Assembly: GCA_001595945.1 (NCBI GenBank)
Contig: LSSI01000020.1
Coordinates: forward strand, 68,971 to 107,500
DNA: 38,530 nt
From: Thermoplasmatales archaeon SM1-50
GTDB taxonomy: Archaea; Thermoplasmatota; E2; DHVEG-1
Direction: 5' to 3'
Under the pieces are notes generated by a model. The model made no database searches, was not told the origin of the DNA, and worked only from the letters and a program-made list of their open reading frames with translations. Positions 1 through 38,530 of the stretch are shown in pieces. How positions within the stretch are numbered: position 1 is the stretch's first letter; every line of letters begins with the position of its first letter. The position numbers were made by a program, and so were the translations under genes.

Positions 1-323
1 CGCAGCTCATGGGTAACAAGGTTGAGAAGGTCTATGACGTGGGTGTTGCTGGCGTCCATCGGCTGTTTGATATTAAGGATAAAATCTTTCACGCAAATGT
101 CATCATTGTAATTGCAGGGATGGAGGGTGCCCTTGCCAGCATCGTTGGCGGTCTTTCCTCAAAACCCGTGATCGCGGTCCCAACGAGTGTTGGCTACGGC
201 GCAAGTTTCAAAGGCATCGCACCGCTATTGACCATGTTAAACTGCTGTGCGGAAGGTGTCGTGGTCGTCAACATCGATAATGGATTTGGTGCTGGATATT
301 TCGCAAGTCTTATCAATAGGTGA
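1..323 (+). CDS. larB: LarB, nickel-pincer cofactor synthesis (C-terminal part)
   Basis: The reading frame is open from the left edge (codons from base 3) and stops at 321-323, so only about the last 106 residues are present. The motifs [37 protein letters not shown] and [13 protein letters not shown] are the conserved C-terminal half of LarB, a PurE/AIR-carboxylase-like protein. LarB carboxylates and hydrolyses nicotinic acid adenine dinucleotide at the start of nickel-pincer nucleotide synthesis. The ATG at 9 is internal and should not be taken as the start. larC begins 6 bases after the stop, so the two genes form an operon. The identification is confident; the upstream part of the gene cannot be seen. 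Confidence 0.93.
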
Positions 324-329
324 AGAACC

Positions 330-1079
330 ATGTTGGTCGCGTATTTTGATTGTTTTTCTGGGATTGCTGGTGATATGATCCTGGGTGCCCTGATTGATCT
401 TGGGGTTGATCTTTCTTTTTTAAAACAAGAATTACAGAAACTCTCTCTTACAGGATATGATATCCAGGTAAGATCGGTCCAATGCAATCATATCGCGGCG
501 ACTGATGTCACTGTGGTTGTCAAAGAGGTTCAGTATCATCGGAGTTACTCAAATATTACTGATATTTTGGAACAGAGCACACTTGATAGTAGAATAAAGA
601 CACGGAGTCAAACCATCTTCTATAACCTTGGAAAAGCAGAAGCTAAAATTCATAATGTCGATATTGAAGAGGTACATTTCCATGAAGTGGGAGCAGTGGA
701 CTCCATTGTTGACATCGTTGGTTCGGTCATTGGAATCACAAGACTTGGCATCGACTCGATTTATTGTTCACCGCTTCCGTTAGGACATGGGTTTGTGTCC
801 TGTCAGCATGGGCTGCTTCCGTTGCCGGCTCCAGCGACCGTTGAGCTGCTCAAAGGAGTCCCTGTATACTCTGTTGATCTGAAACAGGAGACGGTCACCC
901 CGACCGGTGCGGCGGTGATTACGACGCTTGCTGATGCTTTTGGTCAAATGCCTCCGATGAAAATCGCAAGGATCGGGTATGGAAGTGGGAAAATACCAAG
1001 CAAATACCCAAGCCTTCTACGGGTATTACTTGGAGAATTTACACCAATCAAACAGAAGAAAGATAGAGGAAAAAAGTAA
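330..1079 (+). CDS. larC: LarC, first domain only (LarC1-type), nickel insertase
   Basis: The 249-residue protein opens with YFDCFSGIAGDMILGALIDLG and contains HFHEVGAVDSIVDIVG, PLPLGHGFV and ETVTPTGAAVITTLAD, all diagnostic of LarC. LarC inserts nickel into the pincer nucleotide in a CTP-dependent reaction. Full LarC proteins are about 400 residues. Here the protein ends soon after the conserved LLRVLLGE segment with a lysine-rich tail (KQKKDRGKK) and stops at 1077-1079. The C-terminal CTP-binding LarC2 domain is absent, and the 30 bases before the next gene cannot encode it. In Lactobacillus plantarum the two halves are joined by programmed frameshifting, but no second half follows here. 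It is translated directly behind larB. Confidence 0.92.
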   Translation: MLVAYFDCFSGIAGDMILGALIDLGVDLSFLKQELQKLSLTGYDIQVRSVQCNHIAATDVTVVVKEVQYHRSYSNITDILEQSTLDSRIKTRSQTIFYNLGKAEAKIHNVDIEEVHFHEVGAVDSIVDIVGSVIGITRLGIDSIYCSPLPLGHGFVSCQHGLLPLPAPATVELLKGVPVYSVDLKQETVTPTGAAVITTLADAFGQMPPMKIARIGYGSGKIPSKYPSLLRVLLGEFTPIKQKKDRGKK

Positions 1080-1110
1080 GAGAACAACTGCTCCCTAATT
1101 TCTCTGTTTT

Positions 1111-1320
1111 TTATTCTTTCTGAATAGCCAAATTTAGATCCTTAACCAAAGCCTTGATATCAATGCCATGGACAGTTGCGATATCCTTTACTTTTTCAAA
1201 GGACGCGGCAAGACAACCGATACAACCGATATTATACTTCATGAACACCATCGCGGTCTCTGGGAAAGTGTCGATGACTTCCTTAATGGTCATCTCTTCA
1301 GAAATCTTATCTTGACTCAT
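1111..1320 (-). CDS. DUF1858-type small redox protein
   Basis: This is a 69-residue protein with the pattern MTIKEVIDTFPETAMVFMKY followed by IGCIGCLAASFE and a short helical tail. This is the DUF1858 / hybrid-cluster-protein-associated redox disulfide family, whose CxxC pair is thought to be redox active or metal binding. The function is not known precisely; relatives occur in anaerobes near hybrid cluster and Fe-S proteins. The gene is convergent with larC (31 bases between stops) and has its own ATG at 1320. No partner gene in the window explains its substrate. Confidence 0.88.
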   Translation of the reverse strand: MSQDKISEEMTIKEVIDTFPETAMVFMKYNIGCIGCLAASFEKVKDIATVHGIDIKALVKDLNLAIQKE

Positions 1321-1422
1321 GATTTCACCTATTTATGTTGGCAGAGTATAAAGACCTTCCATATAAGAGTTATTATGGTATATGACTTGTAAAATTGCAC
1401 CATACAAGCTAGTAACGATGTT

Positions 1423-2400
1423 CTAATATGGATGGAAGAGTAGGTTTCCTCTCAAGTAAAAGATGATACTGTATCCTAATAAATAAAACAAAACCAAAAT
1501 GCAATGCTTTCCAGGAATTTTCGGAAAGAGGGAAGTTTCTTCTATTCTTTGTAACCCACATATGTATAGAGTCAACCGTTCGATTCCAATACCAAATCCA
1601 GCTGATTGAGGCAAGTTTTCTTTAGCTCGTATGAGATACTGATTAAACTGTGAGAGTTTGTGACCTTTCTTAAGAATCCTTTGGGTTAATCGGTCGTATC
1701 TGTATTCACGTTCCCCTCCTGAAAGTGCTTCTCCATAGCCTTCTGGGTAAATAAGATCCATATCACGGAGGTATCCTGGGTTTATAGGGTCTTCTCTGTC
1801 ATAAAACTCTCTGCTTGAAAGTGGAATATCGACGATCCATACAGGTTCATTATGCGTTTTTGAGATAATCGTTTCAAATTCATATCCATGTTGTGCATAT
1901 GCATCTTTGTATGTGATTTGTTTAAGCGGTGTTTTGGGGATCGAAATGGTTCGGCCTAGAAGACTTAGTTCATGTGTACAGGTCATTTTTATCGCTTGCA
2001 AAGTGGACACAAATAATGTTTCAAACAGTTGCATAACATCCTCACGTTTCGCGTCTTTTACCTCTAAGTCAAGCTGGGTGAATTCAAAGAGATGGCGTCC
2101 GGTTTCCTTTTTCTCTTTTGGTTCAAGTCTGACGTTTGGAGAAAAAATAAAAATTTTATCCAATGTACGTAATGCAAGTTGTTTATGGAAAATCATGCTT
2201 TGAGTTATGCTGTAATCTTTCCCGTAGCAGTTGACAACCGCTGGTGCCGTTGGGTGATTTAACGGATCAGTGATCGACGATAATATTACTGGAGAAATCT
2301 CGATGAAGCCATTTTTTCTTAGTTCATCGCTAAGAGTTTTTCGTATCTCGCTTTGTATTTTTAATACTGCTTTCTTTTTTTCGAAATATCTTGCGTTCAT
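1423..2400 (-). CDS. Archaeal asparagine synthetase (AsnRS-like, no anticodon domain)
   Basis: The 325 residues form a class II aminoacyl-tRNA synthetase catalytic core without an N-terminal anticodon-binding domain. The motif 2 region is visible as RHLFEFTQLDLEV and motif 3 as GFGIGIERLTLYICG. This matches the archaeal AsnRS-related asparagine synthetase (AS-AR, described in Pyrococcus), which makes asparagine from aspartate, ammonia and ATP. The family core should end near LFPKIPGK at about residue 297. Here it runs on for some 27 residues into a hydrophobic tail (LVLFYLLGYSIIFYL), which may be a stop-loss extension or a membrane anchor. It is divergent from an AsnC/Lrp gene, as bacterial asnA is from asnC. 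A plain AsnRS is less likely because the anticodon domain is missing. Confidence 0.85.
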   Translation of the reverse strand: MNARYFEKKKAVLKIQSEIRKTLSDELRKNGFIEISPVILSSITDPLNHPTAPAVVNCYGKDYSITQSMIFHKQLALRTLDKIFIFSPNVRLEPKEKKETGRHLFEFTQLDLEVKDAKREDVMQLFETLFVSTLQAIKMTCTHELSLLGRTISIPKTPLKQITYKDAYAQHGYEFETIISKTHNEPVWIVDIPLSSREFYDREDPINPGYLRDMDLIYPEGYGEALSGGEREYRYDRLTQRILKKGHKLSQFNQYLIRAKENLPQSAGFGIGIERLTLYICGLQRIEETSLFPKIPGKHCILVLFYLLGYSIIFYLRGNLLFHPY

Positions 2401-2506
2401 TAGGTTAAAGAATCCTTTTCCAATCTATAAAAACATATTGTAAATTTTTTCGTCAAAAATACGAAAAAAGTAAATATTAAATATAATTATCGACATATAG
2501 TCATAT
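2401..2506. promoter_or_regulatory. Divergent promoter region between asparagine synthetase and Lrp gene
   Basis: These 106 bases separate two divergent starts and are almost pure A+T. On the plus strand a TATA-like tract (aaatattaaatata, about 2472-2485) lies 20-30 bases before the Lrp ATG. An imperfect dyad (catatag/tcatatatg, about 2493-2509) overlaps that start and could be an autoregulatory Lrp site. This is inference from sequence; no operator consensus is known for this regulator. Confidence 0.45.
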
Positions 2507-2950
2507 ATGATTGATAAAAAAGACGAAATGATTATTACTGAATTAAAAAAAAACGCGAGAAATTCAACGAAAAACATCGCAGAAAATATCCATTTGCCTC
2601 GCGTAACCGTCCATGATAGGATACACAAATTAATCAAACAAGGCATCATCAAATCATTCAATGTCTCCATAGACTACAACAAAATAGGATACACCACGGA
2701 AGTATTTATTTTCATTTCCTTTCTCCCAAATCCAGATATATCTCAACGAGAACTGGCAAAACGAATCGCACAATTCCCAGGTATACACGAAGTCCACATC
2801 ATCTCAGGTGAATATGATTTACTGCTAAAAGTTCGAGGAAAAACAATGGAAGACATTGGTACACTAGTGGTCGATAAACTCCGACAAGTAAAAGGCGTTG
2901 GACGAACACTTACCTTTGCCTGTTTTGAAACAGTAAAAGAAGAAATATGA
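2507..2950 (+). CDS. Lrp/AsnC family transcriptional regulator
   Basis: The 147-residue protein has an N-terminal helix-turn-helix (residues about 5-55, including NIAENIHLPRVTVHDRIHKL) followed by an alpha-beta RAM ligand-binding domain (VFIFISFLPNP to the end, with SGEYDLLLKV). This is the standard Lrp/AsnC architecture and length. Such proteins are octameric or dimeric regulators that sense amino acids. It is divergent from the archaeal asparagine synthetase, so control of that gene in response to asparagine is a reasonable inference, paralleling AsnC and asnA in enteric bacteria. The start ATG at 2507 follows a TATA-rich region with almost no leader. Confidence 0.92.
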   Translation: MIDKKDEMIITELKKNARNSTKNIAENIHLPRVTVHDRIHKLIKQGIIKSFNVSIDYNKIGYTTEVFIFISFLPNPDISQRELAKRIAQFPGIHEVHIISGEYDLLLKVRGKTMEDIGTLVVDKLRQVKGVGRTLTFACFETVKEEI

Positions 2951-3075
2951 TATCTTTAAAGATAAACAGCAAGGTGAGGAGAACCGGACGGTGAGATCCG
3001 GCAAAAAGAGGTAACTTCAACTAGGAAGGCTTCCCATCCGGCAGATGCTTCCACATGGTGAACAGCATTCTGTCT
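2951..3075. ncRNA. Candidate structured RNA or group II intron relic in a GC-rich island
   Basis: A GC-rich, non-coding stretch stands out from AT-rich surroundings. It opens with a perfect 14-base palindrome (tatctttaaagata, 2951-2964) that contains a TATA-like core. About 20 bases later there is a hairpin with ccgga/tccgg arms (2984-3001), and then a longer imperfect hairpin (3041-3073, arms gcagatgc/gcattctgt). The octamer atccggca occurs twice. On the minus strand the first hairpin reads gccggat...cgtccggttc, which resembles the closing stem of group II intron domain V with its distal part missing. A guide RNA is an alternative. The strand is undecided and the call is weak. Confidence 0.3.
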
Positions 3076-3140
3076 ATTTAAATAAAAAGAATAGGTTAAT
3101 GAAACTATTCGAAACAGGACCATAAAAATAGGTAATTTCT

Positions 3141-3551
3141 TCAGATGTCAAACAACACTTGAACAAAGCTCGAATCCCCCTCATAAACTTGTAACATATG
3201 GTATGTCACCGCTTTAATCTCCACACCCATTCGATGCTTCGTTAAATCATACCTTTCACCAAAGACATGAGCAGAGAGACGTTTGCCTATCAGAGTTACC
3301 TTAAATTTCCCAAATACAAGACCGTATGCACCATTTAAAAAAAGAAGCTGTGAGAGCCAATCCACCAGCAACTGCTCAAGGCCAGGGGCTTCCAAGACAA
3401 TTTCATATTCACCAATAGGTGTGATGGTTGACTCATCGGTAATGATATCAAACATCCCTTCTGCAGCATGCTCAAACGCCTCTGCAAGGGTCTTCCCATA
3501 GGCTTTTACACCAACATCAGCGGTATGTTCGATAAGCTCGTAATGTTTCAT
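3141..3551 (-). CDS. Archease (RtcB cofactor)
   Basis: The 136-residue protein starts MKHYELIEHTADVGVKAYG and ends GDSSFVQVLFDI, the two most conserved segments of archease. The HTADVG motif carries the acidic metal-binding residue. Archease activates the RtcB tRNA-splicing ligase by promoting guanylylation and multiple turnover. RtcB itself is not in the window. The ATG overlaps the stop of the upstream nucleoside phosphorylase by four bases, so the two proteins are translationally coupled. Length and start agree with the family. Confidence 0.95.
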   Translation of the reverse strand: MKHYELIEHTADVGVKAYGKTLAEAFEHAAEGMFDIITDESTITPIGEYEIVLEAPGLEQLLVDWLSQLLFLNGAYGLVFGKFKVTLIGKRLSAHVFGERYDLTKHRMGVEIKAVTYHMLQVYEGDSSFVQVLFDI

Positions 3552-4312
3552 ACTACTGCCTTGGAAACCTCACTAGGACAATCACAAGCTTGTTTCTCAT
3601 TAAGGGACCAGATTACCTGCTGCATTACTTTTGAAATTAACGGTTCCTTATTTTTGTACACTGAGACAATCTCATCAACGGGTAGTTTCTTCTGGAGACC
3701 AGCCGTCTTGTTGCAGACAAGACATACCGAAGCAAAACACATGCCTTTTTCCCTAGCAAGTACCACCTCAGGAACCATGGTCATCCCAACAATATCAGCA
3801 ACCCTAGAATACAATTTAATTTCTGCGGCAGTCTCAAGCCTAGGTCCCTCTGTGACAAGATACACACCTTTGTCATGAACAGTGATGTTATTGATTTTCT
3901 TGCAACATTTCAGAAGAATTTTCCGAAGGGAAGGGCAGAATGGCTCTGTCATATCTACATGAACTCGCTGCTCCTCAAAAAACGTTAGGGGTCTTGATTT
4001 AGTCGCATCGATGAAATCATGAGGAATCACCAGATCCCCAGGATGAATTGCACTTTTCATAGATCCCACTGTTCCAACGGAAAACACACAGGAGACATGA
4101 CAGCTGGCCAAAGCCTGAATATTCCCGCGATAATTGATACGATGTGGTGGAAGATTTGCCTTCTCCCCATGACGCTGAATGAATAACAACTCATGGTTTC
4201 CAAGAGTTGAGAAATATACAATAATCTCACCATAGGGTGTGTGTACTCTGATTCTTTCTGATTTTTTCATCACATCAGACATCTGATACCCGTACAGTAT
4301 CCCGATTTTCAT
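3548..4312 (-). CDS. MTAP/PNP-family purine nucleoside phosphorylase
   Basis: The 254-residue protein has the MTAP/PNP core: FIQRHGEKANLPPHRINYRGN, SVGTVGSM, TEGPRLETAAE and VPEVVLAREKGMCFASV. The family phosphorolyses purine nucleosides or methylthio-nucleosides. The segment VCNKTAGL has Asn where adenine-specific MTAP has Asp, which points to 6-oxopurine substrates (inosine, guanosine or methylthioinosine). The usual N-terminal GGSG phosphate loop is replaced by ILYGYQMSD, so the phosphate site is unusual. Archease overlaps its end by four bases. The gene faces dph6 across a short AT-rich promoter region. The family is certain; the exact substrate is inferred. Confidence 0.87.
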   Translation of the reverse strand: MKIGILYGYQMSDVMKKSERIRVHTPYGEIIVYFSTLGNHELLFIQRHGEKANLPPHRINYRGNIQALASCHVSCVFSVGTVGSMKSAIHPGDLVIPHDFIDATKSRPLTFFEEQRVHVDMTEPFCPSLRKILLKCCKKINNITVHDKGVYLVTEGPRLETAAEIKLYSRVADIVGMTMVPEVVLAREKGMCFASVCLVCNKTAGLQKKLPVDEIVSVYKNKEPLISKVMQQVIWSLNEKQACDCPSEVSKAVV

Positions 4313-4365
4313 TTACAGTCCCAAAAGCAAGAAATGTTTAATTGTTTAAAGAGATACCTATTCTC

Positions 4366-5037
4366 ATGAGGGTCGCAGCGTTATTCTCTGGTGGGAAGGA
4401 CTCGGTCTTTTCGGTATACATCACAAGGCAGTATGGATGGGATGTGACCCATCTCGTCACCATGCTTCCGGAAAAACCTGATTCGTGGATGTTCCATTCC
4501 ATCAATATACATCAAACAGATCTTCTTGCACAGGCAATCGACATCCCACTCGTAAAAAGAAAAACCAGTGCTAAAAAAGAACAAGAACTTTTGGATTTAA
4601 AGGAAATGTTAGAAGGTCTTGATATCGATGGTGTGATCAGTGGGGCTATCGGCTCTGAATATCAACGGACTCGCATCGAGAAAATCTGTGACGAACTTGG
4701 ATTTAAATCGTTTACCCCACTCTGGCATAAAAACCAACAGTTTTTATTACAAGACCAGGTAAGCGCTGGTTTTCACATCATAGTTGTTGGTGTGTTCGCA
4801 CAAGGATTCGATGACACATGGCTTGGGAGAACCATCGATAAAGAAACCATAGAAAGGTTAGTAAATCTGCACAGAAACCATGGGATACACATCGCTGGCG
4901 AAGGAGGAGAATATGAGACACTGGTGCTCTCTGGGCCCCTGTTTTCCCAAAAGCTTGTGATTGATGAATCAATAAAAGAATGGAATCGTGACTCTGGGGT
5001 TCTTCAGGTTAAAAAAGCACACCTTGAGAGATGTTAA
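4366..5037 (+). CDS. dph6: Diphthine-ammonia ligase (Dph6)
   Basis: The 223-residue protein begins MRVAALFSGGKDSVFSVYI, an N-type ATP pyrophosphatase PP-loop (SGGKDS at residues 8-13). It has the C-terminal signature HIAGEGGEYETLVLSGP of the diphthamide ligase family. It amidates diphthine on elongation factor 2 using ATP and ammonium in the cytoplasm. The ATG at 4366 is preferred over an upstream TTG at 4342 because the PP-loop must sit near the N terminus; the tract gtttaaagag just before it could be part of the promoter. Its stop overlaps the stop of a convergent PqqD-like gene by two bases. Confidence 0.93.
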   Translation: MRVAALFSGGKDSVFSVYITRQYGWDVTHLVTMLPEKPDSWMFHSINIHQTDLLAQAIDIPLVKRKTSAKKEQELLDLKEMLEGLDIDGVISGAIGSEYQRTRIEKICDELGFKSFTPLWHKNQQFLLQDQVSAGFHIIVVGVFAQGFDDTWLGRTIDKETIERLVNLHRNHGIHIAGEGGEYETLVLSGPLFSQKLVIDESIKEWNRDSGVLQVKKAHLERC

Positions 5038-5363
5038 TACCTAATGTAATTGAGTGCTTTAAGTTGTTGGAGAAACAAAAAGAGACGTTGGTCAATATTT
5101 TTTTCATCGGGGAACTCTTCGGTAATTCTTTCAAGGATCTCTTTTACTGTTTTTATTCCATCACACTGCTTCCAGATAAGTGACCCAAGTTTGTCAAGGT
5201 TTGCTCCAAAGGTGTTTTGCCGTCTTAAGACTTTACAGAAAGACTTACCAAGTTTTCCGTTGAATTTCGGTACCGTTATGATGACACGTCCTTCATCGGT
5301 CTCCGACCAGGGAAAATCCCCTCGTTTCGGAATATATGCTAGAAACTCTTCAACCGTCGGCAG
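5034..5363 (-). CDS. PqqD-like protein with an apparent CTG start
   Basis: The minus strand is open from just inside the OPT stop to 5034 and encodes about 109 residues. The N-terminal part reads PTVEEFLAYIPKRGDFPW. The C-terminal two thirds match the PqqD fold: QNTFGANLDKLGSLIWKQCD, then TVKEILERI and RLFLFLQQLKALNYIRY. There is no ATG, GTG or TTG in frame between the upstream stop and the conserved region. The best candidate is CTG at 5361-5363, giving (M)PTVEEF and lying four bases after the OPT stop behind aaagga. PqqD proteins bind RiPP precursor peptides for radical SAM enzymes, but no such enzyme is nearby. The gene is probably translated by coupling with the OPT gene. Confidence 0.82.
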   Translation of the reverse strand: MPTVEEFLAYIPKRGDFPWSETDEGRVIITVPKFNGKLGKSFCKVLRRQNTFGANLDKLGSLIWKQCDGIKTVKEILERITEEFPDEKNIDQRLFLFLQQLKALNYIRY

Positions 5364-5367
5364 TCCT

Positions 5368-7419
5368 TTACTTTTGGTCGTTGGCGTAAATTTCCCTCAA
5401 TGGGATATAGGCAAGGAGCGCTGCAATGAAGACCCAGATTAACACCGATGGTAAGATCGGGGGGTAGTCGAAGATCGCGAAGTTTAATCCTCCAATAATG
5501 AGGAAAGCGACAATAACACCCATCAGGGCCTCTCCTGCGATCAATCCCGCAGTGAGAAGAAGCCCTGTTCTTATAATCTTTTCTTTCGGGGCTACATCAG
5601 TCTGTTTGATGGCAAGATCCCAGTCGCTGATCTCCTCTTCCTCTGCAGAACCGTATTTCTTGATGATCGCTCTATTTGTGATGGCACGGACAATTCCGCC
5701 AGCAAAAATCGGAGTGCTTAAGGTAAATGGAAGATAGATACCTATTGCGACAGGAAGGACTGGGAGGTTGATGAGGATTAACACAAACGCAAGAACTGCT
5801 CCAGCAACCACAAACGGCCAGACCATCTCACCGCCAAGAACACCCTGGACAATTCCCTGCATAAGAAACGCCTGTGGTGCAGGCAGATTTGTACTACCGA
5901 TATGATATGCTTTGTCCAATGCCTGGATGACCAAGGCAAGGATTGGAGCTGCCGCAGCGACACCAATTATTTCAGCTATCTGCTGGTTCCGAGGTGTCGC
6001 ACCAATCATTTGACCGCAGGTCATCGACTGTAAGACATCCCCAGAGATAGCAGCAGCACAACAGATCACCGCGGCGATGAGAATCGCGATACCTGCTGCA
6101 CCGACATTCCCTGAGAGGCCAAATCCAAGTAGAATCAATGATGTGATAAGTAATACAGAAACGGTCACACCGGAAATCGGGTTGTTCGATGAACCTAGAA
6201 GCCCGGCCATGTAACCTGCGATAGCGCTGGCAATAAACGCAAATAAAATAGCAAACACAGCCATGACCGCAGATACCGCCCATAAACTTGAAATCCACAC
6301 ATAAACTAGAAACACCGGTATGGTCAGAAGTCCGATCATAAGGAAAACGAGCTTGAAGTTAAGATCCATATCCGTTCTCTTCTTCGCTTCCATCGTTCCT
6401 CCTTTAATACCTGCTACTGCTTCTCGTATGCCACTGGCCAGGTTTGATCGAAGTTTGAAGATCGTATACAAACCACCAACAACCATGGCACCGACACCGA
6501 TGTAGCGGATGTAACTACCCCAGATCGCAAAGAATCCCCATATCTGATATCCGATGTCAGCATTTCCGAATCCAAGAGCAAGTGCATCGGTGACCTCTGA
6601 CGGGGTAGTTGGTGTTGGAAGACCTGTTGCCAAAGCAATGAGGGGAACAAGAATTACCCATCCGATAAGACCACCAACAAAGACAAACGCAGCTATCTTT
6701 GGTCCAATAATCCATCCAACTCCAAGTAACGCAGGCGATGTCGCAACACCACCATAGAAAACTCCAGATTTTTCCCCTGTTCCAATGTTGAATTTCCCTA
6801 TATTCGTAATGCCATGGATGGCACCAGCAAACATTTTAAGACCGACTTGACAGAATTTAAATAAACCTGCGATGAGTACTCCGACAATAAGCCAAATCCC
6901 GCTAACGCCGCTTCCTTTGATGTTCTTCCCTTTTTCTGCTTCGATTCCGCCAACTGTTGTAGTCAGAACTGCAGCGACAGCGACCCCTTCAGGAAATGGA
7001 AGGTCTGTTTTGATTATTAATGCTCTTCGAAGTGGGACCATCCAAAGTACTCCAAGTATCCCACCAAATAATGCAATTAATGTTGTTTCAATATAGTGAA
7101 TCTCTGTCCAGGTTCCGATGAGAACAAGGGCAGGGATAGTAAAAATGATTCCTGCGGCGAGCGCTTCGCCAGCCGCTGCCCCCATCATCCCAAGGTTGAC
7201 CTCTAAAATCGTTCCTTTCAGTGGTCTGAGAAACGCAAACGCCATGACGGCACCAGGGATGACCGCAGACACGGTCATTCCAGCATACAAACCAAGATAT
7301 GCGTTTGCTGCTCCAAGAACTATTGCCAGAACAGCTCCGATCAACACCGCTTTAATCGTCAATTCAGGTATCTTTTTTTCCGCTGGGATAAAAGAGTGAA
7401 AATCATCTCGAGATGGCAT
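5368..7419 (-). CDS. OPT family oligopeptide transporter
   Basis: The 683-residue protein is almost entirely hydrophobic with some 14-16 predicted membrane segments. It shows OPT-family signatures: GAANAYLGLYAGMTVSAVIPGAVMAF near the N terminus, LPFPEGVAVAAVL, an internal SGDVLQSMTCGQMIGATPRNQQ, and IGIYLPFTLSTPIFAGG near the end. OPT proteins are secondary transporters of short peptides or metal chelates across the cytoplasmic membrane. The ATG at 7419 begins a short hydrophilic N terminus (MPSRDDFHSF). On the minus strand a TATA-like ttttataaac (about 7451-7462) lies some 35 bases upstream. A PqqD-like gene follows after four bases, so the two form a unit. Peptide uptake fits the C25 peptidase elsewhere in the window, but that link is inference. 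Confidence 0.93.
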   Translation of the reverse strand: MPSRDDFHSFIPAEKKIPELTIKAVLIGAVLAIVLGAANAYLGLYAGMTVSAVIPGAVMAFAFLRPLKGTILEVNLGMMGAAAGEALAAGIIFTIPALVLIGTWTEIHYIETTLIALFGGILGVLWMVPLRRALIIKTDLPFPEGVAVAAVLTTTVGGIEAEKGKNIKGSGVSGIWLIVGVLIAGLFKFCQVGLKMFAGAIHGITNIGKFNIGTGEKSGVFYGGVATSPALLGVGWIIGPKIAAFVFVGGLIGWVILVPLIALATGLPTPTTPSEVTDALALGFGNADIGYQIWGFFAIWGSYIRYIGVGAMVVGGLYTIFKLRSNLASGIREAVAGIKGGTMEAKKRTDMDLNFKLVFLMIGLLTIPVFLVYVWISSLWAVSAVMAVFAILFAFIASAIAGYMAGLLGSSNNPISGVTVSVLLITSLILLGFGLSGNVGAAGIAILIAAVICCAAAISGDVLQSMTCGQMIGATPRNQQIAEIIGVAAAAPILALVIQALDKAYHIGSTNLPAPQAFLMQGIVQGVLGGEMVWPFVVAGAVLAFVLILINLPVLPVAIGIYLPFTLSTPIFAGGIVRAITNRAIIKKYGSAEEEEISDWDLAIKQTDVAPKEKIIRTGLLLTAGLIAGEALMGVIVAFLIIGGLNFAIFDYPPILPSVLIWVFIAALLAYIPLREIYANDQK

Positions 7420-7500
7420 AGATAATCAATATGATAAATATATTTCAGTGTTTATAAAACCATCGGTTTAAAATTCCTCCCTATGGAAAAGCAAATGTTT

Positions 7501-8751
7501 TTATAATTCAATTGGGTATCGTAGGATTCCTGCTAGACCCCCAAATGCAACGTACAACGATTCGCCTTCCTCGCTGTTTCTTGAGATAAGCTTTACCGTT
7601 ACACTTGTTTTTTCTGCAAGATCAGATAACTCATCGATTAAATCCACTTTCTGGGCTAATGCCATAGGAATCGATGTTTGACATGTCGGACAAACAGGAG
7701 GTGAAAACCCATCCAAATCCTCTTCTGTCATAGTTTTTTCCAGCGTATATCCGCAAGATTGACACTTCATAGTGACCCGATATTTTCGCAAACCCTCTGA
7801 AAGTAGCAAGGTATTAACCACACCCATCTCAAGAGCTTTTCTGACTTGATATTCTCCATAAACGGCCATGTTTTTTTCTGATTTTGTGACCTCAGATAGA
7901 AATCGTTTCATGACGTTCTTTTCCTGAGACACCTTTAGGTCCGTCATTTTATCAGCTGCGGTTGCGACAAGCTCTCGCAATCCAAATTCATCGGTATACC
8001 CCGTATCAAAAGTATCGATGATTTTCTTCTGGATCTCGTAATGAAGATACGATTCGTTAACAAAATACTGTTTTGTTGGACCTGAGCCACCGATTAAGAT
8101 GCCTTTCATATTGGGCTCTGCAAGGAAAATTTCACTTGCTCGCTCACCACATTTCACAAACCATTCATGAGCCGCAATTTCAGTTAATCGTTCAAATCTG
8201 CGCTGGGATTGACCTCCCCTGCCATGTTTACCAGGAACCTGTGATGTCATGTACCGGAGCATCTCAATGCGACTGCCGCGCAACATCCCAATCGTGCATT
8301 CCCGTCGGTCAATAAGAAGCAACCCGTAGATCTCCTTTTCCGTCAGCATATCTTCTAAGGGTTGGGTATAGAATTCTGAGTCACATCGATATAAAAACGT
8401 GGTCAAGGGCATCGGAGGTTCAATGATATACGCGACCATATCAGTTTTATCCGCACCAATGCTTTTATGACCAACAAACATAGCAAGCCCGTTTGGTGGT
8501 GGTTGTTTGAATGTCTTTAATCGGCTCATGATTGATTCGATTGCGGATAAGACATTCTTCATCGTTGCCTTTGATTTGATGTTCTGAGACTGAGAATACT
8601 CGTTTCGGAGATACGAGATGACATCAAAGATTTGTTTCGATGCTGGAACATACAATGAAATAAGTTCGGTATGTTTGCCTCTGCATTTCTTCAGCTCTTC
8701 CATCTGTCTTTTCAGATCATAGATCTGCCGCTGTGTCATTTCATCTGTCAT
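7501..8751 (-). CDS. prf1: Archaeal peptide chain release factor aRF1
   Basis: The 416-residue protein is a class I release factor. It carries the stop-codon-recognition NIKS motif (residues 57-60, in SQSQNIKSKAT) and the peptidyl-tRNA hydrolysis GGQ motif (residues 179-181, in GKHGRGGQSQRRF). The C-terminal domain has two CxxC pairs (CQSCG, CPTCQ), as in many archaeal aRF1 proteins. It reads all three stop codons in the ribosomal A site with ABCE1 and aIF5B/EF1A-type partners. Length is normal for aRF1. It lies 62 bases downstream of the aCPSF2-like gene on the same strand, with a TATA-like tract (about 8785-8797) in the gap that may give it its own promoter. Confidence 0.96.
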   Translation of the reverse strand: MTDEMTQRQIYDLKRQMEELKKCRGKHTELISLYVPASKQIFDVISYLRNEYSQSQNIKSKATMKNVLSAIESIMSRLKTFKQPPPNGLAMFVGHKSIGADKTDMVAYIIEPPMPLTTFLYRCDSEFYTQPLEDMLTEKEIYGLLLIDRRECTIGMLRGSRIEMLRYMTSQVPGKHGRGGQSQRRFERLTEIAAHEWFVKCGERASEIFLAEPNMKGILIGGSGPTKQYFVNESYLHYEIQKKIIDTFDTGYTDEFGLRELVATAADKMTDLKVSQEKNVMKRFLSEVTKSEKNMAVYGEYQVRKALEMGVVNTLLLSEGLRKYRVTMKCQSCGYTLEKTMTEEDLDGFSPPVCPTCQTSIPMALAQKVDLIDELSDLAEKTSVTVKLISRNSEEGESLYVAFGGLAGILRYPIEL

Positions 8752-8813
8752 TGTGGCATCGCCTTTTTTCTACTCATATAAGTATCATCATTTAATATAA
8801 TCATAAGGGTTGG

Positions 8814-10055
8814 TTATAAAGCGAAATGTTCCCCTCTCATCGGGGTAAGAACCTCTGCGGTGTCTCGTAGTGACTCTGCTAGAGGTGAGCGATCAGCACT
8901 ATGGAACAGGATTATTTTTTCTGGATTACACCTCTTAGCAAACTCAACTAATTCACTATGGCCGGCGTGTGCTGAGAAATCATAGTATTGGACTTCACAG
9001 TTTACTTTTTCAATTACACCGTAGAAATTAAGTTTTCCTTTTTCAATGAGAAGTCTACTGTTGGTTCCAGGAATCTGAAAACCAGTAAGCAGCACCGCGT
9101 TTTTCTTATCATTCTTCAACTTATTCATATAGGATAAAACAGGACCGCCGTCCATCATACCGCTTGATGTGACGATTACGTCACCCTTTATTGCTGTTTT
9201 CCGGCTTTGATCTGAATGTACTATATTGATTTTTTTCATGGCTTTTTTGAGGTCCTCGACAGATCGAAGGTATTTTGGATATTTCAAATAGATTTTTGAA
9301 ATCTTTTTCCCCATTCCATCGAACCAGACATCATAACCTGCGTTGTTAAGGACAAGGAGAATTTCCTGTGACCGAGCAACTGCGAATGCTGGGATGATTA
9401 CTGTACCCCCTCGATTGATGACCTCGTCGATTTTTTCAAGAAATTTCTGTTCGAGATGTTTTCTATTTTCATGTTCCCTACCTGCGTAGGTTCCCTCTAT
9501 GAAAAGGATGTCGCATAAGACCGGCTTTGTTCCTTTCACCAGTCTTGTATCAATAACGTTCAGATCACCAGTAAACAACAGTCTTTTATCTCCAATAAGC
9601 TCAAACATCAGTGATCCAGGGATGTGGCCCGCGGAATGAAAATGAACACTGTAATTCTCTCCAAGGTCCCGTTTCCTACCAGGTTCGACGTGAACATAGC
9701 TATGTTCTGTTTCTTTCACATCACTATTATCATAAGGGATCGAGTATCCATCCATCTGCGCAATTTTCACGCTATCTTTTTGCAGGAGACTGCTAACCAC
9801 CGTGGTCGGTTCTGTCGCAAGAATCCGATGGTCAGATTCTGAGCAAAGCCAGGGAATCATCCCGCAATGGTCAAGATGGGAGTGGGAAAGAAAGGTAAGG
9901 TCAACTGGTGGGGGAGGGAGTGGAAAAGTAGGTGGTTTTCCTGGTGACATCCCGTAATCAAAAAGGAACCGCATATCCTCGATTTCCAGTAGCATCGCCA
10001 GGTTGCCGACTTCGTCACTGCCACCAAGAAATTGGCATCGAATACTAGAATCCAT
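8814..10055 (-). CDS. Beta-CASP metallo-beta-lactamase ribonuclease (aCPSF2-like)
   Basis: The 413-residue protein is a metallo-beta-lactamase with an inserted beta-CASP domain: FDYG, SHSHLDHCG (residues 57-65), SAGHIPGS, LFTGDLNV, then motif A-like FIEGTYAGRE, motif B SAHAGHSELVEF and motif C IILFHS. No KH domains precede the catalytic core, so it resembles aCPSF2 rather than the aCPSF1 termination factor. Such enzymes are RNA endo- and 5'-exonucleases. ATG at 10055 is preferred over a TTG three codons upstream. It is followed on the same strand by aRF1. Motif A has EGTY where the family usually has EGTYG or ESTYG with a following acid, which is minor variation. Confidence 0.88.
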   Translation of the reverse strand: MDSSIRCQFLGGSDEVGNLAMLLEIEDMRFLFDYGMSPGKPPTFPLPPPPVDLTFLSHSHLDHCGMIPWLCSESDHRILATEPTTVVSSLLQKDSVKIAQMDGYSIPYDNSDVKETEHSYVHVEPGRKRDLGENYSVHFHSAGHIPGSLMFELIGDKRLLFTGDLNVIDTRLVKGTKPVLCDILFIEGTYAGREHENRKHLEQKFLEKIDEVINRGGTVIIPAFAVARSQEILLVLNNAGYDVWFDGMGKKISKIYLKYPKYLRSVEDLKKAMKKINIVHSDQSRKTAIKGDVIVTSSGMMDGGPVLSYMNKLKNDKKNAVLLTGFQIPGTNSRLLIEKGKLNFYGVIEKVNCEVQYYDFSAHAGHSELVEFAKRCNPEKIILFHSADRSPLAESLRDTAEVLTPMRGEHFAL

Positions 10056-10118
10056 GTGTATCAAACCTTTTCATACTTAGGGCCTCGTAAAGAAAAAAGA
10101 GGTTGATTAACTCTTTGG

Positions 10119-11432
10119 TCATCTATCAAGAGGTTTTACAATTAATGTTGTGTCGTCTTTATCAACGATGATTACTTTCGTATTTTTTTCAATAACATTA
10201 TCTGATTTTGCCTGCCAGTACTCTCCCTTGAATCGTACAAATCCCGTTTTATTTGGGGTAATCTCTTCGATTGTGACTGCTTGTTCCCCGATAAATTCCC
10301 CCACTGAAGATCGTTTTTTTCGTATTTGAAGTATTTTGAAAAGTAGGAATGCAAAGAACAATGCGAAAAGCACGATGACAACCAGCATTATGATAATTGC
10401 GTCTGTCATATATTCACCTGATATCAGCCATTTTCTTGTTGGATAGCTGGGAATGAGAAATATCGATCCGATGATTAGGCAGATAATCCCACCTATTCCA
10501 ACGACACCAAATCCAGGAATGACGAATATCTCTACCACGAGCAGTAGACATCCTATTATTATAAAGATTATGCTTAACGTAGAGATGCTAAATCCAGAGC
10601 CTATCAGAGAAAGCAGGATGGCGATTACCCCGAACACCTCGGCACCATACCCTGGTGAAGAGATACCAACGAGCAAAGCGAAGATTCCAAGCATCAGCAG
10701 CAACGAGGTCAGGATCGGATTAGAAATAAGCTTCAATAGCTGAATTTGTATCGATGCTGAATACAAAATCTGTTCTGCGTTTTTCGTCTGCAAGGTGATT
10801 ATGCCAGTTGCTGTGGTGACGTTTCTCCCATCGATTTCTTCTAAAAGCTGATCGATGTTTGATGCTACGATTTCAATGACGTTACTTTCTTTTGCTATTG
10901 TTGCGTTTACGTTTCTGTTCTGAGTGATAAAAAGCTTTGATAGAGTCTCATTTCTACCATACATTACTGCTCGTTCTTGGAGCCATTCGACAAGAGCATT
11001 AATGATCTTCGAATCGTTAATGAATCGCGTCCCCTCAAGAGTTGTCTCAATGGGTTGACAAGACCCGATAATTGTATGAGTTGCCATAGCGGCAAGCGGT
11101 GTGCTAAGTAGGATAAATGTTCCTGCTGACCATGCGGTCGCTCCCTCTGGGAAAACATACCCGATGATTGGGATGGTGCTCTGTTTAATTTTTGAAGCGA
11201 TTTCAAAGGTCTGATCAAGACCTCCTCCAGGTGTATTCAAAAGAAGGACCACTGCCTGTGCATCAATAGATTCAGCCTGTTTGAAGCTGTCTGTGATGAT
11301 TTCGACCGTTGATTGATCGATGGTTCCGTTAATTTCAACAAGCAAAACCCCTGATGTTTGTGCGGGAGCACTTGTTGATAACAAAAAAAGAAGGAAAAAG
11401 AAGAAAATAAAAGAAGAATAAACCTTTTTCAT
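10119..11432 (-). CDS. nfeD: Long NfeD protein, membrane serine protease of stomatin
   Basis: The 437-residue protein has a signal peptide (residues 1-25, ending APAQ), a ClpP-like domain (about 27-200), four or five membrane segments (about 230-380) and a C-terminal NfeD OB-fold (about 390-437, GEQAVTIEEI onward). The catalytic Ser is in ATAWSAGTFI (S102) and the Lys in NDSKIINA (K142), the same spacing as Ser97/Lys138 of Pyrococcus 1510-N. That protease cleaves the hydrophobic C terminus of p-stomatin. Its ATG overlaps the stomatin stop by four bases, the classic operon. The oxyanion LNTPGGGLDQT is intact, so it should be active. Confidence 0.93.
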   Translation of the reverse strand: MKKVYSSFIFFFFLLFLLSTSAPAQTSGVLLVEINGTIDQSTVEIITDSFKQAESIDAQAVVLLLNTPGGGLDQTFEIASKIKQSTIPIIGYVFPEGATAWSAGTFILLSTPLAAMATHTIIGSCQPIETTLEGTRFINDSKIINALVEWLQERAVMYGRNETLSKLFITQNRNVNATIAKESNVIEIVASNIDQLLEEIDGRNVTTATGIITLQTKNAEQILYSASIQIQLLKLISNPILTSLLLMLGIFALLVGISSPGYGAEVFGVIAILLSLIGSGFSISTLSIIFIIIGCLLLVVEIFVIPGFGVVGIGGIICLIIGSIFLIPSYPTRKWLISGEYMTDAIIIMLVVIVLFALFFAFLLFKILQIRKKRSSVGEFIGEQAVTIEEITPNKTGFVRFKGEYWQAKSDNVIEKNTKVIIVDKDDTTLIVKPLDR

Positions 11433-12208
11433 TGTTCTACTTTTCTGGTCATTGCCTTTCCTATACCAGCCATTGTCCCTATTTCACCACCAGGGACAAT
11501 GATGAGGTTTTTCTCCCGGGCTATCTCTGTAAGTGTTTGTAATTCTCGAATACGTAATGCAATCGGTGTTTTTTCATATAGTTTTGCTGCTTCTGTCATT
11601 TTAGCTGATGCAAGAAGCTCTCCTTCTGCCATAATGATTCTTGATCGTTTTTCTCGCTCTGCTTCTGCTTGTTTTGCGATTGCACGTAGCATCTCCTCAG
11701 GCAAGGAAACATCTCGTAATGTGACAGCCGAGACTTTTATTCCCCAGGGGTCTGTTCCGGTGTCTAAAATGGATTGGAGGTTTTTGTTAAGTTCTTCTCG
11801 TTGTGATAGCAATTCGTCAAGATTTTTTTGACCAAGGATGTCTCTTAGGGTCGTCTGTGCAAGCAGACTAGTCGCCATATCATATCGCTGTACTTCAACA
11901 ATTGCCCTCTGCGGATCTGTTATTCTGAAATAGACCACTGCATCTACCTCTACCGTCACATTATCATTTGTGATGATGCGTTGTTTCGGGACGTCGATCA
12001 CTCGTGTTCTTAAGTCCATCCGCACAGGTTTGTCAATTATAGGTATAATGAAAACAAGTCCTGGTCCTTTGATGCCAAGTAGCCTTCCTAACCGGAAAAT
12101 AACTATCCGCTGATACTCAGGCATGATCTTTATTGCTGATGCAAGTAATGCTATCAGAAAAACCACAATAATAAACAATACGATAATCGCGGTGTTGACA
12201 TCTACCAT
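11429..12208 (-). CDS. Stomatin/prohibitin-like SPFH membrane protein
   Basis: The 259-residue protein has one N-terminal membrane segment (about 5-27). An SPFH domain follows (RIVIFRLGRLLGIKGPG, RMDLRTRVIDVPKQ, DNVTVEVDAVVYFRI), then a helical region (KQAEAEREKRSRIIMAEGE). It is the archaeal stomatin partner of NfeD and likely scaffolds membrane microdomains. The start ATG at 12208 has agaggta just upstream on the minus strand. It is the first gene of the stomatin-NfeD operon and is divergent from enolase. Length and order match other archaeal stomatin operons. Confidence 0.94.
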   Translation of the reverse strand: MVDVNTAIIVLFIIVVFLIALLASAIKIMPEYQRIVIFRLGRLLGIKGPGLVFIIPIIDKPVRMDLRTRVIDVPKQRIITNDNVTVEVDAVVYFRITDPQRAIVEVQRYDMATSLLAQTTLRDILGQKNLDELLSQREELNKNLQSILDTGTDPWGIKVSAVTLRDVSLPEEMLRAIAKQAEAEREKRSRIIMAEGELLASAKMTEAAKLYEKTPIALRIRELQTLTEIAREKNLIIVPGGEIGTMAGIGKAMTRKVEQ

Positions 12209-12279
12209 AATTGATTACCTCTATTGATGAAAAACATACTTCTATTCTTAAGTGTTTCCATACTTCTTTTTTTTGAAAC

Positions 12280-12334
12280 GATATTTTTAAAAAAGGTCAT
12301 TAGCTTATGATATTCAATGGTGGGGAGCGACATA
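12280..12334 (+). promoter_or_regulatory. Enolase promoter and ribosome binding site
   Basis: The tract atatttttaaaaaagg (about 12281-12296) is a TATA-like box preceded by a purine-rich stretch. A transcription start some 25 bases downstream would leave a short leader containing ggtgggga (12319-12326). That purine run sits at Shine-Dalgarno distance from the ATG at 12335 and supports this start over the in-frame ATG at 12317. Confidence 0.5.
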
Positions 12335-13618
12335 ATGTCTGAAATTATTTCCGTAAAAGCACGCGAAATTCTTGACTCTCGGGGAAATCCAACTGTTGAG
12401 GTTGATGTTGCTACGACCTGCGGTGTATTTCGCGCATTAACTCCAAGTGGTGCCAGTGCAGGCCAACACGAGGCTATTGAATTACGCGATGGTGATGCAG
12501 CGCGATACCTTGGTAAAGGAACCTTAAAAGCTGTCGATAATGTCAACCAAAGGATTGCCCCTAAATTAATTGGTTTGGATTGTCGTCATCAAGAAACCTT
12601 GGATAATCTACTTATAAAAATCGATGGTACAGAGAACAAAGGAAAACTTGGTGCCAATGCACTGTTACCTGTCTCTATGGCGATTACCAAAGCTGGTGCA
12701 GCTGCAAGCGGTGTTCCGCTCTACGTGTACATCGGTCAGCTATTCGGTATAATCCCGTACCGTTTACCTGTCCCGATGTGCAATGTGATTAACGGCGGAA
12801 AACACGCAGGACAGGAGAACTCCATCCAGGAGCATATGCTGATGCCGACTGGTGCAAAAAACTTTACTGAAGCAATCAGAATGGTTTCAGAAAGTTACCA
12901 TAATCTTGCAACGTTGTTGAAGGCAAAGTTTGGTGCAAGTGGCGTTCTAATTGGTGATGAAGGAGGGTTTGCCCCCTCCCAAATCGTTGATATCGATGAG
13001 CGACTTGATTTGATGTTAAAAGCAGTGGAAAACGCTGGTTACTCCAGGAAAATGAAGATTGCACTAGACCCAGCCTCTAGTGAGTTTTTCAATGAAGGTA
13101 CCTATACAATAGGTCCGAAGTCCTATTCTGGGGGAGAGATGGTTGATTTCTATGTGAAGTTGTGTGAACGGTACCCCATCGTCAGTATCGAGGATGGTCT
13201 TGCGGAGGATGATTGGGACTCATGGGTGGAGATTACAAAGAAACTTGGCAGCAAGATTCAGATCGTTGGTGATGACCTGTTCGTAACTAATACAAAACGA
13301 ATTCGGAAAGGAATTGAACTTCAAGCAGCTAACTCTGTGCTCATTAAATTAAATCAGATTGGTACTGTCACGGAAACATTAAATGCGATTAAGATGGCAC
13401 AGGATGAAGGGTGGACTGCGGTAGTGAGTCATCGCAGTGGAGAAACAGAGGATACCTTTATCGCTGACCTTGTGGTGGGGACCAGTGCTGGGCAGATAAA
13501 AACCGGTGCGCCAGCACGAAGCGATAGAAACGCAAAGTACAACCAACTCATACGCATCGAAGAGGAGCTTGGAGAGAAAGCAGAATATCCTGGAGTCGAT
13601 TTCCGGGAAATACTCTAG
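12335..13618 (+). CDS. eno: Enolase
   Basis: The 427-residue protein starts [20 protein letters not shown]. It carries all enolase signatures: [73 protein letters not shown] and [17 protein letters not shown]. Metal ligands and the catalytic Lys and Glu lie in these segments. It interconverts 2-phosphoglycerate and phosphoenolpyruvate in glycolysis and gluconeogenesis. An in-frame ATG at 12317 would add six residues with no family support. The next gene, a SerA-type dehydrogenase, follows after 52 bases on the same strand and uses the neighbouring metabolite 3-phosphoglycerate, so co-transcription is plausible. Confidence 0.97.
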
Positions 13619-13670
13619 GAAACATAAACATTTTTATCTTCATAGTGATACACCATACCGAGGTATTGTT

Positions 13671-14624
13671 ATGAAAATACTTATCACTGATAAGACTGAG
13701 AATGCTATCATCCAACAGTTAAAGGACGCTGGTCATGAGGTTACGTTTAATGAAATGGACCCGGCGGCATTACTTAAAGAGATATCCCAGTATGATGGTC
13801 TTATGGTACGAAGCAGAACCAAAGCGACTGCTGAGGTCATCACTGCTGGTGCAAAAGGGAATCTTAAGGTGATTGGTCGAGCAGGAATTGGTGTGGACAA
13901 TATCGATTTGGTAACCGCGTCGAAGAATAACATAAAAGTTGTCAATGCTCCAACTGGTACCACGGAAAGCGTTGCCGAGCTTGCATTTGGACTGATGGTT
14001 GCTGCATCTCGTTCTATTCCTCAGGCGGACCATTCGATGAAGAAAGGATTATGGGAAAAAAAGGCTTTTAAGGGTATTGAACTCTGCGGAAAGACCCTAG
14101 GTATCATCGGAATCGGACGTATCGGGACTGAACTAGGGAAACGAGCCTTGGCGTTCAACATGAAAGTCCTTGCCTATGATAAGTACATCCAGAAATCCCC
14201 TCATGATAAATTTTCGATGGTCTCACTAGACAAACTGTTAAGGGAATCTGATTATATCTCGTTACATATCCCGTTTGTGAAGGAAGAGGGGGCTACGATT
14301 AAGGAGCCTGATTTCGAGAAGTTAAAAAACGGCGTAATCATCGTTAACTGCGCTCGGGGTGGTGTAGTTGATGAACAAGCGCTATTAAAACATATCAATG
14401 TCGGGAAGGTGCAATCCGCTGCTCTTGATGTCTATGCAGCAGAGCCGCCGACGTTCATAGAACTTATCAACCATCCAAAAGTCATTTCTACACCTCATAT
14501 TGGTGCGTCGACTAAGGAAGGGCAGCTTCGGGCGGGTAGAATTTGTGCGGAGCAAATGCTTCTTGTTTTGTCTGGGAAAATCCCAAAGTTTTGGGTCAAT
14601 AAAAAGATGATGGAAAAAACATGA
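13671..14624 (+). CDS. serA: D-3-phosphoglycerate dehydrogenase-type 2-hydroxyacid dehydrogenase
   Basis: The 317-residue protein begins MKILITDKTENAIIQQLK. It contains GRAGIGVDNIDL, the NAD-binding LGIIGIGRIGTELGKR, NCARGGVVDEQAL with the catalytic Arg, AAEPP with the Glu, and TPHIGASTKEGQ with the His. These match SerA better than glyoxylate reductases. The C-terminal ACT and intervening domains of long SerA are missing, so serine feedback through ACT is not expected. The open frame extends upstream into enolase, but ATG at 13671 fits the family. It overlaps the translin gene by four bases. Specificity for 3-phosphoglycerate is inferred from homology and from its neighbour enolase. Confidence 0.88.
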   Translation: MKILITDKTENAIIQQLKDAGHEVTFNEMDPAALLKEISQYDGLMVRSRTKATAEVITAGAKGNLKVIGRAGIGVDNIDLVTASKNNIKVVNAPTGTTESVAELAFGLMVAASRSIPQADHSMKKGLWEKKAFKGIELCGKTLGIIGIGRIGTELGKRALAFNMKVLAYDKYIQKSPHDKFSMVSLDKLLRESDYISLHIPFVKEEGATIKEPDFEKLKNGVIIVNCARGGVVDEQALLKHINVGKVQSAALDVYAAEPPTFIELINHPKVISTPHIGASTKEGQLRAGRICAEQMLLVLSGKIPKFWVNKKMMEKT

Positions 14625-15358
14625 GCAAAGAAGACAAACCAAATAATATAATGAATAACCTTGATAGCATCATACAAAAGATCGATCATCGGATCGGTGA
14701 GAAGGAAAAAATACGGGAGGATGCATTGAAAACCTCACGGGATATCGTTATCAGTTGCCGTCGAGGGATTCAGCAGCTGCATCGAAATCAGATACGCGAA
14801 GCCGAGAACTATATTATGCAAGCATCTCAGAAACTTGCATATTTAAATGACATTACTAAGGATCACCCTGATATTTTTCATGCGGGGTTTATAGAGAATG
14901 CGGCGCAGGAATTCGTCGAGATTTATTGCTTGTCGAACATCATGAAGGGGGCGTCTCTTCCTGATCCAGACGCGCTAAATGTGACGTATAATGCGTATCT
15001 GCTCGGACTATGTGATGTTGTCGGTGAGCTTCGGCGCGGTGCACTTGATTTCATGCTAGAAGGAAATATCGCAAAAGCAAACGAGTACCTGCAATTTATG
15101 GATCGGATTTATGATGCTATCATGAGTTTTGATTATCCTTCCTCCTTGATTCCTATCAAGAAGAAACAGGATATGATCCGTTCGCTTATCGAAAAGACCC
15201 GAGGGGAGCTTGTAGTCTCCAGTTGTGAACAGCGTATCCATGACAAGACCCATGAGTTCCATGGCATCCTTGATCAAGTCGATGACAAGAGAAATAACAG
15301 GAAGAAAAAACCCGATGATGGTAAGGAAGAAGATATCGATATCGACAAAGTGTGGTAG
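14621..15358 (+). CDS. Translin family protein
   Basis: The 245-residue, mostly helical protein has translin-like segments: EKEKIREDALKTSRDIVISC at the N terminus, then AGFIENAAQEFVEIYCL, YLLGLCDVVGELRRGALDFM and ANEYLQFMDRIYDAIMSFDYP. Translin binds single-stranded RNA and DNA, and with TRAX forms the C3PO nuclease; archaeal relatives also assemble as octamers. The C-terminal 40 residues are charged and probably disordered (RKKKPDDGKEEDIDID). The ATGA overlap with the upstream dehydrogenase indicates coupled translation. The LRRGALDFM region aligns with the acidic TRAX catalytic site, but whether catalytic acids are kept cannot be settled by eye. Confidence 0.88.
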   Translation: MSKEDKPNNIMNNLDSIIQKIDHRIGEKEKIREDALKTSRDIVISCRRGIQQLHRNQIREAENYIMQASQKLAYLNDITKDHPDIFHAGFIENAAQEFVEIYCLSNIMKGASLPDPDALNVTYNAYLLGLCDVVGELRRGALDFMLEGNIAKANEYLQFMDRIYDAIMSFDYPSSLIPIKKKQDMIRSLIEKTRGELVVSSCEQRIHDKTHEFHGILDQVDDKRNNRKKKPDDGKEEDIDIDKVW

Positions 15359-15390
15359 TATTTTTCCGATTTTTTTGTTTTTTTGCGAAA

Positions 15391-15435
15391 TGTTTATAAA
15401 AAGCCTTTATATACTTCAAGGAGGGAAATCTTCTT
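15391..15435 (+). promoter_or_regulatory. Promoter and Shine-Dalgarno of the TBP operon
   Basis: Two TATA-like boxes occur in tandem: tgtttataaaaa (15391-15402) and ctttatatac (15405-15414). A strong Shine-Dalgarno aaggaggg (15418-15425) precedes the ATG at 15436 by ten bases. If the upstream box is used, the leader is about 15 bases. As the product is the TATA-binding protein, the doubled box suggests autoregulation; this is inference. Confidence 0.6.
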
Positions 15436-15996
15436 ATGGTCGAGGTCGAGGTGGAAAACATTGTGGTGTCTTTTTCAGTGTCGTCCTGCTTGGATTTACC
15501 TATACTTGCAAAGATTCTCCCTGATGCACATTATAATCCGGATGAAGTTCCCGTAATTATATTGCAGTTTCCGCATCCTCGGTCCATGGCAACCCTTTCT
15601 TCTACAGGACAGGTGACAGTGACTGGACCAAGAAGCATGGAGGAGGTTGATGATGTCATAAGAATGGTCTTCGATCGTCTTAACGTAGCTGGTGTCGAGG
15701 TAAATGAAACACCAGAGGTAACAATTCAGAATGTTACCACATCTACTGACCTGCATCAGAAGATAAAGTTACGACATATTGCTAGATCCCTGCAGATAGA
15801 GGGGTATTCCCCAAGAATTTTCCCTGGGTTGATCTATAATAGAGATGACCCAAACACTGTTATACTACTGTTTGATTCGGGGAAGATTGTCTGCAACGGG
15901 CTACGACTGGAAGACGTCACTGTTGCTCTTGAGAAAATGTTGGAGAAATTGTTATCGTTTGGTATGAAAATGGAGGAAGATGTATGCCAGAAGTAA
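15436..15996 (+). CDS. Divergent TBP paralogue with a degenerate N-terminal repeat
   Basis: The 186-residue protein aligns without gaps to the first repeat of the downstream TBP. It keeps VENIV near the start, IQNV at the second repeat and the saddle pattern. In repeat 1 both kinking phenylalanines are replaced: V38 where TBP has F38 in QFPG, and S55 where TBP has F55 in LLFRSG. The FPGLVYR segment reads VPVIILQF. Repeat 2 keeps F129 (IFPGLIY) and F146 (LLFDSGK), although VCTGAR becomes VCNGLR. It overlaps the canonical TBP gene by 13 bases, so both proteins are made together. It may modulate promoter choice, heterodimerise or bind DNA with one half only. The frame is intact, so it is not a pseudogene. 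Confidence 0.87.
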   Translation: MVEVEVENIVVSFSVSSCLDLPILAKILPDAHYNPDEVPVIILQFPHPRSMATLSSTGQVTVTGPRSMEEVDDVIRMVFDRLNVAGVEVNETPEVTIQNVTTSTDLHQKIKLRHIARSLQIEGYSPRIFPGLIYNRDDPNTVILLFDSGKIVCNGLRLEDVTVALEKMLEKLLSFGMKMEEDVCQK

Positions 15997-16535
15997 TCGT
16001 AGAAAATATTGTAGCGTCAACGTCATTTTCCGATAAGTTGGATTTGGACGTTATCGCACAATCATTGGAAGAAGCTGAATATGAGCCTGAGCAGTTTCCT
16101 GGGCTTGTGTATCGTTTAAGCAGTCCGAAAACCGCAACGCTGTTGTTCAGGAGCGGGAAAGCGAATTGTACAGGTGCAAAGAACATTGAGGATGTTCGAA
16201 CAACAATTAACATCATTGCGGAGAAACTAAAGAAATTGGGTGTTGAGGTCTATAAAGAACCTGAGATAGTCATTCAGAACATCGTCGCGATCTCAGATCT
16301 TGGTGGGGAGCTGAACCTAAACGAGGTGGCAATGGCACTTGGCCTTGAGAATGTAGAGTATGAGCCTGAGCAGTTTCCTGGGCTTGTATATCGAATCAAA
16401 GAGCCACGTGTCGCGATGTTACTGTTCGGTTCAGGTAAAATTGTCTGCACTGGGGCACGGAAGATAACTGATGTCTCCCTTGCCGTAGAGAAACTCTCTC
16501 AAGAACTTTCGTCACTTGGTCTGATCCATCATTAA
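15984..16535 (+). CDS. tbp: TATA-box-binding protein
   Basis: The 183-residue protein has two symmetrical TBP repeats. Repeat 1 has VENIVAS, EPEQFPGLVYRL, TATLLFRSGKANCTGAK; repeat 2 has IQNIVAI, EPEQFPGLVYRI, VAMLLFGSGKIVCTGAR. All four DNA-intercalating phenylalanines are present (F38, F55, F131, F148). It recruits TFB and RNA polymerase to TATA boxes. The ATG lies inside the end of the divergent paralogue and has ggaggaa ten bases upstream. The usual acidic C-terminal tail of some archaeal TBPs is absent; the protein ends LGLIHH. A T-rich terminator follows. Confidence 0.97.
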   Translation: MPEVIVENIVASTSFSDKLDLDVIAQSLEEAEYEPEQFPGLVYRLSSPKTATLLFRSGKANCTGAKNIEDVRTTINIIAEKLKKLGVEVYKEPEIVIQNIVAISDLGGELNLNEVAMALGLENVEYEPEQFPGLVYRIKEPRVAMLLFGSGKIVCTGARKITDVSLAVEKLSQELSSLGLIHH

Positions 16536-16585
16536 TCAACGTATGTCAGGATGAAAACGGTGTTCCCTTAAAAGATTAGATTCCG

Positions 16586-16598
16586 TTTTTTTCTTTTT
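16586..16598 (+). terminator. T-rich terminator after the TBP operon
   Basis: The run tttttttcttttt begins 50 bases after the TBP stop. Archaeal termination commonly occurs at such T-tracts without a stem. Confidence 0.5.
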
Positions 16599-16705
16599 AC
16601 ATGGAATGATGCAGTTTAGAAACCTTTTTTGCCTCTTGATGTGTTTGTTTGCTGTGATACCAAAGAGTAAATTTTATGTATCAGTACTTGATTATAGGGT
16701 GGTGA

Positions 16706-16774
16706 GGGGGTCTAAAGAATTGAATTGAAAATTCTTTTTTTCATTCTTTTCCTCCCAGACTTTTTAGACCCCTT
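16706..16774. ncRNA. Nested inverted repeat between convergent genes
   Basis: A perfect 10-base pair of arms (ggggtctaaa at 16707-16716 and tttagacccc at 16763-16772) encloses about 46 bases. Inside is a second stem (aagaatt/aattctt, about 16715-16736) with an eight-base loop, followed by a pyrimidine-rich strand. The rest of the 349-base gap (16536-16884) holds a T-tract and no ORF. It lies between the convergent TBP operon and an Lrp-type gene, so a two-way terminator is the simplest reading. A small RNA is possible. Confidence 0.4.
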
Positions 16775-16884
16775 CTCTTCATTTTCTGCTCATCAGGATC
16801 ATAAAAAAAGATAGTGAGTCTTTTTCTTATTGATGTGTTATTAGGTTATAAAAAATATGGAGGGGGCAACGTCCTCAGATTGCA

Positions 16885-17418
16885 TTATGTTGTTTTGAAG
16901 TATTCTTTCAGATCATCGACCTTCGGATTCATCATACCGCTGATTCGTATGGAGAAGATATCCTCCATCATCATGATATCTTTGATGTAGATTGAGTATT
17001 TCTTTTTGATAAATTCCATAAATCGTTTTGCTACCATGATGTCTTTTGCGGTGAAACAGAAAACAAGGTCATATTCGCCTTGCAGGAGACTTGCGGTTTG
17101 AATGAAAACACCTAGGTTTTTTCCCGTGTATTTCTTGAATTGGTCAATGACGCTGTCAATGATGTCAGCCGCTGGTTCGTTGGACCGTTTTATCAACATA
17201 ATATAATGGTGGACGCCTTGTTTATCTTTGTCTGGTATCGCTGTATAGCCCCAAATTGTTTTGTTGTTTTCCAAACGTTTTATGATGCGCCAGACCTTCT
17301 GTCTGGAGAATCCGCAGGTCTTTGCGATTTTATCGATGCTCTCATTTGAATTTTGTTGTAATTGTTCGATTACTCGTTTCTCATCTTGATCTATTTTTTT
17401 TTTGCTACTTTTTGCCAT
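16885..17418 (-). CDS. Lrp/AsnC-like regulator with lysine-rich N terminus
   Basis: The protein (177 residues from the ATG at 17418; five more if 17433 is used) has a basic tail (MAKSSKKKIDQDEKR). A winged helix-turn-helix follows (SIDKIAKTCGFSRQKVWRIIKRLE), then a RAM-like domain (VHHYIMLIKRS, LLQGEYDLVFCFTAKD). The ligand domain is longer than in typical Lrp. Similar Lrp-type proteins act as feast/famine regulators or local repressors. Neighbours give no hint of targets: it converges with TBP and has a 320-base AT-rich upstream gap. The shorter start is preferred because a purine run lies just before it. Confidence 0.82.
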   Translation of the reverse strand: MAKSSKKKIDQDEKRVIEQLQQNSNESIDKIAKTCGFSRQKVWRIIKRLENNKTIWGYTAIPDKDKQGVHHYIMLIKRSNEPAADIIDSVIDQFKKYTGKNLGVFIQTASLLQGEYDLVFCFTAKDIMVAKRFMEFIKKKYSIYIKDIMMMEDIFSIRISGMMNPKVDDLKEYFKTT

Positions 17419-17741
17419 ATTTTTTTCCCTCATGATATATTAATTTTATAAGAGACTGCTTTTTAACTCTTTTATTACCTTTCGATATGTTACAGATAGT
17501 GAATTTATTATCTCTATGAATGTTATAAATGTTTCGGATAGAGGTCGTTATACACTAATATATAGAATTTTTCAGTAACATTTATAAATTCAAACGTGAT
17601 TTTCTATTGGGGGTTGCAGAGTTCGAATACTAAATCTTTTTTTTTACTCTCCAACTTCCCCTTTCCTCCCTTTTATAGGGAGAATTTCCTGTTATTCTCG
17701 ATAATACGAAACGTTGAATGGGTTTTAAAATCATTGGCTAT
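17419..17741. other. Intergenic region, no gene seen
   Basis: About 320 AT-rich bases upstream of the minus-strand Lrp-like gene. A pyrimidine tract (17641-17675) ends in a small hairpin with ctccc/gggag arms (17666-17682). The bases gagttcgaatac near 17620 resemble a tRNA T-loop, but no arm pairs. I see no ORF. Confidence 0.5.
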
Positions 17742-18095
17742 TTAAGCTTATGAAACATGTCTAAATGCTGTCTTGAAAAAAAAGGTTTACAATGCTGTAT
17801 ACAAATAAACATGATTCTTTCATATCGAGATATTGCAATCATAGAAAAAATGGGATACGATAAAAATTTTTTTATTTCAGAACACAATGGCTTGTTACAG
17901 TTAAAGAAGATTGACGACCAATGCATGTTTCATAAATGGGGCATGATGTATCATTTATCCCTAAAGACTGGAAGAACGTACACGGTATCCCGTGGTTTAC
18001 TATAAAAAAAGAAAGCAATCCTTAACGACAAATTTCCTCAGAGACACTGTTTTAATCTTTCGAAAACTAAAGTTCGACAACTCACAACATAGGTC
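17742..18095 (+). pseudogene. Decayed YkgJ-type cysteine-cluster protein
   Basis: The frame from 17757 reads CCLEKKGLQCCIQINMILS, then YRDIAIIEKMGYDKNFFIS and LLQLKKIDDQCMFHK. This is the N-terminal half of the YkgJ/CxxCxxxCC family that binds Zn or Fe-S. After FHK a frameshift is needed: the next frame gives CIIYP, a stop, RLEERTRYPVVYYKK, then LTTNFLRDTVLIFRKL. In intact relatives this is CxIYPxRPxxCRxYPVVYY; the conserved Cys has become Arg here. The N terminus is also shifted, since MKHV is in another frame from KCCLEKK. At least two frameshifts and internal stops show it is dead. Confidence 0.7.
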
Positions 18096-18230
18096 TTTCT
18101 TTTCGAAAAGGAAAGAATAGAGTGCATCACGAAAAAAATTAGCAAAACCACACAAAAGAAAAAAGATAATTATTTATATTATAATATATTATAAAATTTG
18201 CGCTATCATTATACACGGGGAGCGAAAGAA

Positions 18231-19090
18231 CATGTCTTCCAAATAACATTTCGTAATAATTCTCATCATCACCGCAATTTTTTTAGCAAATACGCATGGG
18301 TGTACAGTATAGCATGGTTCATCTGAACCAACTGGGACTTTATAAGGATATGTGACTGATATGCTGATGTGATGATTCCTCTTTCTAGGGAGCTTGTCCG
18401 GGTCTATTTCCATGGGACATACGAAGAAAACTACAGCGATTCATTTGGATATTACTATGAGACCGACATACCTCTCTGTTACTGCCTGAAAACGCCGCGA
18501 GCTCAAAATCAGGTTATCAAACAGAGGGGGTTCTGCTTAGCATCGGTCAGAATCACACCTATAATTTTAATCTTACCCCTTTATGTTTGGATCCTTACCC
18601 GATGTTTACTGGGACCTTGGGAAACAATGGAATATATATCAGCTGTGTGAACGTCTCTTTTATAAATAAAGAGAATATCGATGAGCTTTTTATAAATTCG
18701 GTGATGGAGAATATACTAACTATACAGAACCCTTTATGATTTGTGAAAGCGGGGCGTATATATTGTGGTGGTATTGTATATTCCAAGGTAATACCTCTGA
18801 AGAATGTGTTATTTCTCTAAAAATCGACCGTGATCTTTCAACACTGTAGCTAACCTCTCACCGAATAAGTGTAACCAAACTTAAGATTACTGCAGATGCA
18901 ACCGATATATGTACCAATGTTCATCGAGTTGTGTTCTATATAGACGGTTATCATTCATATATCGATTAAGATCTGTCATATGATGTATATATGAAAGGTA
19001 TTGGAATTCATATTATGTAAGCCACTGCTTTTGATTATGTGGGTAATTCAGTAAATAGCAAGATTTTCACTTTCCGTATCTCCCAGAGAA
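18231..19090 (+). pseudogene. Decayed secreted multi-domain surface protein
   Basis: Stitched frames give a recognisable secreted protein. There is a signal-like segment (FVIILIITAIFLANTHG after the ATG at 18231), and a carboxypeptidase-regulatory-like unit (GYVTDM, RVYFHGTYEENYSDSFGYYY, TDIPLCYCLK, NFNLTPL). An Ig-like unit of the OmpL47 type follows (FTGTLGNNGIYISCVNVSFI, then in another frame GDGEYTNYTEPFMICESGAY). The end is a further Ig-like unit (KITADATDICTNVHRVVFYI, ATAFDYVGNSVN). At least four in-frame stops and two frame changes interrupt it. Intact relatives of such beta-rich adhesion or surface-layer proteins are common in Thermoplasmatota-type genomes (general knowledge). It lies just upstream of, and in the same direction as, the C25 peptidase. 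Confidence 0.68.
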
Positions 19091-19281
19091 GTTTCTACTA
19101 TCAATGTATAGTTAAATCTTGGTTATTTCTTCTTTATGAATTCCCACAACATAACTGTTAAAATTAATTTTGATTAGATATCCGATAGAATAGCCTCATG
19201 AAAACTCTTTCTTTATCCTTATTTTTATTATATAGTAAATTATTTAAATTAAAAAACAGATATTTTTTTCCTAGGGAGATT

Positions 19282-20697
19282 ATGAACTATAATCTGATCA
19301 ATACGTCATTCCTTGTCATTATCCTATGTATGATTGGTGCTCCATCGTGGTCAGCTTCTACCATAGACATTCCTCCTATACAGACTACATTTCTTCAATA
19401 TAACGAACAAGAAAGGAATCTATATGATTTACTTATCATAGCACCAACTGAGTTCCACTGGGAGCTTCTTTCACTTGTACGTCACAAAAATAGCATTGGT
19501 ATCCAAACAAGGCTTGTTGATCTTTACGAGGTGTACGACCAGATGTTCTGGCAGGGTCGTGATGACGCTGAGAAAGTGAAGTACTTCATTAAAGCAGCAG
19601 TGGAGAATTGGGGTGTGCACTACGTTCTGCTTGTTGGTGGTCGGAAAAACCAGGGGCTAGTTGAGAAATGGTGGGTCCCTGTACGATATAGTTATCTTAA
19701 CCGCCCTTATGAAGCGTACCCAGAGTCTAAGTTTCTTTCAGATCTTTATTTTGCAGATATCTATGATGAGAATGGTTCTTTCTCAAGCTGGGATGATAAT
19801 TATAATGGCATCTTTGGTGAATGGCCGCAAAATCAGGGAGCAGTGGATTACCCTAACCTTATTCCTGATGTAAGCTTGGGTCGACTTCCTTGCCTAAATA
19901 AATATGAGCTACGTATCGTCATACGGAAAATTATACGATATGAGACGAGAGGCTGTGCCGAGTCCTGGTTTAAAAACATGGTCGTCGTTGCAGGCGATAC
20001 CTACCCTGGACGAACCCCGTACTATGATGGTGAGGTCTACACCCAACAAGGTCTTGACCTGATGACCGGATTTCGTCCAATAAAATTATGGGCCTCTGAT
20101 GGCAGCTTTAAGAATTGGATCGATGTCGTTTTTATGGTCAATAAAGGATGTGGTTTTCTCTGGTGGTCTGGTCATGGCAACCCAAAGGATTGGGCAACCC
20201 ACCCCCCTGATGATAATACGACATGGATTTATGGGCTACGTCTACGTAACCTTCCTTTTTTACACAACCGCTATAAACTGCCTATATGCTTAACTGGCAG
20301 CGGCTGTTTTAACAACATGTTTAACGTGAGCCTGCGCAATAAATGGTGGGTGTACGGTTTGCCTACCCCGTACTGCATCAGCTGGGCGCTTATGGTTCAG
20401 CGGGATGGTGGCACTATCGCAACCATTGGTCCGACTGCATTTAGTTACGAATCCCCTGATATCACCCTTGGATATGGGGGGATCGAATTGCTGGATAGAC
20501 AGTTCTTCTCTGAGTACGGACAAAACCATACAGATGTCCTCGGTGACTCCTGGCGGGATGCTATCACGTCTGTACTTAGGCAATGTCCTATTGATTGGTC
20601 TGATGAAACGATTAATGGGTCTGCGTTAGTGGTGAAAAATATCCAACAGTGGGTGTTGTTTGGTGATCCGAGCCTGAAAATCGGTGGGTATAGATAA
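19282..20697 (+). CDS. Secreted C25 (gingipain-like) cysteine peptidase
   Basis: The 471-residue protein starts with a signal peptide (MNYNLINTSFLVIILCMIGA, cleavage near SWSAS). The catalytic His is in LWWSGHGNPKDW and the Cys 44 residues later in CLTGSGCFNNMF, the C25/caspase-fold dyad of gingipains. Other family segments include YVLLVGG, PDVSLGRLPC and WVLFGDPSLKIGG at the end. The ATG at 19282 has tagggagatt before it; an upstream ATG at 19198 would bury the signal peptide. It likely degrades extracellular protein. No C-terminal adhesion domains are attached and nothing suggests inactivation, despite two decayed genes upstream. Confidence 0.9.
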   Translation: MNYNLINTSFLVIILCMIGAPSWSASTIDIPPIQTTFLQYNEQERNLYDLLIIAPTEFHWELLSLVRHKNSIGIQTRLVDLYEVYDQMFWQGRDDAEKVKYFIKAAVENWGVHYVLLVGGRKNQGLVEKWWVPVRYSYLNRPYEAYPESKFLSDLYFADIYDENGSFSSWDDNYNGIFGEWPQNQGAVDYPNLIPDVSLGRLPCLNKYELRIVIRKIIRYETRGCAESWFKNMVVVAGDTYPGRTPYYDGEVYTQQGLDLMTGFRPIKLWASDGSFKNWIDVVFMVNKGCGFLWWSGHGNPKDWATHPPDDNTTWIYGLRLRNLPFLHNRYKLPICLTGSGCFNNMFNVSLRNKWWVYGLPTPYCISWALMVQRDGGTIATIGPTAFSYESPDITLGYGGIELLDRQFFSEYGQNHTDVLGDSWRDAITSVLRQCPIDWSDETINGSALVVKNIQQWVLFGDPSLKIGGYR

Positions 20698-20796
20698 CGT
20701 ACGTATTATCATCTATATTTCCAGATAATAAGGATTACAGGTAAGATGTTCATGTTTATTTCTTGGGTAATCTGTCCCTTATTACCGTATGCAGGA

Positions 20797-21300
20797 TCAA
20801 TTATCTTCCACTATTGGGTGATACTGAGTAGCAATGTAGTATTTTCTAATTAACTGGCGTAAAGTGATTTGCCCAATTATTTTTTTGTTTTCAAGTACAG
20901 GAAGTCTTCTTAAGCTATGAATTGTCATCTTTTCAAGGACATCCGCTATCTTATCATCGGATTTGCATGATATCACTTTACGGTGCATAATATCCTCTGC
21001 AGTCTTCACTGTTCCATGCTGAATCGACCTGATATCTAGCATGCCAAATAAATAAGAAGGAAATTCTTTTGGAGCCAAAATTGAAAGGACATCATGTTCG
21101 GTTATAACTCCTAAAAGTTCTTTTTTTTCTTTATCTTTTACAACCCATAGATGATTTCTTGCACTTAATATATTGAGAATATGATAGATATCTTCTTTTA
21201 TATCAACGATCGGTAAGTCCCATACTCTTTTGTCCATTAATTGTTTAACTTGAAGTTCAAAAAAGTCGGGTAATAAGCGTTTACCTTTTCTCATCTTCAT
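20797..21300 (-). CDS. Tandem CBS-domain protein
   Basis: The 167-residue protein is two CBS motifs. The first ends LWVVKDKEKKELLGVITEHDVL (about residues 50-72). The second runs from AEDIMHRKVISCKSDDKIADVL to LRRLPVLENKKIIGQITLRQLI (about 101-155). CBS pairs bind adenine nucleotides and gate channels, transporters and enzymes. It lies 29 bases downstream of a CPA2 antiporter on the same strand, so adenylate-responsive regulation of that antiporter is a reasonable inference. The N-terminal 15 residues are basic. Confidence 0.88.
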   Translation of the reverse strand: MKMRKGKRLLPDFFELQVKQLMDKRVWDLPIVDIKEDIYHILNILSARNHLWVVKDKEKKELLGVITEHDVLSILAPKEFPSYLFGMLDIRSIQHGTVKTAEDIMHRKVISCKSDDKIADVLEKMTIHSLRRLPVLENKKIIGQITLRQLIRKYYIATQYHPIVEDN

Positions 21301-21329
21301 ATAGTAAAATTCATTGCTCTATTTAATAA

Positions 21330-22487
21330 CTACTTTTTTAGAACTCTTACCAGAGCAGGTGGTGTGATAAGCGTTGTGATAATTACCATGATTACTATTG
21401 CAGAGGCTATTTCTGTGTTGATTATCTCATAGTCTAATCCAAGTTTGATCAATATTAATTCAATGCCTCCTCTAGAGATCATTGCGATGCCTGCTGCCAT
21501 TGATTCTCGGGTATCAAATTTTGTTAATTTTGCTGCAAGGCTACATCCTACAAATTTTCCTGCTATAGCTACTATCAATAAACACCCTGCGAACCACCCC
21601 ATGCACAAAAATGCGTTGAAATTAAATGTCATTCCTACAGTTATAAAAAAAACAGGAATGAAAAACCCGCTTCCTATCAAGGATACATAGTCTTTTAATC
21701 CTCTAAAAAAACTTAGTTGTCCAAGTACGATACCAGCGATAAACGCTCCGATTATTACTGACAATCCAATTTTCTCTGCAATTAAAGAAAATAGTAAAGC
21801 CAGCACAACACCCGCAATGAGCAGATTTTCCTTACCGAGTTTTATCTTGGCAAGATGTTTATCTAATGTATTACTTACTTTTTCTTTTGTTAATAACACA
21901 GCAATGGCTAAAAAAAACGTTACAAGCACTACAAGTATGGTCATCTCCCATATGTGTAAATAGCCAGTTTTTATCACACTTATAAGTGTTGTTAATATCA
22001 TTATTCCGATGATATCATCGATTACAGCAGCTCCCATTATCAGGCTTCCTAATCGTGTTCTCATTATTCCAAATTCGAGTAATATTTCTGCATTAACCCC
22101 AATGGATGTTGCTACAAGAGCAGTTCCAACAAAAAGAGAAACTATATGCGAAAATCCAAACCATAGTGCTGTGAGATACCCTAAAATAAATGGTAGGATC
22201 ACACCAAACATGGCGACTAAAGAAGAGCTTTTTTCTATTTTTTTAAATTCTGGTAAATTGAGTGATAAACCAGCAGAAAGCAAAAGAAATAATATTCCAA
22301 TATCTGCGATGTAATTAATAGCAGGATGTAAAACTGATGCTCCCTCATTTACCAATAAAATGATATTTCCGATAATAGCTCCAAGAACCAGCTCTCCAAA
22401 AATAACAGGCTGTTTTAGTTTTTTAGATAAATATCTACCGACGAGCGCAGCGACAAGAACAATTATGATGCTAATAATGAAATCCAT
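21330..22487 (-). CDS. CPA2 family Na+(K+)/H+ antiporter
   Basis: The 385-residue protein has about 12 membrane segments and lacks a C-terminal nucleotide-binding (RCK) domain. Family motifs are LVAALVGRYLSKKLKQPVIF, GELVLGAIIG, LLLSAGLSL, the ion-binding region ATSIGVNAEILLEFG with GAAVIDDIIGIMILT (paired Asp), and SRGGIEL. Electroneutral or electrogenic exchange of protons for Na+ or K+ is expected. The two adjacent Asp (VIDD) resemble electrogenic NapA/GerN members. It is followed by the CBS protein and preceded by a VTT-type protein on the same strand, forming a cation or membrane-energy cluster. Confidence 0.92.
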   Translation of the reverse strand: MDFIISIIIVLVAALVGRYLSKKLKQPVIFGELVLGAIIGNIILLVNEGASVLHPAINYIADIGILFLLLSAGLSLNLPEFKKIEKSSSLVAMFGVILPFILGYLTALWFGFSHIVSLFVGTALVATSIGVNAEILLEFGIMRTRLGSLIMGAAVIDDIIGIMILTTLISVIKTGYLHIWEMTILVVLVTFFLAIAVLLTKEKVSNTLDKHLAKIKLGKENLLIAGVVLALLFSLIAEKIGLSVIIGAFIAGIVLGQLSFFRGLKDYVSLIGSGFFIPVFFITVGMTFNFNAFLCMGWFAGCLLIVAIAGKFVGCSLAAKLTKFDTRESMAAGIAMISRGGIELILIKLGLDYEIINTEIASAIVIMVIITTLITPPALVRVLKK

Positions 22488-22544
22488 TCATTTCTGAAAT
22501 TATAATTATGTAGTTAAATGTTTATTTGTTTTTTTTTAATTGTT

Positions 22545-23054
22545 TTATATAAGTTTGATACTAAGGAAATAGAATATAGATAGAATTAATGTTCCTCTTG
22601 TTATACCTGCAATGATATTTATTATTACAAATTTTGTTGATGTTAATACTGTTTTTTCCTCTGACGGATTCAGTAACGAAAAAAGATATAATGTTATCGA
22701 ATCAACCATCAATGGAATACTCATTATGATATACAGACCATAATGGCCATACGTTCGCACAAAGTTTTCTGATTTTACAATAAATTTTTTTGTGATTTTC
22801 CAGTTTTTTCCGATTGTAATGTCCTTCATTTTTATACGAATTTTTTTACTTATTGTAAATACGATAAATGCACCGATTCCTTTTCCTATTCCTAAAATTA
22901 TTATTAACAAGATTGGAGTGATATGTGGATTGAATAATCCGATCTCCACTGGTATGGGAAGGATAATCGCAGCGAGAATCACATAGATGAAAAAAATTAT
23001 TGAGTAAGTAATTGGATCTGTAATTGCATTTAGTAAAATGTCTATTAAATCCAT
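22545..23054 (-). CDS. VTT/DedA-like small membrane protein
   Basis: The 169-residue protein has four or five hydrophobic segments. It has ILPIPVEIGLFNPHI followed by IIILGIGKGIGAFIVFTIS, which resembles the re-entrant and glycine motif of VTT (DedA/SNARE-associated) and small multidrug-export families. After a charged loop comes the conserved-looking RTYGHYGLYIIMSIPLMVDS. DedA relatives move lipids or affect proton-dependent export. It is 57 bases upstream of the antiporter start on the same strand, so the three genes may form one operon. The substrate is unknown. Confidence 0.68.
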   Translation of the reverse strand: MDLIDILLNAITDPITYSIIFFIYVILAAIILPIPVEIGLFNPHITPILLIIILGIGKGIGAFIVFTISKKIRIKMKDITIGKNWKITKKFIVKSENFVRTYGHYGLYIIMSIPLMVDSITLYLFSLLNPSEEKTVLTSTKFVIINIIAGITRGTLILSIFYFLSIKLI

Positions 23055-23578
23055 TGTAGTCCTGAATCGTACTGTAAAATATTATTTAAGTGTAATGACT
23101 TTTTTGTTAATTTTTATGAAAATACAATCAAAAGACAGATAAGGAAATAATTTTTTTTAATATGGTTTTTTTTTAGTTTTTTATAACCTACTAGTTTTTG
23201 CGTGGAATAAAAGACATAAAAATTATTTTCATCGTTAGGAACATTATTCTTCTTTAATTTTTTGAGAGTAGGAGTGGCAGAATAATAAAAACATAGGGGA
23301 TACATTTGAAGAAGAGTTCTGCCAGCTTCCCTTCCTCTTCGAGTTTTACTCCTCTCCTATTAAAGACAGGTTAAAAATCGGTATGACGTCATTTCATTTA
23401 AAGGTTATGAAAAAATATTTACATGATTATTCTAAGTTATATTTTTTGTAATAAAATGAAAATATTTATTGAAGAGTAGTTGAACCGAATTTTGTCTTTA
23501 TTAAAAGTATTTCATAAGAACCATCAAGATTTCCGTTAATAGAATTGATTTCTCATAACTTCCAGAAAAATTAATAGT
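23055..23578. other. Intergenic region with one long-range stem
   Basis: These 524 AT-rich bases lie between divergent genes. One GC-richer patch pairs: tggcagaa (23275-23282) with ttctgcca (23317-23324), with outer arms aggag (23270-23274) and ctcct (23349-23353). A perfect palindrome atgacgtcat lies at about 23381-23390. The 63-codon minus-strand frame inside looks random. An unstudied RNA or a regulatory region is possible; I cannot assign it. Confidence 0.35.
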
Positions 23579-23998
23579 ATGAAAGATTATGTTGATTCGT
23601 GGGCAACAATGAAATCCGACGATAAAGAGTACAAAAAATTGGTTGATTGGATAAAAACTCTTGACGAAAAAGAACTTGCAAAAGTGAAGAATATTATTAA
23701 TAATCCAGAAAAACTTCGAAAGAGAGAACGTTGGAATCTTATGGAAGAACGTATGTATGGGAAAATGGTTAAGGATTTTGGTGTCTTTAAAACAGATTTA
23801 TTTCACGAACGAAATGTCTTTCTCACAGAAAAAGATAATAAATTTGAGATAGTAATTAAATCAATATATATCGGTGATTTCAAATCCGAACCAGATTATA
23901 AGTTTTTTAGCATCGATGAAGCACAAAAACTTCGAGATATTTTTGATGATGCTATCAAAATAGCAACCAGAAATCCATTGAAGAAAAAAACTACATAA
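23579..23998 (+). CDS. Hypothetical charged helical protein
   Basis: I do not recognise this 139-residue protein. It is charged and lysine-rich. The helical N-terminal half (YKKLVDWIKTLDEKELAKVK, then RKRERWNLMEERMYGKMVKD) is followed by a short beta-looking segment (NVFLTEKDNKFEIVIKSIYI) and a helix (FSIDEAQKLRDIFDDAIKIA). It has no cysteines, signal peptide or membrane segment. ATG at 23579 is the first start after a long AT-rich gap. Codon use is ordinary, and the Lys/Glu pattern supports a real cytoplasmic protein. Neighbours are a divergent VTT-type gene and a small zinc-ribbon gene. Confidence 0.65.
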   Translation: MKDYVDSWATMKSDDKEYKKLVDWIKTLDEKELAKVKNIINNPEKLRKRERWNLMEERMYGKMVKDFGVFKTDLFHERNVFLTEKDNKFEIVIKSIYIGDFKSEPDYKFFSIDEAQKLRDIFDDAIKIATRNPLKKKTT

Positions 23999-24142
23999 AA
24001 AAAATTCCTCTATTTGATAGGTTTACGTTTTGTTTTTTATAATATATTTTCAAAATCTACCTTCTTTAATATTACTCTCTTTGCATCATTTATAAAAACT
24101 TTTCAGATTAGATTTAATTAATAGGGCATTGATTGCAAAGTC

Positions 24143-24253
24143 ATGCAATGCAAAATCTGTAAATCAGAAATTGAACCTGAAAACCAGACGAATATATGCT
24201 TCAACTGCCAAAGTATTATTGCTGATATCGAGCAAAAAGTAGACAGTTTTTAA
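24143..24253 (+). CDS. 36-residue double CxxC mini-protein
   Basis: The frame encodes 36 residues beginning MQCKICKSEIEPENQTNICF and continuing NCQSIIADIEQKVDSF. Two CxxC pairs spaced by 13 residues form a plausible minimal zinc ribbon. Such tiny ribbons are common in archaea and may bind nucleic acid or protein. No good Shine-Dalgarno is seen. It could instead be the detached N terminus of the decayed gene just downstream, which also starts with a CxxC. Confidence 0.5.
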   Translation: MQCKICKSEIEPENQTNICFNCQSIIADIEQKVDSF

Positions 24254-24268
24254 CATTTTTAAAATGAT

Positions 24269-24590
24269 ATGACAGCAGTAAAAAAATATTCTTGCAAAAT
24301 ATGTAAAAGAGAATTATTTCCAAGGGATTAATATGATAACTTCTCGAGGAACCAAAAATCTCATTAGATCACATTGATTATAAAAATAATATCGTTATAG
24401 GAATGTACAAAGATTATCATAATAAATTACAAACAACAATGAAGAAGTATAGATATGGTTACAACAACATCATATGAAGAAATGGTACAAAAAAGGTCAT
24501 TTATCCCATGGTGATTACCCCAAAGAAATAATTGATTTAGAATTTGTTGCTACGACACAGATTCATAAAAGAAGAATTAACATAGTTTTT
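24269..24590 (+). pseudogene. Remnant of a CxxC (HNH-like?) protein
   Basis: Short frames in different phases follow each other: MTAVKKYSCKICKRELFPRD (24269-24331), then LDHIDYKNNIVIGMYKDYHN, then LQQHHMKKWYKKGHLSHGDY with PKEIIDLEFVATTQIHKRRI. The CxxC followed by LDHID and a His-rich end is reminiscent of HNH or zinc-binding nucleases, but I cannot name a family. Stops and frame changes imply decay. The remainder of the 24.0-24.7 kb gap is AT-rich with nothing visible. Confidence 0.35.
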
Positions 24591-24709
24591 TTTCTCAATT
24601 TTTTTTGGTGTATTAAATTATGATAAATAAATGATTTATGATTGAACTTTAATGAGTAATATTTTATTGTAAAAATACGTTTAATTATCTATTTTTTTTA
24701 AGTAATCCT

Positions 24710-26290
24710 CTATATAATTAATATTCCTTTCGTTCCACAGGATGAACATGTAACAGTTAGATTTTCCCCAGATTGTCCAGAGATTGTTACAATAGTACCA
24801 CATTTCGGACATTTAAACTGTTTTGTAATCTGTTTTTTTTCATTGTCATTTTCTATCGAGGCGCTCATATTTTCTTCATTTTGGATAGAAGGTTTTTTTG
24901 TTCTTGAAAACATCATGAAGACAACAAGGATTTCAACCCTTCCAAGTATCATCAGACAGACAAATAACCATTTAAGTTCTACTTTAAGTGACGGGTTGAT
25001 AATACCAGTACTTAGTCCCGTTGTTGCAGTGCCTGAGGTTGTTTCAAAAAGCGAATCAACAAGAGGGAATCCATAGGAGCTGACAATGAATGCAGAAAAA
25101 AAGACCACGCCAATAAATAACAAAACGATGACTACTGCTTGTATCATATTTGCATTTGAATATTCTCTCCCAAAGAGTTTAATTCGGTATTCCCTGCCAG
25201 TGATGCTTTCGTAGATTACCTTTCGAACAGATTTTAACATCAGAACAAATCGAAAGATTTTGAATCCTCCTGCTGTTGAAAAACTCGCACCACCAACAAG
25301 CATCAGAAAAACCAAAAAAAATTTCAATCCATCTGTAAACTCAGCGACAGAAACATAGCTAAACCCTGAGTTTGTCATCCCACTTACAATATGAAAGATT
25401 GACTCCTGAGCAGATAGCCCAAAAAAAATAGATGTGACGCTAATAGCAATAATCGCCATTATAAAAAATACAGAGAATTCTGAGATAAAGAATTGTTTAA
25501 ATCTTCTTTTAAACAATCCTGCGATGATAAAAAAATTGGAGGCACCAAGCACCATGCTGATGACAAGAACAATGTTCATAGGAAATGTCGTCGCAACACT
25601 AGTAATATCGTTAATTGGGGTAAATCCTCCTGTACTGATTGCTGAGAAAACAAATGAAATTGCTTTTACAATATCACGGTACCCAAGCGTAATACTCATA
25701 ATGACAAAAATACTTGTATAAAAACAATAAACAAGTAGGATCAAAAAAAATGTTTTTTTGATCTTTTGGTCCGTTGAAACCCCCAAACTTTTTGCAAAAT
25801 CCTTTAATTTTGCTTCAGGATAAAAGAATGCAAGAAGAACCAATACAATGCCAATCCCGCCAATAAACTGCGTCATTGCTCTGTAAAATATGATAGATTC
25901 TGGTAGTGCAGATATATTAGGTATTACTGAAAACCCTGTTGTGGTAAATCCAGATGCTGCCTCAAAGATACTATCAGATATATTCTGGATGATGTCCCCA
26001 TTTGAAAAGTTCACATACATGTATGGGATAGAACCAATCAGGCTTAAGAAGACAAATACCAACACAAACAAGGCACAAGAGCTTTTATAACTTAATTCTC
26101 GCCGTTCACAAAAGACATTAAACGCAAAACCTATTACTAGAAAAATCGTTGCGGTGATAAAAAACGCAACAGTAGCTACTAGTTCGTTGTTAATAAACGA
26201 AAGAATAATTGGAATAACAATGAAAATCCCAGAGATTTGAAGAACAAACCCTAGATTTGCTAGAAGCGCCCGCATCTTACCAAGAAACAT
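24710..26290 (-). CDS. trkH: TrkH potassium transporter with C-terminal zinc ribbon
   Basis: The 526-residue protein has the four-repeat TrkH/KtrB fold. Selectivity-filter regions are visible as FEAASGFTTTGFSV, SAISTGGFTPIN, SGMTNSGFSYVSV and ETTSGTATTGLSTG. It imports K+ through the cytoplasmic membrane. TrkH normally ends after the last helix at about residue 460. Here a polar linker (PSIQNEENMSASIENDNEKK) leads to a ribbon with FKCPKCGTIVTI and CSSCGTKGILII, giving two CxxC pairs. No TrkA/RCK partner is in the window. ATG at 26290 is preferred over GTG at 26293. It may be regulated through the ribbon, which is speculation. Confidence 0.9.
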   Translation of the reverse strand: MFLGKMRALLANLGFVLQISGIFIVIPIILSFINNELVATVAFFITATIFLVIGFAFNVFCERRELSYKSSCALFVLVFVFLSLIGSIPYMYVNFSNGDIIQNISDSIFEAASGFTTTGFSVIPNISALPESIIFYRAMTQFIGGIGIVLVLLAFFYPEAKLKDFAKSLGVSTDQKIKKTFFLILLVYCFYTSIFVIMSITLGYRDIVKAISFVFSAISTGGFTPINDITSVATTFPMNIVLVISMVLGASNFFIIAGLFKRRFKQFFISEFSVFFIMAIIAISVTSIFFGLSAQESIFHIVSGMTNSGFSYVSVAEFTDGLKFFLVFLMLVGGASFSTAGGFKIFRFVLMLKSVRKVIYESITGREYRIKLFGREYSNANMIQAVVIVLLFIGVVFFSAFIVSSYGFPLVDSLFETTSGTATTGLSTGIINPSLKVELKWLFVCLMILGRVEILVVFMMFSRTKKPSIQNEENMSASIENDNEKKQITKQFKCPKCGTIVTISGQSGENLTVTCSSCGTKGILII

Positions 26291-26614
26291 CACTAATGTT
26301 TTTATAACTTATTATCATATAATGACACATAATTTTGTAAAATTTTTATAGACAAACTGGTGGTTCAGTTAGAGAAAAAAATAAATCTCTGAACAGGATT
26401 TTTAAAAGAATGCTGGAACTCTGAGTTGATCATATTTTTTCTTTTGTTTCTTTTTTAAAAAAGAAAAATGTAAGGCAATAGATTAACATATAAGTATAAA
26501 GATAAAATAACGAATGTTTCTCTGGCTATTATGAACGATTATCTCTCTTTTTTTAAAGATTATTCAACTAATAGAAATAAAAATTAATATACCCTAAAAT
26601 TTTTATAGAGTAGT
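26291..26614. other. Intergenic promoters and a perfect A/T palindrome
   Basis: This 324-base divergent gap contains a minus-strand TATA-like tract (cattatatgataat, about 26314-26327) for TrkH. It also has a perfect 20-base palindrome of T and A runs (26447-26466, arms tttctttttt/aaaaaagaaa) that could be a bidirectional terminator. A plus-strand tttttatag lies 14 bases before the next ATG. No ORF is seen. Confidence 0.4.
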
Positions 26615-26809
26615 ATGGCAAAAAAGAAATATCGAGTGCATCGTTTTGAAGTCACTGGAAAAGACCTTTCTAACAAATTAGAACAATTTTTAAATAATTT
26701 AGAAGGGGAAGTCGTATCAATTGTTCCAAATATTAAAAAAGCTAATTTACCCCAGATCTATGGGATCACTGCGAAAGTCGATTTTCTTATGATTGTGGAA
26801 AAAATTTAG
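26615..26809 (+). CDS. Small DUF4177-like protein
   Basis: The 64-residue protein begins MAKKKYRVHRFEVTGKDLSN and continues KLEQFLNNLEGEVVSIVPNI, ending AKVDFLMIVEKI. The layout of a strand, a helix with LNxLEGEVVSI and a closing strand VDFLMIVEK resembles the short DUF4177-type alpha-beta fold. The function is unknown. The ATG follows a TATA-like tract closely, suggesting a leaderless transcript. It is followed after 33 bases by a tiny membrane protein with a good Shine-Dalgarno, so the two may be co-expressed. Confidence 0.7.
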   Translation: MAKKKYRVHRFEVTGKDLSNKLEQFLNNLEGEVVSIVPNIKKANLPQIYGITAKVDFLMIVEKI

Positions 26810-26842
26810 TTCTATACGTATTGATTTGGAGGCTTGAAAAAA

Positions 26843-26992
26843 ATGAATAAAACTGGTGTAGGTATCGGAGTTATAGGCGGTATTGGCCTTGGGCTATTAT
26901 TAGGTAATGAATTCTCTGGGATATATAGTAAGATTTTAGGGGCTATTTTTGTTGTTCTATCACTTGTAAGTATGTGTTTTTTTATCTTATAA
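26843..26992 (+). CDS. 49-residue two-helix membrane protein
   Basis: This very short gene encodes MNKTGVGIGVIGGIGLGLLL, a short turn (GNEFSGIYSKIL) and a second hydrophobic helix (AIFVVLSLVSMCFFIL). A clear ggagg (26828-26832) precedes the ATG by ten bases, which argues for real translation. The first helix is glycine-zipper-like. The function is unknown; it follows the DUF4177-like gene on the same strand. Confidence 0.65.
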   Translation: MNKTGVGIGVIGGIGLGLLLGNEFSGIYSKILGAIFVVLSLVSMCFFIL

Positions 26993-27095
26993 AAAGAAGA
27001 AATAAAATATTTGTATTTAACAGTTTACTTACGCTCATTGAGATTAAAAGTCGCTCCTAGAAAACAAGTTGAAAATGGCTGGTCTTTCTTTGATT

Positions 27096-27410
27096 TTATC
27101 TGAGTTTTACGGCAGTACCATAGGCAAGTATTTCTGCAGCACCACCCATAATAGATGAGGTCATGAACCGTACATTAATGACCGCATCTGCACCAAGTTT
27201 TTCTGCTTTTTCTTTCATTCTTTGTAATGCGATTTCCCTGGACTCTGCAAGCATTTCTGTATATTCAATTATTTCTCCTCCTGCTAAATGTCTGAATCCT
27301 GCCTTGATGTCTTTTCCAATGTTTTTTGCTTGGATGGTGTTTCCGCGAACAAGACCAAGAATTTCTTTTATTTCTTTTCCTATGATATAATCAGTGTTGA
27401 CGATAATCAT
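27096..27410 (-). CDS. YbjQ/UPF0145 family protein
   Basis: The 104-residue protein has the YbjQ pattern: GLVRGNTIQAKNIGKDIKAG near the start, YTEMLAESREIALQRMKEKA in the helix, and GADAVINVRFMTSSIMGGAAEI, then AYGTAVKL. The family forms pentamers and is sometimes called a heavy-metal-binding domain, but the activity is unproven. Its ATG overlaps the stop of the upstream membrane protein by four bases, so they form a coupled pair. Length is standard. Confidence 0.92.
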   Translation of the reverse strand: MIIVNTDYIIGKEIKEILGLVRGNTIQAKNIGKDIKAGFRHLAGGEIIEYTEMLAESREIALQRMKEKAEKLGADAVINVRFMTSSIMGGAAEILAYGTAVKLR

Positions 27411-27649
27411 GGCTTTAGATCCTCCTTATTGATATCTTCCATTGTTTTTTTTGTGTTGTTACGTTGTTCGATAACGATGGATATAATGAGAATGAGAAAA
27501 CCCAGTATAATGAATCCTGTAAGCAGCCCGCTTATCACATCAAAGGCGTTTACGATCTCTTCAAACCCTAAGTAGAGACCATAGAGGATTAGCAACAGTA
27601 TTCCTCCTATAATCAAGCTTAAACCAAGTGTTTTTCCTGTGTTCATCAT
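27407..27649 (-). CDS. Small two-helix membrane protein paired with YbjQ
   Basis: From ATG 27649 the protein has 80 residues: MMNTGKTLGLSLIIGGILLL (helix 1), a short loop with EEIVNAFDVISGLLTG, helix 2 (FIILGFLILIISIVIEQR) and a charged tail. The shorter start is chosen because ggtgaagga lies directly upstream; an ATG at 27709 would add 20 polar residues. It overlaps the YbjQ gene by four bases. The function is unknown; it may anchor YbjQ at the membrane. Confidence 0.72.
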   Translation of the reverse strand: MMNTGKTLGLSLIIGGILLLILYGLYLGFEEIVNAFDVISGLLTGFIILGFLILIISIVIEQRNNTKKTMEDINKEDLKP

Positions 27650-27844
27650 TCCTTCACCAGTCAAGAATATGCACTTGATTACATATATATTTTCTCTATC
27701 TCGTTTCATAAAATCTTACTAATGACTTTCAAGTTATGTAAAAGATCATGATATCAAAGATGTTTTATCATGTAGTTCTATTGTTAATTTAAAATGCTGT
27801 ATTTTAGATTAAGAAGAGTGGTTTATTTTTCTGTTTTTTAGAAG

Positions 27845-28177
27845 TTAGATAGGCATGTCATCAAAAAAATCTTTGATGTTTTTGCGATATTCTTCAAAAG
27901 CAATTCGACCCTTGGGAGTAAGAAGTAGCATTGTATGAGGTTTCTTTCCTATAAATTCTTTTATTATTTTAATATATCCTGCTGTTTCAAGTTTGCTCAT
28001 ATGAGCAGAGAGATTGCCAAATGTAAGTCCAGTTTGACGCATCATGAAAAGAAAGTCAGCACTTTCAACTACGTATAAATGGGCCATAATAGTAAGTCTT
28101 GCCGGCTCATGGATAACTTTATCTACGTAGGTGAGAGGTTGTATTTCGGTACTAGTTTTTTTATCTTTATTTTTCAT
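27845..28177 (-). CDS. Winged-helix regulator (HTH_34 type)
   Basis: The 110-residue protein from ATG 28177 has IHEPARLTIMAHLYVVESAD, then MMRQTGLTFGNLSAHMSKLE (recognition helix region) and IIKEFIGKKPHTMLLLTPKG. This is the compact winged helix of the HTH_34/ArsR-like group. It overlaps the end of the upstream membrane-protein gene by 11 bases. Such regulator and membrane-protein pairs are frequent in euryarchaea. A perfect inverted repeat upstream of the operon (28821-28837) is a candidate operator for this protein. Confidence 0.85.
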   Translation of the reverse strand: MKNKDKKTSTEIQPLTYVDKVIHEPARLTIMAHLYVVESADFLFMMRQTGLTFGNLSAHMSKLETAGYIKIIKEFIGKKPHTMLLLTPKGRIAFEEYRKNIKDFFDDMPI

Positions 28178-28778
28178 TGAGAATCGCCTTTGCCGATAGC
28201 GGGTTTTCATGAATAAAATACAATATGGTGCAAAATCCAATGAGAATAATAACTCCGGCTACGAGGGCAGATGAGATTATGAGATTTATTGAAAGAAGTT
28301 GACCGATAAGAAAAATAATGAATATTGATGTTGCGTAAAAGTAAAAGCGTTTGATTCCAGATAAAACGGCAGAAAGAAGGATTAATACAATTCCTGTGTA
28401 TCCTACAATAAGACTTGGATAGGATGTAATGTTTTCAATGATCCACGTTGGGATAACGTTTCTATAGAGAAATAAACCAAGTACGAAAATAAGGAATATG
28501 TTTCCAATGAGTATGAGGACGATGAATAATGTTCTATGCTGAGCCTTTTGGCCGAATTTTACTAGCCCTATTCGGGGGGCGGTGATTTTTTGTTTGGCCA
28601 ATGTATAGAGCGGGACAGCAAAAATAACAAATGTGCCGGCAAGCCATATTAATTCGGTTAAAAAACAACAAATTGCAAAGATTATTCCACTGCCTATGAA
28701 AAGATCGATAAGACCGTCTTGATGGTAGTATGCATAGGTTTTTTTTTCTATTTTTTTTAGATTTATTTTTTCTGTCAT
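28167..28778 (-). CDS. Multi-pass membrane protein paired with a regulator
   Basis: The 203-residue protein has a short polar N terminus (MTEKINLKKIEKKTYAYYHQ DG) and about six membrane helices. These include FIGSGIIFAICCFLTELIWL, TLFIVLILIGNIFLIFVLGL and SALVAGVIILIGFCTILYFI. ATG 28778 is preferred over 28790 because the TATA box predicts transcription starting near 28789. I do not recognise a transport family. The winged-helix regulator is encoded in the same operon with an 11-base overlap, so this protein may be the sensor or the regulated function. Confidence 0.72.
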   Translation of the reverse strand: MTEKINLKKIEKKTYAYYHQDGLIDLFIGSGIIFAICCFLTELIWLAGTFVIFAVPLYTLAKQKITAPRIGLVKFGQKAQHRTLFIVLILIGNIFLIFVLGLFLYRNVIPTWIIENITSYPSLIVGYTGIVLILLSAVLSGIKRFYFYATSIFIIFLIGQLLSINLIISSALVAGVIILIGFCTILYFIHENPLSAKAILNEK

Positions 28779-28809
28779 GTTTATCATCATTTCATATGTA
28801 TATCGTTTG

Positions 28810-28837
28810 TGATATATAATACTTTGTATTACAAAGT
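28810..28837 (-). promoter_or_regulatory. TATA box with perfect 7-3-7 inverted-repeat operator
   Basis: The sequence actttgt-att-acaaagt (28821-28837) is a perfect inverted repeat. It is immediately followed, on the minus strand, by a TATA-like attatatatc (about 28810-28819). This places the dyad over the BRE position of the membrane-protein/winged-helix operon. It is a good autoregulatory operator candidate for that regulator. Confidence 0.6.
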
Positions 28838-29101
28838 TGTTTGTATTTATAGGGATTTAATAAATTAATTTTCAAAACATCCAAAAAACAATAGTTTTCT
28901 AGTTAGAACATCTCCATAATTTTTTCCATATTTACATAGGTTTATAACAGAAAAAAACAATGATGTTTCATTGAAATAAATACCACACATAAATTAAAAA
29001 ATTTCCTCGATATTCTATTTCAATCAAATACTAAAGAAAGTGTATTATCCATTATGAATCTTTCCATATTACTACACATCGATGTATCGATGTTGAAATA
29101 T

Positions 29102-30649
29102 ATGCAAAAGAATCGAGTAAATAAAAAAATAATATTCACATGTTTCATCTTAATGTTGTTGTTGTGCTCAGGTTGTATTACAAATCCAAACATCAATAAT
29201 GATATAAAAAATGATACTCTTATTGTTGGGGTATTATCGGCAGACACTATTTATCCATTGAATATCACTAATAGTAATTTTTGGACACTTATTCCAAATA
29301 TTTTCGATGGACTCGTTGAATTTGATGAAAAGTTCCACATCATCCCTGCTCTCGCAGTTTCATGGAACAATCCTGATAGTTATACATGGAGGTTTTATCT
29401 CCGTCAGGGTGTGAAATTCCATAATGGAGATGATTTTATTGCTGAGGATGTTCGTTTCTCTATCGATACTTTTCATAGTAGTTTTGATACGATTATTAGA
29501 GAAATTAATATTGTAGATAATTATACAATTGAATTCAAAACGTTCGAACCCAATCCCAGTCTTCTTGAACGTTTGGCACATGTTGGTATTATCGTTTGCA
29601 AAAACATCACAGAACAACCAGAGGGACAGAAGATGATAGGAACTGGATCATATAAGTTGGCTGACTATGAAATTAATATGTATACAACATTGGAACGTTT
29701 TGATAAATACTGGAGAGAGAAACCTGAAATAAAAACTGCAATGTTTAGGGTAATTAAAGATGATGAAGAACGATTACACGCACTTCTCTCTGGAAACATT
29801 GACATTGCAGAATATAATATTGATAACAAGATTGATCAAATCATGCAAGAAGAGAATATCACATTGGTAAAATACCCACCATTGTCCACCTATATCATTG
29901 GATTTGATATGAGGAAAAATCGTAGTTATGCGTTTCCTGACGACATGAATCCTACTGCTGACCTTCGTGTAAGAAAAGCGATTTATCAAGCAATCGATAT
30001 CACACCATTGATACATGGTCCCTTTAAAGATTTAGCACAACCTGCATCTCAATTTCTCACTCCTTATATCTTCGGATATAATCCAGAGATAGAAAGATTG
30101 CCATATAATGTGACCGCTTCCAAACAACTCTTAGCAGACACAGGCTATAAGGACGGATTTGATATTGTTATGGATTGTATTATAGAAGGATATGAATATA
30201 ACGAAGAAAATTGCCATCTCATTAGTCAACAACTTTCAAAGGTCGGTATTCATGTAACGATCAATAATCTCTCCACAACTGAGTTTAATAGAAAGGTCGT
30301 ACGTGAGAGAAATACCTCGATGTATTTGGTTGGATGGGGAACAATCTCTGGGGATGGCGGATTTGCATATGATCTTTTTATTCGATCCGTTGGGGAGAAT
30401 GTTGGTGGTTTAAACAGTGGATATTATTCCAACGCAGAGGTAGATCGATTAGGGATAAAAGCTTCTAAGGAGATGGATTCTGAAAAACGATTGCAGTTAC
30501 TACAGCAGGGATTTAAAATTTCGTTAGTAGATGATGTCATGGTTGTTCCGTTGTTTTCTCAAGAATTGTTCACCTTGACTGCAAAAAATATTAAATTAAT
30601 ACCACGAGCTGATTTAAGGATTATTGTAAAAGACATCAGATTTATCTAA
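29102..30649 (+). CDS. Lipoprotein ABC substrate-binding protein, family 5
   Basis: The protein is about 515 residues from ATG 29102 (ATGs at 29054 and 29090 are alternatives). It has a lipoprotein signal, MQKNRVNKKIIFTCFILMLL then LCSGC, with the lipobox Cys. The rest is a family 5 solute-binding protein: NIFDGLVEFDEKF, TWRFYLRQGVKFHNGDDFIA, EDVRFSID, GTGSYKL, LRVRKAIYQAID and the C-terminal SKEMDSEKRLQLLQQGFKI. It should bind oligopeptides or a metal chelate outside the membrane. No permease or ATPase genes are nearby, so it is an orphan or uses components encoded elsewhere. Confidence 0.9.
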   Translation: MQKNRVNKKIIFTCFILMLLLCSGCITNPNINNDIKNDTLIVGVLSADTIYPLNITNSNFWTLIPNIFDGLVEFDEKFHIIPALAVSWNNPDSYTWRFYLRQGVKFHNGDDFIAEDVRFSIDTFHSSFDTIIREINIVDNYTIEFKTFEPNPSLLERLAHVGIIVCKNITEQPEGQKMIGTGSYKLADYEINMYTTLERFDKYWREKPEIKTAMFRVIKDDEERLHALLSGNIDIAEYNIDNKIDQIMQEENITLVKYPPLSTYIIGFDMRKNRSYAFPDDMNPTADLRVRKAIYQAIDITPLIHGPFKDLAQPASQFLTPYIFGYNPEIERLPYNVTASKQLLADTGYKDGFDIVMDCIIEGYEYNEENCHLISQQLSKVGIHVTINNLSTTEFNRKVVRERNTSMYLVGWGTISGDGGFAYDLFIRSVGENVGGLNSGYYSNAEVDRLGIKASKEMDSEKRLQLLQQGFKISLVDDVMVVPLFSQELFTLTAKNIKLIPRADLRIIVKDIRFI

Positions 30650-30764
30650 GAAATTTGAACAGATATTAATTGATAATCTCAAGTTAGGAGGTTTGAAAGG
30701 ATGAGTCCAAAGCTCTTTTGTGATTCTGTGTTTTTGGTGTCTTTAACAGGAGGAAAAATGGTTT

Positions 30765-30785
30765 GCCAAGCCGCCGAAGGGATTC
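30765..30785. repeat. Short copy of the intergenic repeat
   Basis: The 20 or so bases around caagccgccgaagggattc match the first end of the 106-base element at 33986 and 38243; after that the sequence diverges. It lies 11 bases downstream of the HEPN gene stop. It is probably a truncated relic. Confidence 0.6.
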
Positions 30786-30796
30786 CTAGAAATGGT

Positions 30797-31246
30797 TCAA
30801 TTCCCTAACAATTTTTTATTAAGTGAAGTGAGAATTTGTTGAACTGTTTCTAGAAATTTTTCTGATTTCTCAAGTGCGTCCTCTGCTTCGTGTTCGTCCA
30901 CATTTGATTTTTCTAATCCGTAGAATGATTCATGGCGCTCCAGTCGATATGTATCAAGCCAATTAATTTTATCCTGCCCTAGGGTAGATGAATTGTGTTC
31001 TCTGAGGTATGCGACGACACAGGCATGGCTTTTTTCAATGACTCCATCATGAAATAACAGTGCACGAGCTGCTTGGAACATACTTGTATAGGATGATACA
31101 ATGGATTCTTCAAAGAAGTCGTTTTCAAAAAGGTCTTGAGCTCGTTGCTTTTTCATTTCTGCCATTTCCAATGCTTTTGTTACCTTGAGTGGGTCGGGAT
31201 TTGTCCTTCGTAGGAGTCGTTTCTGAAAACATTCACGTGCTTTCAT
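30797..31246 (-). CDS. HEPN-domain protein (putative RNase toxin)
   Basis: The 149-residue helical protein has the HEPN four-helix pattern. KALEMAEMKKQRAQDLFEND and SSYTSMFQAARALLFHDGVI form the first pair. A later RLERHESFYG (R101, H105, Y109) occupies the place of the catalytic RX4-6H motif. The spacing is shorter than the standard motif, so activity is uncertain. HEPN partners of MNT proteins are RNases neutralised by AMPylation. The ATG shares one base with the stop of the MNT gene (taatg), the usual paired layout. Length and order fit a MNT-HEPN toxin-antitoxin module. Confidence 0.82.
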   Translation of the reverse strand: MKARECFQKRLLRRTNPDPLKVTKALEMAEMKKQRAQDLFENDFFEESIVSSYTSMFQAARALLFHDGVIEKSHACVVAYLREHNSSTLGQDKINWLDTYRLERHESFYGLEKSNVDEHEAEDALEKSEKFLETVQQILTSLNKKLLGN

Positions 31247-31812
31247 TAAATCACCGGTTTCGTGCCATATAATACAATTCCATCAAGGATCACATCAAGA
31301 TAGAATGCTTTATTGATGTTTGCTTGTTGTGACCATTGCGCTGGTGTAAAATTGATGAGGTTCACATCGCGTTTGAGTAATTTCGCCACCTCCGCAGTCG
31401 GTGTATTTTTAGAAAGAGAAATAACAAGGATGTCGACATCACTGTCGTTGTCGTTTTCACCTTTTGCGAAGCTTCCAAAGAGAAGAATTGAAGTAACGGT
31501 GTTCATATGGTGAGAAAGAAATTCAGAAACTCCTTTTTTCTCTAACCATGAAAGATTGTAGGATATTTTCAGATAGCGAACGGAGGGTGAATCTATATTT
31601 GCTTTATAGAGGATTTGATTTTTTTCCTCCTTTTTCAGCAATAGTCCGTCTGCGACAAACAAGGAAAGTGCTCGTTTCACAGTCATAGGATCCATTTTTA
31701 AGAGCCGAGCAGATTCACGGAGATAGTAGCTATTGTAGGGGTTGTCTATGAAAAGTTTTAAGACTGTTAACTGTCTGATTTTTTGATACAACTGTATCAT
31801 AATTTCATACAT
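31246..31812 (-). CDS. Winged-helix plus minimal nucleotidyltransferase antitoxin
   Basis: The 188-residue protein has an N-terminal winged helix (SYYLRESARLLKMDPMTVKR, about residues 28-70). A MNT domain follows with the catalytic pattern GSFAKGENDNDSDVDILV (GS at 113-114, DVD at 125-127), the GSX10DXD signature. MntA-type enzymes AMPylate the HEPN toxin to silence it. The winged helix adds a DNA-binding module, allowing autoregulation. It precedes and overlaps the HEPN gene. The module lies between an orphan transporter lipoprotein and a surface protein, in a repeat-rich accessory area. Confidence 0.87.
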   Translation of the reverse strand: MYEIMIQLYQKIRQLTVLKLFIDNPYNSYYLRESARLLKMDPMTVKRALSLFVADGLLLKKEEKNQILYKANIDSPSVRYLKISYNLSWLEKKGVSEFLSHHMNTVTSILLFGSFAKGENDNDSDVDILVISLSKNTPTAEVAKLLKRDVNLINFTPAQWSQQANINKAFYLDVILDGIVLYGTKPVI

Positions 31813-32069
31813 GTATTATTAATTTAAATACTTTTCTTTTCAATAAATACTGTTTTTTACAGGAGAAAAAAATTTTCGGAAGTCATTGGAGAGATTCCAC
31901 CAAAAGATATAAGGCCTTCACGAAAAAACAGTAGAAAGACGTGTAATATCTCACTTTAATCATTTTCAAGCAAACAAAGATATTGATGATTATTTGAAAA
32001 AGAAGGGAGATTCGAACAAGTATTTATTTTAGCAAGTCAGTTACCAATTGCTTTTCTCTGTCTGATGTA

Positions 32070-33821
32070 TTATTCATAACCAATAATAAGGAAAGGATGA
32101 TACTCAGTGTAATCTTTTGATCGAAAATAAGGTGTTTCATTCTGCCAATCTCCACTCATATCCTTTATTTTCCATCCGTAGTTTATGGTACCGTTATTAT
32201 AAAACATTTGAGTGTCTACAGTAACATTCCAAAAAACCCAATTATTAATCGTCGCTGGTATGAATGCAAATGAAGATTGTTCTGCGACAGAGGACGGTTG
32301 ATTATTCCAGGTGACGGTTTCTTCATCCCAATCATTCGTGATTCTATATAAATTCACTTTATTTCCACTGGGATTATTATTCTCATATCTATAATAGTTC
32401 ATTTGAAGACCGGCAACCATGATTGTCACATTCGATGGAACAGCACTGAGATTAAATTTAATGAGCCCCTCCAAATTCCAGGTTCTAATTGATCTGAGTA
32501 TTATCGAGCTACTGGTTCCGAAATTGACATTAGGATCGGGCTCTGAAATTGTGGCATCGTCGACTGGTTCAATAATTACTATATTCTTTGTAGTTGTCCT
32601 GAATGAAAACGTTTTTTTTGCCCAGTATGTTCCATCGGTTACGTTCACAAACCACGTATATTTCGTAAAGTAATCAAGATCATTGATAGGAACAGCATAT
32701 CGACCATCAGTGACGTTAGTTCCAACTCCCGATCCGATATCTGGTTGCGTCTCTACTGTCCAATTCATCAACTCATGCTGAGGATCCACCAAATCAAAAC
32801 TTATATTCGATGTATTGATTGGTAAAAACTCAGAGTTATCTATTGGTGAAGGATTCAAAATAAATGGAGTGAACGCTTCTGTGGTAAATGTGTATTTATG
32901 ACTAATTGGTGTTACTCCAAAACCCCCTTCATATAATAATAATTCCCATCTATAATTGGTGTTTTCTTGCAATCCATAGATTGGAATGGTGTATGTCCCG
33001 CTTGGTACTAGCTCACCTTCTCCTTTACCAATATCTGGAGATGTTGTAACCTTGTAACTCATTAAATCATTATCCTCATCAGTGAGACGAAAACTAAGCT
33101 CAGTGAGGTCTAATGACACATTTTGTTCACCATCAGCAGGTGCAATATCAGAAGGAAATGGGTGATTGTTCCCCTCTGGTATAGGACAATTAAAACGTTG
33201 GTATAATGCGGGAAGAGGACCTAACATTAGTATAAGAAGGTCTAACAACTCGTCTATAGCAGATGGTGGAGGCGATAGAAGGAGCACTAATAGCCCCCAG
33301 AAAAACAACACAACACCCATCATGACTAGTAACGTAGTGCAGATTACTGGAAACCCCCATTCAGATGTTTCACACCTACAATCAGAGTTTGCCAATTGCA
33401 TTATTTCATCTTGGACTTTAGGATCCCTTTCAATTACAGAAGCTATTTCTTGTTGTATATCAGGCGTAATTAAATGATATGTGTTAATCCATGATTGTAT
33501 TCTAGTTTTACTAATGAACTTTGAGAGGATTAATCCAAAGAAATACATTCGTTTTAATTGATTTTTCGTTATAACAGGAATTTCTGATCCTAGAAATATT
33601 CCTCTACTCATCTGGGATTTAAGAATAATCCTTTGTATCTCTTTGTTATTAGCAATATCAACAATGGTTTGGAATAGCAACTCTCTCTGATTGACTGATT
33701 CATTTATAGTGGGCTGATTTGATGATTGAACCGATTGATACCCGACAACATTAGTCAACGAAGCAAGAATAAGAATGACAACTGCAATGATGCTAATCCC
33801 GATTATAGGATACAGTTTCAT
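32070..33821 (-). CDS. Membrane-anchored surface protein with FN3-like and DNRLRE domains
   Basis: The 583-residue protein has an N-terminal membrane segment (GISIIAVVILILASLTNVVG) and a helical region to about 150. A second hydrophobic stretch follows (LLVMMGVVLFFWGLLVLLL, about 163-185). Two FN3-like beta units follow (PADGEQNVSLDLTELSFRL; PIDNSEFLPINTSNISFDLV), each with a repeated KVTTSPDIGKGEG or VETQPDIGSGVG motif. The C terminus is a DNRLRE-type domain (VDDATISEP, GLIKFNLSAVP, NDWDEETVTWNNQP). It is probably cell-surface and N-glycosylated. The two FN3-like units are internal duplicates. No enzyme domain is seen. Adjacent 31813-32069 shows only a few decayed codons. Confidence 0.8.
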   Translation of the reverse strand: MKLYPIIGISIIAVVILILASLTNVVGYQSVQSSNQPTINESVNQRELLFQTIVDIANNKEIQRIILKSQMSRGIFLGSEIPVITKNQLKRMYFFGLILSKFISKTRIQSWINTYHLITPDIQQEIASVIERDPKVQDEIMQLANSDCRCETSEWGFPVICTTLLVMMGVVLFFWGLLVLLLSPPPSAIDELLDLLILMLGPLPALYQRFNCPIPEGNNHPFPSDIAPADGEQNVSLDLTELSFRLTDEDNDLMSYKVTTSPDIGKGEGELVPSGTYTIPIYGLQENTNYRWELLLYEGGFGVTPISHKYTFTTEAFTPFILNPSPIDNSEFLPINTSNISFDLVDPQHELMNWTVETQPDIGSGVGTNVTDGRYAVPINDLDYFTKYTWFVNVTDGTYWAKKTFSFRTTTKNIVIIEPVDDATISEPDPNVNFGTSSSIILRSIRTWNLEGLIKFNLSAVPSNVTIMVAGLQMNYYRYENNNPSGNKVNLYRITNDWDEETVTWNNQPSSVAEQSSFAFIPATINNWVFWNVTVDTQMFYNNGTINYGWKIKDMSGDWQNETPYFRSKDYTEYHPFLIIGYE

Positions 33822-33888
33822 TGATTTTCCTTCCCTATAAAAAGAACAATCTTTGCTTATTTAAAACTTCGTGTGAAGGGAAAATTTA

Positions 33889-33913
33889 TGCAGGGGAAGG
33901 GATTTGAACCCTT
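33889..33913 (-). repeat. tRNA 3'-end fragment, left copy
   Basis: On the minus strand these 25 bases read as a tRNA T-arm (aaggg, loop ttcaaat, ccctt) followed by an acceptor strand cccctgc and discriminator a. They are identical to 36194-36218. No matching 5' half (gcaggggx) is found next to it, so it is not an intact tRNA. It is a likely attachment-site remnant. Confidence 0.75.
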
Positions 33914-33985
33914 ATCGAGATGGGAATTTGAATTAACAAATAAAAATTTTTGTTTTTCTCCTTCAGAATCACCGTGTTAGTTATT

Positions 33986-34091
33986 GTCAAGCCGCCGAAG
34001 GGATTCGGACCAAAAGTCCTGATTACTACCTGAAAAATACGCAAAAAATGGGAATTTTACATAGTCAGTTCTTCGTATTTAAAATTAACTC
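33986..34091 (-). repeat. 106-bp intergenic repeat, copy 1
   Basis: It aligns without gaps to 38243-38348, with about four fifths of positions identical. The best-kept blocks are caagccgccgaagggatt, gattactacct and gttcttcgtatttaaa. Read on the minus strand it starts with a TATA-like ttttaaatac and ends in a GC-richer part containing ggactttt-g-gtcc, a small hairpin. A small RNA gene is possible. The 20-base end is also seen at 30765. Confidence 0.7.
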
Positions 34092-34156
34092 TTGCTTTGG
34101 CTTTGCATATTAATCCATGCTTACATTTGAATTTTATAATAAACATTAATCAGCGT

Positions 34157-34190
34157 AAAATATAAATATAAGTATATGCTTATATACTTA
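34157..34190 (+). promoter_or_regulatory. ArsR promoter with perfect 9-4-9 operator
   Basis: A TATA-like aaaatataaata (34157-34168) is followed by a perfect inverted repeat, taagtatat-gctt-atatactta (34169-34190), which reaches the A of the ArsR ATG. The transcript would be almost leaderless. ArsR repressors bind such dyads over the start site, so autorepression is likely. Confidence 0.7.
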
Positions 34191-34567
34191 TGATGTATGA
34201 ACCAAAAGGGTTCCCTTGGGAAGAACTTGGCCGGAAAATGGCGATTGTGTTTAAAGCTCTTGGAGATGTGAACCGCATGAAAATCATCAAGATATTGGCA
34301 TCCAATCCCGACGAAAGTATCTGCGTCGTCGACCTCGGAAAGATACTGGGAATCACGCAACCTGCAACATCTCAGCACATTAAAGTTCTTCAAAACATAA
34401 ATATCGTATCTCCTAAGAGAATCAAAAACAAAACCTTTTATGCAATTAATTCAGGACAACTAAGAGATTACAACAAAATCATTGATGAGATGTTCAAGAA
34501 AGCGTTCCAAAGATGCACCTACGACGGTGATTGTACCACCTGCCCAGACCGGGGGAACTGTAAGTGA
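34190..34567 (+). CDS. ArsR-family repressor with C-terminal cysteine cluster
   Basis: The 125-residue protein has an ArsR winged helix: MAIVFKALGDVNRMKIIKIL, then CVVDLGKILGITQPATSQHI (recognition helix) and NIVSPKRIKNKTFYAINSGQ. The C terminus adds CTYDGDCTTCPDRGNCK, four cysteines that could bind a metal, metalloid or Fe-S cluster. A single Cys (ICVV) lies in the helix where ArsR/SmtB metal sites often occur. A perfect operator overlaps its start. It is the first gene of the bracketed cassette. Confidence 0.9.
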   Translation: MMYEPKGFPWEELGRKMAIVFKALGDVNRMKIIKILASNPDESICVVDLGKILGITQPATSQHIKVLQNINIVSPKRIKNKTFYAINSGQLRDYNKIIDEMFKKAFQRCTYDGDCTTCPDRGNCK

Positions 34568-34628
34568 CATTGTGCTGCATTAGTAGACTTTGAGATTACT
34601 AATTCAGAGATAAAAGGAGACAAATAAA

Positions 34629-35192
34629 ATGATAAATATACGCGCAAGGATGTTTAATCGAAGGGCATCGAACAAAAAATTCATGCCGGACAAAATAATA
34701 GAAAGTTTACAGATCCGTCCTGGAGATAAAGTGGCGGACATTGGTTCCGGAGGCGGTTATTTCTCATTTCAATTCTCACATCTTGTGAATAATGGGGGAA
34801 AAGTCTTCGCAGTGGATACGAACGCTAAACTACTGAGTTATATCAAAAATCAAAGCATAGAACTGGATCTTGAAAATCTAATAACTGTGCCCACCGATGG
34901 TTTCCCAACAGGTTTACCATTAGGGCAACTTCATCTGGTTTTTCTAAGAAATGTATATCATCATTTTACCGACCGTGTGGAGTATTTCAAAAGGATGAGA
35001 GCATATCTAATACCGGAGGGACGAATAGCGATACTCGATTATACAGAGAATGGTGGATTCAGTTTCCATAAACTCTTCGACCACCAAGTCCCTCCAGACA
35101 TAATTCGAAGAGAGATGGAAGAGGCTGGTTACACATTAGACGCAACATTTAATTTCTTATCAGAGCAATCCTTTATGATTTTCCGAATATGA
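34629..35192 (+). CDS. SAM-dependent methyltransferase (class I)
   Basis: The 187-residue protein contains motif I VADIGSGGGYFSFQFS and the acidic VFAVDTNAKLL. Post-motifs include LVFLRNVYHHFTD and YLIPEGRIAILDY. This is a class I Rossmann methyltransferase of the UbiE/ArsM-like group. It has no cysteines, so ArsM-type arsenic methylation, which needs conserved Cys, is unlikely. The substrate is unknown. The start has aggag (34615-34619) upstream, and its stop overlaps the DUF4405 start by four bases, so they are coupled and likely act together under the ArsR repressor. Confidence 0.87.
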   Translation: MINIRARMFNRRASNKKFMPDKIIESLQIRPGDKVADIGSGGGYFSFQFSHLVNNGGKVFAVDTNAKLLSYIKNQSIELDLENLITVPTDGFPTGLPLGQLHLVFLRNVYHHFTDRVEYFKRMRAYLIPEGRIAILDYTENGGFSFHKLFDHQVPPDIIRREMEEAGYTLDATFNFLSEQSFMIFRI

Positions 35193-35689
35193 GAAAAGAA
35201 GACATGCGAATTGGAAGAATCGAAAAAAATTACGCTATTGACTTAGTTATGGGTTTCCTGTTCATCACCACAACATTCACCTGGAAAAATTACTTTACGC
35301 ATATTATACTTGGATTTGCGCTTCTTTTAGTGCTAGTGGCACACCTTTGGCTGCATAAAGAATGGATGATCTACCAAGCTATCTTAATTATAAAAAGGAC
35401 AAAACGAAGCTCTGGAGGGATAACCAGGGTGAATTTCCTGGTAGACTTATTTATTGGCATGATGTTCATAGCTTCTATAGTATCCGGGTTGATTATAATC
35501 GTCTATGATTCTGTTGTTTGGGGCGGTCTTCATTCGTTTATGAGCTGGATGGTTTTTCTCGGGTGTCTGGTACATTTGTTTCTGCATTTCACGTGGATTA
35601 TTGATATAACAAGAAGGCTGGTAACCAGAAGGATTAAAATTCGAAAGGATAGACATTCTATATTACAAAAGCAAATATTACATAATTGA
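35189..35689 (+). CDS. DUF4405-like four-helix membrane protein, probable b-type haem
   Basis: The 166-residue protein has four membrane helices. Helix-linked histidines occur in pairs: THIILGFALLLVLVAHLWLH, then GGLHSFMSWMVFLGCLVHLFLHF. This His pattern resembles DUF4405 and cytochrome b561-type electron carriers, which coordinate haem through His on adjacent helices. The C-terminal tail is basic. It overlaps the methyltransferase by four bases. An alternative start is Met6 (35204). Haem binding is inferred from family resemblance. Confidence 0.75.
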   Translation: MRKEDMRIGRIEKNYAIDLVMGFLFITTTFTWKNYFTHIILGFALLLVLVAHLWLHKEWMIYQAILIIKRTKRSSGGITRVNFLVDLFIGMMFIASIVSGLIIIVYDSVVWGGLHSFMSWMVFLGCLVHLFLHFTWIIDITRRLVTRRIKIRKDRHSILQKQILHN

Positions 35690-35702
35690 TTTGGAGTAAT
35701 GT

Positions 35703-36188
35703 ATGATGGATGAATTTCTAATAGACAATCTTGTTGTTTTTTCTGCAATTATCTACTATGCTTTTTTGTGTCTAGTATATTTATTTCGAGCCTATGAGCG
35801 CGATAAACTGGAATTGATGTTTGTCCCAATCTTTAGTCTTCTGCTAGTCCCATTTGTTACTTTATGGATATTGAACCTTTTAAATGGAAGCGATATAGGA
35901 CGCTTGATTACGGGACTTCCGATAATCATCTATCTGGTGTATGACCTCTGGTATCGTTTAATTACTAAGAAGAAACCGCAACATCACCCCGACCGTTGGC
36001 CCATTGGTTTAATAGTATATTTGATACTGCTCCAAGTTGGGAGCATAGCCTTGAATTGGTACGGGTTCCTTGTATCGCAAGCCTATGGACGCGCGCTGAT
36101 AATCAGTTACTTCGTCATGTTAGGTTGCTTTGGCTTTTATCAAAATAGTTTTAATAAAAAGAAAAAGGCAATTAAGAACGAATGGTAA
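35703..36188 (+). CDS. Hydrophobic membrane protein, last gene of cassette
   Basis: I do not recognise the family. The 161-residue protein has about four or five membrane helices (LVVFSAIIYYAFLCLVYLF; LMFVPIFSLLLVPFVTLWIL; LPIIIYLVYDLWYRLI; GLIVYLILLQVGSIALNWYG; ALIISYFVMLGCFGFY). Charged loops lie between them, one of which contains KKKPQHHPDRWPIG. It begins 13 bases after the DUF4405 gene behind ttggagta. It ends a few bases before the right tRNA fragment. It may be a partner of the haem-type membrane protein. Confidence 0.7.
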   Translation: MMDEFLIDNLVVFSAIIYYAFLCLVYLFRAYERDKLELMFVPIFSLLLVPFVTLWILNLLNGSDIGRLITGLPIIIYLVYDLWYRLITKKKPQHHPDRWPIGLIVYLILLQVGSIALNWYGFLVSQAYGRALIISYFVMLGCFGFYQNSFNKKKKAIKNEW

Positions 36189-36193
36189 AATAG

Positions 36194-36218
36194 TGCAGGG
36201 GAAGGGATTTGAACCCTT
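36194..36218 (-). repeat. tRNA 3'-end fragment, right copy
   Basis: These 25 bases are identical to 33889-33913 and in the same orientation. The shared sequence covers precisely the T-arm through the discriminator base, and the flanks differ on both sides. Upstream on the minus strand there is a hairpin (gaagcat/atgcttc, about 36234-36265) but no D-arm or 5' acceptor, so no complete tRNA. Confidence 0.75.
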
Positions 36219-36329
36219 TAAATCAAGAGACGAGAAGCATGGATTACAAGCGTCTTAATGCTTCTGATGCTATGAATACGTTCTTAAAGAAATACATACT
36301 ATGATGCTGTAATTTAGGGTAGGAAAACT

Positions 36330-37016
36330 ATGCTTATTTTTGTTCATGGAATGTTATCAACTGCTGATGTATGGAAGCCTATTATCAACTATTTTCATGA
36401 GAGAAATTTTTCATGCAAAGCTGTTAATTTGAAAGAAGGATTAAATCTGAAGAAAGTTCACTTTCAAGATTATGTTGATAAAGTAAAAAACATTGCAACA
36501 GAGGACGATATCGTTATTGGACATTCCATGGGTGGTCTGATTGTCCAGAAAGTAGCAGAGGAAGGCGACATAAAAGGCGGTGTTGCGATATGTTCTGCAG
36601 CTCCAAAAGGAGTAAAATATCGTGGGAATATTGTGCTGTCTTCTGCCAAGTATGCACCACACATTATTAGAGGTTTACCGTTTAAACAGGACTATCCTTT
36701 TATTAGGAAATATATGTTGGTTGGTATCAAAGAAGAACAGGCAAGAAATATCTATGAAACATTAGAGAAGCAGTCAGCAATTGTGACGTATGAACTTGGA
36801 TTAAATAGAATTGGTGTCGATGAGAAAAAAGTGCGATGCCCTCTCTTTTTCATTGCCACAAAACAGGATGGAATAAGTCCTCCTGAACTGGTGTACAGAA
36901 TTGCTCAGAAATACGATGCTGAATACAAGCAGTATGATGGTTGCCATCATTTTTTTAGTAATGATAACTGGGGAGAAATAGCAGAGGGAATTCATACCTT
37001 TATATCAAAAATATGA
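36330..37016 (+). CDS. Alpha/beta hydrolase
   Basis: The 228-residue protein starts MLIFVHGMLSTADVWKPIIN with the oxyanion HG motif. It has the nucleophile elbow VIGHSMGGLIVQK, the acid in ATKQDGISPPELV and the His in YDGCHHFFSN. It is a cytoplasmic serine hydrolase of the lipase/esterase type without a signal peptide. No substrate can be assigned. It lies 112 bases beyond the right tRNA fragment, on the same strand as the cassette, but outside it. Confidence 0.87.
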   Translation: MLIFVHGMLSTADVWKPIINYFHERNFSCKAVNLKEGLNLKKVHFQDYVDKVKNIATEDDIVIGHSMGGLIVQKVAEEGDIKGGVAICSAAPKGVKYRGNIVLSSAKYAPHIIRGLPFKQDYPFIRKYMLVGIKEEQARNIYETLEKQSAIVTYELGLNRIGVDEKKVRCPLFFIATKQDGISPPELVYRIAQKYDAEYKQYDGCHHFFSNDNWGEIAEGIHTFISKI

Positions 37017-37149
37017 TGCAGGAAGAAAAAACCAATGTGTTAAAAACCGTGTCACTACTTCTGATGATTGAGTTTTATTTGTTCAGGGTTGTAGAAATCC
37101 GTTATTTTTTAAAATGACTATCATCCACCCGATAGGAGGTGAGACAGGG

Positions 37150-37683
37150 ATGCGCCTCACCAAAATAATTCAGGATGGGATGATAGTCTTAAAACGAATG
37201 CAAGCGCCACTATATAGCAGAAAGTTCTCCAAGAAAACATATACCATTCACCAGCATTTGCTTTATCTGAGCATCAAAGAAATTCAACAACAAAGCTTCC
37301 GAGATTGTAGAGATTTCTTCGATGAATTCAACCAACTACAAGAAGCACTGAGATTACCCAAAGTACCCCATTTCACCACACCACAGAAATGTCTCCAACG
37401 ATTTCCACCACGCTGGTACAAAATGCTTCTCAAACAACTGATCTGCCTGATCAAATCACGGGCAAATGCCGTGATTGACGGCACCGGCCTTCTGCAGAAG
37501 AAAGTGAGTTTTTCATCCGTGAAAGGTCTACGGTCAGGCAGGAAAACAATAGGAATTACTTATGATCATCAGTCAATAAATTTTGGTATTGCTGCATTTC
37601 TAGGTCGAACGAGTAATAAAGAAAAATCTGATTTTTTTGAAGAGTTAAAAAAGAAATTGCTGGGTTATATCATTAGTGGATGA
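37150..37683 (+). pseudogene. Truncated IS5/IS4-type transposase, chimeric end
   Basis: From ATG 37150, behind a perfect ggaggtga (37135-37142), the first 105 or so residues read as the N-terminal part of an IS5/IS4-like DDE transposase. Segments are MQAPLYSRKFSKKTYTIHQH, DFFDEFNQLQEALRLPKVPH, PPRWYKMLLKQL, and NAVIDGTG, which holds the first catalytic Asp. After GTG the frame runs into unrelated sequence (RSGRKTIGITYDHQSINFGI) and stops at 37683. The second and third catalytic acids are missing, so it cannot transpose. The tail may belong to another decayed gene. Confidence 0.72.
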
Positions 37684-37723
37684 CCTTCTTTTTCTATTTT
37701 TTCTTTAGATCGGGGTCCTCATT

Positions 37724-38026
37724 TCATGGTTGTTGATTGCTTACAGTTTTTATTCTCTCATATAGTTTTCTAAGGATGATGTGACTGAACCTATCACCGT
37801 CGAGAAACAAGGAATCTTTCTGATACCCAAGATTCGCGATCAGTCGTTCTCTGTTGGGATTTTGATGAAAGTATTTGTTTCGAATCCAGATACCGAGGGA
37901 GAAATGTTGTTTGATAATGAAATCATCAACAGTCATCTCTTTTATTTGTTTCTGGAAATCTAACGGTAATGTTTTCAGTAGATCATCAAGTATTTCGTCC
38001 ACAGTTGAAAAATCTATTTTTTCCAT
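37724..38026 (-). CDS. DUF6794-like protein
   Basis: The 100-residue protein from ATG 38026 reads STVDEILDDLLKTLPLDFQK, then LGIWIRNKYFHQN, and FLDGDRFSHIILRKLYERIK. The LGxWIRN signature with the following aspartate-rich helix matches the DUF6794 type of small helical proteins. These are widespread in accessory regions of bacteria and archaea. The function is unknown. Ten extra N-terminal residues are possible from ATG 38056, but the family begins near MEKIDFSTVDE. It lies next to the transposase remnant. Confidence 0.7.
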   Translation of the reverse strand: MEKIDFSTVDEILDDLLKTLPLDFQKQIKEMTVDDFIIKQHFSLGIWIRNKYFHQNPNRERLIANLGYQKDSLFLDGDRFSHIILRKLYERIKTVSNQQP

Positions 38027-38115
38027 TATCTTATACCCTTTGTTTGCGAGAGTCACCCATTACATTCTTTCTTTAAAAATATATCCTTTGAAATAGAAGC
38101 ATTAACACGATTTTA

Positions 38116-38178
38116 GCACATGTTTTGTGCGAATGATTAAAGACCTTGTTCAACAAGTTTGGGAGGTTCAAAGCCTCC
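38116..38178. ncRNA. Three consecutive hairpins, tRNA-arm-like
   Basis: Within 63 bases three small stems follow each other: gcaca/tgtgc (38116-38130), cttg/caag (38145-38157) and ggagg/cctcc with a seven-base loop ttcaaag (38162-38178). The last has exactly the geometry of a tRNA T-arm. No acceptor pairing, D-arm or anticodon loop of normal size fits, so it is not an intact tRNA. A structured RNA or tRNA relic is possible. The rest of 38057-38530 is AT-rich. Confidence 0.3.
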
Positions 38179-38242
38179 GTTTTCAGGTTCTCAGGAGAAA
38201 AGAAATTTTTGTGAATTTTTTTTACTCGAAAAAAAAGTGATT

Positions 38243-38348
38243 GGCAAGCCGTCGAAGGGATGCGGAAAAAAAGTCCGGATTACTACCTATAAAAACAGTA
38301 AAAAATAGTATTTTTTCATACTCGGTTCTTCGTATTTAAATTTAACTC
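38243..38348 (-). repeat. 106-bp intergenic repeat, copy 2
   Basis: It aligns base for base with 33986-34091. On the minus strand it begins with a TATA-like aatttaaatac (about 38333-38343) and ends at ggcttgcc. It is followed by cttttttttcg, a T-run that could terminate transcription at about 38232. The TATA-to-T-run span of about 100 bases fits a small RNA gene. No ORF is kept between the copies. Confidence 0.7.
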
Positions 38349-38530
38349 CAATTATTCACACTCATCCATTTTTCTCCTCATTTTCAAATCGTCTCTTTCT
38401 TAAAAAACGGGTAACAAGTGTTCAATATCATCTAAAGATAGTGATAAAAATCATTTTATGAAATCTGATTAAAAGAAATCTAATCTCATTCTTTTGAATC
38501 AGTTGTTTCAATGGAACCTTAGTCCTGTTA

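Follow-up and report, generated by a model that had tools for sequence, protein, structure and literature searches.

A tandem TBP paralog with a disabled first repeat upstream of the canonical TBP gene in a Thermoplasmatales archaeon

We analysed a stretch of 38,530 nucleotides from the Thermoplasmatales archaeon SM1-50 (contig LSSI01000020.1, positions 68,971 to 107,500; hereafter the window) that carries two overlapping genes for the TATA-binding protein (TBP). The downstream gene encodes a canonical TBP (TBPb). The upstream gene encodes a paralog (TBPa) that, judged by its residues, is blind in half of its DNA face and has lost the usual handle for TFB, because the contacts of repeat 1 and the Glu pair of the stirrup are changed. 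Both lobes of TBPa carry the mark of purifying selection, and we tentatively propose that it acts as an accessory TBP, tuning TBPb without itself initiating transcription.

The two genes and their expression signals

A preliminary description of this DNA had reported two intact TBP genes that overlap by 13 bases; overlap and reading-frame coordinates were borne out, and the start of TBPb overlaps TBPa by the same 13 bases in all nine genomes of the genus. The locus has the following features:

15386..15414, plus strand: predicted promoter block CGAAAT-G-TTTATAAAAA-GCC-TTTATATAC, recognised by conservation, with a BRE-like CGAAAT
15393-15402, plus strand: TATA-like element 1, part of the promoter block
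15406-15414, plus strand: TATA-like element 2, part of the promoter block, 13 bases from TATA-like element 1
15420..15425, plus strand: Shine-Dalgarno-like GGAGGG of TBPa, from sequence reading, with GGAG conserved in the genus
15436..15996, plus strand: TBPa, a TBP paralog with disabled repeat 1 (186 aa)
15972..15976, plus strand: Shine-Dalgarno-like GGAGG of TBPb, within the TBPa frame, conserved in 7 of 8 genomes
15984..16535, plus strand: TBPb, a canonical TBP with all four Phe and an EPEQ stirrup in both repeats (183 aa)

Each protein contains two repeats of the Pfam TBP family (PF00352) above the curated cut-off, scoring 119.8 bits for TBPa and 197.6 bits for TBPb; the two are 39% identical overall and align without gaps over repeat 1. 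An AlphaFold2 model of TBPa made with 15 sequences reached a pLDDT of 90, and its nearest solved folds are archaeal TBPs, with a TM-score of 0.86 to 1mp9. By model and TM-score, TBPa has the saddle of two alpha-beta repeats that characterizes the family, and both of its lobes should fold. In the genome of the window, which is 94% complete, we found no TBP other than these two and saw one TFB gene. Elsewhere in the window, positions 19198-20697 encode a Peptidase C25 (gingipain-like) protein.

The promoter block is nearly invariant in the nine genomes of the genus, though these differ by about one change per synonymous site. Across the order, 41 of 42 upstream regions match it at at least 17 of 23 positions, as compared with 0.25% of shuffled regions, and a pattern search returned a single match in the genome of the window. 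All eight genomes examined from other orders of the class have a similar double element in front of their TBP gene. The double-TATA element found before tbp in this order and in other orders (TTTATAAA, 13 bases, TTTATATA) possibly serves autoregulation; no report of tandem TBP genes or of a double TATA element at an archaeal tbp gene turned up in the open-licence papers searched. On the simplest reading, TBPa would occupy the first-cistron place of the ancestral TBP, and the pair would use the ancestral tbp promoter. Translational coupling of the two genes is likely, because the predicted ribosome site of TBPb lies inside TBPa and all members of the genus share the 13-base overlap, and from the shared promoter block and this coupling we infer that TBPa and TBPb are co-expressed.

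DNA face, TFB-docking stirrup and selection

The residues that distinguish TBPa from TBPb map to the following codons, the stirrup by stirrup comparison and the others by alignment:

15547..15549, plus strand: V38 (in TBPb, kinking Phe of repeat 1)
15598..15600, plus strand: S55 (in TBPb, second kinking Phe of repeat 1)
15808..15816, plus strand: S125 to R127, repeat-2 stirrup (in canonical TBP, the TFB-docking Glu-x-Glu)
15820..15822, plus strand: F129, retained kinking Phe of repeat 2
15871..15873, plus strand: F146, retained kinking Phe of repeat 2

In the alignment, V38 and S55 of TBPa pair with F38 and F55 of TBPb, and F129 and F146 with F131 and F148, which agrees with the earlier observation that repeat 1 lacks both kinking phenylalanines and repeat 2 keeps both; TBPa does not have the two kinking Phe per repeat of a canonical TATA-bending TBP. 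Loss of both residues is not fixed within the genus, where position 38 is non-Phe in nine of nine proteins and position 55 in five. Among the upstream paralogs as a whole, Phe is missing from 42 of 86 alignment cells in repeat 1 as opposed to 3 of 85 in repeat 2, and TBPb-type proteins have lost it in 0 of 362. The full pattern, with both repeat-1 Phe gone and both repeat-2 Phe kept, occurs in eight upstream paralogs including TBPa of the window. On the tree, the minimum number of Phe changes is 4 for F38, 7 for F55, 2 for F131 and 0 for F148, the last being the sole Phe universally retained among upstream paralogs; those of G009, G010 (L053, L060) and G046 (L098) lack the first Phe of repeat 2 as well (G, S or L instead).

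The loss extends to other canonical DNA-contact positions, which we take from established knowledge of TBP-DNA structures and give in yeast numbering by homology. Within the genus, the F99, R105, L114 and K120 equivalents in repeat 1 of TBPa are changed in all nine proteins and the F116 equivalent in five, while those of N69 and T124 are retained throughout. Repeat 2 retains the N159, F190, L205, F207, S209 and K211 equivalents (9/9); the R196 equivalent is Lys or Arg in eight of nine and Asn in the protein of the window, and two new residues are fixed (V161 to T and T215 to N equivalents, 9/9). The median net charge of repeat 1 is -6.5 in TBPa of the genus versus -3 in TBPb-type proteins.

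The repeat-2 stirrup of TBPa reads S125-P-R127 instead of the TFB-recruiting Glu-x-Glu. The pair is replaced in all nine proteins of the genus and its second residue is Lys or Arg in eight, which weakens, for this genus, the earlier suggestion that TBPa is a partner for TFB. In human TBP the equivalent residues are E284 and E286; the Glu-x-Glu stirrup touches Arg and Thr of TFB/TFIIB, and the E284R and E286R mutations reduce transcription (PMC7221094). Efficient bending by Methanocaldococcus TBP requires both Phe pairs, and in Sulfolobus, where TFB drives bending jointly with TBP, mutating the ionic TBP-TFB contact abolishes bending (PMC4041446). Outside the genus of the window, the Glu pair and the repeat-1 Phe are often retained in upstream paralogs, so the mechanism may vary within the order; four of five orthologs in genus g11 have a D-x-E stirrup.

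Over the nine genomes of the genus, omega is 0.239 for TBPa and 0.012 for TBPb, and within TBPa it is 0.225 for repeat 1 and 0.233 for repeat 2. An omega of 1 was rejected for the whole gene (2dlnL of 241) and for the two repeats (141 and 107), and pairwise substitution counts are concordant with these estimates. Because the rejection holds for each repeat, codon comparison indicates that purifying selection acts on both lobes of TBPa, with a constraint about twenty-fold weaker than on TBPb. In the per-repeat dN/dS comparison that the preliminary description had called for, both repeats are thus constrained and random decay is absent, and relatives lack the phenylalanines too. The same description had read the overlap as a sign that TBPa is selected and made together with TBPb. 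Selection stands, on the strength of dN/dS, but the overlap alone proves neither selection nor co-expression; as proof of co-selection it was rejected, the gap between the genes being mostly a few to about 50 bases outside the genus.

Distribution and origin

We gathered relatives by scanning genome contigs with an alignment; a scan with the single TBPa sequence gave no match. They are Thermoplasmata MAGs, several of which bear freshwater or sediment names. TBPa orthologs precede TBPb in all nine genomes of the genus, and tandem upstream paralogs occur in 43 genomes from 22 genera of the order. Where contigs reach, the gene order enolase, phosphoglycerate dehydrogenase-like (PGDH), translin-family, TBPa, TBPb is conserved both within the genus and in many further genera of the order, and part of the enolase-to-TBPb neighbourhood is present in a genome of the most distant family (L106). 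Most genomes of the class outside this order gave one TBP match, with no tandem pair among the matches listed.

In a tree that excludes the four Phe columns and haloarchaeal TbpC, TBPb-type proteins group together (100/99), and so do the upstream paralogs (100/97) apart from two that belong to the most distant family, so that TBPa of the window falls among the upstream tandem paralogs of its own order. A single origin of all 43 upstream paralogs is favoured by this tree but weakly supported (60/15). A set of 18 upstream paralogs from six genera, grouped with good support (100/99), share the loss of F38. Two relatives, G031 and G007, have TBPb almost immediately behind the promoter and show a clean absence of TBPa; on this gene content TBPa is dispensable and TBPb apparently is not. 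A third relative encodes a TBPa of 161 aa (L012, G037:C11), its gene shortened in frame by 75 bases close to the C-terminal helix and the TBPb overlap retained; the shortening may be real or an assembly error.

Relatives, and not the genome of the window, also carry extra canonical TBP genes beside a TFB gene of their own, mostly on the same strand. One such pair lies at 1577-2128 and 2197-3132 of L175 (G039:C93), and others were seen in G043:C160, G044:C73, G036:C15, G003:C54, G021:C33 and at several loci of G017. Many of these loci share a non-TATA upstream block like GAGAACTATTTTAATAGxTATACTTGTT...GTGATACTATATG, and they are possibly TBP-TFB cassettes with their own promoter class.

Possible roles of TBPa and comparison with known systems

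A tuning rather than an initiating role is suggested because one DNA face and the TFB handle are lost while the other DNA face is kept, and because both lobes are selected, one TFB gene was seen, TBPa is co-encoded with TBPb and it is dispensable. TBPa would then have arisen long ago by tandem duplication of the housekeeping TBP gene and have been retained by selection in an accessory role. Both proteins would come from one mRNA that starts at the conserved double-TATA promoter, with translation of TBPb coupled through the overlap. TBPa would contact promoter DNA by repeat 2 only and would be incapable of full bending and of normal TFB recruitment. It would thereby lower or shape TBPb-dependent initiation, either through occupancy of TATA half-sites or through association with TBPb, and it may feed back on its own promoter. 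Against this proposal, a half-face TBP without help from TFB may be too weak a DNA binder to compete, and the conserved new residues of repeat 2 could point to a changed readout of DNA instead of simple occupancy. We regard as improbable the bolder version in which TBPa is a cis-encoded TBP attenuator, with factor and half-saddle antagonist made from one mRNA and both acting on the ancient double-TATA tbp promoter, a built-in governor of global initiation that would predate the radiation of the order.

TBPa might instead start transcription at a subset of promoters, repeat 2 reading a changed half-site while TFB or another factor holds repeat 1. The strongly retained DNA face of repeat 2 with its fixed T and N, the retained N69 and T124 equivalents of repeat 1, the D-x-E stirrup in g11 and the joint bending of DNA by TFB and TBP in Sulfolobus (PMC4041446) are all consistent with such an initiator, which we nevertheless consider doubtful: the Glu pair for TFB is lost in the genus and mostly basic at its second position, a single TFB was seen, repeat 1 is without kink and basic contacts, and two relatives do without the protein.

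It is also unlikely that repeat 1 has become a protein-binding surface by which TBPa forms heterodimers with TBPb or keeps it off DNA in the manner of Mot1/NC2, with DNA contact secondary. Despite its lost DNA face, repeat 1 matches repeat 2 in constraint, and it is more acidic in the genus; TBPa is encoded one-to-one with TBPb, and TBP dimers are known (1vok); yet repeat 2 retains DNA-kinking strands for which a pure protein partner would have no need. Finally, a decaying duplicate without function is very hard to credit: TBPa has the faster amino-acid evolution relative to synonymous change (about 20-fold over TBPb), two losses and the shortening in G037, but also an omega of 0.24 in both lobes, frames intact in nine of nine genus members and in 43 genomes, and residues invariant across two genera. 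A pseudogene was ruled out by this omega, the 2dlnL of 241 and the unbroken frames.

TBP is usually viewed as a nearly unchangeable, all-or-none bender of DNA. The 43 tandem paralogs make up a natural separation-of-function series in which loss of the N-lobe kink is recurrent and loss of the C-lobe kink very rare; one genus has given up TFB docking as well, with the protein still under selection. The paralogs are experimentally tractable proteins with which the abilities of half a TBP saddle can be probed.

The one-sided loss, which the preliminary description had thought undescribed, has a precedent in haloarchaeal TbpC (2014), which lost the N-terminal Phe pair, kept the C-terminal pair and is easily deleted (PMC4230888); the claim of novelty for the loss as such was rejected on this ground. 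Like TbpC of Halobacterium pNRC100 and its relatives, TBPa is an archaeal paralog altered in the N lobe. The pNRC100 protein that we compared (L173) is likely TbpC, recognised by its Phe pattern and not by a record name; it has Tyr/Tyr in the N lobe and an intact EPEQ TFB stirrup, in contrast to the Val/Ser and basic stirrup of TBPa. TBPa further differs from TbpC in its tandem arrangement with a canonical TBP, its conserved chromosomal locus and its measurable purifying selection. The kind of protein is thus already known, and TBPa goes further in the TFB handle and differs in setting; the paired, order-wide tandem form, with the TFB patch lost in this genus, appears undescribed in the open-licence papers searched. 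To the question raised by TbpC, dead gene or specialised factor, the answer for this lineage favours a selected function. The same Halobacterium plasmid also carries a single-lobe TBP-like reading frame of about 100 aa (L174, pNRC100 30062-30319).

More distant parallels exist. Metazoan TBPL1 (TLF/TRF2) is likewise a TBP paralog of about 40% identity, altered at the N-lobe Phe N.L5.1 and without TATA binding (PMC3142196, PMC7221094), but it retains binding of TFIIB and TFIIA, whereas TBPa lacks the TFB Glu pair in the genus, and its origin is separate. The TBP mimic ORF24 of KSHV shares with TBPa a TBP fold without the TFIIB-docking Glu residues (PMC12529657); unlike TBPa it is viral, keeps and needs all four Phe and binds RNA polymerase itself. 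Archaeal TFS4 is a basal-factor paralog turned inhibitor of initiation (PMC5715097), and although it derives from a transcript cleavage factor and acts on RNA polymerase rather than on TBP, it provides a precedent for the way in which TBPa may act.

Follow-up and report, generated by a model that had tools for sequence, protein, structure and literature searches.

A four-gene interval between two tRNA-Leu 3' ends in a Thermoplasmatales archaeon is probably one cassette of a tRNA-anchored cassette-array system

Introduction

Why do four archaeal genes lie between two identical pieces of a tRNA gene? The question arises in a 38,530-nucleotide stretch of the genome of Thermoplasmatales archaeon SM1-50 (the window, to which positions below refer), where the exact 25-mer TGCAGGGGAAGGGATTTGAACCCTT occurs twice, at 33889-33913 and 36194-36218, in one orientation and 2305 bp apart. 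A first-pass annotation recognized these copies correctly as tRNA T-arm and acceptor sequence and took the interval for a small integrated element. Part of that view holds, in that the ends are tRNA ends of the recombination type. The interval is very probably not an isolated element, however, but one gene cassette within a tRNA-anchored system of cassette arrays, spread across the genus and using at least two end classes (Leu and Thr), in which cassettes would stack at tRNA 3' ends in a site-specific, integron-like manner. At the level of sequence comparison, the evidence presented here establishes the arrays, their orientation and cassette-exact junctions, and shows that cassettes recur in different contexts and that relatives have gained or lost entire ones.

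Results

Two classes of solo tRNA 3' ends interleave in the window

Both 25-mer copies have their tRNA sense on the minus strand, where they read AAGGGTTCAAATCCCTTCCCCTGCA, that is to say the T-arm, the 3' acceptor strand and the discriminator base of a tRNA-Leu. The intact tRNA that the first-pass annotation proposed to seek is present in the same genome (G000), where tRNA-Leu genes with this end lie at G000:C3 (intron-bearing) and G000:C25 (anticodon CAA), and a tRNA-Ser(CGA) bears a related end. ARAGORN detected zero intact tRNAs in the window, which rules out an intact tRNA at either 25-mer copy, in agreement with the first-pass annotation. The window also holds a second end class, consisting of solo 3' ends of tRNA-Thr(CGT), for which the intact gene is found at G000:C35. 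The ends and the sequences beside them are as follows.

30768-30784, minus strand: solo tRNA-Thr 3' end (C20:99738-99754)
33889-33913, minus strand: solo tRNA-Leu 3' end (core), left boundary; exact 25-mer
33934-33965, minus strand: arm-like sequence beside the Leu core, GAAGGAGAAAAACAAAAATTTTTATTTGTTAA in tRNA sense
33979-34091, minus strand: Thr core with upstream arm, 113 nt, repeated at 38236-38348 (82%)
33989-34005, minus strand: solo tRNA-Thr(CGT) 3' end within the four-gene interval
36194-36218, minus strand: solo tRNA-Leu 3' end (core), right boundary by repeat-family membership; exact 25-mer
38246-38262, minus strand: degenerate solo tRNA-Thr 3' end, 2 mismatches (C20:107216-107232)

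Read in tRNA sense, the window runs from a Thr end through a hydrolase region to a Leu end, then through the four-gene cassette to a Thr end, and after ~75 nt to a Leu end, the CBM96 and HEPN/MNT genes and a further Thr end, with the Leu and Thr ends interleaved. The Thr-to-Leu module recurs in contig C67 (80% identical over 193 nt). The arm-like sequence at 33934-33965 is a degenerate match to the arms (AACAGGAGAAAA...) that precede other solo Leu cores. This array sits at the end of its contig, and its starting tRNA was not seen.

The focal cassette carries four genes and no recombinase

All four ORFs between the 25-mer copies lie on the plus strand. They are co-oriented, as first annotated, and run opposite to the tRNA sense; this opposition and the Thr end within the interval had both been missed. 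The genes of the cassette and its neighbors are listed here.

30797-31812, minus strand: HEPN/MNT gene pair, MntA-like, sharing its interval with the CBM96 gene (PF05168, PF18765; NF047752 below its cut-off)
32070-33821, minus strand: CBM96/DNRLRE-domain surface protein adjoining the cassette (PF24517, NF033679)
34190-34567, plus strand: ArsR/SmtB-family regulator with Cys-rich C-terminus (NF033788, 63.1 bits against a cut-off of 55; PF01022)
34629-35192, plus strand: class I SAM-dependent methyltransferase (PF13847, PF08241)
35189-35689, plus strand: gene 3, a membrane protein, weakly cytochrome-b561-like (PF01292 below cut-off)
35703-36188, plus strand: membrane protein without known family (no significant match)
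36330-37016, plus strand: alpha/beta hydrolase, flanked by the right Leu core and the following Thr core (PF12146, PF12697)

Gene 3 had been labelled DUF4405, a name that finds no support above threshold: PF14358 matches at E 0.33, below threshold, and the best match is Ni_hydr_CYTB, itself below cut-off at 24.4 bits versus 30.1. The gene-3 protein has no match at E 1e-12 in 292 other Thermoplasmatota genomes. Homologues of the methyltransferase (43-48% identity, including a paralogue in C10) stand alone, with no nearby copy of the other three genes and no good copies of the ends around them, and the four genes were not encountered in relatives apart from the repeats, a case that the first-pass annotation had named as refuting its reading. 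Because gene 3 is unmatched and the methyltransferase homologues have none of the other three genes nearby, the set looks recently acquired or lineage-specific. No empty site for the focal cassette was found in relatives.

The ArsR-type regulator has a Cys-rich tail, which suggests that metals or redox state control the three genes downstream of it. Taken as a whole, the regulator, the methyltransferase and the two membrane proteins could plausibly form an accessory stress module. No metal- or redox-responsive theme marks the system as such, where the cargo of other cassettes is varied and includes beta-helix/NosD proteins, CBM96 proteins, an M14 peptidase, a MazE-like protein and DUFs. A homologue of the window's CBM96 cassette sits between two Leu cores in G002:C1. 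Profile searches of the focal cassette returned no integrase, no tyrosine recombinase, and no replication or virion genes, in agreement with its earlier description as possibly a non-autonomous unit.

Solo ends are abundant in the genus

Genome-wide counts of ends were obtained from pattern searches and fetched stretches, and the relatives compared are metagenome assemblies. The window's own genome contains 13 Leu-end matches within 3 mismatches, against 0 for a reversed-pattern control. Outside the intact tRNA genes, nearly every match is a solo end with no other part of a tRNA attached; about 10 such ends lie beyond the two in the window. Members of the genus carry 7-34 Leu-end matches per genome within 2 mismatches, again with a control of 0. 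Since the reversed pattern gave 0 matches in every genome, a chance origin of the Leu ends is excluded.

Across the family (45 genomes, within 2 mismatches), G012 has 25 matches and G044 has 14, and most other genomes have the few expected for tRNAs alone or for a few extra copies; other families of the same class show 0-3 matches within 1 mismatch. A pattern scan of a public genome collection found sites of the cassette type in metagenome assemblies of Thermoplasmata/Euryarchaeota, several of which apparently come from lake sediments. As for a viral source, the bare 21-nt core matches one IMG/VR contig, and the pattern of arm plus core matches none.

The ends form co-oriented arrays of gene-sized cassettes

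Among the matches listed, all 59 of the 59 consecutive end pairs within 15 kb are co-oriented (p = 1.7e-18), the median spacing of neighboring ends is a gene-sized 1345 bp, and in G008 alone 13 adjacent pairs lie no more than 5 kb apart, against an expectation of 1.3. Fragments of tRNA are thus indeed many, but they lie in ordered, co-oriented arrays instead of being randomly scattered, the outcome that the first-pass annotation had named as damaging to its reading. The 47 cassettes measured in fetched regions span 390-4127 bp, and 32 of them hold a single ORF of at least 80 aa. Their ORFs run along the tRNA direction in 45 cases and against it in 22 (p = 0.007).

Arrays start at intact tRNA-Leu (UAA, CAA, GAG) or tRNA-Thr(CGT) genes, which stand amid ordinary chromosomal genes.

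Leu(UAA)-anchored arrays: L081, L082, L089 and L096
Leu(CAA)-anchored arrays: L079, L084 and L229
Leu(GAG)-anchored array: L230 (the GAG array seen in G044)
Thr(CGT)-anchored array: L279

The repeated ends follow their anchors. The cores in the Leu(GAG) array of G044 are of the GAG type (TGCAGGGGACGAG...), and in G031 a variant UAA end, TGCAGGAG, is repeated in the cassette, each matching its own anchor.

Such an arrangement could in principle be left behind by decay, with the solo ends as attR scars of autonomous viruses or plasmids that once integrated at tRNAs and the gene packets as immobile leftovers. Tandem integration is known in archaea (PMC8371274), and integrases adjoin many tRNAs in these genomes. 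PF00589 genes occur in 12 of the 14 genomes examined, in several families, and lie mostly beside other tRNAs (Thr, Ser, Val, Arg, Cys, Pro, Ala, Asn). In G000:C73, a fragment of an integrase is flanked by a Leu core on one side and tRNA-Val on the other. The packets themselves tell a different story, being gene-sized, mostly single-ORF and, in nearly all of those scanned, free of integrase and replication genes. Whole packets are moreover common to different genomes, as with a beta-helix cassette that Leu cores flank on either side in both G001 and G002 (L177, L175), and repeated intervals of one clean gene are not what decay is expected to yield. We therefore regard the origin of the ends as scars as unlikely.

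The cassette-array reading calls for a recombinase, and none is consistently linked to the arrays in the scanned genomes. Within the scanned set no integrase lies at an intact tRNA-Leu save in G014, where one is found upstream of a tRNA-Gly/tRNA-Leu pair. One integrase, of 191 aa, is itself a cassette gene in G002:C85, 41 bp before a Leu core. Serine recombinases (PF00239) are present in 9 of 9 genus genomes. The enzyme that moves the cassettes is assumed to act in trans, by analogy with integron cassette clusters that have no integrase.

Homology between relatives breaks at the cores

Comparison of loci reveals where identity begins and ends. At the tRNA-Gly/tRNA-Leu(UAA) locus, the upstream chromosome of G008 and G001 is 93.4% identical over 2510 bp; identity ends 10 nt past the tRNA 3' end, and the genes behind differ. 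Comparisons at tRNA-Leu(UAA) among G000, G001, G002, G007 and G008 place the stop within ~13 nt of the tRNA end. At tRNA-Leu(CAA), G008 and G002 share 89% identity over 984 bp from the tRNA 3' end onward. Two other cassettes are common to different arrays, with homology extending to the core.

The Thr array provides a case of cassette turnover. In G008, the intact tRNA-Thr(CGT) is followed directly by a two-cassette block. The same block in G001 (97.0%, 6224 bp), on a contig that stops short of its tRNA-Thr, comes after a solo Thr core and 2 or more further cassettes. The shared stretch opens within the core (TCCCTTCGGCGGCT) and extends ~45 nt beyond the last core. On these alignments, the difference between G001 and G008 is one of whole cassettes gained or lost, in either direction.

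Turning to the window, contig C56 of its genome repeats the left Leu end together with the beginning of the CBM96 gene; identity there starts in a partly degenerate core and runs into the CBM96 gene, and the upstream sequence is unrelated. The left boundary of the focal cassette behaves as a recombination junction, and the right end at 36194 is placed by its membership of the repeat family.

Might ordinary homologous recombination between repeated tRNA ends or flanks spread such cassettes, with no site-specific recombinase involved? The failure to find a linked recombinase would fit. The common core measures just ~20-23 nt, however, and homology stops at the cores, with unrelated DNA beyond; the ends are perfectly co-oriented among the matches listed, and the conserved arm beside the core suggests protein binding. 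This explanation strikes us as very improbable.

Solo Leu sites differ in part from intact tRNAs

Alignment of 68 solo Leu sites shows high conservation from the T-stem to the discriminator base, moderate conservation in a T-rich tail, and weak-to-moderate conservation upstream, where AGGAG and ACCGGTAA motifs occur. Of 92 solo sites, 24 have the sequence AGGAGWAA no more than 75 nt upstream and 1 has it further upstream; it is found in 0 of 28 intact tRNAs, and shuffles average 0.25. This form of the arm thus marks about a quarter of solo Leu sites. At position 52, the second base of the core alignment, 29 of 92 solo sites carry T, against 0 of 28 tRNAs; this change breaks a T-stem pair. Because T52 is this frequent at solo ends, strand exchange probably takes place 3' of position 52, and T-stem pairing is probably not required there. 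The anatomy would be consistent with a core in double-stranded form and an arm carried by the cassette, an arrangement familiar from ordinary att sites.

T-rich sequence after the cores is also what one might expect if the tRNA ends were RNA signals, either terminators or 3'-processing sites downstream of genes, with no role in mobility. Such signals sit badly with T52, which disrupts a T-stem pair in solo sites and is absent from intact tRNAs, and with gene orientations that go both ways relative to the core (45:22), and they leave the junction-exact breaks in homology unexplained, so that we give this possibility hardly any weight. Two identical ends around four genes might still describe a single small element confined to this genome, an account that is almost certainly wrong given ends that occur genome- and genus-wide and a Thr end inside the interval.

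Discussion

The mechanism that we propose for the cassette arrays runs as follows. A cassette would comprise one to a few genes and close with a tRNA 3' end copied over ~20-23 nt, from T-loop to discriminator base; in many cases the conserved arm precedes this copy. Insertion would occur by site-specific recombination in the core, either at the intact tRNA or at the end of a resident cassette, and the equivalent 3' end of the incoming cassette would rebuild the tRNA each time. Cassettes could stack head-to-tail because each brings such an end. The Leu and Thr(CGT) ends would represent two parallel site classes. The scheme presumes that a tyrosine-type recombinase acts in trans, that cassettes pass through a circular intermediate, and that they move by insertion rather than by deletion only.

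How does such a system relate to those already described? The closest precedents are bacterial. Available text on the additive flexible genomic islands of Ca. Actinomarinales (PMC7771536) and on island fGI-2 of Ca. Methylopumilus, with its repeats of the last 20 nt of tRNA-Lys (PMC10872708), depicts direct repeats of tRNA ends and growth by addition, as seen here. In the present case, too, direct repeats of a tRNA 3' end delimit the cassettes, arrays other than the window's start at an intact tRNA whose end is repeated, and cassettes are gained or lost at the tRNA end between close relatives (the Thr array of G001 and G008). The arrays here are archaeal, however, and differ from the islands, as far as these are described in that text, in occurring several to a genome on Leu isoacceptors and Thr, with a common arm and interleaved site classes. 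Against these bacterial precedents, no earlier report of archaeal arrays of this type was found among open-licence papers.

Integrons, which in archaea possess attC and IntI, and the related CALINs (PMC9668308) share with these arrays the mostly single-gene cassettes, a site at one end in one orientation, and an integrase that is often unlinked. Judged by its conserved primary sequence and by a T-stem broken in 29 of 92 cases, the site here is a tRNA 3' end instead of attC. The anchor is a tRNA gene and not an attI beside intI, with no PF00589 gene consistently linked. Tycheposons also carry tRNA-associated cargo and are given in the available text as elements of 4-200 kbp bordered by tRNAs (PMC10872708); compared with that description, the present cassettes are small (~0.4-4 kb), stacked, and nearly all without a recombinase of their own, which is lacking in the focal cassette and seen once, in G002:C85.

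Integration of autonomous archaeal elements at tRNAs, including in tandem, is well known (PMC8371274, PMC6563490). As proposed here, recombination by archaeal tyrosine integrases rebuilds the tRNA (PMC8371274), and the integrase of pTN3 likewise targets tRNA-Leu, with which pTN3 shares 41 bp (PMC5495485). Those elements are plasmids and viruses with their own integrase, in contrast to the focal and sampled cassettes, which have no integrase together with replication or virion genes between their ends and share a stretch of ~20-23 nt.

A bolder version of the proposal holds that this is a dedicated archaeal counterpart of the integron, in which a recombinase acting in trans on tRNA-Leu and tRNA-Thr 3' ends and their arms would capture, stack and reshuffle single genes, with the tRNA as a permanent, self-repairing platform. 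We put this forward tentatively, as a possibility that the odds do not yet favor. The cassette-array system in general would provide archaea with a gene-capture platform that works like an integron and uses essential tRNA genes as docking sites. It accounts for the places at which these sediment archaea gather accessory genes, among them those for surface beta-helix proteins, toxin-antitoxin-like pairs and regulators. Core and arm together allow any genome to be searched for cassettes, and make the enzyme behind integrase-less tRNA cassettes directly testable.

Architecture of the two site classes

Comparison of the solo tRNA 3'-end copies reveals that TTTTTCTCCTGTTAAA often lies after tRNA-Thr(CGT) cores (as at L163, L095 and L278) and approximates the reverse complement of AACAGGAGAAAA, the arm upstream of tRNA-Leu cores. 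The Thr and Leu site classes may have a binding motif in common, set in opposite orientation.

Neighboring genes and mobile-element traces

A toxin-antitoxin type pair (HEPN and MntA-like nucleotidyltransferase) occupies positions 30797-31812 of the window and is possibly cassette cargo, because it is placed between a Thr end (30768) and a Leu end (33889). An IS5-family transposase fragment at 37114-37683, which scores 35.7 bits with NF033579 where the cut-off is 140, is apparently decayed.

Inspection of Leu cores elsewhere places one at 6756-6776 of IMG/VR contig 3300031587_000020 (L128), 93 nt from the contig end. This 6.9 kb viral contig carries terminase-like genes, no intact tRNA is obvious on it, and it is a possible related element or helper. 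Positions 3441-3933 of L097 (G008:C94) hold an ORF for a small serine recombinase that overlaps with a Leu core, and several further resolvase pieces lie on G008:C94.

Within the window's own genome, an integrase C-terminal fragment (L162, G000:C73:27490-28065) continues in frame into a tRNA-Val. On its opposite side the fragment is cut off at a Leu end, which looks as though another element had been truncated in a cassette event. In a 10-member integrase family (several integrases in genomes G004, G005, G008 and G020), the C-termini extend into antisense tRNA sequence, with peptides GGIRTRDL and GLEPATVRL; the 3' end of each such gene therefore overlaps with the attachment site.
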